From contig CAJVZI010000001.1 in NCBI GenBank assembly GCA_913020665.1, positions 1-64,000 of the forward strand: 64,000 bases of DNA, written 5' to 3'. Under the pieces are notes generated by a model. It was not told where the DNA came from. It saw only the letters and a program-made list of their open reading frames with translations, and ran no database searches. Origin of the DNA: an uncultured bacterium (lineage in GTDB: Bacteria > Fidelibacterota > Marinisomatia > Marinisomatales > UBA1611). Of this stretch, positions 1 to 64,000 are shown one piece after another; the first letter of the stretch is position 1, and each line of letters starts with the position of its first letter. Both the position numbers and the translations under genes were made by a program.

Positions 1-2581
1 GGAGTCTGATATTCTCTTTCATATCATTCGGTACTGGTATCTCACCTACCCAGTTCTTTATTTTAAATTTTCCTGATGCATTTTGTTCAAAAAGATCTTT
101 CTGTGCTATATGTATGATCGTTTGAAATAGCCAGAAAAGTTGACCTCTAGCATCACTTGCATTAAGATCGCCAGTTCTTTTGAGTATTCTATCAGCGCTC
201 TCTTCATCAATTTTTAGACTCTCTGTCAGTATCTTCTTGCAATGTTCCTTGTCAGGCTTTTCTAGTTTGAATACCTCATTATATGCGGAATCGATTGACG
301 GAAACTCCCATCCCGGGTCATCATTATCCTTAAGCCTTTCGGTCAATATGAAAGCGATCTTATTCTTTTTAGATTGATATTTTTCATCTAGAAATTCTTC
401 CATGATGAATTTCAATAGGTCTTTTGAGCTTTGATCGATCCACTGGATGTCGTCAATCAAGAATATGATATTCTTATCTTGGTCATCAAGTAGATTATTG
501 ATCATGTTTAATAGTGCGATCTTTATTTCTCTATCAGAACTTGCAAGATTCTCCTCAGGGCTTAGAGGAGGTAAAAACACACCTGCAATGGGCATGACCG
601 CATTATACACACTGGATATAGCAGATTCTATCTGTTGGTATTTGGCGTTATCTGACCCAAGAAGGTTTATCTTGAAATGACCAGCCAGGGCTTGTTTGAA
701 AATATAGTATGGGTCAAGGTCACTATCTTTTTCTTCCGTATTTTCTGTATCTATAGGGGTCTGACACTGGCCACGTAAAACAACTAAACCTCCTGGTTCA
801 TCTGGGTTTTCTTTGATCTGAAATCTATCGCCATTCTTATTTTTTGTATCTTCAATGATATTATTCGCCATTGCAGATTTTCCCACACCTGAGGGGCCAG
901 ACAACTTTATCGCGATCGAACTATTTTCTTCATTATTTAGGAATTTTTCATAGAAATCTTTTACGACACCATATATTTCAGGAGGAACATAATCATGCCT
1001 GGCAATTAAAGCGGTTAGTCCAGTCAACTCACTATCAATTTCTTCAACCGTATCAGTTTCGATCTCCACTTCCCTTTGCCAGGGTAATAGTTTATTAAGG
1101 TAAAGAACGATCAAAAACATTGCTATTGTAAAAAACGCTGAATAGATCATAAAAAGGAATTCTCCCGTACAAATTGCAAAGCCTATGCCTGCAAAAGACA
1201 AGAACGTGATGAAAAAGTATTTCGGTGAGACAGCGTCTTCTCTTTCATCAAGTGACAACCCTAAAATGAAAGCACTAGCAAGTGCTGAAATAGATAAAAA
1301 GAAAATGAATCCATATAAGCTATCGATCGGTTTCATGACCAGGAGTTCTGAGAAGTAACATACGATACCAAGTGTGATCGCAAGTGCAGAGGCTACTCCT
1401 TTGCCTCGAGACATGAAAAATTCTGAGATCGTACCAAGTCTTACAGAGACGATCTTTAATAAAATAGGTGGTCCAATAAAAATACATATGCCTATAAATA
1501 AGCACCACCAGAACGATACGATCGCAAGGGTCTCTGGCATTGGCTTTAAATATTCAAGAATAGGTAATATCAACAGTGGTAGCATTTTCCCTGTAAAAAA
1601 ATAGAATGCTGCTGCCACAGAGCTAGAAAGATTGATGTCTAGTTTATATTTTCTCCCTTTTGTGCTACCAAAATCAGAAGAGTGGAAAAAACTGTAAAAT
1701 GCTACTGCAAAACAAAGTAGCAGTATATTAAGTACCAGAAACTTGTTAAAGCTTGATGTTCTGTCTCTGCTAAAACCCATAACATGCAGGTTACGTATCG
1801 CTGAATCAGAAGCTCTGTTATAGGCATATGCCTCTGCTAAAAAGAAATGGTCTCCCTCGACAATATCCAATTGCCTTACCACAGCCATTACAAGAGTTGT
1901 GCTGTTAAAACTATCAATGAGCTTATCTTTCATCTCTTTCGTCATAATGGCTTGCTCAAACTTCTCTAGCTCTTCCTCGTTGAATACAGACACGATCTCC
2001 ATTTTATTATGAACAAAATATTTTGAGGACTGGTTGAAGATGTAGAGAGCTTCATTTTCTAACTCTGAATTATTCGGCACACTGGTGAAGACCACATCCA
2101 ACTGTGGTTCCCTTCCCCACTTTCCTGTTATCTCCTCTGACATACTAGCCATTGCAGATGTTGCCGCCATGACCAATGGATCATCTACTAATTCATAGGT
2201 GCCGGTCGCAACAGGATCACTAAAAACAGAGTTCGTAAATAAACGGGTCAGCGGAAAGAAACCATAAAAGGTATCAAACGATAGTGCTATCTGTCCATTT
2301 ATATCCGTTTCTAGCGCACCTACCTTTCTTAATAATTCCTCTCGATCCGCGACTGATAAGGTGTGGCATTCATCGATCAGGTCCGAAGCAGTATCAAGGT
2401 AAACGAGTCCTTTTTCGAATAATTCTACATTACCGCTTTCTGCCATGCCAAACCAATAATAAGTATCAGCGTGCTTTATTGATTCTTTGATGGTACTTAG
2501 AGTATCTACTTTTTCGCTAGAATACCCAAATGAGTTAAATATTAAAAAGGGGAAAAAGAGGTATAAAAGTTTAATTATCAT
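1..2581 (-). CDS. Membrane-anchored AAA_16/STAND-like ATPase with N-terminal signal peptide and multiple TM helices; C-terminus truncated by the window edge
   Basis: Translated by eye from ATG at 2581 (complement): MIIKLLYLFFPFLIFNSFGYSSEKVDTL..., open without a stop to position 1, so absent from the ORF track. Walker A SGPSGVGKSAMAN near 868-905, Walker B IIFLIDDIQWID near 434-472, several hydrophobic segments encoded at about 1110-1780. Confidence 0.85.
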   Translation of the reverse strand, partial: MIIKLLYLFFPFLIFNSFGYSSEKVDTLSTIKESIKHADTYYWFGMAESGNVELFEKGLVYLDTASDLIDECHTLSVADREELLRKVGALETDINGQIALSFDTFYGFFPLTRLFTNSVFSDPVATGTYELVDDPLVMAATSAMASMSEEITGKWGREPQLDVVFTSVPNNSELENEALYIFNQSSKYFVHNKMEIVSVFNEEELEKFEQAIMTKEMKDKLIDSFNSTTLVMAVVRQLDIVEGDHFFLAEAYAYNRASDSAIRNLHVMGFSRDRTSSFNKFLVLNILLLCFAVAFYSFFHSSDFGSTKGRKYKLDINLSSSVAAAFYFFTGKMLPLLILPILEYLKPMPETLAIVSFWWCLFIGICIFIGPPILLKIVSVRLGTISEFFMSRGKGVASALAITLGIVCYFSELLVMKPIDSLYGFIFFLSISALASAFILGLSLDEREDAVSPKYFFITFLSFAGIGFAICTGEFLFMIYSAFFTIAMFLIVLYLNKLLPWQREVEIETDTVEEIDSELTGLTALIARHDYVPPEIYGVVKDFYEKFLNNEENSSIAIKLSGPSGVGKSAMANNIIEDTKNKNGDRFQIKENPDEPGGLVVLRGQCQTPIDTENTEEKDSDLDPYYIFKQALAGHFKINLLGSDNAKYQQIESAISSVYNAVMPIAGVFLPPLSPEENLASSDREIKIALLNMINNLLDDQDKNIIFLIDDIQWIDQSSKDLLKFIMEEFLDEKYQSKKNKIAFILTERLKDNDDPGWEFPSIDSAYNEVFKLEKPDKEHCKKILTESLKIDEESADRILKRTGDLNASDARGQLFWLFQTIIHIAQKDLFEQNASGKFKIKNWVGEIPVPNDMKENIRL

Positions 2582-2695
2582 TATTCATTTTTACGCGTAA
2601 ATGCGTGGTTAATCTAATTGGAGTGATATCTGTTTTTTTTCAGAAAATTTATTAAAGGTTCTTTTCTTGAAAGAGCTAATAAGAATCTATTTATT

Positions 2696-4459
2696 CTACT
2701 CATCTTTCGCGCCTAAAAGTATTTTCTTCAATGCTATGATCAACAGATCTTTTCTTTTGTTATAAAATTCGTCAAAATCTTTGATATCATATGATACGTC
2801 TAGTGGAATATAATTATCTTCTAAATATTCTTTTTTCTCTATCTCACTTTCCATATCTAACCAATCTTTGAACTCCCTTTTGTTTTTTACTCTGTTCTTC
2901 CTTTCTTCAAGCATTTGGAGGTTGGGAATGGTATCTTTTTTTGTTTGCCATTCCTCATATTTATCTCCTTTACCGATTGAACTTAAATGATTAAAAGAGA
3001 AGAAGTAAGTTGGGTGTATATGATCTTGATCAAAGTTCTTTGTGTTATATTCAAATTGTGGGTAAAGAATGCTTAACACGACAAAGGCTTGACGACCTTT
3101 TTTCTTCTGTAGAAGGTCCTCTAGGTCCTCTTCAGTGATCTCGAGTGTCTTGCCTGGAGTATTCAGGTTGGTTTTTAAATGGTCAAAATCAAAAGATTTA
3201 CGTTTCAGTTTAAATCCATCTTCTTTTGAACCTTCCCGAAGATAGCTTCTTAGATTTGCAAGTGCCTGATCGCCATGTGTGCCAAAGAATCCGGTGAGTA
3301 ATGCATGCTGTAAATATTTCTTGAACTGGTTACGTTCCTTGGTTTTGGTATCGCCACCCTTATAAATATGATATACTATAGGGATAACAGAATTTCTGGA
3401 AGTTAGGGTCATTCCATCATAGCCTAACAAATTTAGAATTGATACTGTTTCACTTATCGCAGTGTAGATACCACCCCAATTGGTTTTTATCTCATTGATC
3501 TTTTCTGGTCCAAAACTTCTAACTCTGAAAAGTATAGGATCATCCAAGAGGAATAAACATGTTCTCATTACAAAGTCTATATCAAAATTGAATTTTCTGC
3601 CCTGTTCATTAATGCTTTTCAGAAGGTCTTCGACTCGATCTCGAGCATTTTCCCAACTAGCTGTGATCGTTGACATAAGGAGATCAGTTTTAGATAATTG
3701 AGTACCACCGCTGTTTACTCTGATAAAAATGTCTAATACATCATCTATGCCCATATCCTTTAAAGTAAAACACATCAAGGGATCATCTATTCTGATCCGT
3801 CTATATAAAGTTCTCAATGTCTTCTTTATGACCGGACTATTTGTAGTGACTAATTTTTTATCATGCGCTCTTTCTTTTAATTTTCTATACTCTTCGTCAA
3901 TTGATGAAGCATCCTCCCAAGATAAGACCTCATTTACTTTGTACCATAGTTTGTCCGGTTGGTTACTTTGGTCAGTATCAGGAAGAAACTTGAATTCATA
4001 CTTAAAATCTTCACCTGTTCTAGGCAAAAGGTTTAAAAAGAGTACTCGTTTTGGATATGCTTCAGGATTATCAAATCGTTTGCGAGGTGTTTTATACGTG
4101 TATGTACCATTTAGAGCTATGTTCAATGATGTCAATCGCTGTTGACCGTCTAAAACACTTACAATACTTTTTTTGCTCGAAAGAGATGCTTTTTGGTTGC
4201 GACTATACCTTGTGTCATAATGTTTGATAAAATTATAAAAAACATTACTGTTTATGGCCGTTTGATCATTTAACTCCCATAGCAAAAAAGTACCTATTGG
4301 GAAACCTTGCATTATCGAATCAAAAAGCCCCTCGATCTGCGGGGTATCCCAAACAAATTTTCTCTGTAGAGCTGGTAGAAATAGCTCATTCTTTCTGATC
4401 ACTTCTACAGTCTCTGCTATGGTTTGACCGCTATAACCTTTTTTACGTCTAATTCCCAT
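2696..4459 (-). CDS. DUF262 / DUF1524 (HNH-like) family protein, GmrSD-like
   Basis: N-terminal LPALQRKFVWDTPQIEGLFDSIMQGFPIG and VLDGQQRLTSL (DUF262 DGQQR motif); C-terminal DQDHIHP...IPNLQMLEERKNRVKNKREF (DUF1524/HNH-like). Confidence 0.85.
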   Translation of the reverse strand: MGIRRKKGYSGQTIAETVEVIRKNELFLPALQRKFVWDTPQIEGLFDSIMQGFPIGTFLLWELNDQTAINSNVFYNFIKHYDTRYSRNQKASLSSKKSIVSVLDGQQRLTSLNIALNGTYTYKTPRKRFDNPEAYPKRVLFLNLLPRTGEDFKYEFKFLPDTDQSNQPDKLWYKVNEVLSWEDASSIDEEYRKLKERAHDKKLVTTNSPVIKKTLRTLYRRIRIDDPLMCFTLKDMGIDDVLDIFIRVNSGGTQLSKTDLLMSTITASWENARDRVEDLLKSINEQGRKFNFDIDFVMRTCLFLLDDPILFRVRSFGPEKINEIKTNWGGIYTAISETVSILNLLGYDGMTLTSRNSVIPIVYHIYKGGDTKTKERNQFKKYLQHALLTGFFGTHGDQALANLRSYLREGSKEDGFKLKRKSFDFDHLKTNLNTPGKTLEITEEDLEDLLQKKKGRQAFVVLSILYPQFEYNTKNFDQDHIHPTYFFSFNHLSSIGKGDKYEEWQTKKDTIPNLQMLEERKNRVKNKREFKDWLDMESEIEKKEYLEDNYIPLDVSYDIKDFDEFYNKRKDLLIIALKKILLGAKDE

Positions 4460-4475
4460 CTTTCATTCCTATCTA

Positions 4476-5021
4476 TTAATCAAGAACAAATTTCATTTGG
4501 CCATTATAGATGTCGCTCTCGTTTATCCAATCAAAATAATAATAATCCAGAATTAATGTGTCACCAACCATGATCTTAACTGGTGCTATCATGTTCGATA
4601 CCTCACCATCTGCGTTACTTACCGATGTAATATTTGAAGTTGGAACTTCCATTCCACTAAAACCAGTAATATAGGTTGTATCATAAGAAACCCATACAAG
4701 GTCATCTGTCAAGCCACGGTGAATGTAATAACCTAACGTATCACCCAACTCCCAGAATAAGTTCGACTCCCAATAGAATTTTATAAATTCTGCTGGAATA
4801 TTATCTTTATACGCAATTCCTCTAACTCTATAGAGTGTCTGCCAGTTGAATGGGTCTATGCTTAGGTGGTAATAACCATTTTGGTCTTTTGTGATCCCAG
4901 TGTCTTCATATATGATCTCGAAACTGTAATTAGAAGCTTGAAACAGATCATCCTCTACCTGATCAGAACAACCAATAAAAATTATATAAAAGGTCAGTAA
5001 AAATTTTGTTCCTCTAAACAT
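4476..5021 (-). CDS. Putative lipoprotein, unknown function
   Basis: N-terminal MFRGTKFLLTFYIIFIGCSDQ resembles a lipoprotein signal with lipobox-like IGC. Confidence 0.6.
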   Translation of the reverse strand: MFRGTKFLLTFYIIFIGCSDQVEDDLFQASNYSFEIIYEDTGITKDQNGYYHLSIDPFNWQTLYRVRGIAYKDNIPAEFIKFYWESNLFWELGDTLGYYIHRGLTDDLVWVSYDTTYITGFSGMEVPTSNITSVSNADGEVSNMIAPVKIMVGDTLILDYYYFDWINESDIYNGQMKFVLD

Positions 5022-5051
5022 TGTAAACTTAATTTACATAAATGTTTGTAA

Positions 5052-5087
5052 AAAATAAAAGGCCTCTATAAAGAGACCTTTTATTTT
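5052..5087 (-). terminator. Rho-independent-like, potentially bidirectional terminator hairpin
   Basis: Inverted repeat AAAATAAAAGGcCTCT-ataa-AGAGaCCTTTTATTTT directly downstream of the 5137..5703 gene on the minus strand. Confidence 0.75.
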
Positions 5088-5136
5088 ATATATATTTATA
5101 ATATTAGATATAATATTAAATATCTAAAGTAATACT

Positions 5137-5703
5137 TTACTCTTTTGGTGCAACGCTAGAACTACCTTTTATTCGGTCGATGGCCTGATCTAATGCATCA
5201 AATGCCTGCCGAGCTTTAAATTCATTATAGAGCGCTTCTTCTTTCTTCGCTTCTGATCTTGCGGCAGCCTTTGCCTCTTCTCTGGCCTTATTCGCATCGT
5301 AAGTTACCATAACAAAGACCCTATCTTTGAAGATCTCTGTTTTTTCAATGGTACATCCTTTTAACGTGGTATTCACCAGCGATTTTGATACAGATTCCGT
5401 GAATTCTGTTGCGCCTGCCTCGGCGCCCATGCCTGATGCCTGCATGTGATCATTTAAAGCAGAATTAACAGTGGTCTCTACAGCTCTTGCCACCTCTACT
5501 CTAGCGCGCTCCGTAGCTACTTGTTTGGAAAGATTAAATTGCGGACGTAGTGCATCTCCAACACCTACAAACTTATCTTCAAACTTTGGAGGGTTTAGAT
5601 ACCACTCTGGAAGATCTTTATTTGATAAAGGTTTTGGCTTGGACCCAGCACACCCAAAGAAAATTAACATTGCTATTAAAGTGATAAGATTAGTTTTGTA
5701 CAT
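5137..5703 (-). CDS. LPP20-family-like lipoprotein
   Basis: Lipobox FFGCAGSKP; LPEWYLNPP...VGVGDA...A..RARVEVARAVE pattern typical of LPP20 lipoproteins. Confidence 0.7.
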   Translation of the reverse strand: MYKTNLITLIAMLIFFGCAGSKPKPLSNKDLPEWYLNPPKFEDKFVGVGDALRPQFNLSKQVATERARVEVARAVETTVNSALNDHMQASGMGAEAGATEFTESVSKSLVNTTLKGCTIEKTEIFKDRVFVMVTYDANKAREEAKAAARSEAKKEEALYNEFKARQAFDALDQAIDRIKGSSSVAPKE

Positions 5704-5801
5704 AAGCCCCTCAATAATATTTTGTTTTACATAAACAAGTGTTTAATAAATATAACACTATTGTCTCAAAATTGTTCCTTTATATTTATCTCTCTAGATG
5801 A

Positions 5802-7052
5802 TCAATCATTGTGAAATAATTTTTCATAATAATTATCTGTCATTTCATGGTCCATTGAACTAATAAAACCTGAGAAAGAAAAATAGCTGACCATACGGTC
5901 AATATCTTTCATCCAAAATGGTAAATATTTTGGCTTATTGATGAGTCCTTCTTTTTTCATCTTAAGCACAATCGGTATATCATTTAGGTCTATTTTCCCA
6001 GTAAACAATATCTCTAGTTCATTTAATTTGCCTTTATTTACAGCAGCCCTAAAAAGATTATGAACTCTGATCATACCATCAAGGTATACAATATCCTTCG
6101 TGAATGGAGCACCTCCTGATACTACACCGCCTCTAAACACCCTGCGTGCATTTTCAAAGGCATCTGTTTTCAATCTTGTTCTATCCTTAAAAAATCTGTA
6201 GACATCTATAAAACTTGCTCCATCGATCGCCATCTGGATCGCAACCACACGGTCTGATATACGATTCATCCGTTCGATATCAATACAACCTGTGATAAAC
6301 TCTGAAAAAACAGCAAGTCCTTCTTGTGTTTTGGTAACAGCACCATAATTTGCTCCTAGGAGCTTGATCTTATCTTGCGCTCTTCCATTTAAAGATGTTG
6401 CAACATGTACTAATGCCTCATGATTTATAAGTTGGTCGACATCTTTTTTTGTAAAACTTGCTCCTTTCCTTAACCTTATCCTCTTTGAACTTGCGGTAGC
6501 TTTAGCAGAAATATTATCAACCACTAAAATTTCTGGACTTTCATTACCAAAAATACCTTTGATCTTTTTTTCCATCATTTCACCAACCTCCTTGGCAGTC
6601 ATAAGATCCTTATTACTGACCCTGGAACTGTTTTGATAATATTCCATAACAGAAGAAAATTTATTAGCAAGATCCAGTGGAGTTGTTTTTCCATCACGCA
6701 GTTTACCCTTCGGTAATCCGTATATATTTGAAGATATCTTAAAAAACTCTTTTTTACCACAGTGGCTGATCAAATTCATACCAGCTTCTATATTATGAAG
6801 TTTTGTTTTTAACCATTCATCAAAAGGGGTATCACCCAAAAGCGCCATAGCCTTATCTAGTCTATGGCGTACTGGAGCACCATCAAAAGTGGGGTATGTA
6901 ATATTTGGTAGTTTTGCTGATCCTGATCGGAAAAAATTATATCGTATAGATGAGGGCCAATTCAAATGGCTTAGTATCCTTACTTTTCTGCTTGCTTTAT
7001 AGAGGATATTCGCAAGCTTTATAAGTCTGAGCTTGTCTTTTTGATCCAACAT
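5802..7052 (-). CDS. DUF1704 / QEGLA-motif protein (putative metallopeptidase fold)
   Basis: NHEALVHVATSLNG (HExxxH) followed by TKTQEGLAVFSEF (QEGLA motif). Confidence 0.8.
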   Translation of the reverse strand: MLDQKDKLRLIKLANILYKASRKVRILSHLNWPSSIRYNFFRSGSAKLPNITYPTFDGAPVRHRLDKAMALLGDTPFDEWLKTKLHNIEAGMNLISHCGKKEFFKISSNIYGLPKGKLRDGKTTPLDLANKFSSVMEYYQNSSRVSNKDLMTAKEVGEMMEKKIKGIFGNESPEILVVDNISAKATASSKRIRLRKGASFTKKDVDQLINHEALVHVATSLNGRAQDKIKLLGANYGAVTKTQEGLAVFSEFITGCIDIERMNRISDRVVAIQMAIDGASFIDVYRFFKDRTRLKTDAFENARRVFRGGVVSGGAPFTKDIVYLDGMIRVHNLFRAAVNKGKLNELEILFTGKIDLNDIPIVLKMKKEGLINKPKYLPFWMKDIDRMVSYFSFSGFISSMDHEMTDNYYEKLFHND

Positions 7053-7059
7053 ATTTGAC

Positions 7060-8352
7060 TTACTTGATTATTTTACCTATCAGCTCGTATTCATTTGCTT
7101 CAAGGATCTCTACATCATTGAATGTACCGACCTCAGCAGTGTTCTTTATATGTATAATATTATCTATCTCTGGAGAATCATACTCTGAACGACCAACACT
7201 TACCTCACCTTCACTCTCATCGACAATCACTTTTAATGTCTTGCCAATGAAAGACTCATTTTTTTCTAAACTGATCTCATGCTGTATTTCGAGGATCTCA
7301 TTCTTCCTGTTATCTTTTACTTTCCTAGGAATGTCATCTTTTAGATCAGCAGCTAAAGTACCCTCTTCTTCTGAGTAAGTAAAAATGCCGAGCCGGTCAA
7401 AACGTATTTCTTCTACAAAATCTTTAAGCGTGTAATAATCATCTTCTGTTTCACCTGGATGACCAACAATAAGTGTAGTACGTAGTGCAATATTTGGCAC
7501 TGCCTCTCTTAACCTAGATATCCTATTTTTGATCCCATCCTGACCTAGTCCTCTTCTCATTGCTTTGAGCATATCATCAGACGCATGTTGGATGGGCATA
7601 TCTAGATAGTTACATACTTTATCACAATTGGCGATCGCATCAATGATACGTTGGGATAAATGGGCAGGATGAGCATAATGAACACGGATCCATTCTATGC
7701 CATTTATTGTATTCAATTCTTTCAGAAGATCACTAAGGTAAACCTTTTTTTCCAGATCCCATCCATACGAAGTTGAATCCTGAGCGATCACTAGTAATTC
7801 TTTGGTCCCATTTTCAGCCAAACGTTCTGCCTCGCCCATGATAGATGATATGGTCCTACTTTTTTGTAAACCTCGCATGATTGGGATACTGCAAAAAGAG
7901 CATCCATTATCACATCCTTCAGCTATTTTGATATAAGCATAATGATTAGGGGTCATTAATGAACGAAAAAATAGCGGGTCATCCTTAGCAAATTCTTTTC
8001 CTGTTAAAAATGAAACGATCTGTTGATGATCATTGCTACCAAATATCCTGTCTACTTCCGGTATCTCTTTTTTGAGCTCTTCTGGATATCTTTCAGATAG
8101 GCAGCCCATAACAACTAATTCTTTTAATGAACCGGTCTTTTTCATTTCTGCTGCCTGCAGAATAGTGTCCACTGATTCTTCTCTAGCTATGTCTAAAAAT
8201 CCACAAGTATTGACAACAATAGTGTCCGCCTTTTCAGGGTCTTTTGTGATCGTAACATTGGTTTTGTCCAATCCTCCCAAAAGTATCTCAGAATCAACAA
8301 GATTCTTAGCGCAGCCTAAACTTATGAGATTTAATGTCTTTTTATTTTTCAT
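7060..8352 (-). CDS. rimO: Ribosomal protein uS12 methylthiotransferase RimO (radical SAM)
   Basis: N-terminal LISLGCAKNLVDSE, radical SAM CDNGCSFCSIPIMRG, C-terminal TRAM-like region. Confidence 0.95.
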   Translation of the reverse strand: MKNKKTLNLISLGCAKNLVDSEILLGGLDKTNVTITKDPEKADTIVVNTCGFLDIAREESVDTILQAAEMKKTGSLKELVVMGCLSERYPEELKKEIPEVDRIFGSNDHQQIVSFLTGKEFAKDDPLFFRSLMTPNHYAYIKIAEGCDNGCSFCSIPIMRGLQKSRTISSIMGEAERLAENGTKELLVIAQDSTSYGWDLEKKVYLSDLLKELNTINGIEWIRVHYAHPAHLSQRIIDAIANCDKVCNYLDMPIQHASDDMLKAMRRGLGQDGIKNRISRLREAVPNIALRTTLIVGHPGETEDDYYTLKDFVEEIRFDRLGIFTYSEEEGTLAADLKDDIPRKVKDNRKNEILEIQHEISLEKNESFIGKTLKVIVDESEGEVSVGRSEYDSPEIDNIIHIKNTAEVGTFNDVEILEANEYELIGKIIK

Positions 8353-8359
8353 GATAATT

Positions 8360-9244
8360 TTAATTATTCTCCAACCCCAATAAACTATCTACATATGATA
8401 TTGGATCAAAAGGTTCGAGGTCTTCTAAACTTTCTCCAACCCCAATAAATTTAACTATAATTTCAAGCTCATCATAAAGAGGGAAAACGATCCCTCCACG
8501 CGCTGTTCCGTCCAACTTGGTCAATATTGCACCATCAAGCGTATGTTGCTTATTGAATTCTTTCGCCTGCACCAAAGAATTCTGACCAATACAGGCATCT
8601 AGAGTAATAAGTGGCCTAACGTTAAATTCTGAAAATCTTGTATCAATAACCCTATACATTTTATCTAATTCAGACATAAGGTTGGTGCTAGTGTGCAAGC
8701 GGCCTGCTGTATCAACTATGACTATGCCACTGCCTCTGGAGCTTGCAGATTCTAATCCATCAAAAAGCACTGATACAGGTTCACTACTATTTTCATTACA
8801 GATCAATCGGCAACCTACTCTATCGCTCCATACCTTAAGTTGATCTACAGCTGCCGCACGATATGTATCTGCAGCCACTAGAGTAACATCAAAACCAGAT
8901 GTTTTATACATATTTGCTAATTTAGCTGCCGATGTGGTCTTGCCAGATCCATTTACACCTACTATCGGTATGACGCATGGGATCTTATCTATATTCAAAT
9001 CGGTCCGGTCAGGCAATAATTCTACAAGTTTATCCCGAACAATCTTTGTAAGATCTTTACCAGAGTATCCATTAACTAGATCTATTACCACCTGGACGGT
9101 ATCATATCCCATATCCGTTTGAAGGAGGTTTTCTTCAAGGTTATCTAGATCGTCAGAAGAAATTCCCTTACCCATAACAGCATTTAATGCCTGGGATATT
9201 TGTGATCTAGATCTAGAAAGTGCTTTGAATAATTTACTTAACAC
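8360..9244 (-). CDS. ftsY: Signal recognition particle receptor FtsY
   Basis: SRP GTPase motifs GVNGSGKTTSAAKLA, DTYRAAAVDQLK, DTAGRL, TKLDGTARGG, and FIGVGE..EDLEPFD at the C-terminus. Confidence 0.95.
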   Translation of the reverse strand: MLSKLFKALSRSRSQISQALNAVMGKGISSDDLDNLEENLLQTDMGYDTVQVVIDLVNGYSGKDLTKIVRDKLVELLPDRTDLNIDKIPCVIPIVGVNGSGKTTSAAKLANMYKTSGFDVTLVAADTYRAAAVDQLKVWSDRVGCRLICNENSSEPVSVLFDGLESASSRGSGIVIVDTAGRLHTSTNLMSELDKMYRVIDTRFSEFNVRPLITLDACIGQNSLVQAKEFNKQHTLDGAILTKLDGTARGGIVFPLYDELEIIVKFIGVGESLEDLEPFDPISYVDSLLGLENN

Positions 9245-9827
9245 TACCAGTTCTAATGGATATGATAAATTGTTTAAGGTACTGGCCCATACTGATAATT
9301 AGTAAAAAGGTCGCGCTATAGATGGATGTCATTTTTAACCAAGGTAGTGCAGAGAATTCAAATATGTGTAAAAATACACCTAGAGCAGTTATGCCTGTGG
9401 CCCATTTCCCCCACCAATTAGCATGAAGGATCAGGTATCCATAATTCATACAATAGATCGCAAATGCTGCAATGACCATATGTCTTAAGAGATAAAAATA
9501 GAAGAACCATGCGGGAAAACTCCCAATCCCGACAAGGTAGACCAACACAGATATGATAACGATAAAATCTGCTGTTGGATCGATCCATTTTCCAAAATGT
9601 GTTACTGCTTGTGCCCTGCGTGCAAAATATCCATCTAGGGCATCTGATAATATCGCCAGTAATATCAAAATACCTGTTATCCAATTCCATTCAGGATATG
9701 CCATAGAATAGATTATTGGAATGGCTGAAAAAGCTCGGAGTAAACTAACTAGATTTGCAAGGGTGAGTACCCTTGTAGGATCATTTATTATGCGATCTTT
9801 GAGATTTGGTCTTTTCTTTTGTTCCAA
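9234..9827 (-). CDS. CDP-alcohol phosphatidyltransferase family protein (PgsA-like)
   Basis: D(x2)DG(x2)AR(x8)G(x3)D-type signature: SDALDGYFARRAQAVTHFGKWIDPTADF. Probable TTG start at 9827 (LEQKKRPNL) preceded by GGAG; the ORF-track start at 9890 is in-frame upstream. Confidence 0.8.
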   Translation of the reverse strand: MEQKKRPNLKDRIINDPTRVLTLANLVSLLRAFSAIPIIYSMAYPEWNWITGILILLAILSDALDGYFARRAQAVTHFGKWIDPTADFIVIISVLVYLVGIGSFPAWFFYFYLLRHMVIAAFAIYCMNYGYLILHANWWGKWATGITALGVFLHIFEFSALPWLKMTSIYSATFLLIISMGQYLKQFIISIRTGSVK

Positions 9828-11124
9828 TATTATTATTCTCCAGGATCGATCGATCAAGATCAATAATTTCATCACAGATCGATCGAACAAATTTTATATC
9901 ATGAGATACTATAATAAAATGCATCTGGCTCATACACTCTCTTAAAAATGAGCGCAATTTAACCTTCTGTTCCCATCCTAATCCAAAGGTTGGTTCATCT
10001 AAAATAAGTACATCAAACCTACAATGACATAACAATACAACCAAAAATATTCTTAGTACTACCCATGGAAGTTCTGTCCCTCTCTTATTTTGGATCTGAT
10101 CCCATTGCACTCCAAACCTTGTAAGGCGATTTTTAAAGGTTTTATCCAATGATCTGTCAAAAATATTTTTTTCTTTTAACTCTTCGAAGAACTCATTTAC
10201 TTTTTTCAATAGTATTATGTGCTCTGGAAATTGATCCATATAGCCTATTTTTTTAGCTATATCACCACTAACTAATAGTTCAATATGTCCACTGGTTGGC
10301 TTTAGGTCATCAAAACATAGTCCAGCAAATGTGGTCTTTCCTGAACCATTATCACCGATAATCCCAAAAGAACGTACATTTTTTATATTGAATGTAAAGT
10401 TAGAAAAAATATTGGGTGAGTTTTCATAATTAAAGGTCAACTCCTTTATAGAAAGATCTAATCTTCCCTCTGGAATTTTGATTGGTGAATATTTATTGCT
10501 TTTCTTTGCTTCAAATGGTAAAAGTGAATCCAGCGATAACTGCCAACTACTATCACTATATTTTAGATCTTCCATTAAAGATGTCGCCCAAATAACAATA
10601 CTGCCTGAGTTATGAACCCAGTCCCTTAACATATCTAAAGACTCCATTTTATTTTTTTCAGATAAAAATGAGAATCCATCATCTATCAATAATACATCCG
10701 GGTTATGGTCGATAGCTGTTACTAGATTTAAAAGTTCTTTCTCTCCGCCAGATAAATAGCCTGGATTTGAGCTAGGGCTGATCTTATCTGGGAGGTGTTT
10801 TAAACCCCATTCTACTTTCTGTTCTAATTCATCAGGGTCTAACTGCTTACATTCTCCAGAAAAGGTCAATTCTTTACTTACTGTCGATGCAATTATTTGT
10901 TGATCTGGATTCTGATGTATCCTATAATACTCAAAATCAGAATATTGTTGATCTACTTCAAAATTAGTTAATGTATGTGAATCTATATTTTGAATCACAT
11001 CTAGTAAATGAGTCTTTCCAACACCACTTTCTCCATAAATAATATTGATTCCGCTGGAAAAGCAAAATTTCTGTTTCGATTCGCTAAATTTTTTAAAAAA
11101 TATAGTGCCTTTTATTTCAGTCAT
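9781..11124 (-). CDS. Fused two-domain ABC-type ATPase (EcfA-like), no transmembrane partner in the window
   Basis: Two P-loops (GESGVGKTHLLD, GDNGSGKTTFAG), one LSGGE signature, Q-loop-like QNPDQQIIASTVSKEL, second-half LDEPTFGL and IIVSHD. Confidence 0.85.
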   Translation of the reverse strand: MTEIKGTIFFKKFSESKQKFCFSSGINIIYGESGVGKTHLLDVIQNIDSHTLTNFEVDQQYSDFEYYRIHQNPDQQIIASTVSKELTFSGECKQLDPDELEQKVEWGLKHLPDKISPSSNPGYLSGGEKELLNLVTAIDHNPDVLLIDDGFSFLSEKNKMESLDMLRDWVHNSGSIVIWATSLMEDLKYSDSSWQLSLDSLLPFEAKKSNKYSPIKIPEGRLDLSIKELTFNYENSPNIFSNFTFNIKNVRSFGIIGDNGSGKTTFAGLCFDDLKPTSGHIELLVSGDIAKKIGYMDQFPEHIILLKKVNEFFEELKEKNIFDRSLDKTFKNRLTRFGVQWDQIQNKRGTELPWVVLRIFLVVLLCHCRFDVLILDEPTFGLGWEQKVKLRSFLRECMSQMHFIIVSHDIKFVRSICDEIIDLDRSILENNNIGTKEKTKSQRSHNK

Positions 11125-12400
11125 GGAGAATATTCCGTATAATACGAGTTGATGATCCCAAATGCTTATGGATCACATCTGTAGCAGCAAGACTGGTCAT
11201 TCTATAATACCTATTATCTGTTATGAGTTGGTGTATCTTTGATAAAAATTCATTCTTATTATTGATACAAAAACCACCTCCATCTTTTAATAGCTCTTCC
11301 GCTTCATGTGCATGATGATACTTAGGCCCAAAAAGGACAGCTAGTCTGGCTATAGCTGGCTCCATCACATTATGTATTCCAGTAGTGAGGCCTCCGCCAA
11401 TGAAAGCAATTCTACCCTGCCAATATAGTTTTGAAAGCACTCCTACAACTCCAAGAATAACTAATCGATCCGATGGCAAGGTCATATCATTTTTTTTATT
11501 AAACACTACACCTTTATAACCCAATTTCTTAAAACCAGCTTTTATACGATCTATCGCTGTAGTGGATGGTTCATGAGGAGCATACAAGACCTTAATATCA
11601 TTGTATTCATCCATTATTTCTGCTAATGCCGGAATCAAAAAATGGTCATCTTCCTCATGGGCACTACCAATAATAATTCGTTTTTCTCTATCTAAAATAC
11701 TGTCTGTACGTTTCATAGTAAAATCATCAGCAGTCTTTTTTACCATATCATATCTAGGGTTGCCAAGAACCTTGACCAGCGGACCTATGTTTTTACCCAA
11801 AATAACGTGTATTCCTTCCATATCTTTTTCAGAGACTGTATAGATCGATGATAGGCTACTATAAACAGCTCTATAAAATTGTTTGACCACTGGTTTCAAC
11901 TTAGGAGATCCAACTTTAACTCTAGCTGAAAATATATTTGTATGAATTTCTTTTCTTCTTGCCATCCATATCATATTTGGCCAGATATCATAAGATGCAA
12001 AAATGATCTTTTTAGGTCTTACTATATTAAGTACTTTTTTAATGGTCCATGGAAAATCAAACGGGATATACACTTTAAGATCGATCGCATTACTCATAGC
12101 ATTATCATAACCTGATGGCGATGAAAAACTTACTAATATTGTTATTTCATCTCTTATTTCTTTCAATCCCTCGATCACTGGTTTTACCTGATAAAACTCA
12201 CCCAAACTTGCGGCATGAAACCAGTATATATCAGTATTTGATTTATGAGATTTAAAGTATTGTTTTAATACACTACTAGACCGAAACCTTCCTAAGACGC
12301 TTGCCCTTAATTTGTCCTGAAAGACCGAACCAACCATGGCAAATAAAAAGATCAAGGGATATAATAATACATTATATAATAATGCCCAAAATATTTTCAT
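11117..12400 (-). CDS. waaA: 3-deoxy-D-manno-octulosonic acid (Kdo) transferase
   Basis: WFHAASLGEFYQVKPVI, SSPSGYDNA, FIGGGLTTGIHNVMEPA and GPKYHHAHEAEELL, typical of KdtA/WaaA. Confidence 0.92.
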   Translation of the reverse strand: MKIFWALLYNVLLYPLIFLFAMVGSVFQDKLRASVLGRFRSSSVLKQYFKSHKSNTDIYWFHAASLGEFYQVKPVIEGLKEIRDEITILVSFSSPSGYDNAMSNAIDLKVYIPFDFPWTIKKVLNIVRPKKIIFASYDIWPNMIWMARRKEIHTNIFSARVKVGSPKLKPVVKQFYRAVYSSLSSIYTVSEKDMEGIHVILGKNIGPLVKVLGNPRYDMVKKTADDFTMKRTDSILDREKRIIIGSAHEEDDHFLIPALAEIMDEYNDIKVLYAPHEPSTTAIDRIKAGFKKLGYKGVVFNKKNDMTLPSDRLVILGVVGVLSKLYWQGRIAFIGGGLTTGIHNVMEPAIARLAVLFGPKYHHAHEAEELLKDGGGFCINNKNEFLSKIHQLITDNRYYRMTSLAATDVIHKHLGSSTRIIRNILHD

Positions 12401-12402
12401 TG

Positions 12403-13401
12403 TTAGTCCAAGTTCAATGATCGTATGACGTCATGAGGTTCGATAGAATCCATACAAAATTGTTGTTCTCTATAACAAGGAAAGCTTCCGTTTTGAGAAC
12501 ATGGCCTACACCAAACATCTTTTTCTATAACAGCAGATTCTGGCAAAACAATACCAGCACCAGTTTCAACTGAGGTCGGTCCTAAGATCATTGTTACAGA
12601 TTTACCAAGAGCTTCTGCCGCATGAATAAGACCTGTATCACTTCCTATAATGTGTTTTGCATTTACTAATATTGCCATCGATTCTCGAAGGCTTGTCTTG
12701 CCAGCCAAATTCACAGACTTTTTTAAACCATTACAAATTTCTTGGCATATCTTATCATTTATACCACCAACTAGAACTGCTGGCATATCTAACTGTTTTA
12801 GAGTATCAATATATTTTTTTGCTGGCCATTGCTTTTGTTTCCAAGCCGCACCAGGTACAACGGCTATATAATCGTCAAAGATCCCTTTTGAGATAAGTTG
12901 TTTTTTTGCGACCTTTAATTCATGACCACTCAATGCCAAAAGTGTTGGTGGTATATGACCACCTTTATTCCAAATAGGCCCAATGTGATCATGGTACATC
13001 TCTCGAGCAGAAAACTGTGCTCCAAAGTAACTTTTATGGAAAGAAAATAGCAGTGCTCTTTTTAAGCGGGGTTTTTTCAATTGATACAATGGAGATTTAC
13101 TATGAAAAGTTATAATATTTGATCGGATCGAGTTGTGAAGATCAAAAATTAAAGAATAGTCTTTTCTATATAAATATTTACTAAAATCCCACAATTCCAA
13201 AAAGGTGGATCTTCTACTGATCGAAAGGAGGAGATCAATATCAGGATGATATTCTAATAATGGGGTATACTCATCTAATGTCAGAAAAGTTATCTGTGCG
13301 TCAGGATAAGATAGTTTAATTGTTCTTAGTGCAGAAGTAGATAAGACTATATCACCGATCGAACTAAATCGAATGATAAGTATCTTCTGATCATAATTCA
13401 T
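12403..13401 (-). CDS. Glycosyltransferase family 9 (ADP-heptose:LPS heptosyltransferase-like)
   Basis: ILIIRFSSIGDIVLSTSALRTIK N-terminus; VPGAAWKQKQWPAKKY; GSDTGLIHAAEALGKSVTMILGPTS. Confidence 0.88.
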   Translation of the reverse strand: MNYDQKILIIRFSSIGDIVLSTSALRTIKLSYPDAQITFLTLDEYTPLLEYHPDIDLLLSISRRSTFLELWDFSKYLYRKDYSLIFDLHNSIRSNIITFHSKSPLYQLKKPRLKRALLFSFHKSYFGAQFSAREMYHDHIGPIWNKGGHIPPTLLALSGHELKVAKKQLISKGIFDDYIAVVPGAAWKQKQWPAKKYIDTLKQLDMPAVLVGGINDKICQEICNGLKKSVNLAGKTSLRESMAILVNAKHIIGSDTGLIHAAEALGKSVTMILGPTSVETGAGIVLPESAVIEKDVWCRPCSQNGSFPCYREQQFCMDSIEPHDVIRSLNLD

Positions 13402-13406
13402 TAAGT

Positions 13407-14396
13407 TTACTTCACTCTAGATGCATTAAAGGCAACTAGATCGATCAATGATGTTTTTACTTCAGACTCTGGGTAGACATTGATTGCATTTACAGCAAGC
13501 TCTGAGAACTCATCTAGTTTCTTCTTGGCGTAGTCAATCCCTCCTGTTTCATCAACCATATCTGATATTTTCTTTATAATTGATCTATTTTTTTTCTTTG
13601 CTCGAAGGAGTTTTTTTAATTCTCGATATTCTAGGCGTGACATATTTGCCTTAGAAAAGATCAGAGGAAGAGTGACCATATTCTGTTTCACATCACCTCC
13701 ACTGTTTTTACCTGTATCACTTTCACTTCCTAAGAGATCAAATAGGTCATCCTTAATTTGAAATGCCAGACCTAGGTTTTGTCCAAATGTATGGGTCGCA
13801 GCTCTATCATTATCTTTTTTTGTTGTCGTAATAGCACCAAGCTCACAACTTGTGGCAATTAACGAGGCTGTTTTTTGACCGATCATTTCAAAATAGACTT
13901 CTTCTGTCATAGAACGTGTGATACTTTTTTCTATTTGCAGTATTTCACCAGCGCTTAGCTTTTCTGCCGTAATGGAAATTTGCTCTAAAGCATCAAAATC
14001 TCTAAGTCCGACCATATTGATCAGGGCTTTACTTAATATAAAGTCACCCATAAGAATTGATAATTTATTTTTCCAAACCCTATTGACGGATGGTTTACCT
14101 CTTCTTAAAGTTGCATCATCAACGACATCATCATGAATTAATGTTGCAACATGTAATAATTCCATCATGGCAGCCGCCTTATAGCTATTTAGTGTAGGCT
14201 TACCACATAGCCTCGCGGAAAGAATGGTCAAAATAGGACGAATATTCTTTCCCTTGTTTCGTATCATATACTTGGATATTGAATTAATGAGACGAACCTC
14301 AGAATCAAGAGCATTTTCAAATTCTTTTTGAAATATCTTGATATCTTCTAAGATCGGGGCTGTGATCTGTTTTAGGGTTATGATATCCTTATGCAT
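13407..14396 (-). CDS. Polyprenyl diphosphate synthase (trans-isoprenyl synthase family)
   Basis: LIHDDVVDDATLRRGKPSVN (first Asp-rich motif) and FQIKDDLFDLLG (second motif). Confidence 0.92.
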   Translation of the reverse strand: MHKDIITLKQITAPILEDIKIFQKEFENALDSEVRLINSISKYMIRNKGKNIRPILTILSARLCGKPTLNSYKAAAMMELLHVATLIHDDVVDDATLRRGKPSVNRVWKNKLSILMGDFILSKALINMVGLRDFDALEQISITAEKLSAGEILQIEKSITRSMTEEVYFEMIGQKTASLIATSCELGAITTTKKDNDRAATHTFGQNLGLAFQIKDDLFDLLGSESDTGKNSGGDVKQNMVTLPLIFSKANMSRLEYRELKKLLRAKKKNRSIIKKISDMVDETGGIDYAKKKLDEFSELAVNAINVYPESEVKTSLIDLVAFNASRVK

Positions 14397-14435
14397 TAGG
14401 TGGTTAAAATACTGTTAGAATGAATTGTGGTTCAA

Positions 14436-15164
14436 TTAGGTTCTATTACGATTAACAAGCCAAGATACGCCAATACTCATTTCATATAACAGCGCTAAAG
14501 GGAAAGACATAATAAGCATTGAAACAGGGTCGGGAGGCGTAATAAAGGATGATAAGATCATTATTACAACGATTGAATGTTTTCTGTAGTGCCTCATAAA
14601 TGCGGGAGTCAATATACCGATCGCAGATAAGACCAAAGAAACAACTGGTAATTGAAAAATGACACCAGCTCCTAATAGTAGCCAAGTTAAAAAACTAAAA
14701 TAATATTGAATCGAAAAATTATTTTCTACGTGTGGCGCACCTATACCACTAAAAAACTCAAGACTGAAAGGTATCAATACAAAATAACCAAATGAGACAC
14801 CCAATATGAAAGAAGTAAACGCAAAAAAAACAAACGGTAGAGCAAACTTTTTTTCATTGACCTTTAGACCAGGCGCTACAAATTGCCAGAATTGATATAT
14901 CAAAAATGGTAAAGCGATAATAAAACCAGAGATAAATGAAATAAACCACTTAATAAGAAACATACCTTGGACTGAAAGGACTTGAATATTTATTGGGTTA
15001 TTTGTTCTACTGGTTGGAAATAATAATATATTCAGTATTTCATCTATATATCCAAAAGAGACTGCGGACCCAATGATAATTGCTGAAAGTGACTTAACTA
15101 TTCTCCATCTAAGCTCCTCTAAATGTTCAAGGAACCCCATCTCAGTTGGATTTTCATTCTTCAT
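14436..15164 (-). CDS. tatC: Sec-independent protein translocase TatC
   Basis: MGFLEHLEELRWRIVKS; FWQFVAPGLKVNEKKFALPF; polytopic membrane protein. Confidence 0.95.
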   Translation of the reverse strand: MKNENPTEMGFLEHLEELRWRIVKSLSAIIIGSAVSFGYIDEILNILLFPTSRTNNPINIQVLSVQGMFLIKWFISFISGFIIALPFLIYQFWQFVAPGLKVNEKKFALPFVFFAFTSFILGVSFGYFVLIPFSLEFFSGIGAPHVENNFSIQYYFSFLTWLLLGAGVIFQLPVVSLVLSAIGILTPAFMRHYRKHSIVVIMILSSFITPPDPVSMLIMSFPLALLYEMSIGVSWLVNRNRT

Positions 15165-16098
15165 CTGTATTACCTAATAAGGCCTCAGCCATGATATGCG
15201 GTGCATCTGTAATACGGTCAGATGTTTTGGTCACCTTATAAAGGAGTTCTTTTTTATCATCTGTCCAGAATGAATCTTCCAGAGTCTCCCTGACTAGAGC
15301 TGAAACTCTTTGACGGTATCTTGCCAATCTACGTTTGTCCAATTGACCCAGACCGATCATGCTATCCACATGATCAAAGATTCCTCTATAAAGTTCTTTA
15401 ATACCTACTCCTTCAGTGCCCACTGTATTGAAGATAGGTGGCTCTATTTTTCCTTCTGGATTAAAACTATGTAAAACATTCTTTAACATTGATGATAGAC
15501 GATCTGCCCCATCACGATCTGATTTATTAATAATGAATAGGTCAGCTATTTCTATTAAGCCTGCCTTCATCATTTGTACTTCATCACCGGATTCAGGGAC
15601 CAGAACTACTATTGAAACATCTGCTGCTTTTACGATATCATGCTCGCTTTGCCCCACGCCTACAGTCTCGTAGAGCACAATATCCTTTCCACTAGCAGCT
15701 AAGACATCTCCGACATCTTGTGATTTTCTTGCCAATCCACCGAGTTCACCATGACTACCCATGCTCCGAACAAAAACCCTTTCATCCCATGCATAATGAT
15801 TCATTCGAATCCTATCTCCTAATAAGGAGCCACCAGAAAAGGGACTCGTTGGATCGACCGCTATAACCCCTACAGTTTTTTTATTTTCTAGAAAAATGTC
15901 AATTAACGCATTTGTAATAGTACTCTTACCTGCACCTGGCGGTCCTGTAATACCAATACGTAATGATTCTACTGTAGATTTATATATATCATTTAAGAGC
16001 GGTCCTGTTTCAGCCCCGCCATTTTCGATTAGCGTAACTGCTTTTGATATCGATCCATGGTCATTTTCTAATATCCCATGGACAAGAGATCGATACAT
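15154..16098 (-). CDS. meaB: Methylmalonyl-CoA mutase-associated GTPase MeaB (ArgK family)
   Basis: GITGPPGAGKSTITNALI, AVDPTSPFSGGSLLGDRIRM, ETVGVGQSE, NKSDRDGAD. Confidence 0.93.
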   Translation of the reverse strand: MYRSLVHGILENDHGSISKAVTLIENGGAETGPLLNDIYKSTVESLRIGITGPPGAGKSTITNALIDIFLENKKTVGVIAVDPTSPFSGGSLLGDRIRMNHYAWDERVFVRSMGSHGELGGLARKSQDVGDVLAASGKDIVLYETVGVGQSEHDIVKAADVSIVVLVPESGDEVQMMKAGLIEIADLFIINKSDRDGADRLSSMLKNVLHSFNPEGKIEPPIFNTVGTEGVGIKELYRGIFDHVDSMIGLGQLDKRRLARYRQRVSALVRETLEDSFWTDDKKELLYKVTKTSDRITDAPHIMAEALLGNTDEE

Positions 16099-16806
16099 TT
16101 ATGAATCAAACTCCTTAATAAATTTTTTATAATCCAAAATTATAAGTTCTCTACCATTACGCTCTATAAATTTTTCTTTCTCTAGTATGCTAAGCGCTCT
16201 AGAAACGGTCTCTCTTGAAGTACCTGCCATATTTGCAATATCTTGCTGGATAGGAGTTTTGGGAATACTTACCTTTCCATTCTTGATGACACCTTGATCA
16301 TCAGCAAATCTAATAATGCACATGGTGATACGTTTTTCAGCATCACTTAACGATAGACTCGCTATCTGCCTATCACTTTTTCTTAACCGTCCAGCCATCT
16401 CTTTCACAAGCTGAATAGCAATGGTAGGATATTCATGCAATACTTCTAAGAAATCTTCACGATTTAATGTAAGCACCTCTGTTTTTTCTAATGCAATAAC
16501 ATTTGCAGAACGTGATTCACCATCCAATAATGACATTTCACCAAAAAAATCTCCTGGGTTCATAATCGTAAGAATAACCTCCCTACCATCTTTACTGAGT
16601 CTAGTGACCTTTACACTGCCCTCTACAACGAAGAAACACTTTTCACCTTCCGAATCTTCTAGAAATATATAATTACCATTCTCAAAATGACTGGACACCA
16701 TTTTGTCTGCTATATGCCCTAGTTCTTCTTTGGAAAGTTCCCAAAATAAAGACACAGATTGTAATAGATCAATCTTCTTCATATTGCGAAGATACCACTC
16801 ATACAC
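16099..16806 (-). CDS. Crp/Fnr family transcriptional regulator
   Basis: Cyclic-nucleotide-binding domain (PGDFFGEMSLLDGESRSANVIA) and HTH (QQDIANMAGTSRETVSRALSILEKEKFI). An internal ATG at 16782 is an alternative start. Confidence 0.92.
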   Translation of the reverse strand: MYEWYLRNMKKIDLLQSVSLFWELSKEELGHIADKMVSSHFENGNYIFLEDSEGEKCFFVVEGSVKVTRLSKDGREVILTIMNPGDFFGEMSLLDGESRSANVIALEKTEVLTLNREDFLEVLHEYPTIAIQLVKEMAGRLRKSDRQIASLSLSDAEKRITMCIIRFADDQGVIKNGKVSIPKTPIQQDIANMAGTSRETVSRALSILEKEKFIERNGRELIILDYKKFIKEFDS

Positions 16807-16898
16807 ATCTTTTCAAATTTGATATATTTTCAAGGAACATATTTAATATTTCATCCATTTTCCATTAAATCAATAATGTAAACTTAATAAACACGTTA

Positions 16899-16928
16899 TT
16901 GACACTGGAATTCAAGCGGGTGTAAAAT
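16899..16928 (+). promoter_or_regulatory. Candidate sigma70-type promoter for rpsT
   Basis: TTGACA (16899-16904), 18-bp spacer, TAAAAT (16923-16928), located 31 bp before the rpsT start. Confidence 0.5.
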
Positions 16929-16959
16929 CCCCGGCTTCTAAATAAGGAAATATGATTCA

Positions 16960-17214
16960 ATGGATAGACATCCACAACAAATAAAACGAGAACGACAAGA
17001 CAAGAAAAGACGAGCGAGAAATGTAGAAAGTCTTTCAAGGCTTCGTACGCACATAAAGAATGTACTCGCTAGCACTTCAAAAGCAGATGCAGAACAATTA
17101 TATAGAAATGCAGTACGTGTAATTGATAAAGCTGTAAGTAAGAATCTTATTCATAAGAATACAGGCGCTCGACGTAAGTCACAGATCACTCGTCACCTGA
17201 ACTCTCTAAGCTAG
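16960..17214 (+). CDS. rpsT: 30S ribosomal protein S20 (bS20)
   Basis: 84 aa, basic: QIKRERQDKKRRARN...SRLRTHIKNVL...IDKAVSKNLIHKNTGARRKSQITRHL. Confidence 0.93.
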   Translation: MDRHPQQIKRERQDKKRRARNVESLSRLRTHIKNVLASTSKADAEQLYRNAVRVIDKAVSKNLIHKNTGARRKSQITRHLNSLS

Positions 17215-17224
17215 TTCAATATTA

Positions 17225-18694
17225 TTACCCATCTGATACTTGATAGTTAGGCGCTTCCTTTACGATCCTAACTTCATGAGGATGGTTTTCCTTCAGTGCA
17301 GCTGAGGTAACCTGCACCAACGTTGTGTTCATTCCAAACTCTTCTATGGTACTACAACCACAATATCCCATTGAAGACCTAATACCACCGATCATTTGAT
17401 GTATCGTATTTCGAACTGGTCCCCTGTATGGCACCATGCCTTCAATTCCCTCTGGAACTAATTTAGTTTCTTCTGAACCTTCCTGAAAATACCTGTCACC
17501 ACTACCTTGCTGCATAGCTCCCATCGATCCCATTCCTCTATAAGATTTATATTGGCGACCTTCATAAAGGATCGTTTCTCCAGGACTCTCATCCATACCA
17601 GCCAATAGACTACCTAACATGACTGAGTTTGCACCTACTGCCAGTGCTTTTGCAAGATCTCCACTATAACGAAGTCCACCATCAGCAATGACAGGAATAT
17701 TATTTTTTCTGGCAATATCCACACAATCCATTATGGCAGTTAATTGCGGTACGCCTACTCCAGCAATTACCCTTGTTGTACAACTTGCTCCTGCACCAAT
17801 ACCAACTTTCACACAATCAACACCTGCATCGATCATAGCCTGCGCTCCATCACCTGTCGCAACATTTCCAGCAATTAAAGCAACAGTTGGATGTGAACTC
17901 TTGATCTTTTCAATTGACCTAAGTACACCTTTTGAATGACCATGTGCAGTATCGATCACTATAGCATCCACATCGGCACTTGCAAGCTGCGATGCTCTTT
18001 CAATAGCATCTCCTGAGACTCCAACTGCAGCACCAACCCTTAAACGACCGTTATCATCTTTACACGCGTGAGGGTAGTCTTCATTTTTTTGAATATCTTT
18101 AACGGTAATTAATCCAGTTAAGTTATGATCTTCGTCTACTACTAATAGTTTTTCAATTCTATGCTCTTGAAGAATATCCTTAGCCTTTTCAAGGGAAGTA
18201 CCGACTGGAACAGATACGAGATCTTTTGATGTCATACATTCCGAAACAGAAAGCAGATCGTTAGTTTCAAAGCGAATATCTCGATTTGTTATAATACCCA
18301 CAAGGCGATCATTTTTAACGACGGGTAGTCCACTTATCTTATACTCAGACATGATCTTTTTTGCATCTTCTATGGTTGATGATTCCTCAATAGTGATCGG
18401 GTTTAGTATCATGCCACTTTCAGAACGTTTTACTTTATCAACCATATTAGATTGATCTTCGATAGATAGGTTCTTATGGATAACACCCATGCCACCAGTC
18501 CTAGCAAGAGATATGGCCATTTCACTCTCCGTAACCGTGTCCATAGCTGCACTTAAGATAGGTATATTAAGCTCTATATCATTTGTAAGTTTTGTTTTCA
18601 AACTTACATCTTTTGGTAACACACTTGACTTTTGTGGCACTAATAAAACATCGTCAAAGGTGAACGCTTGTTTAAATGGTGGACGATTACTCAT
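17225..18694 (-). CDS. guaB: IMP dehydrogenase with CBS domains
   Basis: FTFDDVLLVPQ; CBS repeats; GIGAGASCTTRVIAGVGVPQ; GGLRYSGDLAKALAVGANSVMLGSLLAG; YRGMGSMGAMQ. Confidence 0.97.
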   Translation of the reverse strand: MSNRPPFKQAFTFDDVLLVPQKSSVLPKDVSLKTKLTNDIELNIPILSAAMDTVTESEMAISLARTGGMGVIHKNLSIEDQSNMVDKVKRSESGMILNPITIEESSTIEDAKKIMSEYKISGLPVVKNDRLVGIITNRDIRFETNDLLSVSECMTSKDLVSVPVGTSLEKAKDILQEHRIEKLLVVDEDHNLTGLITVKDIQKNEDYPHACKDDNGRLRVGAAVGVSGDAIERASQLASADVDAIVIDTAHGHSKGVLRSIEKIKSSHPTVALIAGNVATGDGAQAMIDAGVDCVKVGIGAGASCTTRVIAGVGVPQLTAIMDCVDIARKNNIPVIADGGLRYSGDLAKALAVGANSVMLGSLLAGMDESPGETILYEGRQYKSYRGMGSMGAMQQGSGDRYFQEGSEETKLVPEGIEGMVPYRGPVRNTIHQMIGGIRSSMGYCGCSTIEEFGMNTTLVQVTSAALKENHPHEVRIVKEAPNYQVSDG

Positions 18695-18697
18695 GGT

Positions 18698-20224
18698 CTA
18701 CTCCAGAGTTAAATTTTTTAAAACTATGTTTAATATATATCCTGATAAAATTGAATCAGAAACTTTTTTTATCTCCGGCGATAAATATCTATCTCCATCG
18801 CTGTATGAACAATTTTCATTTAGAAATTTTATGACCGGAGCAGTACCCTTTCCAGACCTTAGGTCATAAGATATATGCTTATTAGCTGCACCAGCCACCA
18901 TCAGCTCTATTGCCAGGATATTACTGAGGTTATTTTGTATACTTAGTAACTTCAGACCTGCCCAAGGAGCCATACTGACATGATCCTCTTGGCCTCCAGA
19001 GGTAGGCAATGAGTCAATACTCGCAGGATGGGCCAAAGTTTTATTCTCTGATGCAAGGGCTGTTGCAGTGACATGTGCGATCATATATCCAGATTCAATC
19101 CCGGGGTCTGAGGCAACGAAAGGTGGTATCTTTTCTCCAACTCCTTTCATAAAAAAATGGGTCCTGCGCTCTGAAACTGCTCCAAGTTCTGAAAAAGCAA
19201 TTGCAAGTATATCCATTGCCTGAGCAATATGTTCAGCGTGAAAGTGCCCTGAGCTAACAACATTTCCTGATTCCATTATTAAAGGATTATCACTAACACT
19301 ATTGATCTCATTATTAACCATTTCAGCAGCATTCATAAATGAATCTCTACACGCCCCGTGAATATGGGGTATACAGCGAAAACTGTATGGATCCTGAACT
19401 CTACCACAATTACTATGAGAACGTACGATATCACTGCCGTTTAACATTTTATAAACATTTTTTGCACAAGCGAGCTGTCCTTTGTGTTTCTTAATGATAT
19501 GGACCTCTGATCGAAAGACTTTGCGACTAGAAAAACTATTCTCAACTGATAAAGCTCCTGCAATGTCTGCGGTCTTTAATAGTCTTTCTCCATTCAAACA
19601 ACCTTTAATGGCTAACGCTGTAGATACTTGCGTTCCATTTATAAGACTAATACCCTCTTTTGGACCAAGTACTAGTGGCTTGACCTTGGCTTCTTTTAGT
19701 GCGATCTTCGAATCATATTTTTTCCCTTTATAAAAAACCTTTCCCTCGCCAATCAGTGCAAGAGCCATATGGCCTAATGGAGCAAGATCTCCACTAGCGC
19801 CTACAGAACCTTTTTCAGGTATTAGTGGGATAATATCCTTATTTATAAATTGAATTATCTTTTTAGCTAGAGATAGACTCACGCCACTATAACCACGTGC
19901 AAAGGTCAGTAATTTTAAAAAAAGAACTGTACGAACGATACCTAGTTCAAGTGGCTCCCCACTACCTGCTGCATGACTTCTAACTAAATTGACCTGTAAC
20001 TGTTTTTGATCCCTCTCCTCAATGGCAATATGACTTAAATTGCCAAAACCTGTATTTACTCCGTAAATGGTTTCTTTTTTTTCTAAGATCGATAATAATC
20101 TATTGTGGGATCTTTCTATATTGGTTGAGGCTTCTTTAGTGAGAGAAACGCGAACCGGTCCTTCAAAAAATGGCTCGCAATCACGGTAGGTTAATTGTTT
20201 CGTTGAAACACGTAGGGTTTCCAT
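18698..20224 (-). CDS. hutH: Histidine ammonia-lyase (MIO-type)
   Basis: GSVGASGDLAPLGHMALALIGEG (ASG MIO triad), YGVNTGFG, LVRSHAAGSGEP, QEDHVSMAPWAGLKL. Confidence 0.9.
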   Translation of the reverse strand: METLRVSTKQLTYRDCEPFFEGPVRVSLTKEASTNIERSHNRLLSILEKKETIYGVNTGFGNLSHIAIEERDQKQLQVNLVRSHAAGSGEPLELGIVRTVLFLKLLTFARGYSGVSLSLAKKIIQFINKDIIPLIPEKGSVGASGDLAPLGHMALALIGEGKVFYKGKKYDSKIALKEAKVKPLVLGPKEGISLINGTQVSTALAIKGCLNGERLLKTADIAGALSVENSFSSRKVFRSEVHIIKKHKGQLACAKNVYKMLNGSDIVRSHSNCGRVQDPYSFRCIPHIHGACRDSFMNAAEMVNNEINSVSDNPLIMESGNVVSSGHFHAEHIAQAMDILAIAFSELGAVSERRTHFFMKGVGEKIPPFVASDPGIESGYMIAHVTATALASENKTLAHPASIDSLPTSGGQEDHVSMAPWAGLKLLSIQNNLSNILAIELMVAGAANKHISYDLRSGKGTAPVIKFLNENCSYSDGDRYLSPEIKKVSDSILSGYILNIVLKNLTLE

Positions 20225-20273
20225 CGGGGAATTTATGAATCTATATCATTTCATTCCAAAGATAGAAAATTAA

Positions 20274-23084
20274 TTATTCTATTGAATCTATATCTGAGAA
20301 TGGAACCATTTCAACAGGTACGGATCCACTGAGAATCGAACCATATCGTTTTAAAACAATACGATTATCTAGGCAAATAAATTTTCCAGCATCATAGCTC
20401 GTCCGTATCAGTCGTCCAAACCCCTGCCGAAATCTAATTGCAGTCTCAGGTAAGCTATAGTCCATAAAACTATTACCACCCATTTTATTAATATGATCAG
20501 AATATGACCTAACCAGAGGTTCGCTTGGTACATCAAAAGGTAATTTTACCAATATAAGTATCTCTAACAGATCACCTGGCAGGTCCACGCCCTCCCAGAA
20601 GCTATTTGTTCCAAATAAGATACCATTTGGCTGTTGGTGCATACCTTTAATGATAGATGGCCTAGAAGCTCCTCTGACCTGCGCAAAAAGTGGCAGATCT
20701 CTTCCATTAGGTTTGCTCTTTAAATACTTTGCGGTATCTGTTAAAGTTCTAATTGAAGTAAAGAGCACCATAATTCTTTTATTATGTAATTTATGCAGAT
20801 TATATACTACATCTCCGATGCCTTCGGGGTCATTTGACAGCTCCCTCTTACCTGCATATTGATAGTATCTTACTTGCTCATTATATAGGAATGGGCTTAA
20901 AAATTCTTTCGTTGTAACATGTCCAACACTATCAAGACCAACCCTACGTAAAAAGTAGTTAAATGAATCATTGACCTTCAAAGTAGCAGATGTCAATACA
21001 CAATTATCTATACATTCGAAAAATGCCCTATTCAACGTATCTGAAACATCTATCATGGATGCATACAGCGATATGACCAATTTCTCCTTTCCTTTTGTGG
21101 GAAACCGATACTCTCCCTGCATCCAATAGACCCATTCAGGGTCCTGCTCCTCTGTAAGGGTAACCAGTGATGTCATGAGACCTGTCATTGTTTCGATACC
21201 TCGATCCATAGCTGTATGCAGTATTGGGTAGTCTGTACGTGATGTATCCATCTCAAGGACCAGTTTTTTTAATATGGTCAATATAGATAATATCTTTTCA
21301 AGACCATTTTTCATATTTACAAGGTCATTTTGAACGCCTGCATAAGCTTTTTGTATATTGCCCAATATTGGTTGGTCCTGATAGGAGTTATGCGGTGAAA
21401 ATTTGTCTTGATTATCATTACTCAATCCATCCATCATATCTTTTAAAAAGAGCTTAGAGTCACTGACTGCTTTTATTAATAGATCCCTTTGTGCACCAAC
21501 CTCAGGATTTAGATCATTAATTGATTGAATTATGTTGTTCCAACGTGCGGAACGTGGAAACGAAGGGTCAACAGTTTGTAAAAGATAAGACACCTGCTGC
21601 TCACTCCACTCTAACTTAAACTGATCATAAGCAGATTTTACCAGATTATGAGCCTCATCAATGATCACGGAATTAAATTCCGGTATTAATCCTGGCTGCA
21701 CGATATTTGTCATCAAGAGCGAATGATTAATAACAATAACATGAGCCTGAAATATTGCTCTTTTTAGTTTTCCATAATAACATCCGTTATATCGATTGCA
21801 AATATCGCCGTTACAAAAGCCTGAATCACTGCAAATCATTGATTTCAACCATGTTCTACGCGCATTAAAGAATCCGGAACATTCACTTAGGTCACCTGTT
21901 CTCGTCCAATACATCCAGAATAGAATAGGTATCAAAGCCTCAAGGTCGATACCATCTAATGTTTTCGAGTCTGATAAAATCCAATTAAATCTTGTTTTAC
22001 AAAGATAATTTTTCCTACCCTTTAAAAGCACTGCTTTTAGGGGGACATCTAGGGCTTTGGCTAGTAATGGGAGGTCCTTATGGAACAACTGATCTTGTAG
22101 GTGCTTTGTATGACATGCGATGATAGTAGGACCTTCGTTATCTAAGTTGGGCGATTTCCTAAAAGCACCAAATAGATATGCCATTGATTTCCCCAGCCCG
22201 GTGCCAGCTTCGATCACGCCTATATTATTATCTGTATTTATGATCTCATCTATGACCTTTGCATATTTTTCCTGGGAGGGTCTATTCTCAAAATTTGGAT
22301 GAGCTTCAGCTAACATACCATTCGCACCAAAAACATCCTCAGCGCATATATCTTCTATATTATGGTTCCCTTCACAGCGTAAGGTATTTGACTTAGCAAC
22401 AGCTCTATCATTAAACTGGTTTATGCCAGTTTTCATATCACCTTTCCTTGTTAATTCATTACCCAGTTTGATATATAGCTGTTGATTAGGCACTTCAGAT
22501 CCCTCAAGCATCGCATTTACTTTGGATATAACATCAATCGGATACTTGGATGCTTCATCTATAAGCTCCAAAAATATATGCCCTGTATTCTCTGTATCAT
22601 TCTCAGCCCGGTGTGCACCCTCAGATGATAATCCATAATACTCGGATAATGCTCCAAGGTTAAAGACTGGCTGTTCAAATAATAAACTTCTAGAGAGTTG
22701 AAGTGTATCATATTTTAGATTATTTACTTCCTTTCTACCTAAGCGTTTACACAATTGTGAAAGGAATTGCTCATCAAAATGTATATTATGCGCAACCAGT
22801 GGATCATCACCTATGAAGTCTAGGAGATCATCGATGATCATCTCTTCTGTCGGTGCAGCACGAACCATTGAGTCAGAAATACCCGTTATCTCAGTAATCA
22901 ATGGAGGAATATTTCTTTCTGGATTTAAAAGGTGTACAAAACGGTCAGCTATGACACCATCTTTAAACCTTATAGCAGCTATCTCTATGATCTTATCACC
23001 ATAGGGATCTAGACCAGTGGTCTCAAAATCAAATGCTACAAAGCAAGATAGGTCAAGTTTTTCTAAAAGCTCTATTCTTTTCAA
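20274..23084 (-). CDS. DnaQ-family exonuclease fused to DinG-type Fe-S helicase
   Basis: N-terminal VAFDFETTGLDPYGDKIIEIAAIRF and AHNIHFDEQFL (exonuclease); VIEAGTGLGKSMAYLFGA (Walker A); Cys cluster near CSDSGFCNGDICNRYNGCYYGKLKRA; VIIDEAHNLV; FRQGFGRLIRT. Confidence 0.92.
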   Translation of the reverse strand: MKRIELLEKLDLSCFVAFDFETTGLDPYGDKIIEIAAIRFKDGVIADRFVHLLNPERNIPPLITEITGISDSMVRAAPTEEMIIDDLLDFIGDDPLVAHNIHFDEQFLSQLCKRLGRKEVNNLKYDTLQLSRSLLFEQPVFNLGALSEYYGLSSEGAHRAENDTENTGHIFLELIDEASKYPIDVISKVNAMLEGSEVPNQQLYIKLGNELTRKGDMKTGINQFNDRAVAKSNTLRCEGNHNIEDICAEDVFGANGMLAEAHPNFENRPSQEKYAKVIDEIINTDNNIGVIEAGTGLGKSMAYLFGAFRKSPNLDNEGPTIIACHTKHLQDQLFHKDLPLLAKALDVPLKAVLLKGRKNYLCKTRFNWILSDSKTLDGIDLEALIPILFWMYWTRTGDLSECSGFFNARRTWLKSMICSDSGFCNGDICNRYNGCYYGKLKRAIFQAHVIVINHSLLMTNIVQPGLIPEFNSVIIDEAHNLVKSAYDQFKLEWSEQQVSYLLQTVDPSFPRSARWNNIIQSINDLNPEVGAQRDLLIKAVSDSKLFLKDMMDGLSNDNQDKFSPHNSYQDQPILGNIQKAYAGVQNDLVNMKNGLEKILSILTILKKLVLEMDTSRTDYPILHTAMDRGIETMTGLMTSLVTLTEEQDPEWVYWMQGEYRFPTKGKEKLVISLYASMIDVSDTLNRAFFECIDNCVLTSATLKVNDSFNYFLRRVGLDSVGHVTTKEFLSPFLYNEQVRYYQYAGKRELSNDPEGIGDVVYNLHKLHNKRIMVLFTSIRTLTDTAKYLKSKPNGRDLPLFAQVRGASRPSIIKGMHQQPNGILFGTNSFWEGVDLPGDLLEILILVKLPFDVPSEPLVRSYSDHINKMGGNSFMDYSLPETAIRFRQGFGRLIRTSYDAGKFICLDNRIVLKRYGSILSGSVPVEMVPFSDIDSIE

Positions 23085-23094
23085 ATCAGGTCAT

Positions 23095-24309
23095 TTATGA
23101 GAATAGTATTTTTAAATAGAACATGGGACTAGATAGCTCATCTTTGGGTATCTCATTAGAAAGCATACCAGAGATTATATCTTGCACCTCCTCGTTTCGC
23201 GCAGCCCGATCGATCACAAAATTCAATAAAAAACTAGAACGGGCAAGGCTCTGTAACTTCGTACTGGTCCTCAATTCACCACCCAATTCATTCCAGACCA
23301 ATTGGTCATACTCTTTGAAAGCTTTTTCTGAAACATCTCCATTATTCTTTGCCTTATGTGCTACTTGTGCAGCAAATTTTGCAGCAACCATCGCATTACC
23401 GATCCCTTCTCCAGTAAATGGGTCAACAAGGCCTGCAGCATCTCCTAAAAGCATAAAACCATCACCATGGTTCTTCCTCTGTATTCTGCCTAAAGGCAGA
23501 TTCCATCCTACCGGTTTTTCTAGAGGGTGTGCATTGCCAAAACGAGACCTAAAATAATCCGACTGCACGATCTCATCCATTATCTGCCTTAGAGTTCTAT
23601 CATCTTTCTTTGCATCATTCTTACTTAATCCAATCCCAATGTTTGCTTTTCCCTCACCAGCAGGAAATAGCCAAAAGTACCCAGGCTTCACCTCATCAAC
23701 ATAATGAAGTTCTATTTGATCAGATAACCCCTCAACCCCCTCATAATAACAGCGGATCGCTACGGCTGTATTTTCCATATCCATTTCATACAAACCTAAT
23801 TTTCTTGCTACTATGGAATTTGCTCCATCACAGCCCATAATGATCGGTGCTTCTAATATTTCTTCATGCCCTTCATTATTAGTACCTCTGACTCCTGATA
23901 TATCATTCCCTTGGTAAACTATATCGCTTACTGTAAATCCCTGACGAGTTTCAGTAACCTTATCGGCCTTTTCAAAAAGAAAGTTATCGAATATCTTTCT
24001 TGGAATAACATAACCTTTTTTTATATGGTCATTATTTTTATTTCCTTTTAAATACACATCAAATTGACTGTGAGATGGACTACCAAATGTGATCCTATTG
24101 ATCTCCGACCCTTCAAGTTGCTCGAGACCATCCAGAAGATCTAGCTCTCTCATTAGTCTTACACTTTTTCCAGATAATGCATCTCCGCATATCTTATCTC
24201 TTGGGAATACAGCTTTATCAAGCAAAATACAATTTAATCCCAGTCTATGAGCATAGAGTGCAGCAGCAGAACCAGCGGGGCCAGCACCGACAATGATCAC
24301 ATCATACAT
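23095..24309 (-). CDS. Geranylgeranyl reductase family FAD-dependent oxidoreductase
   Basis: DVIIVGAGPAGSAAALYAHRLGL (FAD-binding), DKICGDALSG, GYFWLFPAGEGKANIGIG, LLGDAAGLVDPFTGEGIGNAM. Confidence 0.88.
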   Translation of the reverse strand: MYDVIIVGAGPAGSAAALYAHRLGLNCILLDKAVFPRDKICGDALSGKSVRLMRELDLLDGLEQLEGSEINRITFGSPSHSQFDVYLKGNKNNDHIKKGYVIPRKIFDNFLFEKADKVTETRQGFTVSDIVYQGNDISGVRGTNNEGHEEILEAPIIMGCDGANSIVARKLGLYEMDMENTAVAIRCYYEGVEGLSDQIELHYVDEVKPGYFWLFPAGEGKANIGIGLSKNDAKKDDRTLRQIMDEIVQSDYFRSRFGNAHPLEKPVGWNLPLGRIQRKNHGDGFMLLGDAAGLVDPFTGEGIGNAMVAAKFAAQVAHKAKNNGDVSEKAFKEYDQLVWNELGGELRTSTKLQSLARSSFLLNFVIDRAARNEEVQDIISGMLSNEIPKDELSSPMFYLKILFS

Positions 24310-24310
24310 A

Positions 24311-25183
24311 TTATTCTTCTTCTAAAAGATCAACACCAAAAGACGGATGTACTATACCGTATCTGAAATAATTAACGGTACGTAAAACAAAAAATAAGAC
24401 CGCAAGCGGTATAAGGAACCAAGGTGCTCTCACTGATATAAACATGGCAAAAATGAACAGGGGGTAAAATCTAGCTCTCTGAAGATGCCTAACATGGCTT
24501 GGCCAAATAAGAGCAATTGCAGCGAAGGGTGTTGCCACTGCACCAGCTGTGCTAATAACAGGGTCTTTATAGTATATTCCTGTACATACTGCTAAAACCA
24601 TCAGTATAACAGATACAGAAAGATATTCAAATTTATTTTCCCATTGAGAATCAACCCATATTCCTTTCGACTCATTGAGTTCTATTGTAAACTGAAAAAC
24701 TAGTAAACACGATAGAAACACCAAGACATAAGGTAATAATGAAAATATATTTAATAAATAAAGCAAAAAGGCAAATGAAGCAGCCACATCTGACCAATTC
24801 ATACTAGATATTTTAGATTGTATAGAAGTATCAAGGTATCCTATGAGCAATAACAGAAAAGCTATTAAACCATGAATAAGAATTTGTTTAATATTTAATC
24901 TGCTTACGCCTACTAACCATATCTGTTTTGGCCTCAGGAAATAAAAAAATATGATTGATACAAATATAAGTTTCAATAAACCAATCTGCCATCCATCCCA
25001 CTCCCAATAAACATATCTATCAGTAAAATCCATTGACACAACAATGCCCGCAACTGTTAGGGTCCAGATCGTAAAAAGTTGTATCCATCCCTGAGCATCA
25101 ATTTTTTGACCAAGAAATGAAAAATATGCCTGCCGTTCCTTATAGTAACTGGAGGTAGTTGGGATGATGCGCTCTAAAAGCAT
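24311..25183 (-). CDS. Polytopic membrane protein of unknown function
   Basis: Several long hydrophobic segments; no family recognised by eye. Confidence 0.65.
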   Translation of the reverse strand: MLLERIIPTTSSYYKERQAYFSFLGQKIDAQGWIQLFTIWTLTVAGIVVSMDFTDRYVYWEWDGWQIGLLKLIFVSIIFFYFLRPKQIWLVGVSRLNIKQILIHGLIAFLLLLIGYLDTSIQSKISSMNWSDVAASFAFLLYLLNIFSLLPYVLVFLSCLLVFQFTIELNESKGIWVDSQWENKFEYLSVSVILMVLAVCTGIYYKDPVISTAGAVATPFAAIALIWPSHVRHLQRARFYPLFIFAMFISVRAPWFLIPLAVLFFVLRTVNYFRYGIVHPSFGVDLLEEE

Positions 25184-25186
25184 AAC

Positions 25187-26584
25187 CTAACCTATGATCG
25201 CATTCCCTGTTATCTTAGCAATGATCTCATTGATAATTATAAAACCCACAATGATCGCTGCTATTCCACATAAAATAGATACCAATGTTTTATCCTCATC
25301 TTTGCCAATGATAGTTTGTCCGATCTCATTAATAAATGATGGGACTGTCCATTTCATAAGAATAAAAATGGCAGTAAACATTCCTCCGATCGGCAACATA
25401 TATTTTGATGATAAGTTATCCATAACATCAAAAAATGTTTCGCCAAAAAAATGATGAAATGTTTCACCAAAGTGCCCAGTGATATTGACTCCTCCTCCCA
25501 AGGAAAGTGAGCAAAAAACACCTACAATAGTAATGACAATTCCAAATTGAATAGTTGCTTTCTTTCTCGACCAACCTTTTTGATCGATAAAATATGCTGT
25601 AACAACTTCAAGAATAGAGATCGCAGATGTTAATGCTGCCATGAACAGTAGCGAAAAGAAAAGCGTGCTCCATATAGCTCCATATGCCAATTGAGGAAAA
25701 ACTGATGGCAAAATAAAGAATATCAATCCAGCACCACCTGCTGGATCTGCACCCAAAGCAAAAACAGTTGTGAAGATAGCTACACCAGCTAGCATTGCTA
25801 TTGCAGTATCTAGTGCTAATACCCATAGCGCAGAATTTAAAAGGTTCTGCTTACGATCTAAGTAGCTACCATAGGTGATCATCGTACCCATACCTAGGCT
25901 AAGGGTAAAGAATGAATGCCCTAAAGCAAGTACTATGGCAGAAGCATTAAGGTCTTCAAATCTAGGTAAAAAGAGAAATTTTAATCCTTCAAAACCACCG
26001 TCAAGGGTTAGTCCACGTACAGCAAGAACTGCCAATAATATGATAATGATGGGCATCATGATCTTCGACCAGTTCTCAATACCATCTTTAACTCCATTTA
26101 TAATCACATAAACACAAAGTGCCATAAATATTATTTGAAAAAATATTGGCGACCATGTAGAGCCTGTAAATGTCACAAATAAACTTTTTGCGGCTTCAGG
26201 GTCATTATTAAGCGTATCAAATCCCCCAGAGATAGAAACAAATATATATTTTAAGATCCAGCCCCCTACAACTCCATAAAATGATAAAATAACAAATGCA
26301 GATGCAACTCCTAAGAATCCCACCCACTTCCAGTTTGAATTAGGTGCCAATTTTTCAAAAGCACCTACTGGACTGAGTTGTGTACTTCTACCTATAGCAA
26401 ATTCAGCAATAACGATCGTTAGACCAACAACTAGGATACATAATAAATAGACCATTGTGAATGCCGCTCCACCATTCTGGCCTGCCATATGAGGAAATTT
26501 CCATATGTTTCCTATCCCAACCGCTGAACCGGATGCGGCTAATATAAATCCTAGTTTTGATCCCCATTGCTCTCTATTCTGCAT
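25187..26584 (-). CDS. Sodium-dependent transporter (neurotransmitter:sodium symporter / SNF family)
   Basis: REQWGSKLGFILAASGSAVGIGNIWKFPHMAGQNGGAAFTMVYL is the classic NSS N-terminus. Confidence 0.95.
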   Translation of the reverse strand: MQNREQWGSKLGFILAASGSAVGIGNIWKFPHMAGQNGGAAFTMVYLLCILVVGLTIVIAEFAIGRSTQLSPVGAFEKLAPNSNWKWVGFLGVASAFVILSFYGVVGGWILKYIFVSISGGFDTLNNDPEAAKSLFVTFTGSTWSPIFFQIIFMALCVYVIINGVKDGIENWSKIMMPIIIILLAVLAVRGLTLDGGFEGLKFLFLPRFEDLNASAIVLALGHSFFTLSLGMGTMITYGSYLDRKQNLLNSALWVLALDTAIAMLAGVAIFTTVFALGADPAGGAGLIFFILPSVFPQLAYGAIWSTLFFSLLFMAALTSAISILEVVTAYFIDQKGWSRKKATIQFGIVITIVGVFCSLSLGGGVNITGHFGETFHHFFGETFFDVMDNLSSKYMLPIGGMFTAIFILMKWTVPSFINEIGQTIIGKDEDKTLVSILCGIAAIIVGFIIINEIIAKITGNAIIG

Positions 26585-26990
26585 GTTTTATCTCTTTGTT
26601 ATCTTGTTGTCTGATGGAACTCTCCATAAGATCATTAAATGAATGCAAATGTGCGTCTACAACTGCATCTATCATAGCGTAGACATAAATGATTCCTATC
26701 CACCATGCGTATTTATTTCTTTTTTCTAAATACCTATGCCTACTAAGTGGATAATTATTCTGTTCATAATCGTTGTATTTTGAAATATTATCCTGCCAAT
26801 ATATAAATGAAGATACCTCTAGTCCAATTACCATTGCAGATTTGATCCATTTCCCATTATAGGCCTGACCCATGCCAGGTACCAAAGAGAAAAGAAAGGC
26901 TGTTTTTGGATCTTTCTTCTTTAATTCACTTGTTTCATTTGCAACGATGACCCCTAAGAATAGCATGCAAACTAAATATCTATAAAACAT
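26574..26990 (-). CDS. DUF5683-like small membrane protein
   Basis: KDPKTAFLFSLVPGMGQAYNGKWIKSAMVIGLE. Start set to internal ATG at 26990 (MFYRYLVCMLFLGVIVA, signal-like), which avoids overlap with ridA; the ORF track starts at 27026. Confidence 0.6.
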   Translation of the reverse strand: MFYRYLVCMLFLGVIVANETSELKKKDPKTAFLFSLVPGMGQAYNGKWIKSAMVIGLEVSSFIYWQDNISKYNDYEQNNYPLSRHRYLEKRNKYAWWIGIIYVYAMIDAVVDAHLHSFNDLMESSIRQQDNKEIKHAE

Positions 26991-26997
26991 ATATGAA

Positions 26998-27378
26998 TTA
27001 TCTGGATGCGATACAATCGATCTCAATTAATGCTCCTAGGGGTAATTCTGAAACCTCAACAGTTGTTCTCGCAGGAAATTCTTTTTCACCAAAAAATTCC
27101 TTAAAAACATCATTGACAGTGGAAAAATCATTGAAATCTTTTAAAAAGACAGTCAATTTAATAATAGCTTCCTTATTTAAGCCGGTTTCTGATAGGATTG
27201 CATTAATATTCTCTAGAACACGGTTTACTTGTGATTTAATACCACCTTCAACCATTTTCCCAGTTTCAGGATCAATGCCAATTTGACCACTTGTAAATAA
27301 GAGGCCATTGGTCTCTATTGCTTGGTTATAGGTACCTATCGCAGCGGGTGCTTTATCGGTCTTGATAATATTTCTCAT
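26998..27378 (-). CDS. RidA family protein (enamine/imine deaminase)
   Basis: KAPAAIGTYNQAIETNGLLFTSGQIGIDPETG...FPARTTVEVSELPLGALIEIDCIA. Confidence 0.95.
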   Translation of the reverse strand: MRNIIKTDKAPAAIGTYNQAIETNGLLFTSGQIGIDPETGKMVEGGIKSQVNRVLENINAILSETGLNKEAIIKLTVFLKDFNDFSTVNDVFKEFFGEKEFPARTTVEVSELPLGALIEIDCIASR

Positions 27379-27383
27379 GCGAT

Positions 27384-27815
27384 CTAAAATCTATTTTCAA
27401 GGCAGATACAAGGCAACCCAACATCTTCATTGAGTTCACGATATGCATCATTATCAAATTCCATTAAAAAAAATTCACCAACAGCAGCAACCGTCGTCTC
27501 AAAGAGATGTCCTCCAGCTGTACTCATATTATGATCTGATAGCACAACATGCGCATGTGGAAAAGGACTGCCATCTTTTAAGGTTATATTTCCCTCAAAA
27601 CTGACCAACTCTAATATGTCTGAGTATTCCTTTCTGATATATTCTTTTTTAATAGTATCATAGGCACCAATCTCTGTTTCCTTTACAGCACCAATACCTG
27701 ATAGCTTTGCATTACTGATGCCTTTATCAATACAGAATCTGGTCAAGGTATCCATTACCTTTTCGTTTTTTTCAATATAAATGAAATGATCTTTGCCTAC
27801 TTGTTTGTATTGCAT
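27384..27815 (-). CDS. PPC / DUF296 domain protein
   Basis: SGIGAVKETEIGAYD...GNITLKDGSPFPHAHVVLSDHNMSTAGGHLFE. Confidence 0.85.
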   Translation of the reverse strand: MQYKQVGKDHFIYIEKNEKVMDTLTRFCIDKGISNAKLSGIGAVKETEIGAYDTIKKEYIRKEYSDILELVSFEGNITLKDGSPFPHAHVVLSDHNMSTAGGHLFETTVAAVGEFFLMEFDNDAYRELNEDVGLPCICLENRF

Positions 27816-27820
27816 TCTAT

Positions 27821-30394
27821 TTATCCATTTAGTAATTCATTTATTAAGCTTTGTGTAGAATCAATTGCAGGCTTAATAGAAGCGTTATTCTTACCGCCTG
27901 CAGTTGCAAGATGAGGTTTACCACCACCTCCGCCTTCCATATACCCTCCGATTTCTTTTGCTAGTTTACCTGCGAGTATTCCATCTTCATTTAAATTTTT
28001 TGAGACCACAATAACTGCCATTGGTTTCTCCTGTCCTTTTGAGAACAAAACAGCAATACCACTGGAGAGCTTATTAAAAACATCATCACCTAATATCTTG
28101 AGATCATCCATACTGGAGACTTGGACCTCTTTCACAAGACCATAATGGTCACCAATTTTCTTAGCTTCATTTATCAGGTTACCATGCGATGGTTGAGACG
28201 TACGATTCTTTAATTTTTTCTCCAGATCTTTTTTTTCTTTAAAAAGGCCTTCTATTCTTTCAACCATTCCCATAGGTGGTGTATTTAACAATGATTGAAG
28301 ATCATGAAGGACCGACGCATTACTCTGCATTTCAGAAACTGCTTTTTTACCTGTAACAGCTACGATCCGTCGAACTCCTGAGGATAGAGATGACTCTTCT
28401 GTTATCTTGAATGAACCAATATCACCTGTTCTTTCAACATGCGTCCCTCCACAAAGCTCCATTGAAAAATCACCAACCTGTACCACCCTTACCTCATCAC
28501 CATATTTTTCACCAAAAAGTGCTTCGGCTCCTGCTTTCTTTGCATCATCAAATTTTTGAATACTTACGTCTAGTGCTTTATTTAATAAGATCTGTTCATT
28601 TACCATTTCTTCTATATCCTTGATCTCTTGTAATGAGATCTTCTCAAAATGGGTAAGATCAAATCTTAAATAATCAGGATGCACTAATGAACCCGCTTGA
28701 TTTACATGATCTCCCAGAACTGACTTGAGCGCTTTATGCATTAGATGGGTTGCAGTATGGTTCTTTTTTACAGAATTTCGATGATCATCATTGACACTAC
28801 ATTCAACTAGAGAATCTGTATTATTTAATGTGCCTTCACAAATATGCACAAAACTATCATTATCTTTTTTTACATCAAGTACTGATAGGTCTATGTCATT
28901 GCCTTGAATACTACCAATATCGCCGATCTGACCCCCTGACTCAGCATAGAAAGGCGTCTTATCCAAGATAATTAATAACCTATCTTTGTCTTTAGCATAA
29001 CGTCGAATATTAGCACTACAATCCATCACCTCATAACCAACGAATTTAGAATCATCACCATCAGAAACAGTGATCCACTCAAACTGGTCTGTTCCTTGAT
29101 TGAATCTTCCGGCTTCCTTTGCCTTGAGTTTTTGTTTTTCCATAGATTCATTGAATCCTTTTTCATCTACGGTCATCTTACGTTCTCTAGCCATAAGTTG
29201 TGTTAGGTCGAGTGGAAAACCATAGGTATCATATAGTTTAAAAGAATCCTCTCCACTGATCTCAGAGCCTTCTATACCAGACACGATCTTTTCAAAATGA
29301 CTTAGGCCGCGATCTAGTGTTTTATTGAAAGATTCTTCTTCAGAGCGAATGACCTTTTCTATATGAGCGCGTTTGTCAATGACCTCTGGAAATAGCTCAC
29401 CCATAATATCTGCAACTTTCTCAACCAATTTGTATAGAAATGGGTCTTCTAATCCAAGCTTTCTACCAAATCGTGCTGCTCGTCTTAGAATACGCCTTAA
29501 TACATAGCCACGACCATCATTTGAAGGCAAAGCACCATCAGCTATTGAGAAACAGAGCATTCTTATATGATCCGCTATGACCCTGTGAGGTATAGGGTCA
29601 TCTTTGTAGGATGAGTTTGCAAGGATTTGAAGTGAGTCTATAATGGGAAGGAAAAGATCAGTGTCGTAATTACTGTTCTTTCCTTGAAGAACCGTCGCTA
29701 TCCTTTCAAGACCAGCTCCTGTATCAACATGTTTTGCAGGTAGCTCCTCTAGAGACCCATCTTGCAAACGATTGCTTTGAATAAATACTAAATTCCATAG
29801 TTCCCAGTATTGATCAGAACTATTAACACCACTAGGGTCTTGGTTGCTTATATCTTCACCAACATAATAATGTATTTCAGAACAAGGGCCACAAGGTCCT
29901 GTCTCACCCATTTCCCAAAAATTATCTTTTTTTCCACACCTGACAACCCTTTCTGGAGCTATATCAGTAACCTTTGTCCAAAGATCAAATGCTTCGTCAT
30001 CATCTTCATATACTGTTGCCCATAATCGATCTTTATCTAGCTTCCATTCATTAGTAAAAAGGTCCCATGCCCATTCTATTGCTTCTTTTTTGTAATAGTC
30101 TCCAAACGACCAATTACCCAACATTTCAAAGAAAGTATGATGGAATGTATCTACACCCACTTCTTCAAGGTCATTATGCTTCCCTGAGACCCTAATACAT
30201 TTTTGACTATTAACAGCTCTAGGATGTTTTGGATCGGTCTGCCCTAAGAAGATAGGTTTGAATTGGTTCATTCCTGCATTTGTGAATAATAGCGTTGGAT
30301 CATCAATAGGTACAACAGGTGAACTACGAAAGAACTTATGATCTTTTCTTTCAAAGTATTTGATAAAAGAATTGCGTATGTCTTTTGAATTCAT
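27821..30394 (-). CDS. alaS: Alanine--tRNA ligase
   Basis: IRNSFIKYFERKDHKFFRSSPVVPIDDPTLLFTNAGMNQFKPIFLG; NHTATHLMHKAL; ELCGGTHVERTGDIG. Confidence 0.97.
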   Translation of the reverse strand: MNSKDIRNSFIKYFERKDHKFFRSSPVVPIDDPTLLFTNAGMNQFKPIFLGQTDPKHPRAVNSQKCIRVSGKHNDLEEVGVDTFHHTFFEMLGNWSFGDYYKKEAIEWAWDLFTNEWKLDKDRLWATVYEDDDEAFDLWTKVTDIAPERVVRCGKKDNFWEMGETGPCGPCSEIHYYVGEDISNQDPSGVNSSDQYWELWNLVFIQSNRLQDGSLEELPAKHVDTGAGLERIATVLQGKNSNYDTDLFLPIIDSLQILANSSYKDDPIPHRVIADHIRMLCFSIADGALPSNDGRGYVLRRILRRAARFGRKLGLEDPFLYKLVEKVADIMGELFPEVIDKRAHIEKVIRSEEESFNKTLDRGLSHFEKIVSGIEGSEISGEDSFKLYDTYGFPLDLTQLMARERKMTVDEKGFNESMEKQKLKAKEAGRFNQGTDQFEWITVSDGDDSKFVGYEVMDCSANIRRYAKDKDRLLIILDKTPFYAESGGQIGDIGSIQGNDIDLSVLDVKKDNDSFVHICEGTLNNTDSLVECSVNDDHRNSVKKNHTATHLMHKALKSVLGDHVNQAGSLVHPDYLRFDLTHFEKISLQEIKDIEEMVNEQILLNKALDVSIQKFDDAKKAGAEALFGEKYGDEVRVVQVGDFSMELCGGTHVERTGDIGSFKITEESSLSSGVRRIVAVTGKKAVSEMQSNASVLHDLQSLLNTPPMGMVERIEGLFKEKKDLEKKLKNRTSQPSHGNLINEAKKIGDHYGLVKEVQVSSMDDLKILGDDVFNKLSSGIAVLFSKGQEKPMAVIVVSKNLNEDGILAGKLAKEIGGYMEGGGGGKPHLATAGGKNNASIKPAIDSTQSLINELLNG

Positions 30395-30395
30395 A

Positions 30396-31973
30396 TCAGA
30401 ATGAAAAACTAGTTTCTACACTTGTCATATTGATCATTTCATTGGCATCTAACACATCCCCGTCCCCATTCATATCTTGGAAGGTGCGACGAAAAACATA
30501 AGTGAGGACCATACCATTACCTAGTTTAAGCCCGAGGTTATAGCCCATAATGGTTGATTCAGAATATTCAAAATCAAATGGATTAGGTACATTTCTCTGC
30601 TGATAAAACCATGATGCCTTCTCTATCTTACTGATGGGTTTTTTTAATCGCAATATTGCAGTAAAACTCTGGTTGGAGGCCTCTTCAAAACTATTACTTT
30701 CTAAATTGTACTGCTCTCCATTCAAGTTTTGAAAAGCCATAACAGCATCAAATAGACTACCTAGGTCTATACCTAATGATGAATAATAGCCATTCTGTTT
30801 ACCATAGGTCCCAAGTTTTTTTGATTTTGTGATTATTGTTCCTTGGTTGCCTGAAATACTCTGAAATGTAGCACGTTCTATCTCATATGATCGATTGAAA
30901 TAACCAAACTCAAAATTTCCACTAGGTACCATTCGAAATTCAAAGTTAAACTTAGCGCGACCAAATTTTGCAGCAAGCCCAAGAGGTATAATGCCATGCC
31001 CAGCATTTATCTGAGTACTATCGATAGGGTTAGTTGTTTTCCCTAACAAATATGCGATTTGAGCATAGGCGTCAATTGAGATCGAACCTTCTCTTAAAAT
31101 TGGAGTACCAACATCCAATGCAAATGAATTGAATGTTTCTGTTTCTTTTTTAATATTGATGGGCTCAGGTTTAGTTGAAACTCCATCAGGGTCTATCACA
31201 ATCCCCCAAAGTGGAAAAGTAAAGCTTGAATCCGTCCAGCCATCTCCATCGACGTCAAACTCATTTAAAGTATCATTATCTGCCCAACCATCTCCATCTG
31301 TATCTAACCACCACTTACGATCATTGGGAAAATCATCGACAAGATCAGGACGCCCATCATCATCTCTATCTCTAAGACCTAGGTATTGATTTCGATCACC
31401 TACCCAAGACACCCCTGCGGTAAAACCATATGGAACGGGTGCGGATAACCTCATTCCAGCCAATCCCATATTCTCTTTGAAGTCATTAGTAAAACCATGG
31501 ATATTCACATCAAAGGAACGAGTACGAAATTCCATACCAACTTTACGCACTTGTGGGTATAATAAAGTGTTACTGTAATTATTTAACAGGATACCATAGC
31601 CAATGGTGACATTATCCAAAGCACCTATTTTAAAATAGTTTCTGTCCCAGCGATTACCGTATCGTACATAATAGATCTTGTCAATAATAGTATTCTTAAC
31701 TTTTTCACTGGTCGAAAAATCCCATTCATCATCGTGTATATTGCCATCCTGGTCAATATATATAACCATGTCAAAGGCGACAGATAGCTTTCCAAAAGGT
31801 AGAATAGGTCTAAGAGCGATCTGATTCCATATTTTTCCATCGATCGTTACTGCACCAAATGCTCCTTGTACTGACCCATTTGAGGTGGTATTGTCTAGAT
31901 CAAGTTCTTCAGGCTGAGCAATAATGAACTTTAATGCGATCAAGGCAATGATTGGTATGGATTTAAATTTCAT
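30396..31973 (-). CDS. Exported, probably outer-membrane protein with DxDxDG calcium-binding-like insert
   Basis: Signal-like MKFKSIPIIALIALKFIIAQP; alternating beta-rich sequence; DRDDDGRPDLVDDF...DTDGDGWADNDTLNEFDVDGDGWTD; terminal aromatic FSF. Confidence 0.6.
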   Translation of the reverse strand: MKFKSIPIIALIALKFIIAQPEELDLDNTTSNGSVQGAFGAVTIDGKIWNQIALRPILPFGKLSVAFDMVIYIDQDGNIHDDEWDFSTSEKVKNTIIDKIYYVRYGNRWDRNYFKIGALDNVTIGYGILLNNYSNTLLYPQVRKVGMEFRTRSFDVNIHGFTNDFKENMGLAGMRLSAPVPYGFTAGVSWVGDRNQYLGLRDRDDDGRPDLVDDFPNDRKWWLDTDGDGWADNDTLNEFDVDGDGWTDSSFTFPLWGIVIDPDGVSTKPEPINIKKETETFNSFALDVGTPILREGSISIDAYAQIAYLLGKTTNPIDSTQINAGHGIIPLGLAAKFGRAKFNFEFRMVPSGNFEFGYFNRSYEIERATFQSISGNQGTIITKSKKLGTYGKQNGYYSSLGIDLGSLFDAVMAFQNLNGEQYNLESNSFEEASNQSFTAILRLKKPISKIEKASWFYQQRNVPNPFDFEYSESTIMGYNLGLKLGNGMVLTYVFRRTFQDMNGDGDVLDANEMINMTSVETSFSF

Positions 31974-32061
31974 TTATTGACAGATTTGTATCAAGAAAAT
32001 TACCTTTCACCTTTAAACTGAACAAAGGCTAATTCAGAAATAGACAAAATCAGTTATCAAT

Positions 32062-32664
32062 ATGAAGTTTTTAAGATATATATGTATAGTTCTATTTGGT
32101 GTTATCCTATCGATAGCATTTTCAAATAATATTTTTTTGGAATCATTGGAGATCGAATCAAAAACTAATGGCATATTATTAACATTAAAAATGGATTCTA
32201 TTCCCGACCAGAAAGATATTTCGGCATGGCAGGCAAACTCTGGATGGTTCTATATTACTCTTTATAAGGTCAAAGGTGACACCAGCAGACTTATGCCTGA
32301 TAACTTGCAAAAAGGAATATTAGATTTGCAATTCATTCAAGGGGATGAATCCTTCCAGATAGGTTTGAGGTTAAAACGTACCATAGAGAATTATGAATTT
32401 TCAATGAATACTAAGCATAATAGAATTATTGGTTCACTACATTATTCTACGGAATATCTATCACAATTAGATTCAATGAAAAAAAAGGAAGAATCACAAA
32501 AAATATCTGGCTTACCAGATGGTATAAGAAAGTGGCTATACTTAACTGGAACGGGTGTGACCCTAGCTGGCACTTTACAAAACAATGGAGAGAAACAGGT
32601 CAAGACTGGTGTAATTATGTTATTATCTACATTTCTTTTTGATCAAATATTTAAAATAGCATGA
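32062..32664 (+). CDS. Exported protein of unknown function
   Basis: Signal peptide MKFLRYICIVLFGVILSIAFS; first gene of a three-gene plus-strand island. Confidence 0.6.
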   Translation: MKFLRYICIVLFGVILSIAFSNNIFLESLEIESKTNGILLTLKMDSIPDQKDISAWQANSGWFYITLYKVKGDTSRLMPDNLQKGILDLQFIQGDESFQIGLRLKRTIENYEFSMNTKHNRIIGSLHYSTEYLSQLDSMKKKEESQKISGLPDGIRKWLYLTGTGVTLAGTLQNNGEKQVKTGVIMLLSTFLFDQIFKIA

Positions 32665-32771
32665 AAGATGCTCTGATATATTTTTCCATTTTCTGGGCCG
32701 TAGCATTCATCTGCATGGGAATCTATCTAAGATATAAATATAAAGACCGGTTAGATGAACTTGACCAATAG
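32661..32771 (+). CDS. 36-aa single-TM microprotein
   Basis: Translated by eye: MKDALIYFSIFWAVAFICMGIYLRYKYKDRLDELDQ. ATGA overlap with the upstream stop (32661-32664) and 17-nt overlap with the downstream start at 32755. Below the ORF-track length cutoff. Confidence 0.6.
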   Translation: MKDALIYFSIFWAVAFICMGIYLRYKYKDRLDELDQ

Positions 32772-34389
32772 ATCGATTCTAATCTCTTTTATTTCGTCAT
32801 CGATCACGTTTGCATCCATTAATGTAAAAGAATCCTATGATATTCTAATGGATAGGGATATTACAATCCACGCTACACCCCATATAAATAATCTTGTAAG
32901 AAATGGCGCATATGGCCTGAATGAACTAGAAAGATCACGGTTGAATGAAATAGGGCTGGAATGTAAAGGTAATTCAATTTCCATACTAGATCCTATACTT
33001 GATCGATCATATGATACTGATCATTTTAGATTCCAATATACACTTGATGGCAATAATGCTATTGAGAGTATCGATTATGTAATAGAGATGGGTAATATTT
33101 TTGAACAGGTTTGGTCTTTTCATATTGACACCATGGGATTTGATCAGCCTCAGATGGGCCCTGATGGTCTATATGAAATAATGATAGAGAACCTGCCATC
33201 TTTTTACTTTGGATACACTGTAGCACAGGGTTCTGGATCGTCTTGCAGTAGTTACATTAAAATGCGTAACTCATATTCCTCATCTCAATTTAATTCACTG
33301 AGTGAATTCGAAAATATTAAGGTCACTGCAGTACATGAATTCTTTCATTCCATACAATTTGATTATAACTGCTATTCATTTGATCATGGTCTATGGTTCA
33401 TGGAAGCAACAGCAGTGTGGAGTGAAGATGAACTATATAATGGGATCAATGATCTATACCGCTATATGCCGGCATGGTTCTCTAATCCTGATAGACCTAT
33501 TAATGATCAGAGTAGTCATATGTATGGTACTTTTATTTTATTCCAATATATTGATGAGCACTTAGGCGGCCCTGAAACAATTAAAGCATGCTGGGAAAAT
33601 TCAAGGATATTAGCTGCTTACAACCAAGATGTTACTTATACAGCTGTTGATAATGCTTTATCAATGCATAATTCTTCTTTTGAGGATGCATATTTAAAAA
33701 TGCGTATATCAAATAGAATACTCAATTCAAATGCAGGTATATACTCTTATAATGAAGCAGATGAATACAGATTGATCGTTGATCCACCTCCAGAAGAATT
33801 TCTTATTTTTAATACAGGTCAAATAGAAACGAAACAAGGTCAAGGACTAAGCCTATACGAAAGCCTCTACTACTCTGTCATTAGTGATGTACCTCTAAGA
33901 ATACAATTAACAGAAATAAATGGTGAATTTAAACTGTCATCGATCATAAAGCATCGAGATGAAGAAAAATGGACGGTAAGGACAGGAAATGACATTAACA
34001 TTGATCCTGAGATGGGCATTGAATATATTTCATTCGTTTTATCAGCCACAGGAGAAGATCAAACGAATTGGAATTACAGAATACAATTATCAGATGGCTA
34101 TTCTGAAGATTTTACTTTTTATCCTCCCTACCCAAACCCATCTTTTGGACAAACAGTTTCTATGAACATACAGGTCATTACTGAACAGACAATACATGCT
34201 AATATATACGACCTGTTAGGTCAAAAAATATGGAGCAGTTCCAAGCACTTTAGTTCTCCTGAAACAGAAACGTTGATATGGAATGGAAAGAATAAAAAAG
34301 GAGACAGGGTCTCAAATGGAATATATTTCATACAAGTAGAGGGAGATAAATATCAAACCACACAAAAGGTCATTTATCTAAAAAAATAA
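32755..34389 (+). CDS. MXAN_6640-like putative metalloprotease with T9SS-type C-terminal sorting domain
   Basis: TAVHEFFHSIQFDYN (HExxH at about 33334-33348); C-terminal YPNPSFGQ...ANIYDLLGQKIWSS...WNGKNKKGDRVSNGIYFIQV...KVIYLKK. Confidence 0.8.
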   Translation: MNLTNRSILISFISSSITFASINVKESYDILMDRDITIHATPHINNLVRNGAYGLNELERSRLNEIGLECKGNSISILDPILDRSYDTDHFRFQYTLDGNNAIESIDYVIEMGNIFEQVWSFHIDTMGFDQPQMGPDGLYEIMIENLPSFYFGYTVAQGSGSSCSSYIKMRNSYSSSQFNSLSEFENIKVTAVHEFFHSIQFDYNCYSFDHGLWFMEATAVWSEDELYNGINDLYRYMPAWFSNPDRPINDQSSHMYGTFILFQYIDEHLGGPETIKACWENSRILAAYNQDVTYTAVDNALSMHNSSFEDAYLKMRISNRILNSNAGIYSYNEADEYRLIVDPPPEEFLIFNTGQIETKQGQGLSLYESLYYSVISDVPLRIQLTEINGEFKLSSIIKHRDEEKWTVRTGNDINIDPEMGIEYISFVLSATGEDQTNWNYRIQLSDGYSEDFTFYPPYPNPSFGQTVSMNIQVITEQTIHANIYDLLGQKIWSSSKHFSSPETETLIWNGKNKKGDRVSNGIYFIQVEGDKYQTTQKVIYLKK

Positions 34390-34399
34390 TCAAAAAATA

Positions 34400-35269
34400 C
34401 TAAATGGACTCGCTGATCTTTTGTATATCACTGAGAATTTCTAGATACTCTTCTAGTCCTTTATTATAGCGAATGATATATTTCATAGGTTTTATTTTTG
34501 ATGATGTAAGAATCACATGTCCCCCACTTTCATCATGGGCGACCTTGCCAATATTTAACAAGAAGTCTTCGAACTTATCCATTTTTACCCTGTAGGATTC
34601 CAACCTTTTTGATAATCTGATGATCTCCCTTGAATATTGTGATCGATCATTATCAAAAAGAGCTTTGTTAAGTTTTTGATTAAAGCGTTCGATATCAGGT
34701 TGAAGCGCATCCCGCTTATATTTTATATCATAAAGGGTCTCCCTTAATGGCATGTATTCATCTTCAATGAAAACCAATCTCTTTCGATCTTTTTTAAATC
34801 CTTTCTTTAACTTATCAAGGCTTTTTAAGTATTCTCTCTGTGCTTTTTGAATTCCCCGGCTCTGTGATTCGATAATTTTTCTGTATGACACCGTAGTATC
34901 TCTATATACAGAATCTAGACTATCCCGAGGTGTATTCTTCAACTTATCATACAAAGAAAAAACATCATTACTAATACTGTCAATCTCAGAAACAGATATT
35001 TTCATTTTTTCATAATTTGGTTCCAGTCTTTCATATATCCTAAGATCTTTATCAATATAATATTTGAGTTCCTTTCTCATAATATTGTCAAGATCTTTCA
35101 TATCCCTTTTGACCTTTGCAGACCATTCTTTTGTATCTAGGACTCTTACATCAAGAGAATAGATATCTTTGAATTTCCATGGTTTTATCCTACCTGCACA
35201 GTCAATAAATAAAAAAAGGGCTCCTGCTAAAGCAAAAACCCTTATTACAATAATAGGAATTCTGATCAA
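34400..35269 (-). CDS. Putative exported coiled-coil-rich protein / lipoprotein
   Basis: Hydrophobic N-terminus with LFLFIDCAG; long charged K/E/D/L-rich helical body. Confidence 0.6.
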   Translation of the reverse strand: MIRIPIIVIRVFALAGALFLFIDCAGRIKPWKFKDIYSLDVRVLDTKEWSAKVKRDMKDLDNIMRKELKYYIDKDLRIYERLEPNYEKMKISVSEIDSISNDVFSLYDKLKNTPRDSLDSVYRDTTVSYRKIIESQSRGIQKAQREYLKSLDKLKKGFKKDRKRLVFIEDEYMPLRETLYDIKYKRDALQPDIERFNQKLNKALFDNDRSQYSREIIRLSKRLESYRVKMDKFEDFLLNIGKVAHDESGGHVILTSSKIKPMKYIIRYNKGLEEYLEILSDIQKISESI

Positions 35270-35271
35270 AT

Positions 35272-35511
35272 CTACAATTTCCCTTCCTGATCAAGCCTTA
35301 TAAGATCATCATACCCACCTATGGTATCATCATTGATTACAATTTGTGGAACTGTTCTTCCTCCTGTGATCTCGAAAAGGTCCTCCCGGCTCCACCCTTT
35401 TTCTTCTATGTCTATTTCTTGATAGTCTAGACCTCTTTCATGCAATAGTTTTTTTGCTAACTTGCAAGGTTGGCACCATGATGTTGAGTAAACGATTATT
35501 GTTCTATCCAT
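35272..35511 (-). CDS. Glutaredoxin
   Basis: IIVYSTSWCQPCKLAKKLL (CxxC), GGRTVPQIVIND, IGGYDDL. Confidence 0.92.
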   Translation of the reverse strand: MDRTIIVYSTSWCQPCKLAKKLLHERGLDYQEIDIEEKGWSREDLFEITGGRTVPQIVINDDTIGGYDDLIRLDQEGKL

Positions 35512-38500
35512 TACTTTAATAAAAGCAGCTTACGAATTTCAATATTTTTTCTATATCTCACCATCACAAAATAAGTCCCTGATGACAATGAATGACCATA
35601 TCGATTCACTCCGTTCCAGGTAAAACGATAATGACCACTTACAAGTGTCCCATTATGTAGTATTGAAACCTCTTTACCAAGAATATCAAAGATCGATATT
35701 GATACTTCATCAGACATTGGTATCGTAAGATCTATATTGGTGATCGGGTTAAATGGGTTAGGATATGCCGGACCTATGTAAAACTGTTCAGGAGTAATGT
35801 CATTATCTACATCCAAAGCAGAAATATAGTTTGAAGGAGCCTCTGTAGTGAATCGTATTGCGCGCTCATTCTCAAGTGGTGCTGCCCCATCAGTGTAAAC
35901 ATTGTTGAATACATATTGAAGCCCATAATTCTTATCTGGTGCCTCAATACCTACCGTAGAATAATTCTTTGTAACATCGACATCATCGATCTCTAAGTAC
36001 TGAAAATCAATTACACCATTTCCGCTCTCTGTTGGCATTGCATTCTGATCATATAGAATAATTTCAAATGTCTCTTCCGTTACTTCATCATATCCATTCA
36101 ATGCTCTAGACCACTCAATTATAAATCTTCCATTTGAATCATCATGCCAAGTATATATATCTACCCATTTATCAATTTGTCCATCACCATTTGTATCAAT
36201 GGTTTCAAGGTCATCTGAGAATGGAGCAAGCATAGCTTTAGGGCCCATATACATTGGGATGGACATATTCCAAAAATAATCTATATCGCATCCTTCAAAA
36301 GATGTCCATCCATTAGAACTTATAGTGATCTGATCATAGTCTCTACCGTGATATTTAAAGACAAATGGTAGTTCAACATCCACATGGTCATCATCATCTA
36401 ACTCATAGTGGGTTCCATTGGATCCGCCATAGTTAGGGTCTAATTCTACCCATTCGAATACTGGAGTCTGCTCATATCCTTCATCAGTATCATCATAGGC
36501 CCAATAACCAAAATTATTCGGCGCAACTGGATAATTATCCGCTGGAGGGATCAGTGCCAGTACCACTTCCTGTTCATAGAATGAATATTCATTTTTAAAA
36601 AATTCCACAAGAAAAGTAATATCACTACCATAGGAAACGTCATCAAGCGCTAAAATATAATTTGTCTCATGTAATGATGATTCAAATGGATTGAAACTGG
36701 AGAGCTGTTCTGAAGAACCATTTACAGATAATGTAGCGCCCTCAGACAAGGGTGTTAATTGGATCGATACTTCTGAATAATTACCTTGAGTGAAATTAAC
36801 AACAGATAGGCTTGGCTGAAATTCATCACCAGGCTCAGGCTGTTCAGTAAATTCAATTTCAAAGACAGGCATCTCAATATCTATTGCAAGATCACAAAGC
36901 GTGCTTCCATCCTCGCTATTAATAACACCAATCACCGCATTACTGACATCTGTTCCATATGCAGTAATTTCAATTCCATTTATCGTGACCGTTTCACCTG
37001 GCTCTGAAGTTGGTATATTAACATTAAACATACTAGGTACGACATGATCAGAGAAAGCTATATTACAACTGATCGGACCTAGTGAATTACTTGATTGGTT
37101 TTGAAAAGATATTGAAATATCCATTAACGAGCCAAGCATAGGTTTTACAGAGTTGTCCTGAGTGCCAATATTAATATCACTCAAGACCAGGTCCTGATCG
37201 GAATTTTGCACATACACTATTTCATGACCTTGAATAAATCCACCTTTATTTGCATAAATATCTAAGGCTGGCGTACCCTCAATATCCAATATTGTAGCAT
37301 ACTGACCATTTTTATCGCTTATGCCTTTTTCAATAAGTGCTCCATCAGTCATTATGCTTATTACTGCATTGGAGACAGGCTGAGAGTGCGGGTCTGATAA
37401 ACTAATATTTATAAAATTATCAACAGATGTTACAGCGCCCGACGTTATTGTGAACTCTTTTGGTGTGTCTAAATAAACCTGCAATGATGGATCGCCAAGA
37501 ATATTATATACATTTGCATAGAACTCTTGGGCTTCTCCAGCACCACTTTGCGCAGGAAATTCTTTTGTTAGACCCCATTGGCCTGCCTGCATCGCTGGCC
37601 CGAGTTCAACAACATTATAGTTCAACATAGCATCATACATATAAGCATTGATGACATTGTTATATTTTGTGCTTGTATGCAGATCTGATGGTCCTACAAA
37701 TGCAACCCCACCTTTTGGTACTGTAGGTGTTCCACCACGCAATACTGCCTCTGCTAGACAAGGGTCAACATTATTTGCAAAATCATTTGAGTTACATACA
37801 TAACTCATAAATACAGGTGTTAGCCAACCATTATTAAGGTCATTTACATCATCAACATGAAATTCTGGATAGTGCCAACCATTTGCGTCTCCCCATCCTC
37901 TATAATTCACAATCCCAACACCATTATCTATCATAGGGATTATGTAGGGTGCTCCCTGTTGTATTGGAGGATAGAACACAGTATCGACTTCACTGTATCC
38001 ATAATCTAAGAGCTCATCTCTTAGCCAATAAGATGTCCATTTGGGTGTGATGGGTATAGGATACGTATTAGCGTAGTTACCGGCCACGATAAGTCCACGA
38101 TCTAACCAATTCTCATCAAATGCCAGTGGATCTCTCGTATACTGTATTGTTTTTGACATTATTACTGCGAGATCTGACAGTGAATCGATCGAAAGTCTTC
38201 CAATAAACACATCTGGGATATTATCATCGCCTAAGATATGTGTATATTGCTGATCTGATACGTCATTCTCGGGTCCGTAGTAAAATGAGGGAAATTCTGC
38301 AAACCCATCAACATCACCGATCAAAAGTATATATTCTAACATGGGATCATCCATAAGGCGGTCCGTTATCATGCTTTTTATTTCTGCAGCTGACCCACCC
38401 GCTTCTGATAAGGGTATGAGGTATACATCAAATCCTTGCGAATTTTTAAATGATACAAAATCATTAAGATAATTAACTACACCATCTGGAGCAATGATCA

Positions 38501-38690
38501 TATAACTACCTCTCTGAGGGTTGATCTGCGAGGGTAAAATATTATAGTTATTGGAAACCATATTCACAAATGCAAGGGGTATACGCTGACCTAAAAGGTC
38601 TTCTTTTATCTTACCTCTGAAAGGTATACTCTCCCCCAGGGTAAATGAAAATACCAGAATAAATAATATTAGTTTTTTAATATGATGCAT
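35511..38690 (-). CDS. C25 (gingipain-like) family secreted protein with T9SS-type C-terminal sorting domain
   Basis: YIIPMIDNGVGIVNYRGWGDANGWHYPEFH...VFMSYVCNSNDFA; NILGDPSLQVY; C-terminal YPNPFNPITNIDLTIP...ISIFDILGKEV...SSGTYFVMV...KLLLLK. Confidence 0.85.
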   Translation of the reverse strand: MHHIKKLILFILVFSFTLGESIPFRGKIKEDLLGQRIPLAFVNMVSNNYNILPSQINPQRGSYMIIAPDGVVNYLNDFVSFKNSQGFDVYLIPLSEAGGSAAEIKSMITDRLMDDPMLEYILLIGDVDGFAEFPSFYYGPENDVSDQQYTHILGDDNIPDVFIGRLSIDSLSDLAVIMSKTIQYTRDPLAFDENWLDRGLIVAGNYANTYPIPITPKWTSYWLRDELLDYGYSEVDTVFYPPIQQGAPYIIPMIDNGVGIVNYRGWGDANGWHYPEFHVDDVNDLNNGWLTPVFMSYVCNSNDFANNVDPCLAEAVLRGGTPTVPKGGVAFVGPSDLHTSTKYNNVINAYMYDAMLNYNVVELGPAMQAGQWGLTKEFPAQSGAGEAQEFYANVYNILGDPSLQVYLDTPKEFTITSGAVTSVDNFINISLSDPHSQPVSNAVISIMTDGALIEKGISDKNGQYATILDIEGTPALDIYANKGGFIQGHEIVYVQNSDQDLVLSDINIGTQDNSVKPMLGSLMDISISFQNQSSNSLGPISCNIAFSDHVVPSMFNVNIPTSEPGETVTINGIEITAYGTDVSNAVIGVINSEDGSTLCDLAIDIEMPVFEIEFTEQPEPGDEFQPSLSVVNFTQGNYSEVSIQLTPLSEGATLSVNGSSEQLSSFNPFESSLHETNYILALDDVSYGSDITFLVEFFKNEYSFYEQEVVLALIPPADNYPVAPNNFGYWAYDDTDEGYEQTPVFEWVELDPNYGGSNGTHYELDDDDHVDVELPFVFKYHGRDYDQITISSNGWTSFEGCDIDYFWNMSIPMYMGPKAMLAPFSDDLETIDTNGDGQIDKWVDIYTWHDDSNGRFIIEWSRALNGYDEVTEETFEIILYDQNAMPTESGNGVIDFQYLEIDDVDVTKNYSTVGIEAPDKNYGLQYVFNNVYTDGAAPLENERAIRFTTEAPSNYISALDVDNDITPEQFYIGPAYPNPFNPITNIDLTIPMSDEVSISIFDILGKEVSILHNGTLVSGHYRFTWNGVNRYGHSLSSGTYFVMVRYRKNIEIRKLLLLK

Positions 38691-40969
38691 TTTTTAACAG
38701 CCTGTTCTTTTTGAGTTTGAATTCTAATAAAATACATACCCGTACTTGCTACAAGCCCATTATTTAGATCTAGCTCAATATAGTGCTTGCCGTATGGTAG
38801 ATTATTAATGTTTTTTGAAAGGATATTTTGACCTAATAAATTATAAATATTCAATGTCGCCGACCCTCCAGGATAATTATCAACATTTACCTGAAGTTTA
38901 CCAAAAGACGGATTGGGGAATATGCCATTGATACGCATAGGGATCTTTGGTGTACTATTTGTATTGGTGCTTTGAATATCTAGGTAGCTATCATAAAGAG
39001 AGAATAATTGCAATGAATGTAGTTCCCATCCTCTATAATTGACTGTTTGGTCTGAAGAGAACTCTAATCGAACTTTCACAGATGTAAATTCATCCTCAGA
39101 TATGGCAGTAATTAGATCAGTTGTTAGGCCATCCCACTTATCACCGTGCCATGATCTTGCTCCTAAGATTATATCATTTTCATCTAGGATAGATACCTTT
39201 GCCATATCATGATCCCACTCGGTCTCATATTTGTGCGAAACTGACACTACAGCACGATTACTACCTGAAATATCAATTAGGTCAGACTCCATCCAATGGG
39301 TTGAAAATAGAGTGTCGCCATTATCATACCATTGCCCTTCCTGAGATCTTAATGTATGGTCGACCATACACCAAGTACCAACAGAATTAGGCCAAGGCCA
39401 TGACCCGCTGAGGTCATCGACCATACCAGATTCATAGGCGATAGATACTTCTTGGTCAGACCCTAGCTCAATTTCTTTCCTCCACGGTACGAATGAATCA
39501 CCCATCAGGAAGTCTATTTCATAATATCCAGCCGCCAGGCTAAAAATATTGTCACCCGATGATATTTGGATCTCATTTGTTTCAAACTCAGTACTTATAG
39601 TCCCAGTCACTGTATTATTATCAAATGATTCATGGACTAATCTTATATTGAGTTGATGAATTGGGGCAGGCTCCAGATATATATCTTGATCAGTAATAGC
39701 ACTATTATTCGCAACAAGTGATATCTCTTGATCTAGAAAGCCTTTAGCCCTGAAGGAAAAATTATAGGTGCCGACATCTAGTATACGCCTATAACGTCCA
39801 AATTCATTCGTTAAACGTGGCTTTAAAACAGATCCGGAGTGTTCTAATACTTCAACAATAGCACCCTCTATCGGCTCGCCAGTTGAGCTATCATATATAA
39901 TTCCCGTTATCTGCGCTGCGTCTGTATAATAGCCTATTGCTCGATCCATAAGATATATCATGGCTGGTTTATTCCTATCAATTGTATCTTCGATCAATAA
40001 ACTATCAGGCTGAAGATTAGACGTCCCGCATTCTACGAGATATTGAATGGACCCTGTCTCACGATAGAACCAGTCATGCAATTTACCATTTCTTGATCCG
40101 CTATATACAGATAGGTAGGTACTAGTGCCATCCTCAGTACTGATTGCGCCTGCAAAATGGTCGGCAATGGATTTCATAATTGCTAGGTCTGGGGACTCCT
40201 TTTGCTCCTCCCATTTCCACGATGTAAATACTTTCTCAGAAAGATTTCCTGATCGTGAACTATGCCACACGATAGAAAAAACAAAATCATTTTCTAGTGC
40301 AAGGTCTCTAATAGCAATTGCCTCGCCTTCAGAGAATGGTTCCTCGCCTTTATAGTAATCATAATGAGAAGCATAATCAGAATTATCAGGTTCAAGAAAA
40401 GTATCACCAAAGGCCCAATTAAAACCGAAGTTACGATTGAGATCTACTCCGTCAATATCGTTACCTATGGAAGGGTCATAGTCAAATAAACCATTCGGGA
40501 AAGGCCCATCTGGTGATAGGTCTCTTTTATTCTTTCGGTAGCTTAGATCTAATTCTTCATGAACCACATTCAATCCTTCTGGATTTGCAGTAGGTATGAT
40601 CCATATATCTAGATATTGCTTCAAAATATTCATATGGGTATGGATGCTTGCATCAGGAAAAAGCAGGTCGTTTATAAGGTCTAATACAATTTCAACACCT
40701 AGAATCTCTTCTGCATGTACCTGTCCAACGAATAGAACCCTAGGCTCATCCTCTTTTACATGTGCATTATCGGATATACGAACTGCCAGAATAGGAATAT
40801 TCTCTTGGGTTGAGAAACCGATCGTATCCAAATGAAACCAACCTTCAAGCTCTTCTAACTGATCTAATGAATCAAGATAACTATAGATCTCCTCTGTAGT
40901 ATGATATCTGCCATCCAATGATTGCGAAAATAAAGGGTAAAATAGGAATATTGACAATATGTATTTCAT
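38669..40969 (-). CDS. M14 family zinc carboxypeptidase with T9SS-type C-terminal sorting domain
   Basis: GQVHAEEILGVE (HxxE), DGVDLNRNFGFNWAFGD, QYLVECGTSN; C-terminal FPNPSFGKLQV...IYNLLGQNI...STGMYFIRIQT...KCIILKN. Confidence 0.9.
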   Translation of the reverse strand: MKYILSIFLFYPLFSQSLDGRYHTTEEIYSYLDSLDQLEELEGWFHLDTIGFSTQENIPILAVRISDNAHVKEDEPRVLFVGQVHAEEILGVEIVLDLINDLLFPDASIHTHMNILKQYLDIWIIPTANPEGLNVVHEELDLSYRKNKRDLSPDGPFPNGLFDYDPSIGNDIDGVDLNRNFGFNWAFGDTFLEPDNSDYASHYDYYKGEEPFSEGEAIAIRDLALENDFVFSIVWHSSRSGNLSEKVFTSWKWEEQKESPDLAIMKSIADHFAGAISTEDGTSTYLSVYSGSRNGKLHDWFYRETGSIQYLVECGTSNLQPDSLLIEDTIDRNKPAMIYLMDRAIGYYTDAAQITGIIYDSSTGEPIEGAIVEVLEHSGSVLKPRLTNEFGRYRRILDVGTYNFSFRAKGFLDQEISLVANNSAITDQDIYLEPAPIHQLNIRLVHESFDNNTVTGTISTEFETNEIQISSGDNIFSLAAGYYEIDFLMGDSFVPWRKEIELGSDQEVSIAYESGMVDDLSGSWPWPNSVGTWCMVDHTLRSQEGQWYDNGDTLFSTHWMESDLIDISGSNRAVVSVSHKYETEWDHDMAKVSILDENDIILGARSWHGDKWDGLTTDLITAISEDEFTSVKVRLEFSSDQTVNYRGWELHSLQLFSLYDSYLDIQSTNTNSTPKIPMRINGIFPNPSFGKLQVNVDNYPGGSATLNIYNLLGQNILSKNINNLPYGKHYIELDLNNGLVASTGMYFIRIQTQKEQAVKKCIILKN

Positions 40970-40972
40970 GTG

Positions 40973-43900
40973 TTACTTTAAGTAAGTCACCTTACCTTTT
41001 TCTATTATGCCATTTGACTTGAATGAATAGAAATATACCCCGCTTGATATCTTTTGCCCATCAACATTCTTTGCATCCCAACTTATCTGGTATAAACCTG
41101 CATTCCCAGGAAGTATCAATCTATCATAAACAAGATTGCCTCTTAGGTCATATATTTGGAATTCAACTGCTTGTTTATCAGGCATTTTAAATTCAAAATT
41201 CAATTTTCCGTTAAAGGGATTAGGATAGGCGCTTTCCAATGAAAAATCATTTGGTATTTGACAATTATTGCAACTGTAGTCTGTAGAAAGGATATCAGCC
41301 TTCATAAGAGTCCTACCATAGTAATTCGCAAGATCTTCTTTTCCTGAACTTCTAAAGTCGATCCAATCCAAAAAATATTCCTCACCAGAGTGATGAGTTA
41401 TATTTACATTTTGTTGTTTATGGTATGCTATACAAATTGGAATACCATTCATTTCCGTCGTCATCCCCTGACCAATGATATATCCACTAGCATAAAGGTC
41501 CACTCCATTGATCAGCAATGGATCTTCATTATAGTAGCCCCTTTCATCCTCCCAAATCACCAGAAATTCATTTTCCTGCAATGATGCTAAGCTAGGGTTG
41601 TATTGGTCAGTTGTGTCCACAGAAAATTGTATTTCATCTTGCTGTAGGGCCCCACTTGCAAGATCAATAATTTCACCGTAGATCTCAAAATCAGAACCAT
41701 TTCGATAATCTTGCCAAACAAGAAAAGCATGTGTTCTTGACTCATTAAACTCAAAGGAAACGTTCACCTGGTCGTTATCTGCTTCAATAACTGGTATCCC
41801 CCCAGAATCCCACACTTCATTTCCATCCCAATCAATTGATTGAGCATATATATCTGAAAAATTTCCATCTTGTATCCAAACTGCGATCATGCCACTTTCA
41901 TCATCAATAACTTTGACCTGTAAATGTCTAGAATCAGAAGAAGCATTGCTTAAGCTATTCCCATTGGGATTCCATCCGATCTCTACATTACCCTCTGCAT
42001 CTATCTTTGAATATTTAAGAGAGGCTGCTGGCCATGCATCCTCCATCCAGAATATCATGTACTTATCGTCTGGAGTGGGTACCACAGCCATGATATAGTC
42101 GTCTCCATTTGAATCAACCAATTCTACACCCTCGCTAGGAAGGGTTATATTGCCTTCAGTATCTAGCTTCTGATAGTATACATCGTAGTTAAAACCTCTG
42201 CTCTCTGACCAAAAACACCCCACGCCATCTGGTGTCTCCACTAATAAAGCATTACGCATATCAAATACAGCATCAAGAGCTATACCATCTTCATCCCATA
42301 CATTATTTAGGTTTTCATCCAATCTATTTACGCGAATGAACTTTGGTGAAGAGGTCCCATCAAAGGTTGCAGTATAAAAGCCATTTGATGCTTTGAGAAA
42401 ATATGGTATCGAAAAATCTGTTTCAGATGAAGAGTTATCTCCAAATGTCAGTTGTTTACCATTTACATCATCCAACTCAAGCTCCGTGATGCGCGAACCA
42501 TAAATTTTCTTTGAAGACCTATTATCCTCCCACACCAAATAAAGATCTTCTTCAGCAATTGGATATGAATGTGTATAATTAACATCACCATCCAGACCTA
42601 ACATAGCTGTCAATCCATTATTTTCCCACTCAGGAAGAAAACTTGAATTTAATTTCTGAACTTTCAGATCGATACTGCCAGAACCTTGATCGCCATACAC
42701 TCCAAAAAGACCATCTTGTATATTGCCAACCAAGATAGGAGCAAATTGATAACCTGAGGCATCAGATATTGCCAAAGGCTCTTCTATACTATAGCTTCCA
42801 TCTGAGCTAATATTCTGATAGAATATATCAACATCTGGGAATGTACCTCTTTCCCAAATGATGTTCAGATCACCATTTACACCTGCTGAAAATCGTGCAC
42901 TAAAATCAACATCTTCGACTGGATCTAATCGTATTCCATCTCCCCATTGTCTTTCACCATTTGTATTTATTTTTTGAAAATATTGATCCCCATCGATCGG
43001 ATCATCTCTAAGATCTTTCCAATTAACAAACACTTCACCCAGATCGCTTCTTTTTACTCTTGGAGCAGTTTGTAAAGCTTGATTGTCTGATATGGCTCGA
43101 TCGTCAGTAAAAACCGTACCGTTTTCATTGACAAATTGATAGAGGACCCTTGAATTCTCATCACCTTCTTTCCATGCAATAAAAGAGGTGGTATTCTCTA
43201 CAAAGGTTGCACGTGGCTTAAGTTCTTGCTCCTCTGTTGCTGCTATGGGGATACCATTCTCTTGAAATAAATTTTCCATCGAAATATTTAATCGTTGCCC
43301 ATAGATATCTGCGTTAGCACCCTCTCTAAAATCAGCCCATGCAATAAATGCTTCCGAATTTCCAGCATATTCAATGGTCTTCGCATTTTGATTTCCGCCT
43401 TCAGTTACAATAGCGACACCTGTTCCAGGAGAAACAATTTCATGATCTGAAGAAATATGCGTACCATAAATATCATCATCTACACCACCACGCTTATCCT
43501 GCCAAGTAACAAAAACTCCTCCTAAGCTATCAGTACACATATTAATGGTTATCTGTTTACCTTCTACCTGAGCTAATGCGATACCGTTTGGGTCAAGAAG
43601 AATATCTCCATTATTATCCAAATGCTGAAAGAATATATCTCCCTGCTCATCGAAACGATAATCCACCCAAGCTATGAATACACCTCCATTTCCATCTGTA
43701 ATAGAGACTGGATCTTCCTGTCTCCCTGGGAGATCCGTAACAACAGCACCTGATTCACCCCATAATAGTTCACCATCCTGATTGATCTTATGTGCAAATA
43801 TATTTCTCATACCATATCTTGTATCAGACCATACAAAAATAGCTTCCCCACTATTACCCGGAGAAACTGTTCGATACCATTCAATGTGCACGCCCTGCCT

Positions 43901-43981
43901 AATTGGAGCGCCATCTCCTGAATCGAAACCAGTAGCAAATATATATGATATTAAGCTGGCAACGATCACCACCTGTTTCAT
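40973..43981 (-). CDS. Large secreted repeat protein (predicted beta-propeller-like) with T9SS-type sorting domain
   Basis: About 15 imperfect repeats around W-x-D-x-R...DIYGQ; C-terminal YPNPFNGKLNFEF...IYDLRGNLVYD...SSGVYFYSFKSNG...KVTYLK. Confidence 0.75.
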   Translation of the reverse strand: MKQVVIVASLISYIFATGFDSGDGAPIRQGVHIEWYRTVSPGNSGEAIFVWSDTRYGMRNIFAHKINQDGELLWGESGAVVTDLPGRQEDPVSITDGNGGVFIAWVDYRFDEQGDIFFQHLDNNGDILLDPNGIALAQVEGKQITINMCTDSLGGVFVTWQDKRGGVDDDIYGTHISSDHEIVSPGTGVAIVTEGGNQNAKTIEYAGNSEAFIAWADFREGANADIYGQRLNISMENLFQENGIPIAATEEQELKPRATFVENTTSFIAWKEGDENSRVLYQFVNENGTVFTDDRAISDNQALQTAPRVKRSDLGEVFVNWKDLRDDPIDGDQYFQKINTNGERQWGDGIRLDPVEDVDFSARFSAGVNGDLNIIWERGTFPDVDIFYQNISSDGSYSIEEPLAISDASGYQFAPILVGNIQDGLFGVYGDQGSGSIDLKVQKLNSSFLPEWENNGLTAMLGLDGDVNYTHSYPIAEEDLYLVWEDNRSSKKIYGSRITELELDDVNGKQLTFGDNSSSETDFSIPYFLKASNGFYTATFDGTSSPKFIRVNRLDENLNNVWDEDGIALDAVFDMRNALLVETPDGVGCFWSESRGFNYDVYYQKLDTEGNITLPSEGVELVDSNGDDYIMAVVPTPDDKYMIFWMEDAWPAASLKYSKIDAEGNVEIGWNPNGNSLSNASSDSRHLQVKVIDDESGMIAVWIQDGNFSDIYAQSIDWDGNEVWDSGGIPVIEADNDQVNVSFEFNESRTHAFLVWQDYRNGSDFEIYGEIIDLASGALQQDEIQFSVDTTDQYNPSLASLQENEFLVIWEDERGYYNEDPLLINGVDLYASGYIIGQGMTTEMNGIPICIAYHKQQNVNITHHSGEEYFLDWIDFRSSGKEDLANYYGRTLMKADILSTDYSCNNCQIPNDFSLESAYPNPFNGKLNFEFKMPDKQAVEFQIYDLRGNLVYDRLILPGNAGLYQISWDAKNVDGQKISSGVYFYSFKSNGIIEKGKVTYLK

Positions 43982-44017
43982 GTTATACCTTCCTCGTTCT
44001 TATTTTTGATCTATTTA

Positions 44018-45052
44018 TTATTGTTCAATCGTAATAATCTGTATTCCTTCACGAGTACAGACTAATAATTTATCACCCCAAAAGATAGATGTGTAACTGT
44101 ATCCGACTGGGAATATGCCTTTTTCTTTAGGACCCGTAGGATCTGACACGTCGTAGAGAGCAATTCCTTTTGATCCAAGCGTTAAGCAAGCAGTACTTCC
44201 TTTAATTGATATGTGGTCAACAGTCAGATCTTCTGCAAAACGATAGGATACACTTTCCGAAGAAAAACTATCTTTAGGTACATAAAGAGCACCGGCATCA
44301 TCACACGCGACAAAAACACCCTCTGCTGTCAGCGCAACTTTTTCAGCATTACCTTCAGTATCAACTCTATTAATTAAAACAGGAGTCGCCCCAAGGGAAT
44401 CTATATAGAATAATTCCACTCCTAATTGATCCACAGCCATTGCTATATAATTAGAGCCATCTGAATCAATTCCTAGCGGTTTACCTGGTGTATAGATCTC
44501 AGAGCCACCATAAGGGGTCCACTCTATAAACTCTATACCAAATGAGCTTGTAGTATCAAGATTGTAATAATGCCATTTCATTCCATCATCATTATCAGCA
44601 GAATACATGACAAATTGTCCAGGTTTTGTGTAGAATGATACGAAGTCCTTTGTTCTTGCACTCATAACAGTATTCCTATAGAACAGGCTATCGCCTCCGC
44701 CATAGTGAAATATTTTGACATCATCATTTGATTCAGAGGCAAGGATAAGATCATTATCAGGGTCAACATCCACGAGCGCAACATCACTGAATTCTAAAAA
44801 TGTACCACCTTCCTCATAACCAGTAAATCCAGCAACCATTGATTGACCATCAAGATCCCATACCTGAATCCCATATTGTCCAGCTGCAACAATTGCATTA
44901 TTACCATTCATACTGATATCTCTTGCAAATCCATTTGTTTCTAAGGTCGCATCAATCGAGATAGACCAGAGGTCATCATTATTCGGATCAATACAACCAA
45001 ATAATAATAGAAAAATGATAAGAGATAGAGTGTTTTGTTTAATATTTATCAT
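44018..45052 (-). CDS. Lipoprotein with LVIVD-like repeats
   Basis: Lipobox LLLFGCIDP; repeats such as GSKGIALYDVSDPTGPKEKGIFP and GYSYTSIFWGDKLLVCTREGIQII. Confidence 0.65.
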   Translation of the reverse strand: MINIKQNTLSLIIFLLLFGCIDPNNDDLWSISIDATLETNGFARDISMNGNNAIVAAGQYGIQVWDLDGQSMVAGFTGYEEGGTFLEFSDVALVDVDPDNDLILASESNDDVKIFHYGGGDSLFYRNTVMSARTKDFVSFYTKPGQFVMYSADNDDGMKWHYYNLDTTSSFGIEFIEWTPYGGSEIYTPGKPLGIDSDGSNYIAMAVDQLGVELFYIDSLGATPVLINRVDTEGNAEKVALTAEGVFVACDDAGALYVPKDSFSSESVSYRFAEDLTVDHISIKGSTACLTLGSKGIALYDVSDPTGPKEKGIFPVGYSYTSIFWGDKLLVCTREGIQIITIEQ

Positions 45053-46070
45053 ATATCATATCCCATTTAAGCGTTAACCAAAATTGCATTTGTTCAAAAC
45101 TCTTAAGATCTTTTACCCAATCATATTCGGAGTCAGTTTGACGAGTTCTATACCTTGTTGAAAAGGTGATATTAACAATATCAGTTATATTCTTTTTCAA
45201 CCAAATATCATATTTAGAGTCTAAGTGGCTCCTGCCAGCATGCAAAGGATCATTAGGGTCTTCAGCATCATATACTCTTTTTTCTAAACGAGTGGAAAAT
45301 CCTATCTCACTAAAGAAAGGAACCTTTTTTTTGATCTTAATTGGCGCATACCACTCTATTGTCTCATAAGAACGATTGAAACTGCTAGGCCTTTCAGGTA
45401 AAAAATGTGATTCATTGACCGCACGACCATGATTCACTTGGAGTGCAACATTACCGATCTTTTTGATCTTATAATTCAATTTAGCTTTGTAATAAACTAT
45501 ATCAAGATCAAACTCTGTAAAAGGCTTTGAGTAATATCTTTGTAAATATCCACCACCAAAATTCATCCATGAGAGTTTTGATATCCGTTGGGATAACATA
45601 AGACTTTGATTTCTATCAGTGAATAAGCATGGTGAAAGTTTATCATTACTGATATCTCTATTGGTATAGTGCCTCAAATAAAAACGATCCAGATGACGTA
45701 ATGAATATTTGATATTTTTATAAGAACCCCATTTATACGCGATATCGAAGCCACCTGACCAATATTTCTTTTCTGGAGTATTTCTATAATCTGAAGATGT
45801 AAACAGTAATTTCAGATCTAGATTCTGATATTTTGAATATATAATTGATTTTGTTGCTTGGAAGCTCAGTTTTGTAACAAAACTATCAAAAGTAGTTGAC
45901 CCACCCATGATGCTGAGATCTTGAGCAGCATCATTGAATTCATCCTTAGAGAAACGCAAAACATTATCATCATAACCACCCGTAAATCCTATGGTGTAGT
46001 CTAGGGGCGTCCCTCCCCATAAATATGAAATAAAAAAAAGAGTAAATGCTATCTGTATAAATCGAAACAT
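45039..46070 (-). CDS. Predicted outer-membrane beta-barrel protein
   Basis: Signal-like N-terminus; amphipathic, Tyr/Trp-rich alternating strands throughout. Confidence 0.55.
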   Translation of the reverse strand: MFRFIQIAFTLFFISYLWGGTPLDYTIGFTGGYDDNVLRFSKDEFNDAAQDLSIMGGSTTFDSFVTKLSFQATKSIIYSKYQNLDLKLLFTSSDYRNTPEKKYWSGGFDIAYKWGSYKNIKYSLRHLDRFYLRHYTNRDISNDKLSPCLFTDRNQSLMLSQRISKLSWMNFGGGYLQRYYSKPFTEFDLDIVYYKAKLNYKIKKIGNVALQVNHGRAVNESHFLPERPSSFNRSYETIEWYAPIKIKKKVPFFSEIGFSTRLEKRVYDAEDPNDPLHAGRSHLDSKYDIWLKKNITDIVNITFSTRYRTRQTDSEYDWVKDLKSFEQMQFWLTLKWDMIYDKY

Positions 46071-46948
46071 TAGTAAAGTATAAAACGGGTAAGAACTACT
46101 TTATCCCTATCCAAAACTTCTAGATCATAGCGATGCTTTCCTTTTGGCACAGTAAACTCACAAGACCTCCATTTTCCTGGCACCTTATCCATCCTTCCTT
46201 CTATTTCTGATGCTGAAGATCTTTCAGTACTGAAATAATAGGTACCGATGATCTTTTTTCCCTCACTGATTCTTAATCGATAGGATTCCTCCTGGCCCAT
46301 AATATCTGAGAACTGAAGACGTGTCATAACCCGCATTGTTCTTTCACCATTAGCCTCGATCTGTAGTGGGAGTTCCGGACTGCATTCATAATAACTTATA
46401 GTGCTATTATCCGTACGTAACTTCACAGCGTTTTTGTGTACCATGGGTGTCAGAATTTTCTTTTTCTTTCCAACTGACTCAAATTCCTTAGTAATTAGAC
46501 GTATGAGGACGGGATATTTCTGGTCCTTATCTTCTAGAAGCTCAATAGTATGAGGTCCCTTATCTAGATTAATAAAATAATTGCCTGAATAAGTATAACT
46601 ATGCTTCGGATGCTGCACAGATCGGATAGACCTCTGCACTTTATAACGGTGTTTAACAATGACAGTATCTTTTGAATCGATAACAATAGAATATTGAAAT
46701 GAATGACTTTTTTTCTTCTTCCTTATGACAGGATATCTTGATATGAACTCAATGCGACTAGGTCCTTGGACAGCATAATGAATGTTTTGGTCTTTGATAG
46801 GATAATACAATCTCCTTTTACCATTAATGATCAATATTTCTTTCTCATCACTATTCTTTGATGGCTTAAGAAGTTTTGCTTCTAATGGCCAAGCTAATAG
46901 TATTGCAATAATGAAGGCTAGTTTTCTATAGTAAGCTATCTGGCTCAT
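46070..46948 (-). CDS. Exported protein with internal duplication, unknown function
   Basis: Signal-like LAFIIAILLAWPLEAK; two roughly 110-130 aa similar halves each ending KGPHTIELLEDKD / KGKHRYDLEVLDRD. Confidence 0.6.
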   Translation of the reverse strand: MSQIAYYRKLAFIIAILLAWPLEAKLLKPSKNSDEKEILIINGKRRLYYPIKDQNIHYAVQGPSRIEFISRYPVIRKKKKSHSFQYSIVIDSKDTVIVKHRYKVQRSIRSVQHPKHSYTYSGNYFINLDKGPHTIELLEDKDQKYPVLIRLITKEFESVGKKKKILTPMVHKNAVKLRTDNSTISYYECSPELPLQIEANGERTMRVMTRLQFSDIMGQEESYRLRISEGKKIIGTYYFSTERSSASEIEGRMDKVPGKWRSCEFTVPKGKHRYDLEVLDRDKVVLTRFILY

Positions 46949-48092
46949 GCTGTAATAAATGCTCTTTTATCTTTTGTTTACTATGCAACCCAACAGAAAA
47001 TACACTACCGCCTACGATCAAAAGGCAAATGGCTGCTACCCATACATTATATCTTTCATCTGCGTATAAACTTCCGGTACCTATTTCAGGGATCGGTATC
47101 GGTGCAAATGGCATCTTAAACTGCTCTGTAAGGGGTCGAATATTAAGAATATGTAGGCCTGGAACATTAGAATTTAAAAATTTAGAAAATACACCTTCAA
47201 TTCCACCAGGTCGTCCTATATCTGAGATATCTGATCTCAATACCACTCCAGGCGGTAATAGCTTAAGATTAAAACTAGTTCCGAGACTAGCAACACCACC
47301 ACCCACATTGATAATTGCCTTATAATCAGTTATGGGCTTAAAACCAGAGAATAGATCCATTCTATATTGAATATTATCTGCAAGCCTGTCTTTGCGAATC
47401 ATCTGTATACCATGGCCAGTAATATTATCTGCAATGATCTTTCTCCCTGCAGGAGACAACAAGCGTCCCATATCATTGCGCCCACCAATAGATGCAGCAA
47501 AACTTTTTGAAGGAATAAGGTCGTTTTTAAAAAGAATTGACTCCATATCTAACCAGGTGAAATCCACCTGATTTGCTCCCCATTGTGAAGCACCAACACT
47601 TGTAATGGATATAGGGTGTAACCCTAACGCTTTACATGCTGTAAGAACTGCTATATTTGCACCAGGCATTGACCCTGTCATTAAAATTGCAACTGTGTCT
47701 TTGGCGACTAAATTCAATTGGGCCATTAGATCAACGATCGCTGCTGAAAAATTAGGATCCAACGTGGTCAATTTAGAATCAAGATCACCTTCATCCGTTG
47801 TGATCAAACTAAAGGGGCTACCCACCAACCCTGTTTCATTTGGGTCATTTTCAATATCAATGAAGACACTTGATTCCATCCTAGTATCTTTCAATGTTTC
47901 CATCGCATTTTTCATAAGCCTAGCAGCCTTAACCTTTGCATCATATGAGCCAGAAACATCAATGGTCCTTATGCTGACCGAGATAATAAAACAGATCATG
48001 GATAACAATGACAACAGCACCAGAGTAGAGGTCTTTTGAATGGCCGGTATGAAAGGCTGTTTTTTATAATTATTCAAAAAGGACTCCACCAA
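46926..48092 (-). CDS. pgsW: Poly-gamma-glutamate system protein PgsW-like
   Basis: VAILMTGSMPGANIAVLTACKALGLHPISITSVGASQWGANQVDFTWLDME; one N-terminal and one C-terminal TM segment. Confidence 0.85.
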   Translation of the reverse strand: MVESFLNNYKKQPFIPAIQKTSTLVLLSLLSMICFIISVSIRTIDVSGSYDAKVKAARLMKNAMETLKDTRMESSVFIDIENDPNETGLVGSPFSLITTDEGDLDSKLTTLDPNFSAAIVDLMAQLNLVAKDTVAILMTGSMPGANIAVLTACKALGLHPISITSVGASQWGANQVDFTWLDMESILFKNDLIPSKSFAASIGGRNDMGRLLSPAGRKIIADNITGHGIQMIRKDRLADNIQYRMDLFSGFKPITDYKAIINVGGGVASLGTSFNLKLLPPGVVLRSDISDIGRPGGIEGVFSKFLNSNVPGLHILNIRPLTEQFKMPFAPIPIPEIGTGSLYADERYNVWVAAICLLIVGGSVFSVGLHSKQKIKEHLLQHEPDSLL

Positions 48093-48513
48093 AAAGTAGA
48101 ATAACAGATAGCTTGACCATTACAGCTGTTAGAATAACAACAGATAGTGTCCGTATGATCCCTTGTCGATCCATCCAATTAGCGATCAGACCAGGAATAA
48201 TATTTCCAATCACAGCTACCGAACCTATATCCTGGGGTAAATAAATAAAATTTCTCGAAATGTAGCCAAAGAAAAATCCAAGTATCAATGCCAGAACTAT
48301 TCGACGCTTCCCGTAAAGGAACATGACTCTTCCCATGCCCTGAATGATAGCCCATACCAATATAGCAACGAGAAATGTTACTATCACTTGCAGTGGTTCA
48401 TGAAGATATAAAGCAATATAACCAGGAACAATAATACCACCTGCCGTAACTCCAAGAGTTTCGGATAGTACTAAACTAAGGAAAATACCTAAACCAATAC
48501 TGATCTCAACCAT
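48070..48513 (-). CDS. pgsC: Poly-gamma-glutamate biosynthesis protein PgsC/CapC
   Basis: Small polytopic protein: GLGIFLSLVLSETLGVTAGGIIVPGYIALYLHEP; adjacent to pgsB. Confidence 0.88.
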   Translation of the reverse strand: MVEISIGLGIFLSLVLSETLGVTAGGIIVPGYIALYLHEPLQVIVTFLVAILVWAIIQGMGRVMFLYGKRRIVLALILGFFFGYISRNFIYLPQDIGSVAVIGNIIPGLIANWMDRQGIIRTLSVVILTAVMVKLSVILLFGGVLFE

Positions 48514-49687
48514 GGTGCCTATACTCTGAGATCAATTGTAATATTTCTTGCCCAGCTCCAACTTGATTACCAATGGCATATATTAATGTATCATTTGGTA
48601 GTTCTTCTAAATGCGTTACTACATTAATAAGCGGTTCATCAAGTCCCAAAACTTTTACACTTGTCTTGGGAGAATGATGTACTAGTCCTTTTACGGTAGA
48701 TGCGACCTTATCCCCTCTTATGATAAAGTGATCAGGCTTGATCTGTTCTAAAGTAAGCTCTATCATTTGCCGGGTTCTCAATGGTCTGTCTTCCCTAGAA
48801 TTAAAAAAAATGCAGGTACCGCCATCAGCTGGATAACGACCAATGACAAATTTCCATATCTGTAGTGTTGAGACTGGATCATTTGCTGCCATACCGTTTA
48901 CAAATTGTAATCTTTTTTCTTTTACATCTAGATTCCACGCTATCAAAGCTCCTACATCAGGCTGTACTTTATGCATTCCTGCAAGTGCAATGTCCCTGCT
49001 TACACCTGCTTTTTCACAAGTATCCAGCGCTACTGCAACATTTGAAGGATGCTCCATATAGGTAAACTGATCTAATTCGTCATCCGTAACTGAACTATGA
49101 TCTGAAAGTATGAAGTCAGATCCATTAGATTCTGCAACTTCTTCTAATATATTCGTTTTTTGGTCCTCTGCAGTTATAAGGATACCATTCAACGGGATCG
49201 TATTGCATAAACTATATGCCACATCATCCTCAGTTGGTCCCATTTCATCTAAGTGATCCGGACGAACATTAGTAATGACACCGATATGCGACCTCACCAT
49301 TTGATGCTCAGCTATCCATTGATATTGAGGTTGTACTGCCATGCATTCCATAACCACCGCCTCTGGTTTCTCTGAGGCAAAATAATTAAGTAATCGTACC
49401 TGCTCACCTATCGAGGGTAAACGAAGCCGATGGATTATACGGTCTTTTCCTTCTGCATCAATTACTCTTGGGGCAGTACCTGTGGTTTTTGCAAATGTTC
49501 TGATCCCTCCTTCTCGGAGCCCTGCTGCCACAAGGCGAGTTACGCTGGACTTTCCTCGAGTACCATTAACATGTATTCTGAGTGGGATCGCATCTAAAGA
49601 ACGAAGATGATATTGAAATTCAAGTATGCCAGCAATACATAGTGCAAAAGCGAGTGTGCCAAGCACAATAAGGGGGATAGTTGCCAT
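48506..49687 (-). CDS. pgsB: Poly-gamma-glutamate synthase PgsB/CapB
   Basis: IPLRIHVNGTRGKSSVTRLVAAGLREGG (Mur-ligase-like P-loop), VITNVRPDHLDEMGPT, NSREDRPLRT. Confidence 0.93.
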   Translation of the reverse strand: MATIPLIVLGTLAFALCIAGILEFQYHLRSLDAIPLRIHVNGTRGKSSVTRLVAAGLREGGIRTFAKTTGTAPRVIDAEGKDRIIHRLRLPSIGEQVRLLNYFASEKPEAVVMECMAVQPQYQWIAEHQMVRSHIGVITNVRPDHLDEMGPTEDDVAYSLCNTIPLNGILITAEDQKTNILEEVAESNGSDFILSDHSSVTDDELDQFTYMEHPSNVAVALDTCEKAGVSRDIALAGMHKVQPDVGALIAWNLDVKEKRLQFVNGMAANDPVSTLQIWKFVIGRYPADGGTCIFFNSREDRPLRTRQMIELTLEQIKPDHFIIRGDKVASTVKGLVHHSPKTSVKVLGLDEPLINVVTHLEELPNDTLIYAIGNQVGAGQEILQLISEYRHHG

Positions 49688-49707
49688 TACATCTTGAATA
49701 GATCTTT

Positions 49708-52700
49708 CTAGTCTTGGTTATACCCCATGATCATCTGGATCAGAGATATTAGGTCCATAACATTGACCATACCATCACCATTGATATCACCAAAGAAGGG
49801 GTTCACCTGTCCTTCATACCCTAAATTAAAATCTACCAGCAACATTAGGTCATAGATGTCTATAACTTCATCGTAGTTCAGGTCTCCTTCCAGCCTCATA
49901 TCACTCCCACGTGTGGTGATCAATACAGCCGTTTCATCTGATAATTCCATTGCAGCATCGTGATAGGTATCATTGAATGTATACTGTAGACCTCTGGTCA
50001 TGGTATGATCTTCTATACCAACTGAACAATAATTTCCATGTATCTGATCCCAACTATAAGAGCCATATGAAGTATTATTGAATTCTTTGTATTGCAAAAG
50101 TATCTCACCATCTCCAGTAGGTGTAATGTAATAGCTAGGATCGTAAAGCACTGCCTGGAATGTTTCTAGTGAATTGTTTTGATACGTACGAACCTCTGAC
50201 CACTCTACATAAAATTTCTTCTCAATCTGGTCATGCCAAGTGTACACCCTACCTCCATTGGAAAGTTTAAGATCATCCCAGAAAACTGCTATCATTTTTG
50301 CAGGTCCACCAACCCCTGGCATCTGATAATTTCGAAATGATTCCAGATCTGTCTCACCCATTGCGATCCAACCATTTGAACATATACTGATCTCGTCATA
50401 CTCTTGACCATAGAACTTAAAAGTGAATGGTAAGCTTATGGTCTCAACATCGTCCTGGTTATTTCCACTATCAGTAAGCGAATTCAGATGAGTACCTGGC
50501 CCACCTTCTCTCGCATCGATCTCGACCCAATTATAAGTAGGAGCTAGCACATAGTTAATATCCTCATTATCGTAGATATAATATCCATAGGAATCAGGTC
50601 CAACAGGGTCATTGACAGTAGGCTCTCCTATTTGAACCTCAATGATAGAATTTGATGTATACCCCTCTTCGGTCTCAAGGCTAACGATCAAATGTGCTAT
50701 GGCTCCAGGAATGGTCACATCAAGAGCACTTAGTTCAAAATAATCATTACCATTGAATGAAGATTCTCCAGAGTTAATAGATACCCAGGTTCCGTTATCA
50801 TCCAGTATTTCTATAAATGGTGATGCACATGTTATTGTACCAGAAACTGACACCGCATGTGTAGAACCTGTATTATTTAGCTCGATCTTTACAAATGAGG
50901 ATTCTCCGGGTGTTAATACATCACTGGCTGAGCCCAATACATCTACATCTATTGCACTAAGTTGATTGCCATGCACACTAATATCTAAAATTCCATCAAA
51001 ACTTCCACCATCACTATCTAAAAAGGTAACCAGAAGATCGAGGTCTGCACCATCATGCAGTCCATCATTCAATACCACAACAAATGGTACGCTTCCATTT
51101 GAAGTTTCACCTGAAGCAATATCTCCAAATTCTACCATGTTTGCTGTAGTGTCAATTGACACATTCCCACTTGTTGATGACATGTATCCAATAACATTTG
51201 TCGCATCTTCTGAACCATAGTTTTTTGCGCTGACAAAGATCTCCAATGTCTCACCACCATTTGCAATAAGATCACCATTACCATTTGATAGGCCAGAGCC
51301 ATCATCATCAATTGTATAAGGCGATGGTGCAACTCCAATCGCTACACCAGGGTCATGGATCTGGAATGAGCTTTGATATGGGTAATGATTTTTCTTTGTA
51401 ACCGTTACAAGAACCTCACCAGTCTCCGTAGATGTGATCGGCAACCTAACAGATCCTTGGTCATCAGTGTAACCTGATTCAAATATCTCATCATCCATAA
51501 GTATCGTTACCCAGGCGTTCTCAACAGGGCCATTATCTTTATCTACTGTAATATCAATAAAATTTGATCCTGTTGTTATTGAAAATGGATGCGTTACCGT
51601 AGTCATTTCAGGATAATCGGTCCACATTTGGAGGGACGATTCGCCCATCAAATTATTCCAGTGAGTAAATATATGGCAGTAATTATTTGGGTTAGACGGG
51701 TAGTTGTGATAGAGCATCATCTTACCATACATCAATGCCGCACCAGGAGTTTCAAGGCCTTCCAATAAGGCCGCATAGTAGAAGCCCATATCAACAATAT
51801 TGTTGAACATGGTGTGCGTACCAAGTGTTGCTGTACCTACACAAACAACAGACCCTTTCGGGTTGGACGCTGTGCCTGCTCTTAAAAAAGACTCTGATAG
51901 AGCCTCATTGCTTGATGCAAATGATCCTGTACCACATGTGATCACCGTGGCAACGGGCAACATAAAACCATTTGATGTGCTATTAACATTGCTGGAACCA
52001 AAACCACTCACACCATAGTAACCTCTGTAATTAAAAAAGGATACACCATCGTTCAATCCGGATACCATTTGGCTTGGGAAAGAACCACTGTATACCGTAT
52101 TCACTTCCTCAAAACCGGCTAGGTCCAGTAGCTCATGTATATGTTCATTAGTGATCACACATGATATACCAGATGTGTTTGGATCTCCTACCAAGCAGGC
52201 GCGTTGGAACCAATTTTCATTCATATAAGGATTCGATTCATAATTCAGTGTCTTACTTATGATCGTATTCAAATGAGAGCTTGAAGAAAAAGACATCCTT
52301 CCAATGAAAACCTCAGGATATACGTCTCCACCTTCTAAAGTTGTATAAGGTTGATCTCCCTCACCATTATAGCCACTGTATGATTCGGTCCAGGTAGGTA
52401 TATCGTAGCTACCAGTAGCATCCCCTACAATATTGACATGCACGGGTGGGTTATCCCAAGTCTCGTATGCTTCTTCAATATAATCTTTTAGGTTATTTCT
52501 ATTATTGACCACATTGGAAGACGAAACATATTGCACATCATATCCCACTCTTTTCTTCCAATCCATAAGCTCCTCAACTGTGCCTAATAGATTGCCAATA
52601 TTATTTGGTAGAACATAGAGTATACAAGGACGCTGGTATTCGACTTCGTCTCGAGACATTGAACTATAGTTCACTACAAGTGATTCATATAAGACCTCGA

Positions 52701-53301
52701 ACTCACGAGACCTTTTTTGAGGGATAAAAGGCATCTCAACAGAGCCTGATTCAACCAGCTGTATATCAGCGTTTTGAATGATCGTTAGGTTTTTTGTTTG
52801 AGGGTCATACTGGAAAGGGGTCATTGACACCTGGACCATAACAATATCTCTAAATACCATTGGCTCAGAAATAGTTGCGATCTGCTCTGGAAAAGTTATA
52901 CTCTGATCATAGACGCTACCTTTGGTATAATTTTCAGTCAGCTCTGGCTCCCAGGTCTGGAATGGCAATACATCTACATTTTCAATGATCTCGGATTCGT
53001 GAATCGTGATCTCAACCTCAAAGGACTTCCCAGGTTCAACAGCATAGAAAGTAGATACCGTAGGGAGATCAGGGTCTCCAGATCGTGACTTGGACCCAGC
53101 ACCAGGCATTTCAGGCTTGATATAGGTAATTCCATCCTGGATTACCTCTTTTAATTCGTATCCTGAATTAGAAAAAGTCAGTTGTTTTTCTACACTAGTA
53201 GCATTAAAAACACTGTGAATTGCTTCAGGTGTAGATGCTTCTGATGCAATTAAAATGCTAAAAGCTGAAATTATCCATAACCGACTGCATATTTTTATCA
53301 T
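49708..53301 (-). CDS. C25 (gingipain-like) family secreted protein with C-terminal dockerin-like repeats
   Basis: VSFFNYRGYYGVSGFG...VATVITCGTGSFAS; shares a YGYYIYDN..FTFKFYGQEYDEISICSNGW domain with the 35511..38690 protein; C-terminus GDLNYDEVIDIYDLMLLVDF...GDINGDGMVNVMDLISLIQMI. Confidence 0.85.
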   Translation of the reverse strand: MIKICSRLWIISAFSILIASEASTPEAIHSVFNATSVEKQLTFSNSGYELKEVIQDGITYIKPEMPGAGSKSRSGDPDLPTVSTFYAVEPGKSFEVEITIHESEIIENVDVLPFQTWEPELTENYTKGSVYDQSITFPEQIATISEPMVFRDIVMVQVSMTPFQYDPQTKNLTIIQNADIQLVESGSVEMPFIPQKRSREFEVLYESLVVNYSSMSRDEVEYQRPCILYVLPNNIGNLLGTVEELMDWKKRVGYDVQYVSSSNVVNNRNNLKDYIEEAYETWDNPPVHVNIVGDATGSYDIPTWTESYSGYNGEGDQPYTTLEGGDVYPEVFIGRMSFSSSSHLNTIISKTLNYESNPYMNENWFQRACLVGDPNTSGISCVITNEHIHELLDLAGFEEVNTVYSGSFPSQMVSGLNDGVSFFNYRGYYGVSGFGSSNVNSTSNGFMLPVATVITCGTGSFASSNEALSESFLRAGTASNPKGSVVCVGTATLGTHTMFNNIVDMGFYYAALLEGLETPGAALMYGKMMLYHNYPSNPNNYCHIFTHWNNLMGESSLQMWTDYPEMTTVTHPFSITTGSNFIDITVDKDNGPVENAWVTILMDDEIFESGYTDDQGSVRLPITSTETGEVLVTVTKKNHYPYQSSFQIHDPGVAIGVAPSPYTIDDDGSGLSNGNGDLIANGGETLEIFVSAKNYGSEDATNVIGYMSSTSGNVSIDTTANMVEFGDIASGETSNGSVPFVVVLNDGLHDGADLDLLVTFLDSDGGSFDGILDISVHGNQLSAIDVDVLGSASDVLTPGESSFVKIELNNTGSTHAVSVSGTITCASPFIEILDDNGTWVSINSGESSFNGNDYFELSALDVTIPGAIAHLIVSLETEEGYTSNSIIEVQIGEPTVNDPVGPDSYGYYIYDNEDINYVLAPTYNWVEIDAREGGPGTHLNSLTDSGNNQDDVETISLPFTFKFYGQEYDEISICSNGWIAMGETDLESFRNYQMPGVGGPAKMIAVFWDDLKLSNGGRVYTWHDQIEKKFYVEWSEVRTYQNNSLETFQAVLYDPSYYITPTGDGEILLQYKEFNNTSYGSYSWDQIHGNYCSVGIEDHTMTRGLQYTFNDTYHDAAMELSDETAVLITTRGSDMRLEGDLNYDEVIDIYDLMLLVDFNLGYEGQVNPFFGDINGDGMVNVMDLISLIQMIMGYNQD

Positions 53302-53309
53302 GTCTGCCT

Positions 53310-53954
53310 CTATTGTAATATCAATAAATGAAAGAATTCTGGGTAGTAGAAACTACCAACATATGTACCCGTTCCTGCAATAGATAAAAACGGGGCCATT
53401 GGCATTGCCCTATCCTTATCAAAATCTGTTACTATAGAAACGCCTATCCAAGTCAATAAACTCAAAACAGACGCACTAAACAAGGTGATAGCCATCCTCG
53501 TTGGTCCTAACCAGGCACCTAATACCACACCCATCTGTATATCTCCAAATCCCATACCCTGGCGTTTTGTTATCATCCAGAGTAGACCCATGATCATCAA
53601 CGGTATCATCGCTCCAACGAAAACACCCCATAAAGCAGAACTAATGTGCATCACATTCATGACTATTCCGAACAGTGCTAAGCCTAGTCCAATGAGAATA
53701 AAAATAAGAGGTATTTGGAATGTTTTGTAGTCAACAAAAGCAATACCGGCTAATACAATAACAATGGATGAAAATAATATAGCCTCAGTTAATGGTAGAT
53801 TTAAAAATGCCCAAGACCATGATGCCACACCTATGAGTTCAATACTTGGATCTTTCGAGCTCACAACATAGCCATCAATGGATAACCAATTAATAATTCG
53901 CCTTACAGCATACCCTGCTATGATTCCTCCAAAAACCGGTAAGGTCAATTCCAT
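53310..53954 (-). CDS. Prepilin peptidase (A24-like), lacking the usual N-terminal Zn/methylase segment
   Basis: FVDYKTFQIP and GMGFGDIQMGVVLGAWLG (GxGD motif) in a polytopic protein. Confidence 0.82.
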   Translation of the reverse strand: MELTLPVFGGIIAGYAVRRIINWLSIDGYVVSSKDPSIELIGVASWSWAFLNLPLTEAILFSSIVIVLAGIAFVDYKTFQIPLIFILIGLGLALFGIVMNVMHISSALWGVFVGAMIPLMIMGLLWMITKRQGMGFGDIQMGVVLGAWLGPTRMAITLFSASVLSLLTWIGVSIVTDFDKDRAMPMAPFLSIAGTGTYVGSFYYPEFFHLLILQ

Positions 53955-53955
53955 A

Positions 53956-55203
53956 TTATAACCCTGATTGTAAAGCAGAACCCAAGTGGAATACAGGCAA
54001 GTAGGTCAGTACAACCATCAGCGCTATAACTGCCCCTACCATAAGTATAAGCAAAGGCTCTATCAATGTGGTCATTCTATCCACAAGCGCATCTACTTGC
54101 TTTTGATAATAATCTGCAGCTCTATCCAGAAGATCATCCAATTCACCCGTGTCCTCACCCGTGGATGCTAGCTGCAATAATATAGATGGGAACACCTCTG
54201 TCCTTCTAAGCGCCGTTGAAATATTATAACCATCCCTAATAAGATCAGATGCGTCATCTATTGCTCTTTCATATACCTTATTATCTACCACTTTTCTTAG
54301 TAGAGCTGTCGTCTCTAGAACGGGCACTCCAGCCCCGATAAGGATACCAAATGTCTTGCAAAATTTATTTAATATAGATTGCTCGATCAACGTACCAAAA
54401 ACTGGGATCTTTAAAATGATCGAGTCTAGGGTATAGCCTCCTCGCTGAGTCTTCGAGATCAACCAAATAATAGAGAAGATCGAAAAGACCACAAAAGCCA
54501 GAAAGCCAATATTATTGCCGAACCAAGTGCTAAAATCTATCATTTGTCTAGTTGCAGCTGGAAGCCCTGCACCTAATTGGGCGTATACTTGAGAAAATTT
54601 TGGTATTATGACCAGAAGCATGACCATCAGCATTGCAATAAGAAATAAGATCATAAAAATTGGATAATTCATAGCAGACTTTACTTTTCTCCGCGTATCA
54701 TCCAAATTTTCAAGGTAGGAGGATAATTGCTCTAAGATCTCATTAAGATTTCCGCTCACTTCACCAGCTTTCACCATTGCTACAAATAGAGTATTGAAAA
54801 CACCCGGATGTCTTGATAATGATTCTGATAGATTTAGGCCTTTGCGGATATTATCACTTACAGTATTTAAAACTTTTTTAAATTTTCTGTGTTTCTCCTC
54901 TGCCCCTAGACTCTGTATAGCACGCTCAAGCGTGAGGCCTGCTGAGAACATAGTGGCAAGCTGGCGTGTGAAGAATACAATATTTGATAGTGGTATCCGA
55001 TTCTTGGCCTTTTCTATTGATAACTGTATCTCATCAATAAACGGACCTAAAAAGTCAAAAGTATCATCTACCTCTTTCAGTGAAATGACCATTTGACCAT
55101 TTGCAGATAATTTTTGGATCGCAGTATCTAGAGAGTCTGCACGTATCTCTCCTTCTTTCCTCTTTCCTTCCGGGTCTTTGGTCAAATAATTAAATACGGC
55201 CAT
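53956..55203 (-). CDS. pilC: Type IV pilus / type II secretion inner-membrane platform protein (PilC/GspF)
   Basis: FTRQLATMFSAGLTLERAIQSL; LNKFCKTFGILIGAGVPVLETTALL; IEPLLILMVGAVIALMVV. Confidence 0.93.
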   Translation of the reverse strand: MAVFNYLTKDPEGKRKEGEIRADSLDTAIQKLSANGQMVISLKEVDDTFDFLGPFIDEIQLSIEKAKNRIPLSNIVFFTRQLATMFSAGLTLERAIQSLGAEEKHRKFKKVLNTVSDNIRKGLNLSESLSRHPGVFNTLFVAMVKAGEVSGNLNEILEQLSSYLENLDDTRRKVKSAMNYPIFMILFLIAMLMVMLLVIIPKFSQVYAQLGAGLPAATRQMIDFSTWFGNNIGFLAFVVFSIFSIIWLISKTQRGGYTLDSIILKIPVFGTLIEQSILNKFCKTFGILIGAGVPVLETTALLRKVVDNKVYERAIDDASDLIRDGYNISTALRRTEVFPSILLQLASTGEDTGELDDLLDRAADYYQKQVDALVDRMTTLIEPLLILMVGAVIALMVVLTYLPVFHLGSALQSGL

Positions 55204-56924
55204 TACAGGTCTTCGACGGTTGACCTTAATACTTCTTCTACAGACGTTGTTCCATCCAATACTCTTTCAAGCCCTGCATCTCTTAGTGTGGTCATACCAT
55301 TATCTAAGGCCGTCTGGCGTATCTCATCCTCATTCGCATTATCGAATACAAGCTTACGAAGCTCACGTGCCATAGGAATCATCTCAAATATTGCAAGCCT
55401 TCCTTTGTACCCTGTATTACGACATTCTGCACAGCCTTTCCCTTTGTATAAAGGACCATCTACTTTACCGGGCTCAAGTCCAACCAATACGAGTTCCTCT
55501 TTCGTAGGTTCGTATTCTTCTTTACAGTTTGTACATATCCTCCGCACTAGCCTTTGGGCCATAACAAGGTTTAAGCAAGACCCAACCAAAAATGGTGCTA
55601 TTCCAATATCTAGAAGTCTTGTTATTGTTCCTGGTGCATCATTCGCATGTACTGTTGAAAATACTAAGTGACCAGTTAAAGAGAATTTCACTGCAATATC
55701 TGCTGTCTCTCCATCCCTTATCTCACCAATGAGAAGTACATCGGGGTCTTGACGCAATATAGAGCGAAGAGTGGAACCAAATGTGAGACCAATATCCTCA
55801 AATACTTGAACCTGGTTCACGCCATCTAGTTGATACTCGACAGGATCCTCCACTGTTGTGATATTTGTTCTTTCACTTTTGATCTCTTTAAGAGCCGCAT
55901 AAAGTGATGTTGACTTACCAGAACCCGTAGGGCCTGAAACCACAACCATACCATAGGGTTGATTTATGACCTTCTTGAACGTATTTAAATTTTGTTTAGG
56001 AAATCCTAAAGAGGTAAGGTTAAAGTCAAATCCTGTTTTATCCAGCAGTCGCATCACGACCTTTTCACCATAAACCGTAGGTAAGATAGATACACGTATG
56101 TCTATATCTTTCCCTGGTGATTTAACGGAAAATCTTCCATCCTGAGGTAATCTTTTTTCAGCTATATTGAGATTTGATAATATCTTGATCCTCGTCACCA
56201 GACCACTTAAGGAAGCTATAGGTGGTGTCATGATAGTCTGCAGAACGCCATCGATCCTAATTCTTATGTAGACCTGCTGCTCCATTGGCTCTATATGGAT
56301 ATCTGTTGCTCGCTCTTTGATAGATTCCTGAAAAATAAGATTAACCAGTTTGACTATGGGCGCATCTTCTTCAGATGCTTTATCAGGCGAGAGATCGACC
56401 TCTTCTTGAGATCCTTCATCACCTGAGACAATCGTAATACTGTCTATGGTCTGTTCAACCTCTGCTGTTTTTTGTATCTCTCCATAGACCTTATCTAACG
56501 CTTTTTCAAGGAGAGTTGGTCCTGCAACTAAAATATCAGGGTTTAAGTTGGTTAGTCTCTTAATTGAGTCTATGGCAACAACATCCTCTGGATCCTCCAT
56601 TGCGACAACAATGGTCGTATCGCTACTACTGACTCCTAATACCCTATTCTCGCGTGCAAAATCCTCAGGAATGAGTGCAGCGACCTTCGAGTCAGCCTCC
56701 AGTAGAATAAAATTATCTGCTTTTTTGTATCCTAGCTGCTGGCCATAGGCAGTTGCAAAATCATCTTCCTCTATGAGTCCCATTTCTATCAAGGTAGTAC
56801 CGATCTTCTCGTTCGTTGTTTTTTGCTGCACCAATCCTTCATTTATCCCGCTCTCTGTTGCTTTACCATTATTGACAAGTATCTCACCGATCTTGGAAAA
56901 TTGTGGATTAAAATCTGCGCTCAT
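55203..56924 (-). CDS. pilB: Type IV pilus / type II secretion assembly ATPase (PilB/GspE)
   Basis: MshEN-like N-terminus, GPTGSGKSTSLYAALKEI, ILRQDPDVLLIGEIRDGETA, CTNC...CAEC zinc motif. Confidence 0.95.
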   Translation of the reverse strand: MSADFNPQFSKIGEILVNNGKATESGINEGLVQQKTTNEKIGTTLIEMGLIEEDDFATAYGQQLGYKKADNFILLEADSKVAALIPEDFARENRVLGVSSSDTTIVVAMEDPEDVVAIDSIKRLTNLNPDILVAGPTLLEKALDKVYGEIQKTAEVEQTIDSITIVSGDEGSQEEVDLSPDKASEEDAPIVKLVNLIFQESIKERATDIHIEPMEQQVYIRIRIDGVLQTIMTPPIASLSGLVTRIKILSNLNIAEKRLPQDGRFSVKSPGKDIDIRVSILPTVYGEKVVMRLLDKTGFDFNLTSLGFPKQNLNTFKKVINQPYGMVVVSGPTGSGKSTSLYAALKEIKSERTNITTVEDPVEYQLDGVNQVQVFEDIGLTFGSTLRSILRQDPDVLLIGEIRDGETADIAVKFSLTGHLVFSTVHANDAPGTITRLLDIGIAPFLVGSCLNLVMAQRLVRRICTNCKEEYEPTKEELVLVGLEPGKVDGPLYKGKGCAECRNTGYKGRLAIFEMIPMARELRKLVFDNANEDEIRQTALDNGMTTLRDAGLERVLDGTTSVEEVLRSTVEDL

Positions 56925-56954
56925 TTTCTATTCCTTTGAACTATAATTTCCAGT

Positions 56955-59201
56955 TTATGGACACTCAGCGGGAGATCTCACTAACAGTATATCCAAAGGA
57001 TCACTTGTAGTGATCTCCGGAATCAGTAAGGTTGCTGAGAGGCTTGCCGTAAAATCATCGTATGTACATATATTGGGTGTCTGTGTATCATCAATATTGG
57101 CTAGAGTGCAAAGTGCTTGGTCAAATTCAACCGTAATTCGAGCATATCCATCTTGATCTGTTCTTACAACTGGTTCACAATTGATCATAGAGTATCCATC
57201 CCATTCACCATTGCCTTCCCCTAGATCAAATGTACCCTCTACACCATCCTGTCCAAAATCATCAAATGGCTCTGATACCTCTGAAGTATCTATTAAACCA
57301 TCCCCATCGATATCAAATGCATCATGATTCTGGTTACCTTGGCCCATATCTACCGTTGTGGGATCGTCATCAGCACCATAGTCACGCCATGAAAAACAAC
57401 CATCGCCTGCACCAGCTCCTAATACACCCACATCCTCATAAGCCTCGTATCCTAATTCATACCAAGCATTGACCCCAGTCCCCTGGAATGCAACAGGTGC
57501 ATCGACCACAGGGTTACCATAGAAATCAATGACCAAAGCGCTTATCTGCAGTAAGGCAGGGTTACCATTTAAACTGAAATCCCAATAGGTAGCTTCAGAT
57601 AATAATGATACCTGGCCTGGCAAAAAGAATAAGGTAGCATCTCCTTGGTCTTCATTAATGAAAGACGCCACAGAGTCACCATTCGCACCAAATGTGAGAG
57701 CTCTTACTTGCCCAATATCACCAATGGCATCTGTAGAATAAACTATGTTTGACCTAGCGACACCTGATGTGGCCTGCCCACTTAAAACACCCTCATTATT
57801 CGTATAACTTACACCCTCAACAAATGCATCAATGAGTGTATCTGGTGGTAATGGATTTATAGACCAGTACACATATGTTGAATCCTCAACAGGGTTGTAC
57901 CACCTATCATACACAATCGCAGCGCACTCTGTCTGGTAGAACCCTCCACCGATCGCTTCCGTACTATTTGGATCATACTCCGCTTCAATATGATAGGGAG
58001 CACCCGACGCAATAACCACGGGGACCGTTATACTTTCTAGGGCATCGTTAAGGGAATCACAGATGGATGTTTCTAAAGTATTTGCTGTTGCAATGATCCT
58101 TACAGGTCCAGGTTCTGTGCCACTGTTCAATGAAACCGTTGCAATGCCATTTACTGACTCGACATTCACAGATGTCTGATCTGGACTATTCAAATACGTT
58201 CCCTCCAAGATGGGTTCCAATCTAAAGTTCACAATCACTGGCGTTGTCAAAAGATTACCATTGCTGTCATATATTTCAGCCTTTATATCCGTGGACTCAA
58301 TGCCACCTCCATCTTTTACAACTATTTCACTTGGATTAGAAGACGGTATTTCAATATATGCACATGAACCAACCGCGCTTTCAGTACCTATGACAATCTG
58401 TTTTGATACTGTTACGGTGTCACCCACTGCAGGATGATAAAAAGATGCGTTCACCAAGCCAGGTCCAACATTCTCGCTAAAACTGTACGATTCAAATGTT
58501 GTATTTACCATGCCCGTGGCATCAGTATAACACGTGTCACCGCATTCTATGCTACCATTAGCTGATTCTATATTCAATAATACTCCCACAAGATCATGAC
58601 CATAAGCATTTTGAAGTAGCACGTCATAGGGGCTACTTGCACCAAGATCGATCTGAGCATCTGCAGTGATATTCATGGTATAAGGCCATACCTGCTCTTT
58701 CTGGCTAAAAATTGAGAATTCCACATTGTCGATAATATCCTCAGTATACTTAACAGTAATGATCGCTCCGGAAGATGCAGTGGTCTCGATCTTTTCTGCA
58801 CCATTACCTGGAGTGAAACGAGCATATGCATACCCGTTCCCACCCATATCAGGGAAACCAAATTCTTTGAAGTTCGGTACATATTTTGTCGATGGATCAC
58901 TTGTGTCAAACGAACCTTCTGTATCTGAAGAGAATTGCAGTGATTTTCCATTTACTCCGGCACCATCTGCGTCCAATAGTCTTGCTATCACAATAACAGA
59001 GGTTTTTGCACTCGCATCAGATAAGACCTCTCCAACTATCGTAGGATTAGAGGTCTCACCATGCACAAAAACATGTGCTAAAGACAATGAACCTGTCTCA
59101 ACTGCAGTGTCTACTTGGGAAGGCAAACGATCATCGCACGATAAAGTGAAGATCGAAATAGAAAGAATCGATATAACACTAATAATTCTTGAATAATGCA
59201 T
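56955..59201 (-). CDS. Large lipoprotein with Ig-like (invasin/Big-type) domains and acidic DxDGDG segment
   Basis: Internal ATG at 59201 with AAGGAG upstream gives MHYSRIISVISILSISIFTLSCDD (lipobox). Repeats of the type VIARLLDADGAGVNGKSLQFSSD and FDIDGDGLIDTSE. The ORF-track start at 59285 lies inside the upstream secretin gene. Confidence 0.75.
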   Translation of the reverse strand: MHYSRIISVISILSISIFTLSCDDRLPSQVDTAVETGSLSLAHVFVHGETSNPTIVGEVLSDASAKTSVIVIARLLDADGAGVNGKSLQFSSDTEGSFDTSDPSTKYVPNFKEFGFPDMGGNGYAYARFTPGNGAEKIETTASSGAIITVKYTEDIIDNVEFSIFSQKEQVWPYTMNITADAQIDLGASSPYDVLLQNAYGHDLVGVLLNIESANGSIECGDTCYTDATGMVNTTFESYSFSENVGPGLVNASFYHPAVGDTVTVSKQIVIGTESAVGSCAYIEIPSSNPSEIVVKDGGGIESTDIKAEIYDSNGNLLTTPVIVNFRLEPILEGTYLNSPDQTSVNVESVNGIATVSLNSGTEPGPVRIIATANTLETSICDSLNDALESITVPVVIASGAPYHIEAEYDPNSTEAIGGGFYQTECAAIVYDRWYNPVEDSTYVYWSINPLPPDTLIDAFVEGVSYTNNEGVLSGQATSGVARSNIVYSTDAIGDIGQVRALTFGANGDSVASFINEDQGDATLFFLPGQVSLLSEATYWDFSLNGNPALLQISALVIDFYGNPVVDAPVAFQGTGVNAWYELGYEAYEDVGVLGAGAGDGCFSWRDYGADDDPTTVDMGQGNQNHDAFDIDGDGLIDTSEVSEPFDDFGQDGVEGTFDLGEGNGEWDGYSMINCEPVVRTDQDGYARITVEFDQALCTLANIDDTQTPNICTYDDFTASLSATLLIPEITTSDPLDILLVRSPAECP

Positions 59202-59202
59202 G

Positions 59203-60672
59203 CTATTCTCCTTTACCTTGGTCTGCTTCAGAACCATTTGTCTCTTCATTGGTATCATTAGCTGGGCCAGACCCATTAGTTTCATTTTTTTCTAGTAAGG
59301 ACCTAGTGACATAGTCTTCATATTCAGCAACCTCTTTGGATTTTACTATTCCTGTATAAGCGTCCTGAATGATCTTTGGTGTGATCTGTATTACGAGATC
59401 GGTCTTTCGTTCAATCACGCCCCTTGATGTAAACAATTTGCTTCCTATTATTGGGATCTTATGCAATATTGGCACCTTATAGGTTGTTTGTTTTTTATCG
59501 TTACTTAAAAGGCCACCGATGACAATGGATTCCCCATCTTTTACCCTTATAGTAGTAGATGATGTTCTGCTCTTAACTCTTGGTATATTAGCATCTGGAC
59601 CGATAAATTCAAATATCGTGGATACCTCAGGCTCAACTTTTACCGTAATATAACCATCGGTATTCACGGTAGGTAAAATATTAAGTTTTATCCCAACCTC
59701 TTCCTTTTGAACCTGTACCTGACCACCTACTCCACCAGAGCTTAAAATATATGGTACGATGTCCACAAGTTTGATATTGGCCTCTCTTCCGTTGATCGTT
59801 GTCAGCCTTGAGTCAGCTAGAACTTCTGCTTTATTATTTCTTAATAACATATCCAGGGTGAGGTCAAATGCCGTGAGCTGCCTACTGAAATATCTTGGAA
59901 TTATGGCTGTCTCATCCTTCTTTTTACTTAATCTATTAAATCCCATTGTAGCCGGCTTCTGCCCTATTGTTTGATCATCGGGCACAATAGAACCTCCACC
60001 CTCTTCAAGCGGCACCCCATTCTCTGCAAGGATGGTACTGTAGCTTGATATCCTGGACCAATCAAGACCCAACTGTTCTTCAACGTCTGCAGCTACTTCG
60101 ATCAGTCTTGTCTCAAGCATGATCTGTATTGCAGGAACATCAATGCTCTCCACAACCTTTATGATCTCTGCGATCTTTTTTGGAGATGCATTGACCAAAA
60201 GCTTATTCCCTGGAATATCTACCTGTACCTGCTCCGAGATATCCTGCAAAAGGTTTTTTACATCCTCAGCCGAAGCATATTTTAATGTGATCACATATGA
60301 TGTGACGCCTACCTCTTCCTTTAACTTTTTAGGTTCTGCAATTAAAAATGAGTTTCCAACTACCTCATAACTAAGTCCTACAGCCCTGACAACAAGATTG
60401 ATCGCCTGTTCAATAGGAACCTCATCCAAGTGAATGGATACTTTATCCTGCTTGTTCACATTTGGGTCAGTAACAATGTTATAGCCACTCTCTTTTGCCA
60501 AAATAGCAAGAATACTTGGCAAGAATGCGTCCTCTGCATGGACCGTGATCAGGGTATTATCATCTTCCGCTTCACCTGCACCTGACTGCCCGTGGATCGG
60601 TTGCATTGTGTTGATCAGAATGAAGCAACATGCTACAATATTCAAAAATCTCATATTAAGCTTTATATTCAT
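59203..60672 (-). CDS. pilQ: Secretin (PilQ/GspD family)
   Basis: AILAKESGYNIVTDPNVNKQDKVSIHLDEVPIEQAINLV; IQIMLETRLIEV; VPILHKIPIIGSKLFTS; LVIQITPKII. Confidence 0.92.
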   Translation of the reverse strand: MNIKLNMRFLNIVACCFILINTMQPIHGQSGAGEAEDDNTLITVHAEDAFLPSILAILAKESGYNIVTDPNVNKQDKVSIHLDEVPIEQAINLVVRAVGLSYEVVGNSFLIAEPKKLKEEVGVTSYVITLKYASAEDVKNLLQDISEQVQVDIPGNKLLVNASPKKIAEIIKVVESIDVPAIQIMLETRLIEVAADVEEQLGLDWSRISSYSTILAENGVPLEEGGGSIVPDDQTIGQKPATMGFNRLSKKKDETAIIPRYFSRQLTAFDLTLDMLLRNNKAEVLADSRLTTINGREANIKLVDIVPYILSSGGVGGQVQVQKEEVGIKLNILPTVNTDGYITVKVEPEVSTIFEFIGPDANIPRVKSRTSSTTIRVKDGESIVIGGLLSNDKKQTTYKVPILHKIPIIGSKLFTSRGVIERKTDLVIQITPKIIQDAYTGIVKSKEVAEYEDYVTRSLLEKNETNGSGPANDTNEETNGSEADQGKGE

Positions 60673-60689
60673 AAGTTTTTCCCACTATC

Positions 60690-61190
60690 CTAAGTTGATG
60701 GCTCATTGCCTGGTGCAGGGTAAGATTTTCTACCACTGCTAGTATTTATTATGACCTTTGTACCGTCAATTTCTTCAACAGTACCAATATTTGGAAGAAC
60801 ATCCCCCACTCCAACGGTAAAGGCCTTCCCTCGATAGTCTATTTGAGCCTGAAAATGATCATCTCTCTGGTAAACAAGAGCGACTCTCACTGCATTTCTA
60901 TTTCGTTTTACTCTTCTACCAGACCCATCTGCTAAAGAGAGCACATTAGTTAGTAACATTGGAGTATTGGTGATATTAAACTTGAATTCACTACGATCTT
61001 CAAGCCTTTCTTCTAAATATGATATAATATTCTCTAACTCTTTGTCTGTACCAAATTGAATATCTTCTGCAGCCTCTTTTAAACGACTGTATTTTTTATT
61101 CATTGGAAAAAGTTTAAAACTAGTAGCAACCAGACTCACGACCGTAAAAGCGACTACAAGATTCCATATGGTAACTGATCTGTCACTCAT
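60690..61190 (-). CDS. PilP-like pilus assembly protein
   Basis: Single N-terminal TM; VGDVLPNIGTVEEIDGTKVIINTSSGRKSY resembles the PilP/GspC HR-type domain; sits between pilO and the secretin. Confidence 0.6.
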   Translation of the reverse strand: MSDRSVTIWNLVVAFTVVSLVATSFKLFPMNKKYSRLKEAAEDIQFGTDKELENIISYLEERLEDRSEFKFNITNTPMLLTNVLSLADGSGRRVKRNRNAVRVALVYQRDDHFQAQIDYRGKAFTVGVGDVLPNIGTVEEIDGTKVIINTSSGRKSYPAPGNEPST

Positions 61191-61762
61191 GATACTACCT
61201 TACTCTTGGATTTTACCAGAGTTATAGTAGATAGATTCACTACAAACTCTTGATATATTAATTTATCTTCATTGGTATTGGCCTTGATCCTCTCTATACC
61301 ATTCTTCACCTCAAACTCATCTATTGTGATCAGCCTCGGTGAACGCTCGATCTCAGAAAGAAATTTTCCAAACTGATCATAAGAACACTCTAGCGTGATG
61401 ATATATGGTGCTTTGAAATAGGTTATCTTATCAATACGTGGTTTGGGTTTTATGCCCAATAGCTTTATATCTAATTCTTCCAGCATATCAGTTAGATTAT
61501 TTAAGAATGGGAGACTAGCATCATCTGCGAGGGAGTCCGCTTTCGATAGCGCCAGGTTTTCTTGAAATAATGTAAATACCCTATCTAATTGACTGGCTAA
61601 GATCTGAGCACTGATCAGATTCTCATTAAGCTCTTGCTGCTCTTCCTCTAGCACTCTGATCTCAAATGGTTTTTCACCGATCAATAAGGATGCGCTTACC
61701 CAATAGGATAAGGTCAATAAGATCATAGATCCGAATAAAATAATATTTCTTTTTTCAGCCAT
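61187..61762 (-). CDS. pilO: PilO-like pilus assembly protein
   Basis: N-terminal TM, coiled-coil, then ferredoxin-like FKAPYIITLECSYDQFGKFLSEIERSPRLITIDEFEV. Confidence 0.8.
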   Translation of the reverse strand: MAEKRNIILFGSMILLTLSYWVSASLLIGEKPFEIRVLEEEQQELNENLISAQILASQLDRVFTLFQENLALSKADSLADDASLPFLNNLTDMLEELDIKLLGIKPKPRIDKITYFKAPYIITLECSYDQFGKFLSEIERSPRLITIDEFEVKNGIERIKANTNEDKLIYQEFVVNLSTITLVKSKSKVVS

Positions 61763-61771
61763 ATATTATGT

Positions 61772-62365
61772 TCAGGAAAAATTCTTTTTCCCGCTCCTCT
61801 TAGAACTTGCTTCAATCTCAAACCTAACAATTTCTTGTCCTCTGACATTTACCTTACTATGCCCTACATATTTTATTTTGCTAAAGTTGCTTGAGAATTC
61901 TTTATTGTTGCGCAATGTTTGGACATATTCATCTATGATCTCAAAATCCTTTCTATCCTCAAACGTAAGTGCTATTCCTCTAATCACAAGCTTTTGACGT
62001 TTATACCTGAGACCTGTGATCGCAATATCATCGGGAGTAAGAGTTCCCATTTTTTCTAGATTTTTCGCCCAGAGGAACCTTTCTTGCTCAAGTTCTGCAA
62101 ATGATAGAATATCATCTTTTGAAAGGTTCTTTCCCTGCGACTGGAGTTTATTTATCTCATCTTTTAAGCGTGATATCTCCTTTTCCTTTTTGTCAATAAT
62201 ACCGTCATAACCGGAGCTTATCATCCAGACCCTCACGTTCACACCTAGCAGCAATACGATCAAAACACCAAATACACCCCATCGCACTCGTTCTCGCACC
62301 CTTGCCTGACGCGTTTCTGCACTCTCAGCTTTATTAAGATTGATAACGATATAATGCTTATCCAA
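61772..62365 (-). CDS. pilN: PilN-like pilus assembly protein
   Basis: IVINLNKAES near the N-terminus, then TM and coiled coil. Proposed TTG start at 62365 with GGAGG upstream, overlapping the pilM stop; the ORF-track ATG at 62476 lies well inside pilM. Confidence 0.75.
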   Translation of the reverse strand: MDKHYIVINLNKAESAETRQARVRERVRWGVFGVLIVLLLGVNVRVWMISSGYDGIIDKKEKEISRLKDEINKLQSQGKNLSKDDILSFAELEQERFLWAKNLEKMGTLTPDDIAITGLRYKRQKLVIRGIALTFEDRKDFEIIDEYVQTLRNNKEFSSNFSKIKYVGHSKVNVRGQEIVRFEIEASSKRSGKKNFS

Positions 62366-63416
62366 GGTCCATACCTCCTCGTATCCCCAGTCCAAGTGCC
62401 GTTGTATATTGGCTTGGATTAGATATTGAAACATCATCAGCACCATCCATGGAGTCAAATGGGTCAAACACCGCACACTCTATATTTAATTTATCCTTTA
62501 CCACCTCTGAAAGTCCGGGTGTCCCGGCTGCGCCCCCTGTCAGAAATATTTTTAGAAAGAAACTCTGACCGGTCTGTTTTGCATAGAACCGTAGTGAGCG
62601 TCTCATATCCTCTATCAGGTTATCATATACAGTCCTTTCAGCAATGCCCACCTCATTCATATTGTCACTAGTGGAATCACTCTTAGATGCTGAAAGACCA
62701 TCTTTAAACAAAAGGTCCTGCGCTTCAATGTACCCAATTTCCTTCTTTTCAGATAATTCTTTTACAAAATGATGTCCTCCTATGGGCAGGTCTCTAGTAA
62801 AGAACTGCTCACCTTTCCCATATACAACCAGAGTTGAACTTACCGCACCTATATCAAGCATAACGACCAATCCATCATCGGGTATATCTTTTGCAAATGA
62901 AAATGCATTGCTCATTGCTATTGGATTAACATCCACAATGCCAGGCTTCAGACCGCACTCTTTTAATAGATCTATGTGGTTATTTAAAACTCCCTTAGTA
63001 CATGCAACTAGCCCCACATCTATCTTGTCTACCTCTTTCTTATTTGAACCAAGTATCTGGTAATCTATTACCGCATCAGTACCATCCATGGGGATATGCT
63101 TCCTTGCTTCAAATGTCATGGCTGATTCCAATTCATCCGAAGGCATTTCCATAGTAGTGATCTGTTTGATACTCGCAGATGATCCATTGATGCCTGTGAT
63201 CAAACCTTTAGCCTTTCTAGGGTTGAAACCCTGCTGTCTAAAAAGTTCTTTTACTGCCATAACCCAGTGAGAGTGGTCGATCTTCTCTGGATCGTATGTC
63301 GCATTTTGTTCTGGAACCAATCGACATCCGGCATCGATGACCTTGTATCCCGTTTTTGTTTTTTCAGCGGTGACCATTTTCACGTACTGACGTCCAATAT
63401 CTAAACCCAAATACAT
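62358..63416 (-). CDS. pilM: Type IV pilus assembly protein PilM
   Basis: MYLGLDIGRQYVKMV; ALTFEARKHIPM-like AMTFEARKHIPMDG; VVMLDIGAVSSTLVVYGKG; IFLTGGAAGTPGL. Confidence 0.93.
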   Translation of the reverse strand: MYLGLDIGRQYVKMVTAEKTKTGYKVIDAGCRLVPEQNATYDPEKIDHSHWVMAVKELFRQQGFNPRKAKGLITGINGSSASIKQITTMEMPSDELESAMTFEARKHIPMDGTDAVIDYQILGSNKKEVDKIDVGLVACTKGVLNNHIDLLKECGLKPGIVDVNPIAMSNAFSFAKDIPDDGLVVMLDIGAVSSTLVVYGKGEQFFTRDLPIGGHHFVKELSEKKEIGYIEAQDLLFKDGLSASKSDSTSDNMNEVGIAERTVYDNLIEDMRRSLRFYAKQTGQSFFLKIFLTGGAAGTPGLSEVVKDKLNIECAVFDPFDSMDGADDVSISNPSQYTTALGLGIRGGMDLG

Positions 63417-63425
63417 TTCAAATAC

Positions 63426-64000
63426 CTATTCCTGGTTATTGGTTCTTGCTTCACCATATGAAGCCATTTTTAGTATCACTGTATTATTTGTACTTTGTAA
63501 ATCAGGAAAATATGGCGGGGGTTTGAGCTTCAAATTCCAATCATAGTGATAGCTTTTATTATATCCTACACCAGGAGAAACATTATACGGTCCGGGATAA
63601 TTCCTTTTCATATACCCTCTTCTAAATTGTACAATAGAGCCCCACAGGTATACTGTGCCTCTTATGTCATCACTTCCAGTATACACTCCTGACTGATCAT
63701 CTGACCTATAATGATTTCTATGTCCACCACGACCATCAGCTATGATACCATAACCTAATCCATCATTCCAGTCGTGATAATTTGCAAGTGTATTTTGCCA
63801 GTAATGAGAAATAAATCCTCCATTCATGGCAAGAATAGCAGCATTGATCCTGATATGGTTACCATACTGTCCACCTCTAGCGCCATTTGGCCTGGTATTT
63901 GCGATGATCACACTACCGCCAGCTATGAGACCCAGCACATTATTTGTACCACCATCCTGAGGATGGATTACCATACCACTTCCATATGAATCATTATACT
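63426..64000 (-). CDS. Partial CDS, possibly a pilus-associated (DUF4900/PilX-like) protein; N-terminus beyond the window
   Basis: The frame is open upstream of the ORF-track ATG (63974) to the window edge (YNDSYGSGMVIHPQDGG...). Contains GSVIIANTRPNGARGGQYGNHIRINAAILA. Immediately upstream of pilM on the same strand. Confidence 0.6.
   Translation of the reverse strand, partial: YNDSYGSGMVIHPQDGGTNNVLGLIAGGSVIIANTRPNGARGGQYGNHIRINAAILAMNGGFISHYWQNTLANYHDWNDGLGYGIIADGRGGHRNHYRSDDQSGVYTGSDDIRGTVYLWGSIVQFRRGYMKRNYPGPYNVSPGVGYNKSYHYDWNLKLKPPPYFPDLQSTNNTVILKMASYGEARTNNQE

Follow-up and report, generated by a model that had tools for sequence, protein, structure and literature searches.

A truncated STAND-type ATPase gene with a predicted exported region and about seven transmembrane helices at a contig edge in a Marinisomatales genome

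The locus and its reading frame

We analysed a 64,000-base stretch of DNA (hereafter the window) from an uncultured bacterium of the Marinisomatales, corresponding to bases 1–64000 of contig C1 (CAJVZI010000001.1), such that the first base of the window is also the first base of the contig. The source metagenome-assembled genome comprises 1.83 Mb on 125 contigs and is ∼70% complete. The left end of the window contains a series of minus-strand genes (Table 1), the first of which encodes a large ATPase and runs off the contig edge.

The initial annotation had described this gene as a minus-strand frame of about 860 codons, open from an ATG, and closer inspection bore this out. The frame contains no stop codon, is open at its 3′ end, and displays a codon score of 0.21 bits per codon (versus −0.04 to −0.46 in the five other frames) that is positive in each third of the ORF. 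Its codon use is like that of the neighbouring genes and its GC content resembles that of its surroundings. The ATPase gene is real, and is truncated at its 3′ end.

Table 1. Features at the left end of the window and at the right end of contig C21
Feature	Position	Strand	Residues or size	Remarks
Membrane STAND-type ATPase CDS	2..2581	minus	860 codons	ATG at 2581; 3′ end cut by contig start
Signal-peptide-like N-terminus	2522..2581	minus	1–20	hydropathy peak 1–19, K at residue 4
Exported region	1742..2521	minus	21–280 (∼260 residues)	no Pfam family; low-confidence models
About seven TM helices, N-out/C-in	1094..1741	minus	281–496	hydropathy and loop charges
AAA_16-type STAND NTPase	2..1009	minus	525–860	Pfam, motifs, alignment
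NTPase motif LIARHD			525–530	
NTPase motif Walker A, GPSGVGKS			562–569	
NTPase motif PYYIF			624	
NTPase motif Walker B, IIFLIDDIQWID			705–716	
NTPase motif ILTER			745	sensor-like T-R strand
IPVPNDMKENIRL			848–860	junction to missing winged helix
DUF262/GmrSD_N protein, PADLOC candidate HEC-05	2696..4459	minus		probably no functional partner of the ATPase
Small lipoprotein-like exported protein	4476..5021	minus	181 aa	no family
LPP-like lipoprotein	5137–5703	minus		conserved flank of variable spot
MATCAP	5802–7052	minus		conserved flank of variable spot
RimO	7060–8352	minus		conserved flank of variable spot
FtsY-like	8360–9244	minus		conserved flank of variable spot
C21 right end	L068:9343–15921	all minus		cut TerB (∼130+ aa), 669-aa TerB, 388-aa TerB, DUF4262, two RCK-type genes

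The DUF262 gene beside the ATPase is a known solo defence candidate, matching PADLOC HEC-05 at 4e-180. Conservation of the two genes side by side was not supported: the DUF262 protein has relatives in 403 plasmid records, such an ATPase was absent from the neighbourhood at all four of the plasmid loci opened, and of the 245 phylum genomes searched, 10 (its own included) have DUF262 matches, none of the others containing a relative of the ATPase. The DUF262 protein is therefore probably not a functional partner of the ATPase, and the two would share only an island. None of the four relatives used for comparison has a match to the small lipoprotein-like protein that follows.

Domain layout of the ATPase

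The signal peptide, exported region, multi-helix membrane domain and AAA_16/STAND-like NTPase proposed in the initial annotation were all recovered by hydropathy, charge bias and Pfam analyses, the first of them as a signal-peptide-like start. Hydrophobic stretches occupy residues 281–300, 321–342, 350–372, 396–416, 424–445, 455–474 and 476–496, with no transmembrane peak after residue 501, so that by hydropathy none lies inside the NTPase. Loops 1, 3 and 5 carry 4, 4 and 2 lysines or arginines and the C-terminal linker carries 2, as opposed to counts of 1, 1 and 0 for loops 2, 4 and 6; this pattern obeys the positive-inside rule and thus points to a topology with the N-terminus outside and the C-terminus inside the cell.

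A Pfam search of exported residues 21–280 returned nothing above chance level, and no sensor family in Pfam matched the membrane ATPase. A model of the whole truncated protein, built without relatives, was useless (mean pLDDT 37), and one of residues 131–280 was weak (mean pLDDT 57); with low confidence, the exported region may be mostly helical up to residue ∼155 and then form a small alpha/beta domain (∼155–275). A CsgG/LpoB/TolB-like identity for that alpha/beta domain (residues 141–275), suggested by eye, was rejected: local scores against a CsgG/LpoB-type domain of a related genome were reached by 475 and 63 of 1000 shuffled sequences, Pfam gave no match, and Foldseek found no fold match below E 0.001.

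The motifs and profile matches of the NTPase place it in the AAA_16/STAND class. The Pfam AAA_16 model matches with E = 1.6e-9 and 38.9 bits, above its curated cut-off of 32.6, and NB-ARC and nSTAND models match more weakly. Walker A and an hhhhDDxxWxD Walker B are present with the spacing of STAND proteins, while the hhGRExE slot ahead of Walker A is degenerate, reading LIARHD (with G and E replaced). A profile constructed from six STAND modules of the phylum, whose parent proteins are by sequence of the cyclase-AAA_16-winged helix-TPR type, finds the protein at 1.3e-13 (single-sequence search space), in an alignment that spans Walker A, PYYIF, DDIQWID (the DDxxWxD motif), the ILTER strand and IPVPNDMKENI (the VPxxI junction).

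We compared this layout with 17 other STAND (AAA_16) proteins of the phylum. Most begin with a class III cyclase (as read by eye); L004 starts with a kinase-like domain instead, and L010 with a SARP/AfsR-like one. None of the 17 carries transmembrane helices ahead of the NTPase (the N-terminus being partly masked in L002 and L096), and the layout is therefore new within the proteins examined, in agreement with the earlier claim that it is unusual for the class. The protein looks like a rare rearrangement: the kind of signalling protein is known, and the order of its domains is new. A separate case is L007, in which a cyclase-AAA_16 STAND protein (frame −1) carries approximately four transmembrane helices after its STAND module; the phylum may thus also hold membrane variants with the reverse polarity.

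In the relatives the VPxxI junction runs directly into a winged-helix start resembling RIDxLxxxLKxxLxxASVIGxxF, which is followed by TPR-like repeats. The contig start thus cuts the window protein right behind its NTPase module, exactly where that winged helix begins, and by homology its missing C-terminus should consist of a winged helix and TPR-like repeats. The initial annotation had placed a C-terminal effector or output domain beyond the window; given how the homologues continue, that lost portion more probably carries the sensor. Searches of the same genome by contig-end pattern and with a winged-helix/TPR profile (the latter run without a positive control) did not find it.

The membrane ATPase is known from a single truncated copy. 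At E ≤ 0.001 there were no other relatives among the 245 phylum genomes and none in plasmids or phages; the N-terminal 510 residues matched nothing in plasmids up to E = 10, and the NTPase part matched only distant AAA_16 proteins there. Scans of genomes and viral contigs were also empty, but the 8-residue patterns used reach only near-identical relatives, so that other phyla may hold some.

Gene content of the MATCAP–GH1 interval

The FtsY–RimO–MATCAP block is kept in relatives; the LPP gene accompanies it in G001 and, at a greater distance, in G021. The MATCAP gene itself encodes a bacterial protein of that family (tyrosine carboxypeptidase-like; 6e-111) and is kept beside RimO and FtsY within the genus. 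What lies beyond the block varies from genome to genome. In G001 the LPP gene is followed by a convergent GH1 glycosidase gene and then by cysteine synthase; in G002 and G021 the same spot encodes secreted proteins with a caspase domain as well as DUF4384 proteins; G010 has a FecR-like protein, a CHASE2-cyclase (adenylate cyclase) and a CsgG-like protein; and the window genome has the lipoprotein-like gene, the DUF262 gene and the ATPase. The secreted Peptidase_C14 (caspase-domain) and DUF4384 proteins lie between MATCAP and GH1 in two relatives, at L057:3919–10507 and L059:5626–12483. By synteny the ATPase and its DUF262 neighbour belong to the MATCAP–GH1 interval, a recurrent site for variable genes, and the spot occupied by the ATPase is probably related to stress or defence.

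The GH1 and cysteine synthase genes of the window genome are located on a different contig, C21. Given the synteny with relatives, C21 and C1 probably flank one assembly gap, although a direct overlap of 8–80 bases between their ends was not found. The right end of C21 encodes TerB and RCK-type proteins (Table 1). The cut TerB gene, whose relatives are ∼150 aa in length, is probably a stand-alone TerB rather than the C-terminus of the ATPase. Across the 245 genomes no protein is related to the 669-aa TerB protein over its full length, and plasmids yielded no relatives for the TerB and RCK genes. Of the RCK-type pair, the 283-aa protein gives clear Slo-like RCK and Castor_Poll_mid matches, and the 444-aa protein, with N-terminal hydrophobic segments, was assigned by eye; together the two genes look like a split CASTOR-type channel.

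Possible modes of action and relation to known systems

The exported domain and seven-helix part hold the position that the output domain occupies in the relatives, and we therefore favour, with about even confidence, a membrane-anchored signal-transduction ATPase of the MalT or cyclase-AAA_16 STAND type, in which the exported domain and approximately seven transmembrane helices fill the N-terminal output slot, taken in relatives by a cyclase, a kinase or a DNA-binding domain. In the switch worked out for MalT, an inducer binds the sensor and the ADP-bound, closed protein becomes an ATP-bound, open multimer (PMC4381067). By analogy, the C-terminal winged helix and TPR-like repeats (predicted only, because that end lies beyond the contig) would bind a cytoplasmic trigger, and this would open an ADP-locked NTPase. 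ATP exchange would then drive oligomerisation of the NTPase, and the clustered seven-helix modules would alter the membrane or the exported domain, as inside-out signalling or as a pore.

The degenerate hhGRExE motif and the single known copy weigh against this reading. An exported domain followed by seven transmembrane helices, with the N-terminus outside, is also receptor-like and equally suits an outside-in sensor, the view taken in the initial annotation. The exported domain would in that case bind an external or envelope signal and the helices would relay it, with the STAND NTPase and the missing C-terminus serving as the output, a logic that resembles 7TM-DISM or CHASE receptors. We regard this as possible but the less probable of the two. 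The 260-residue exported region, the seven helices with their C-terminus inside, and the CHASE2-adenylate cyclase found in the same genomic spot of G010 are consistent with it; against it, the 17 phylum relatives have no membrane part ahead of the NTPase, their N-terminal domain, where present, looks by sequence like an output (cyclase, kinase or SARP), their C-terminal slot is taken by a winged helix and TPR repeats, and no sensor family matches. That the protein represents an undescribed family of receptor-like STAND ATPases, combining a periplasmic domain, a seven-helix module and an NLR-like switch and acting in a TerB/ion-channel island concerned with stress or defence, seems doubtful to us.

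A KAP-family P-loop NTPase acting as a membrane-associated scaffold, in place of a STAND protein, is quite unlikely. The KAP_NTPase model does match residues 543–732 above its cut-off (3e-7; 30.4 bits versus 20), and membrane association would be common to both, but the AAA_16 score is higher, and DDIQWID, PYYIF and VPNDMKENI are shared with AAA_16-STAND proteins, which these motifs fit better. KAP proteins carry transmembrane segments inside the NTPase, whereas here all of them precede it. That an assembly chimera or frame artefact has brought together an exported membrane protein and an ATPase unrelated to it is very improbable, since the position at a contig end of an incomplete genome and the lack of the same layout in any relative are outweighed by a single unbroken frame whose codon use is native-like in every third, a helix parity and charge bias that fit a cytoplasmic NTPase, and a GC content like that of the surroundings.

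STAND switches (such as NLRs, MalT and AVAST proteins) are for the most part soluble and respond to triggers in the cytoplasm. A STAND switch with an exported domain and seven transmembrane helices could have the cell envelope as its target or as its source of signals; as a single truncated copy, the window protein remains a lead.

The closest known systems of the cyclase-AAA_16 type include the soluble adenylyl cyclase ADCY10. A predicted STAND domain has been noted in that enzyme (PMC12802110). Among the relatives in the phylum, the cyclase-AAA_16-winged helix-TPR proteins L012, L013, L015, L016 and L007 share the NTPase module over its full length to the VPxxI junction; in the window protein the class III cyclase is replaced by the exported domain and seven helices, and the C-terminus lies beyond the contig end. 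STAND/NACHT or caspase conflict systems that work at the membrane, some with predicted periplasmic parts, are described in PMC8195603, PMC7159879 and PMC10907252; in the portions of these sources consulted, they resemble the window protein in placing STAND NTPases or conflict components at the membrane, but a chain of exported domain, seven helices and AAA_16 was not found there. MalT is a transcription factor without a transmembrane domain, and the window gene is cut before any winged helix, arm or sensor; what the two have in common is the class of NTPase and the expected switch mechanism (PMC4381067).
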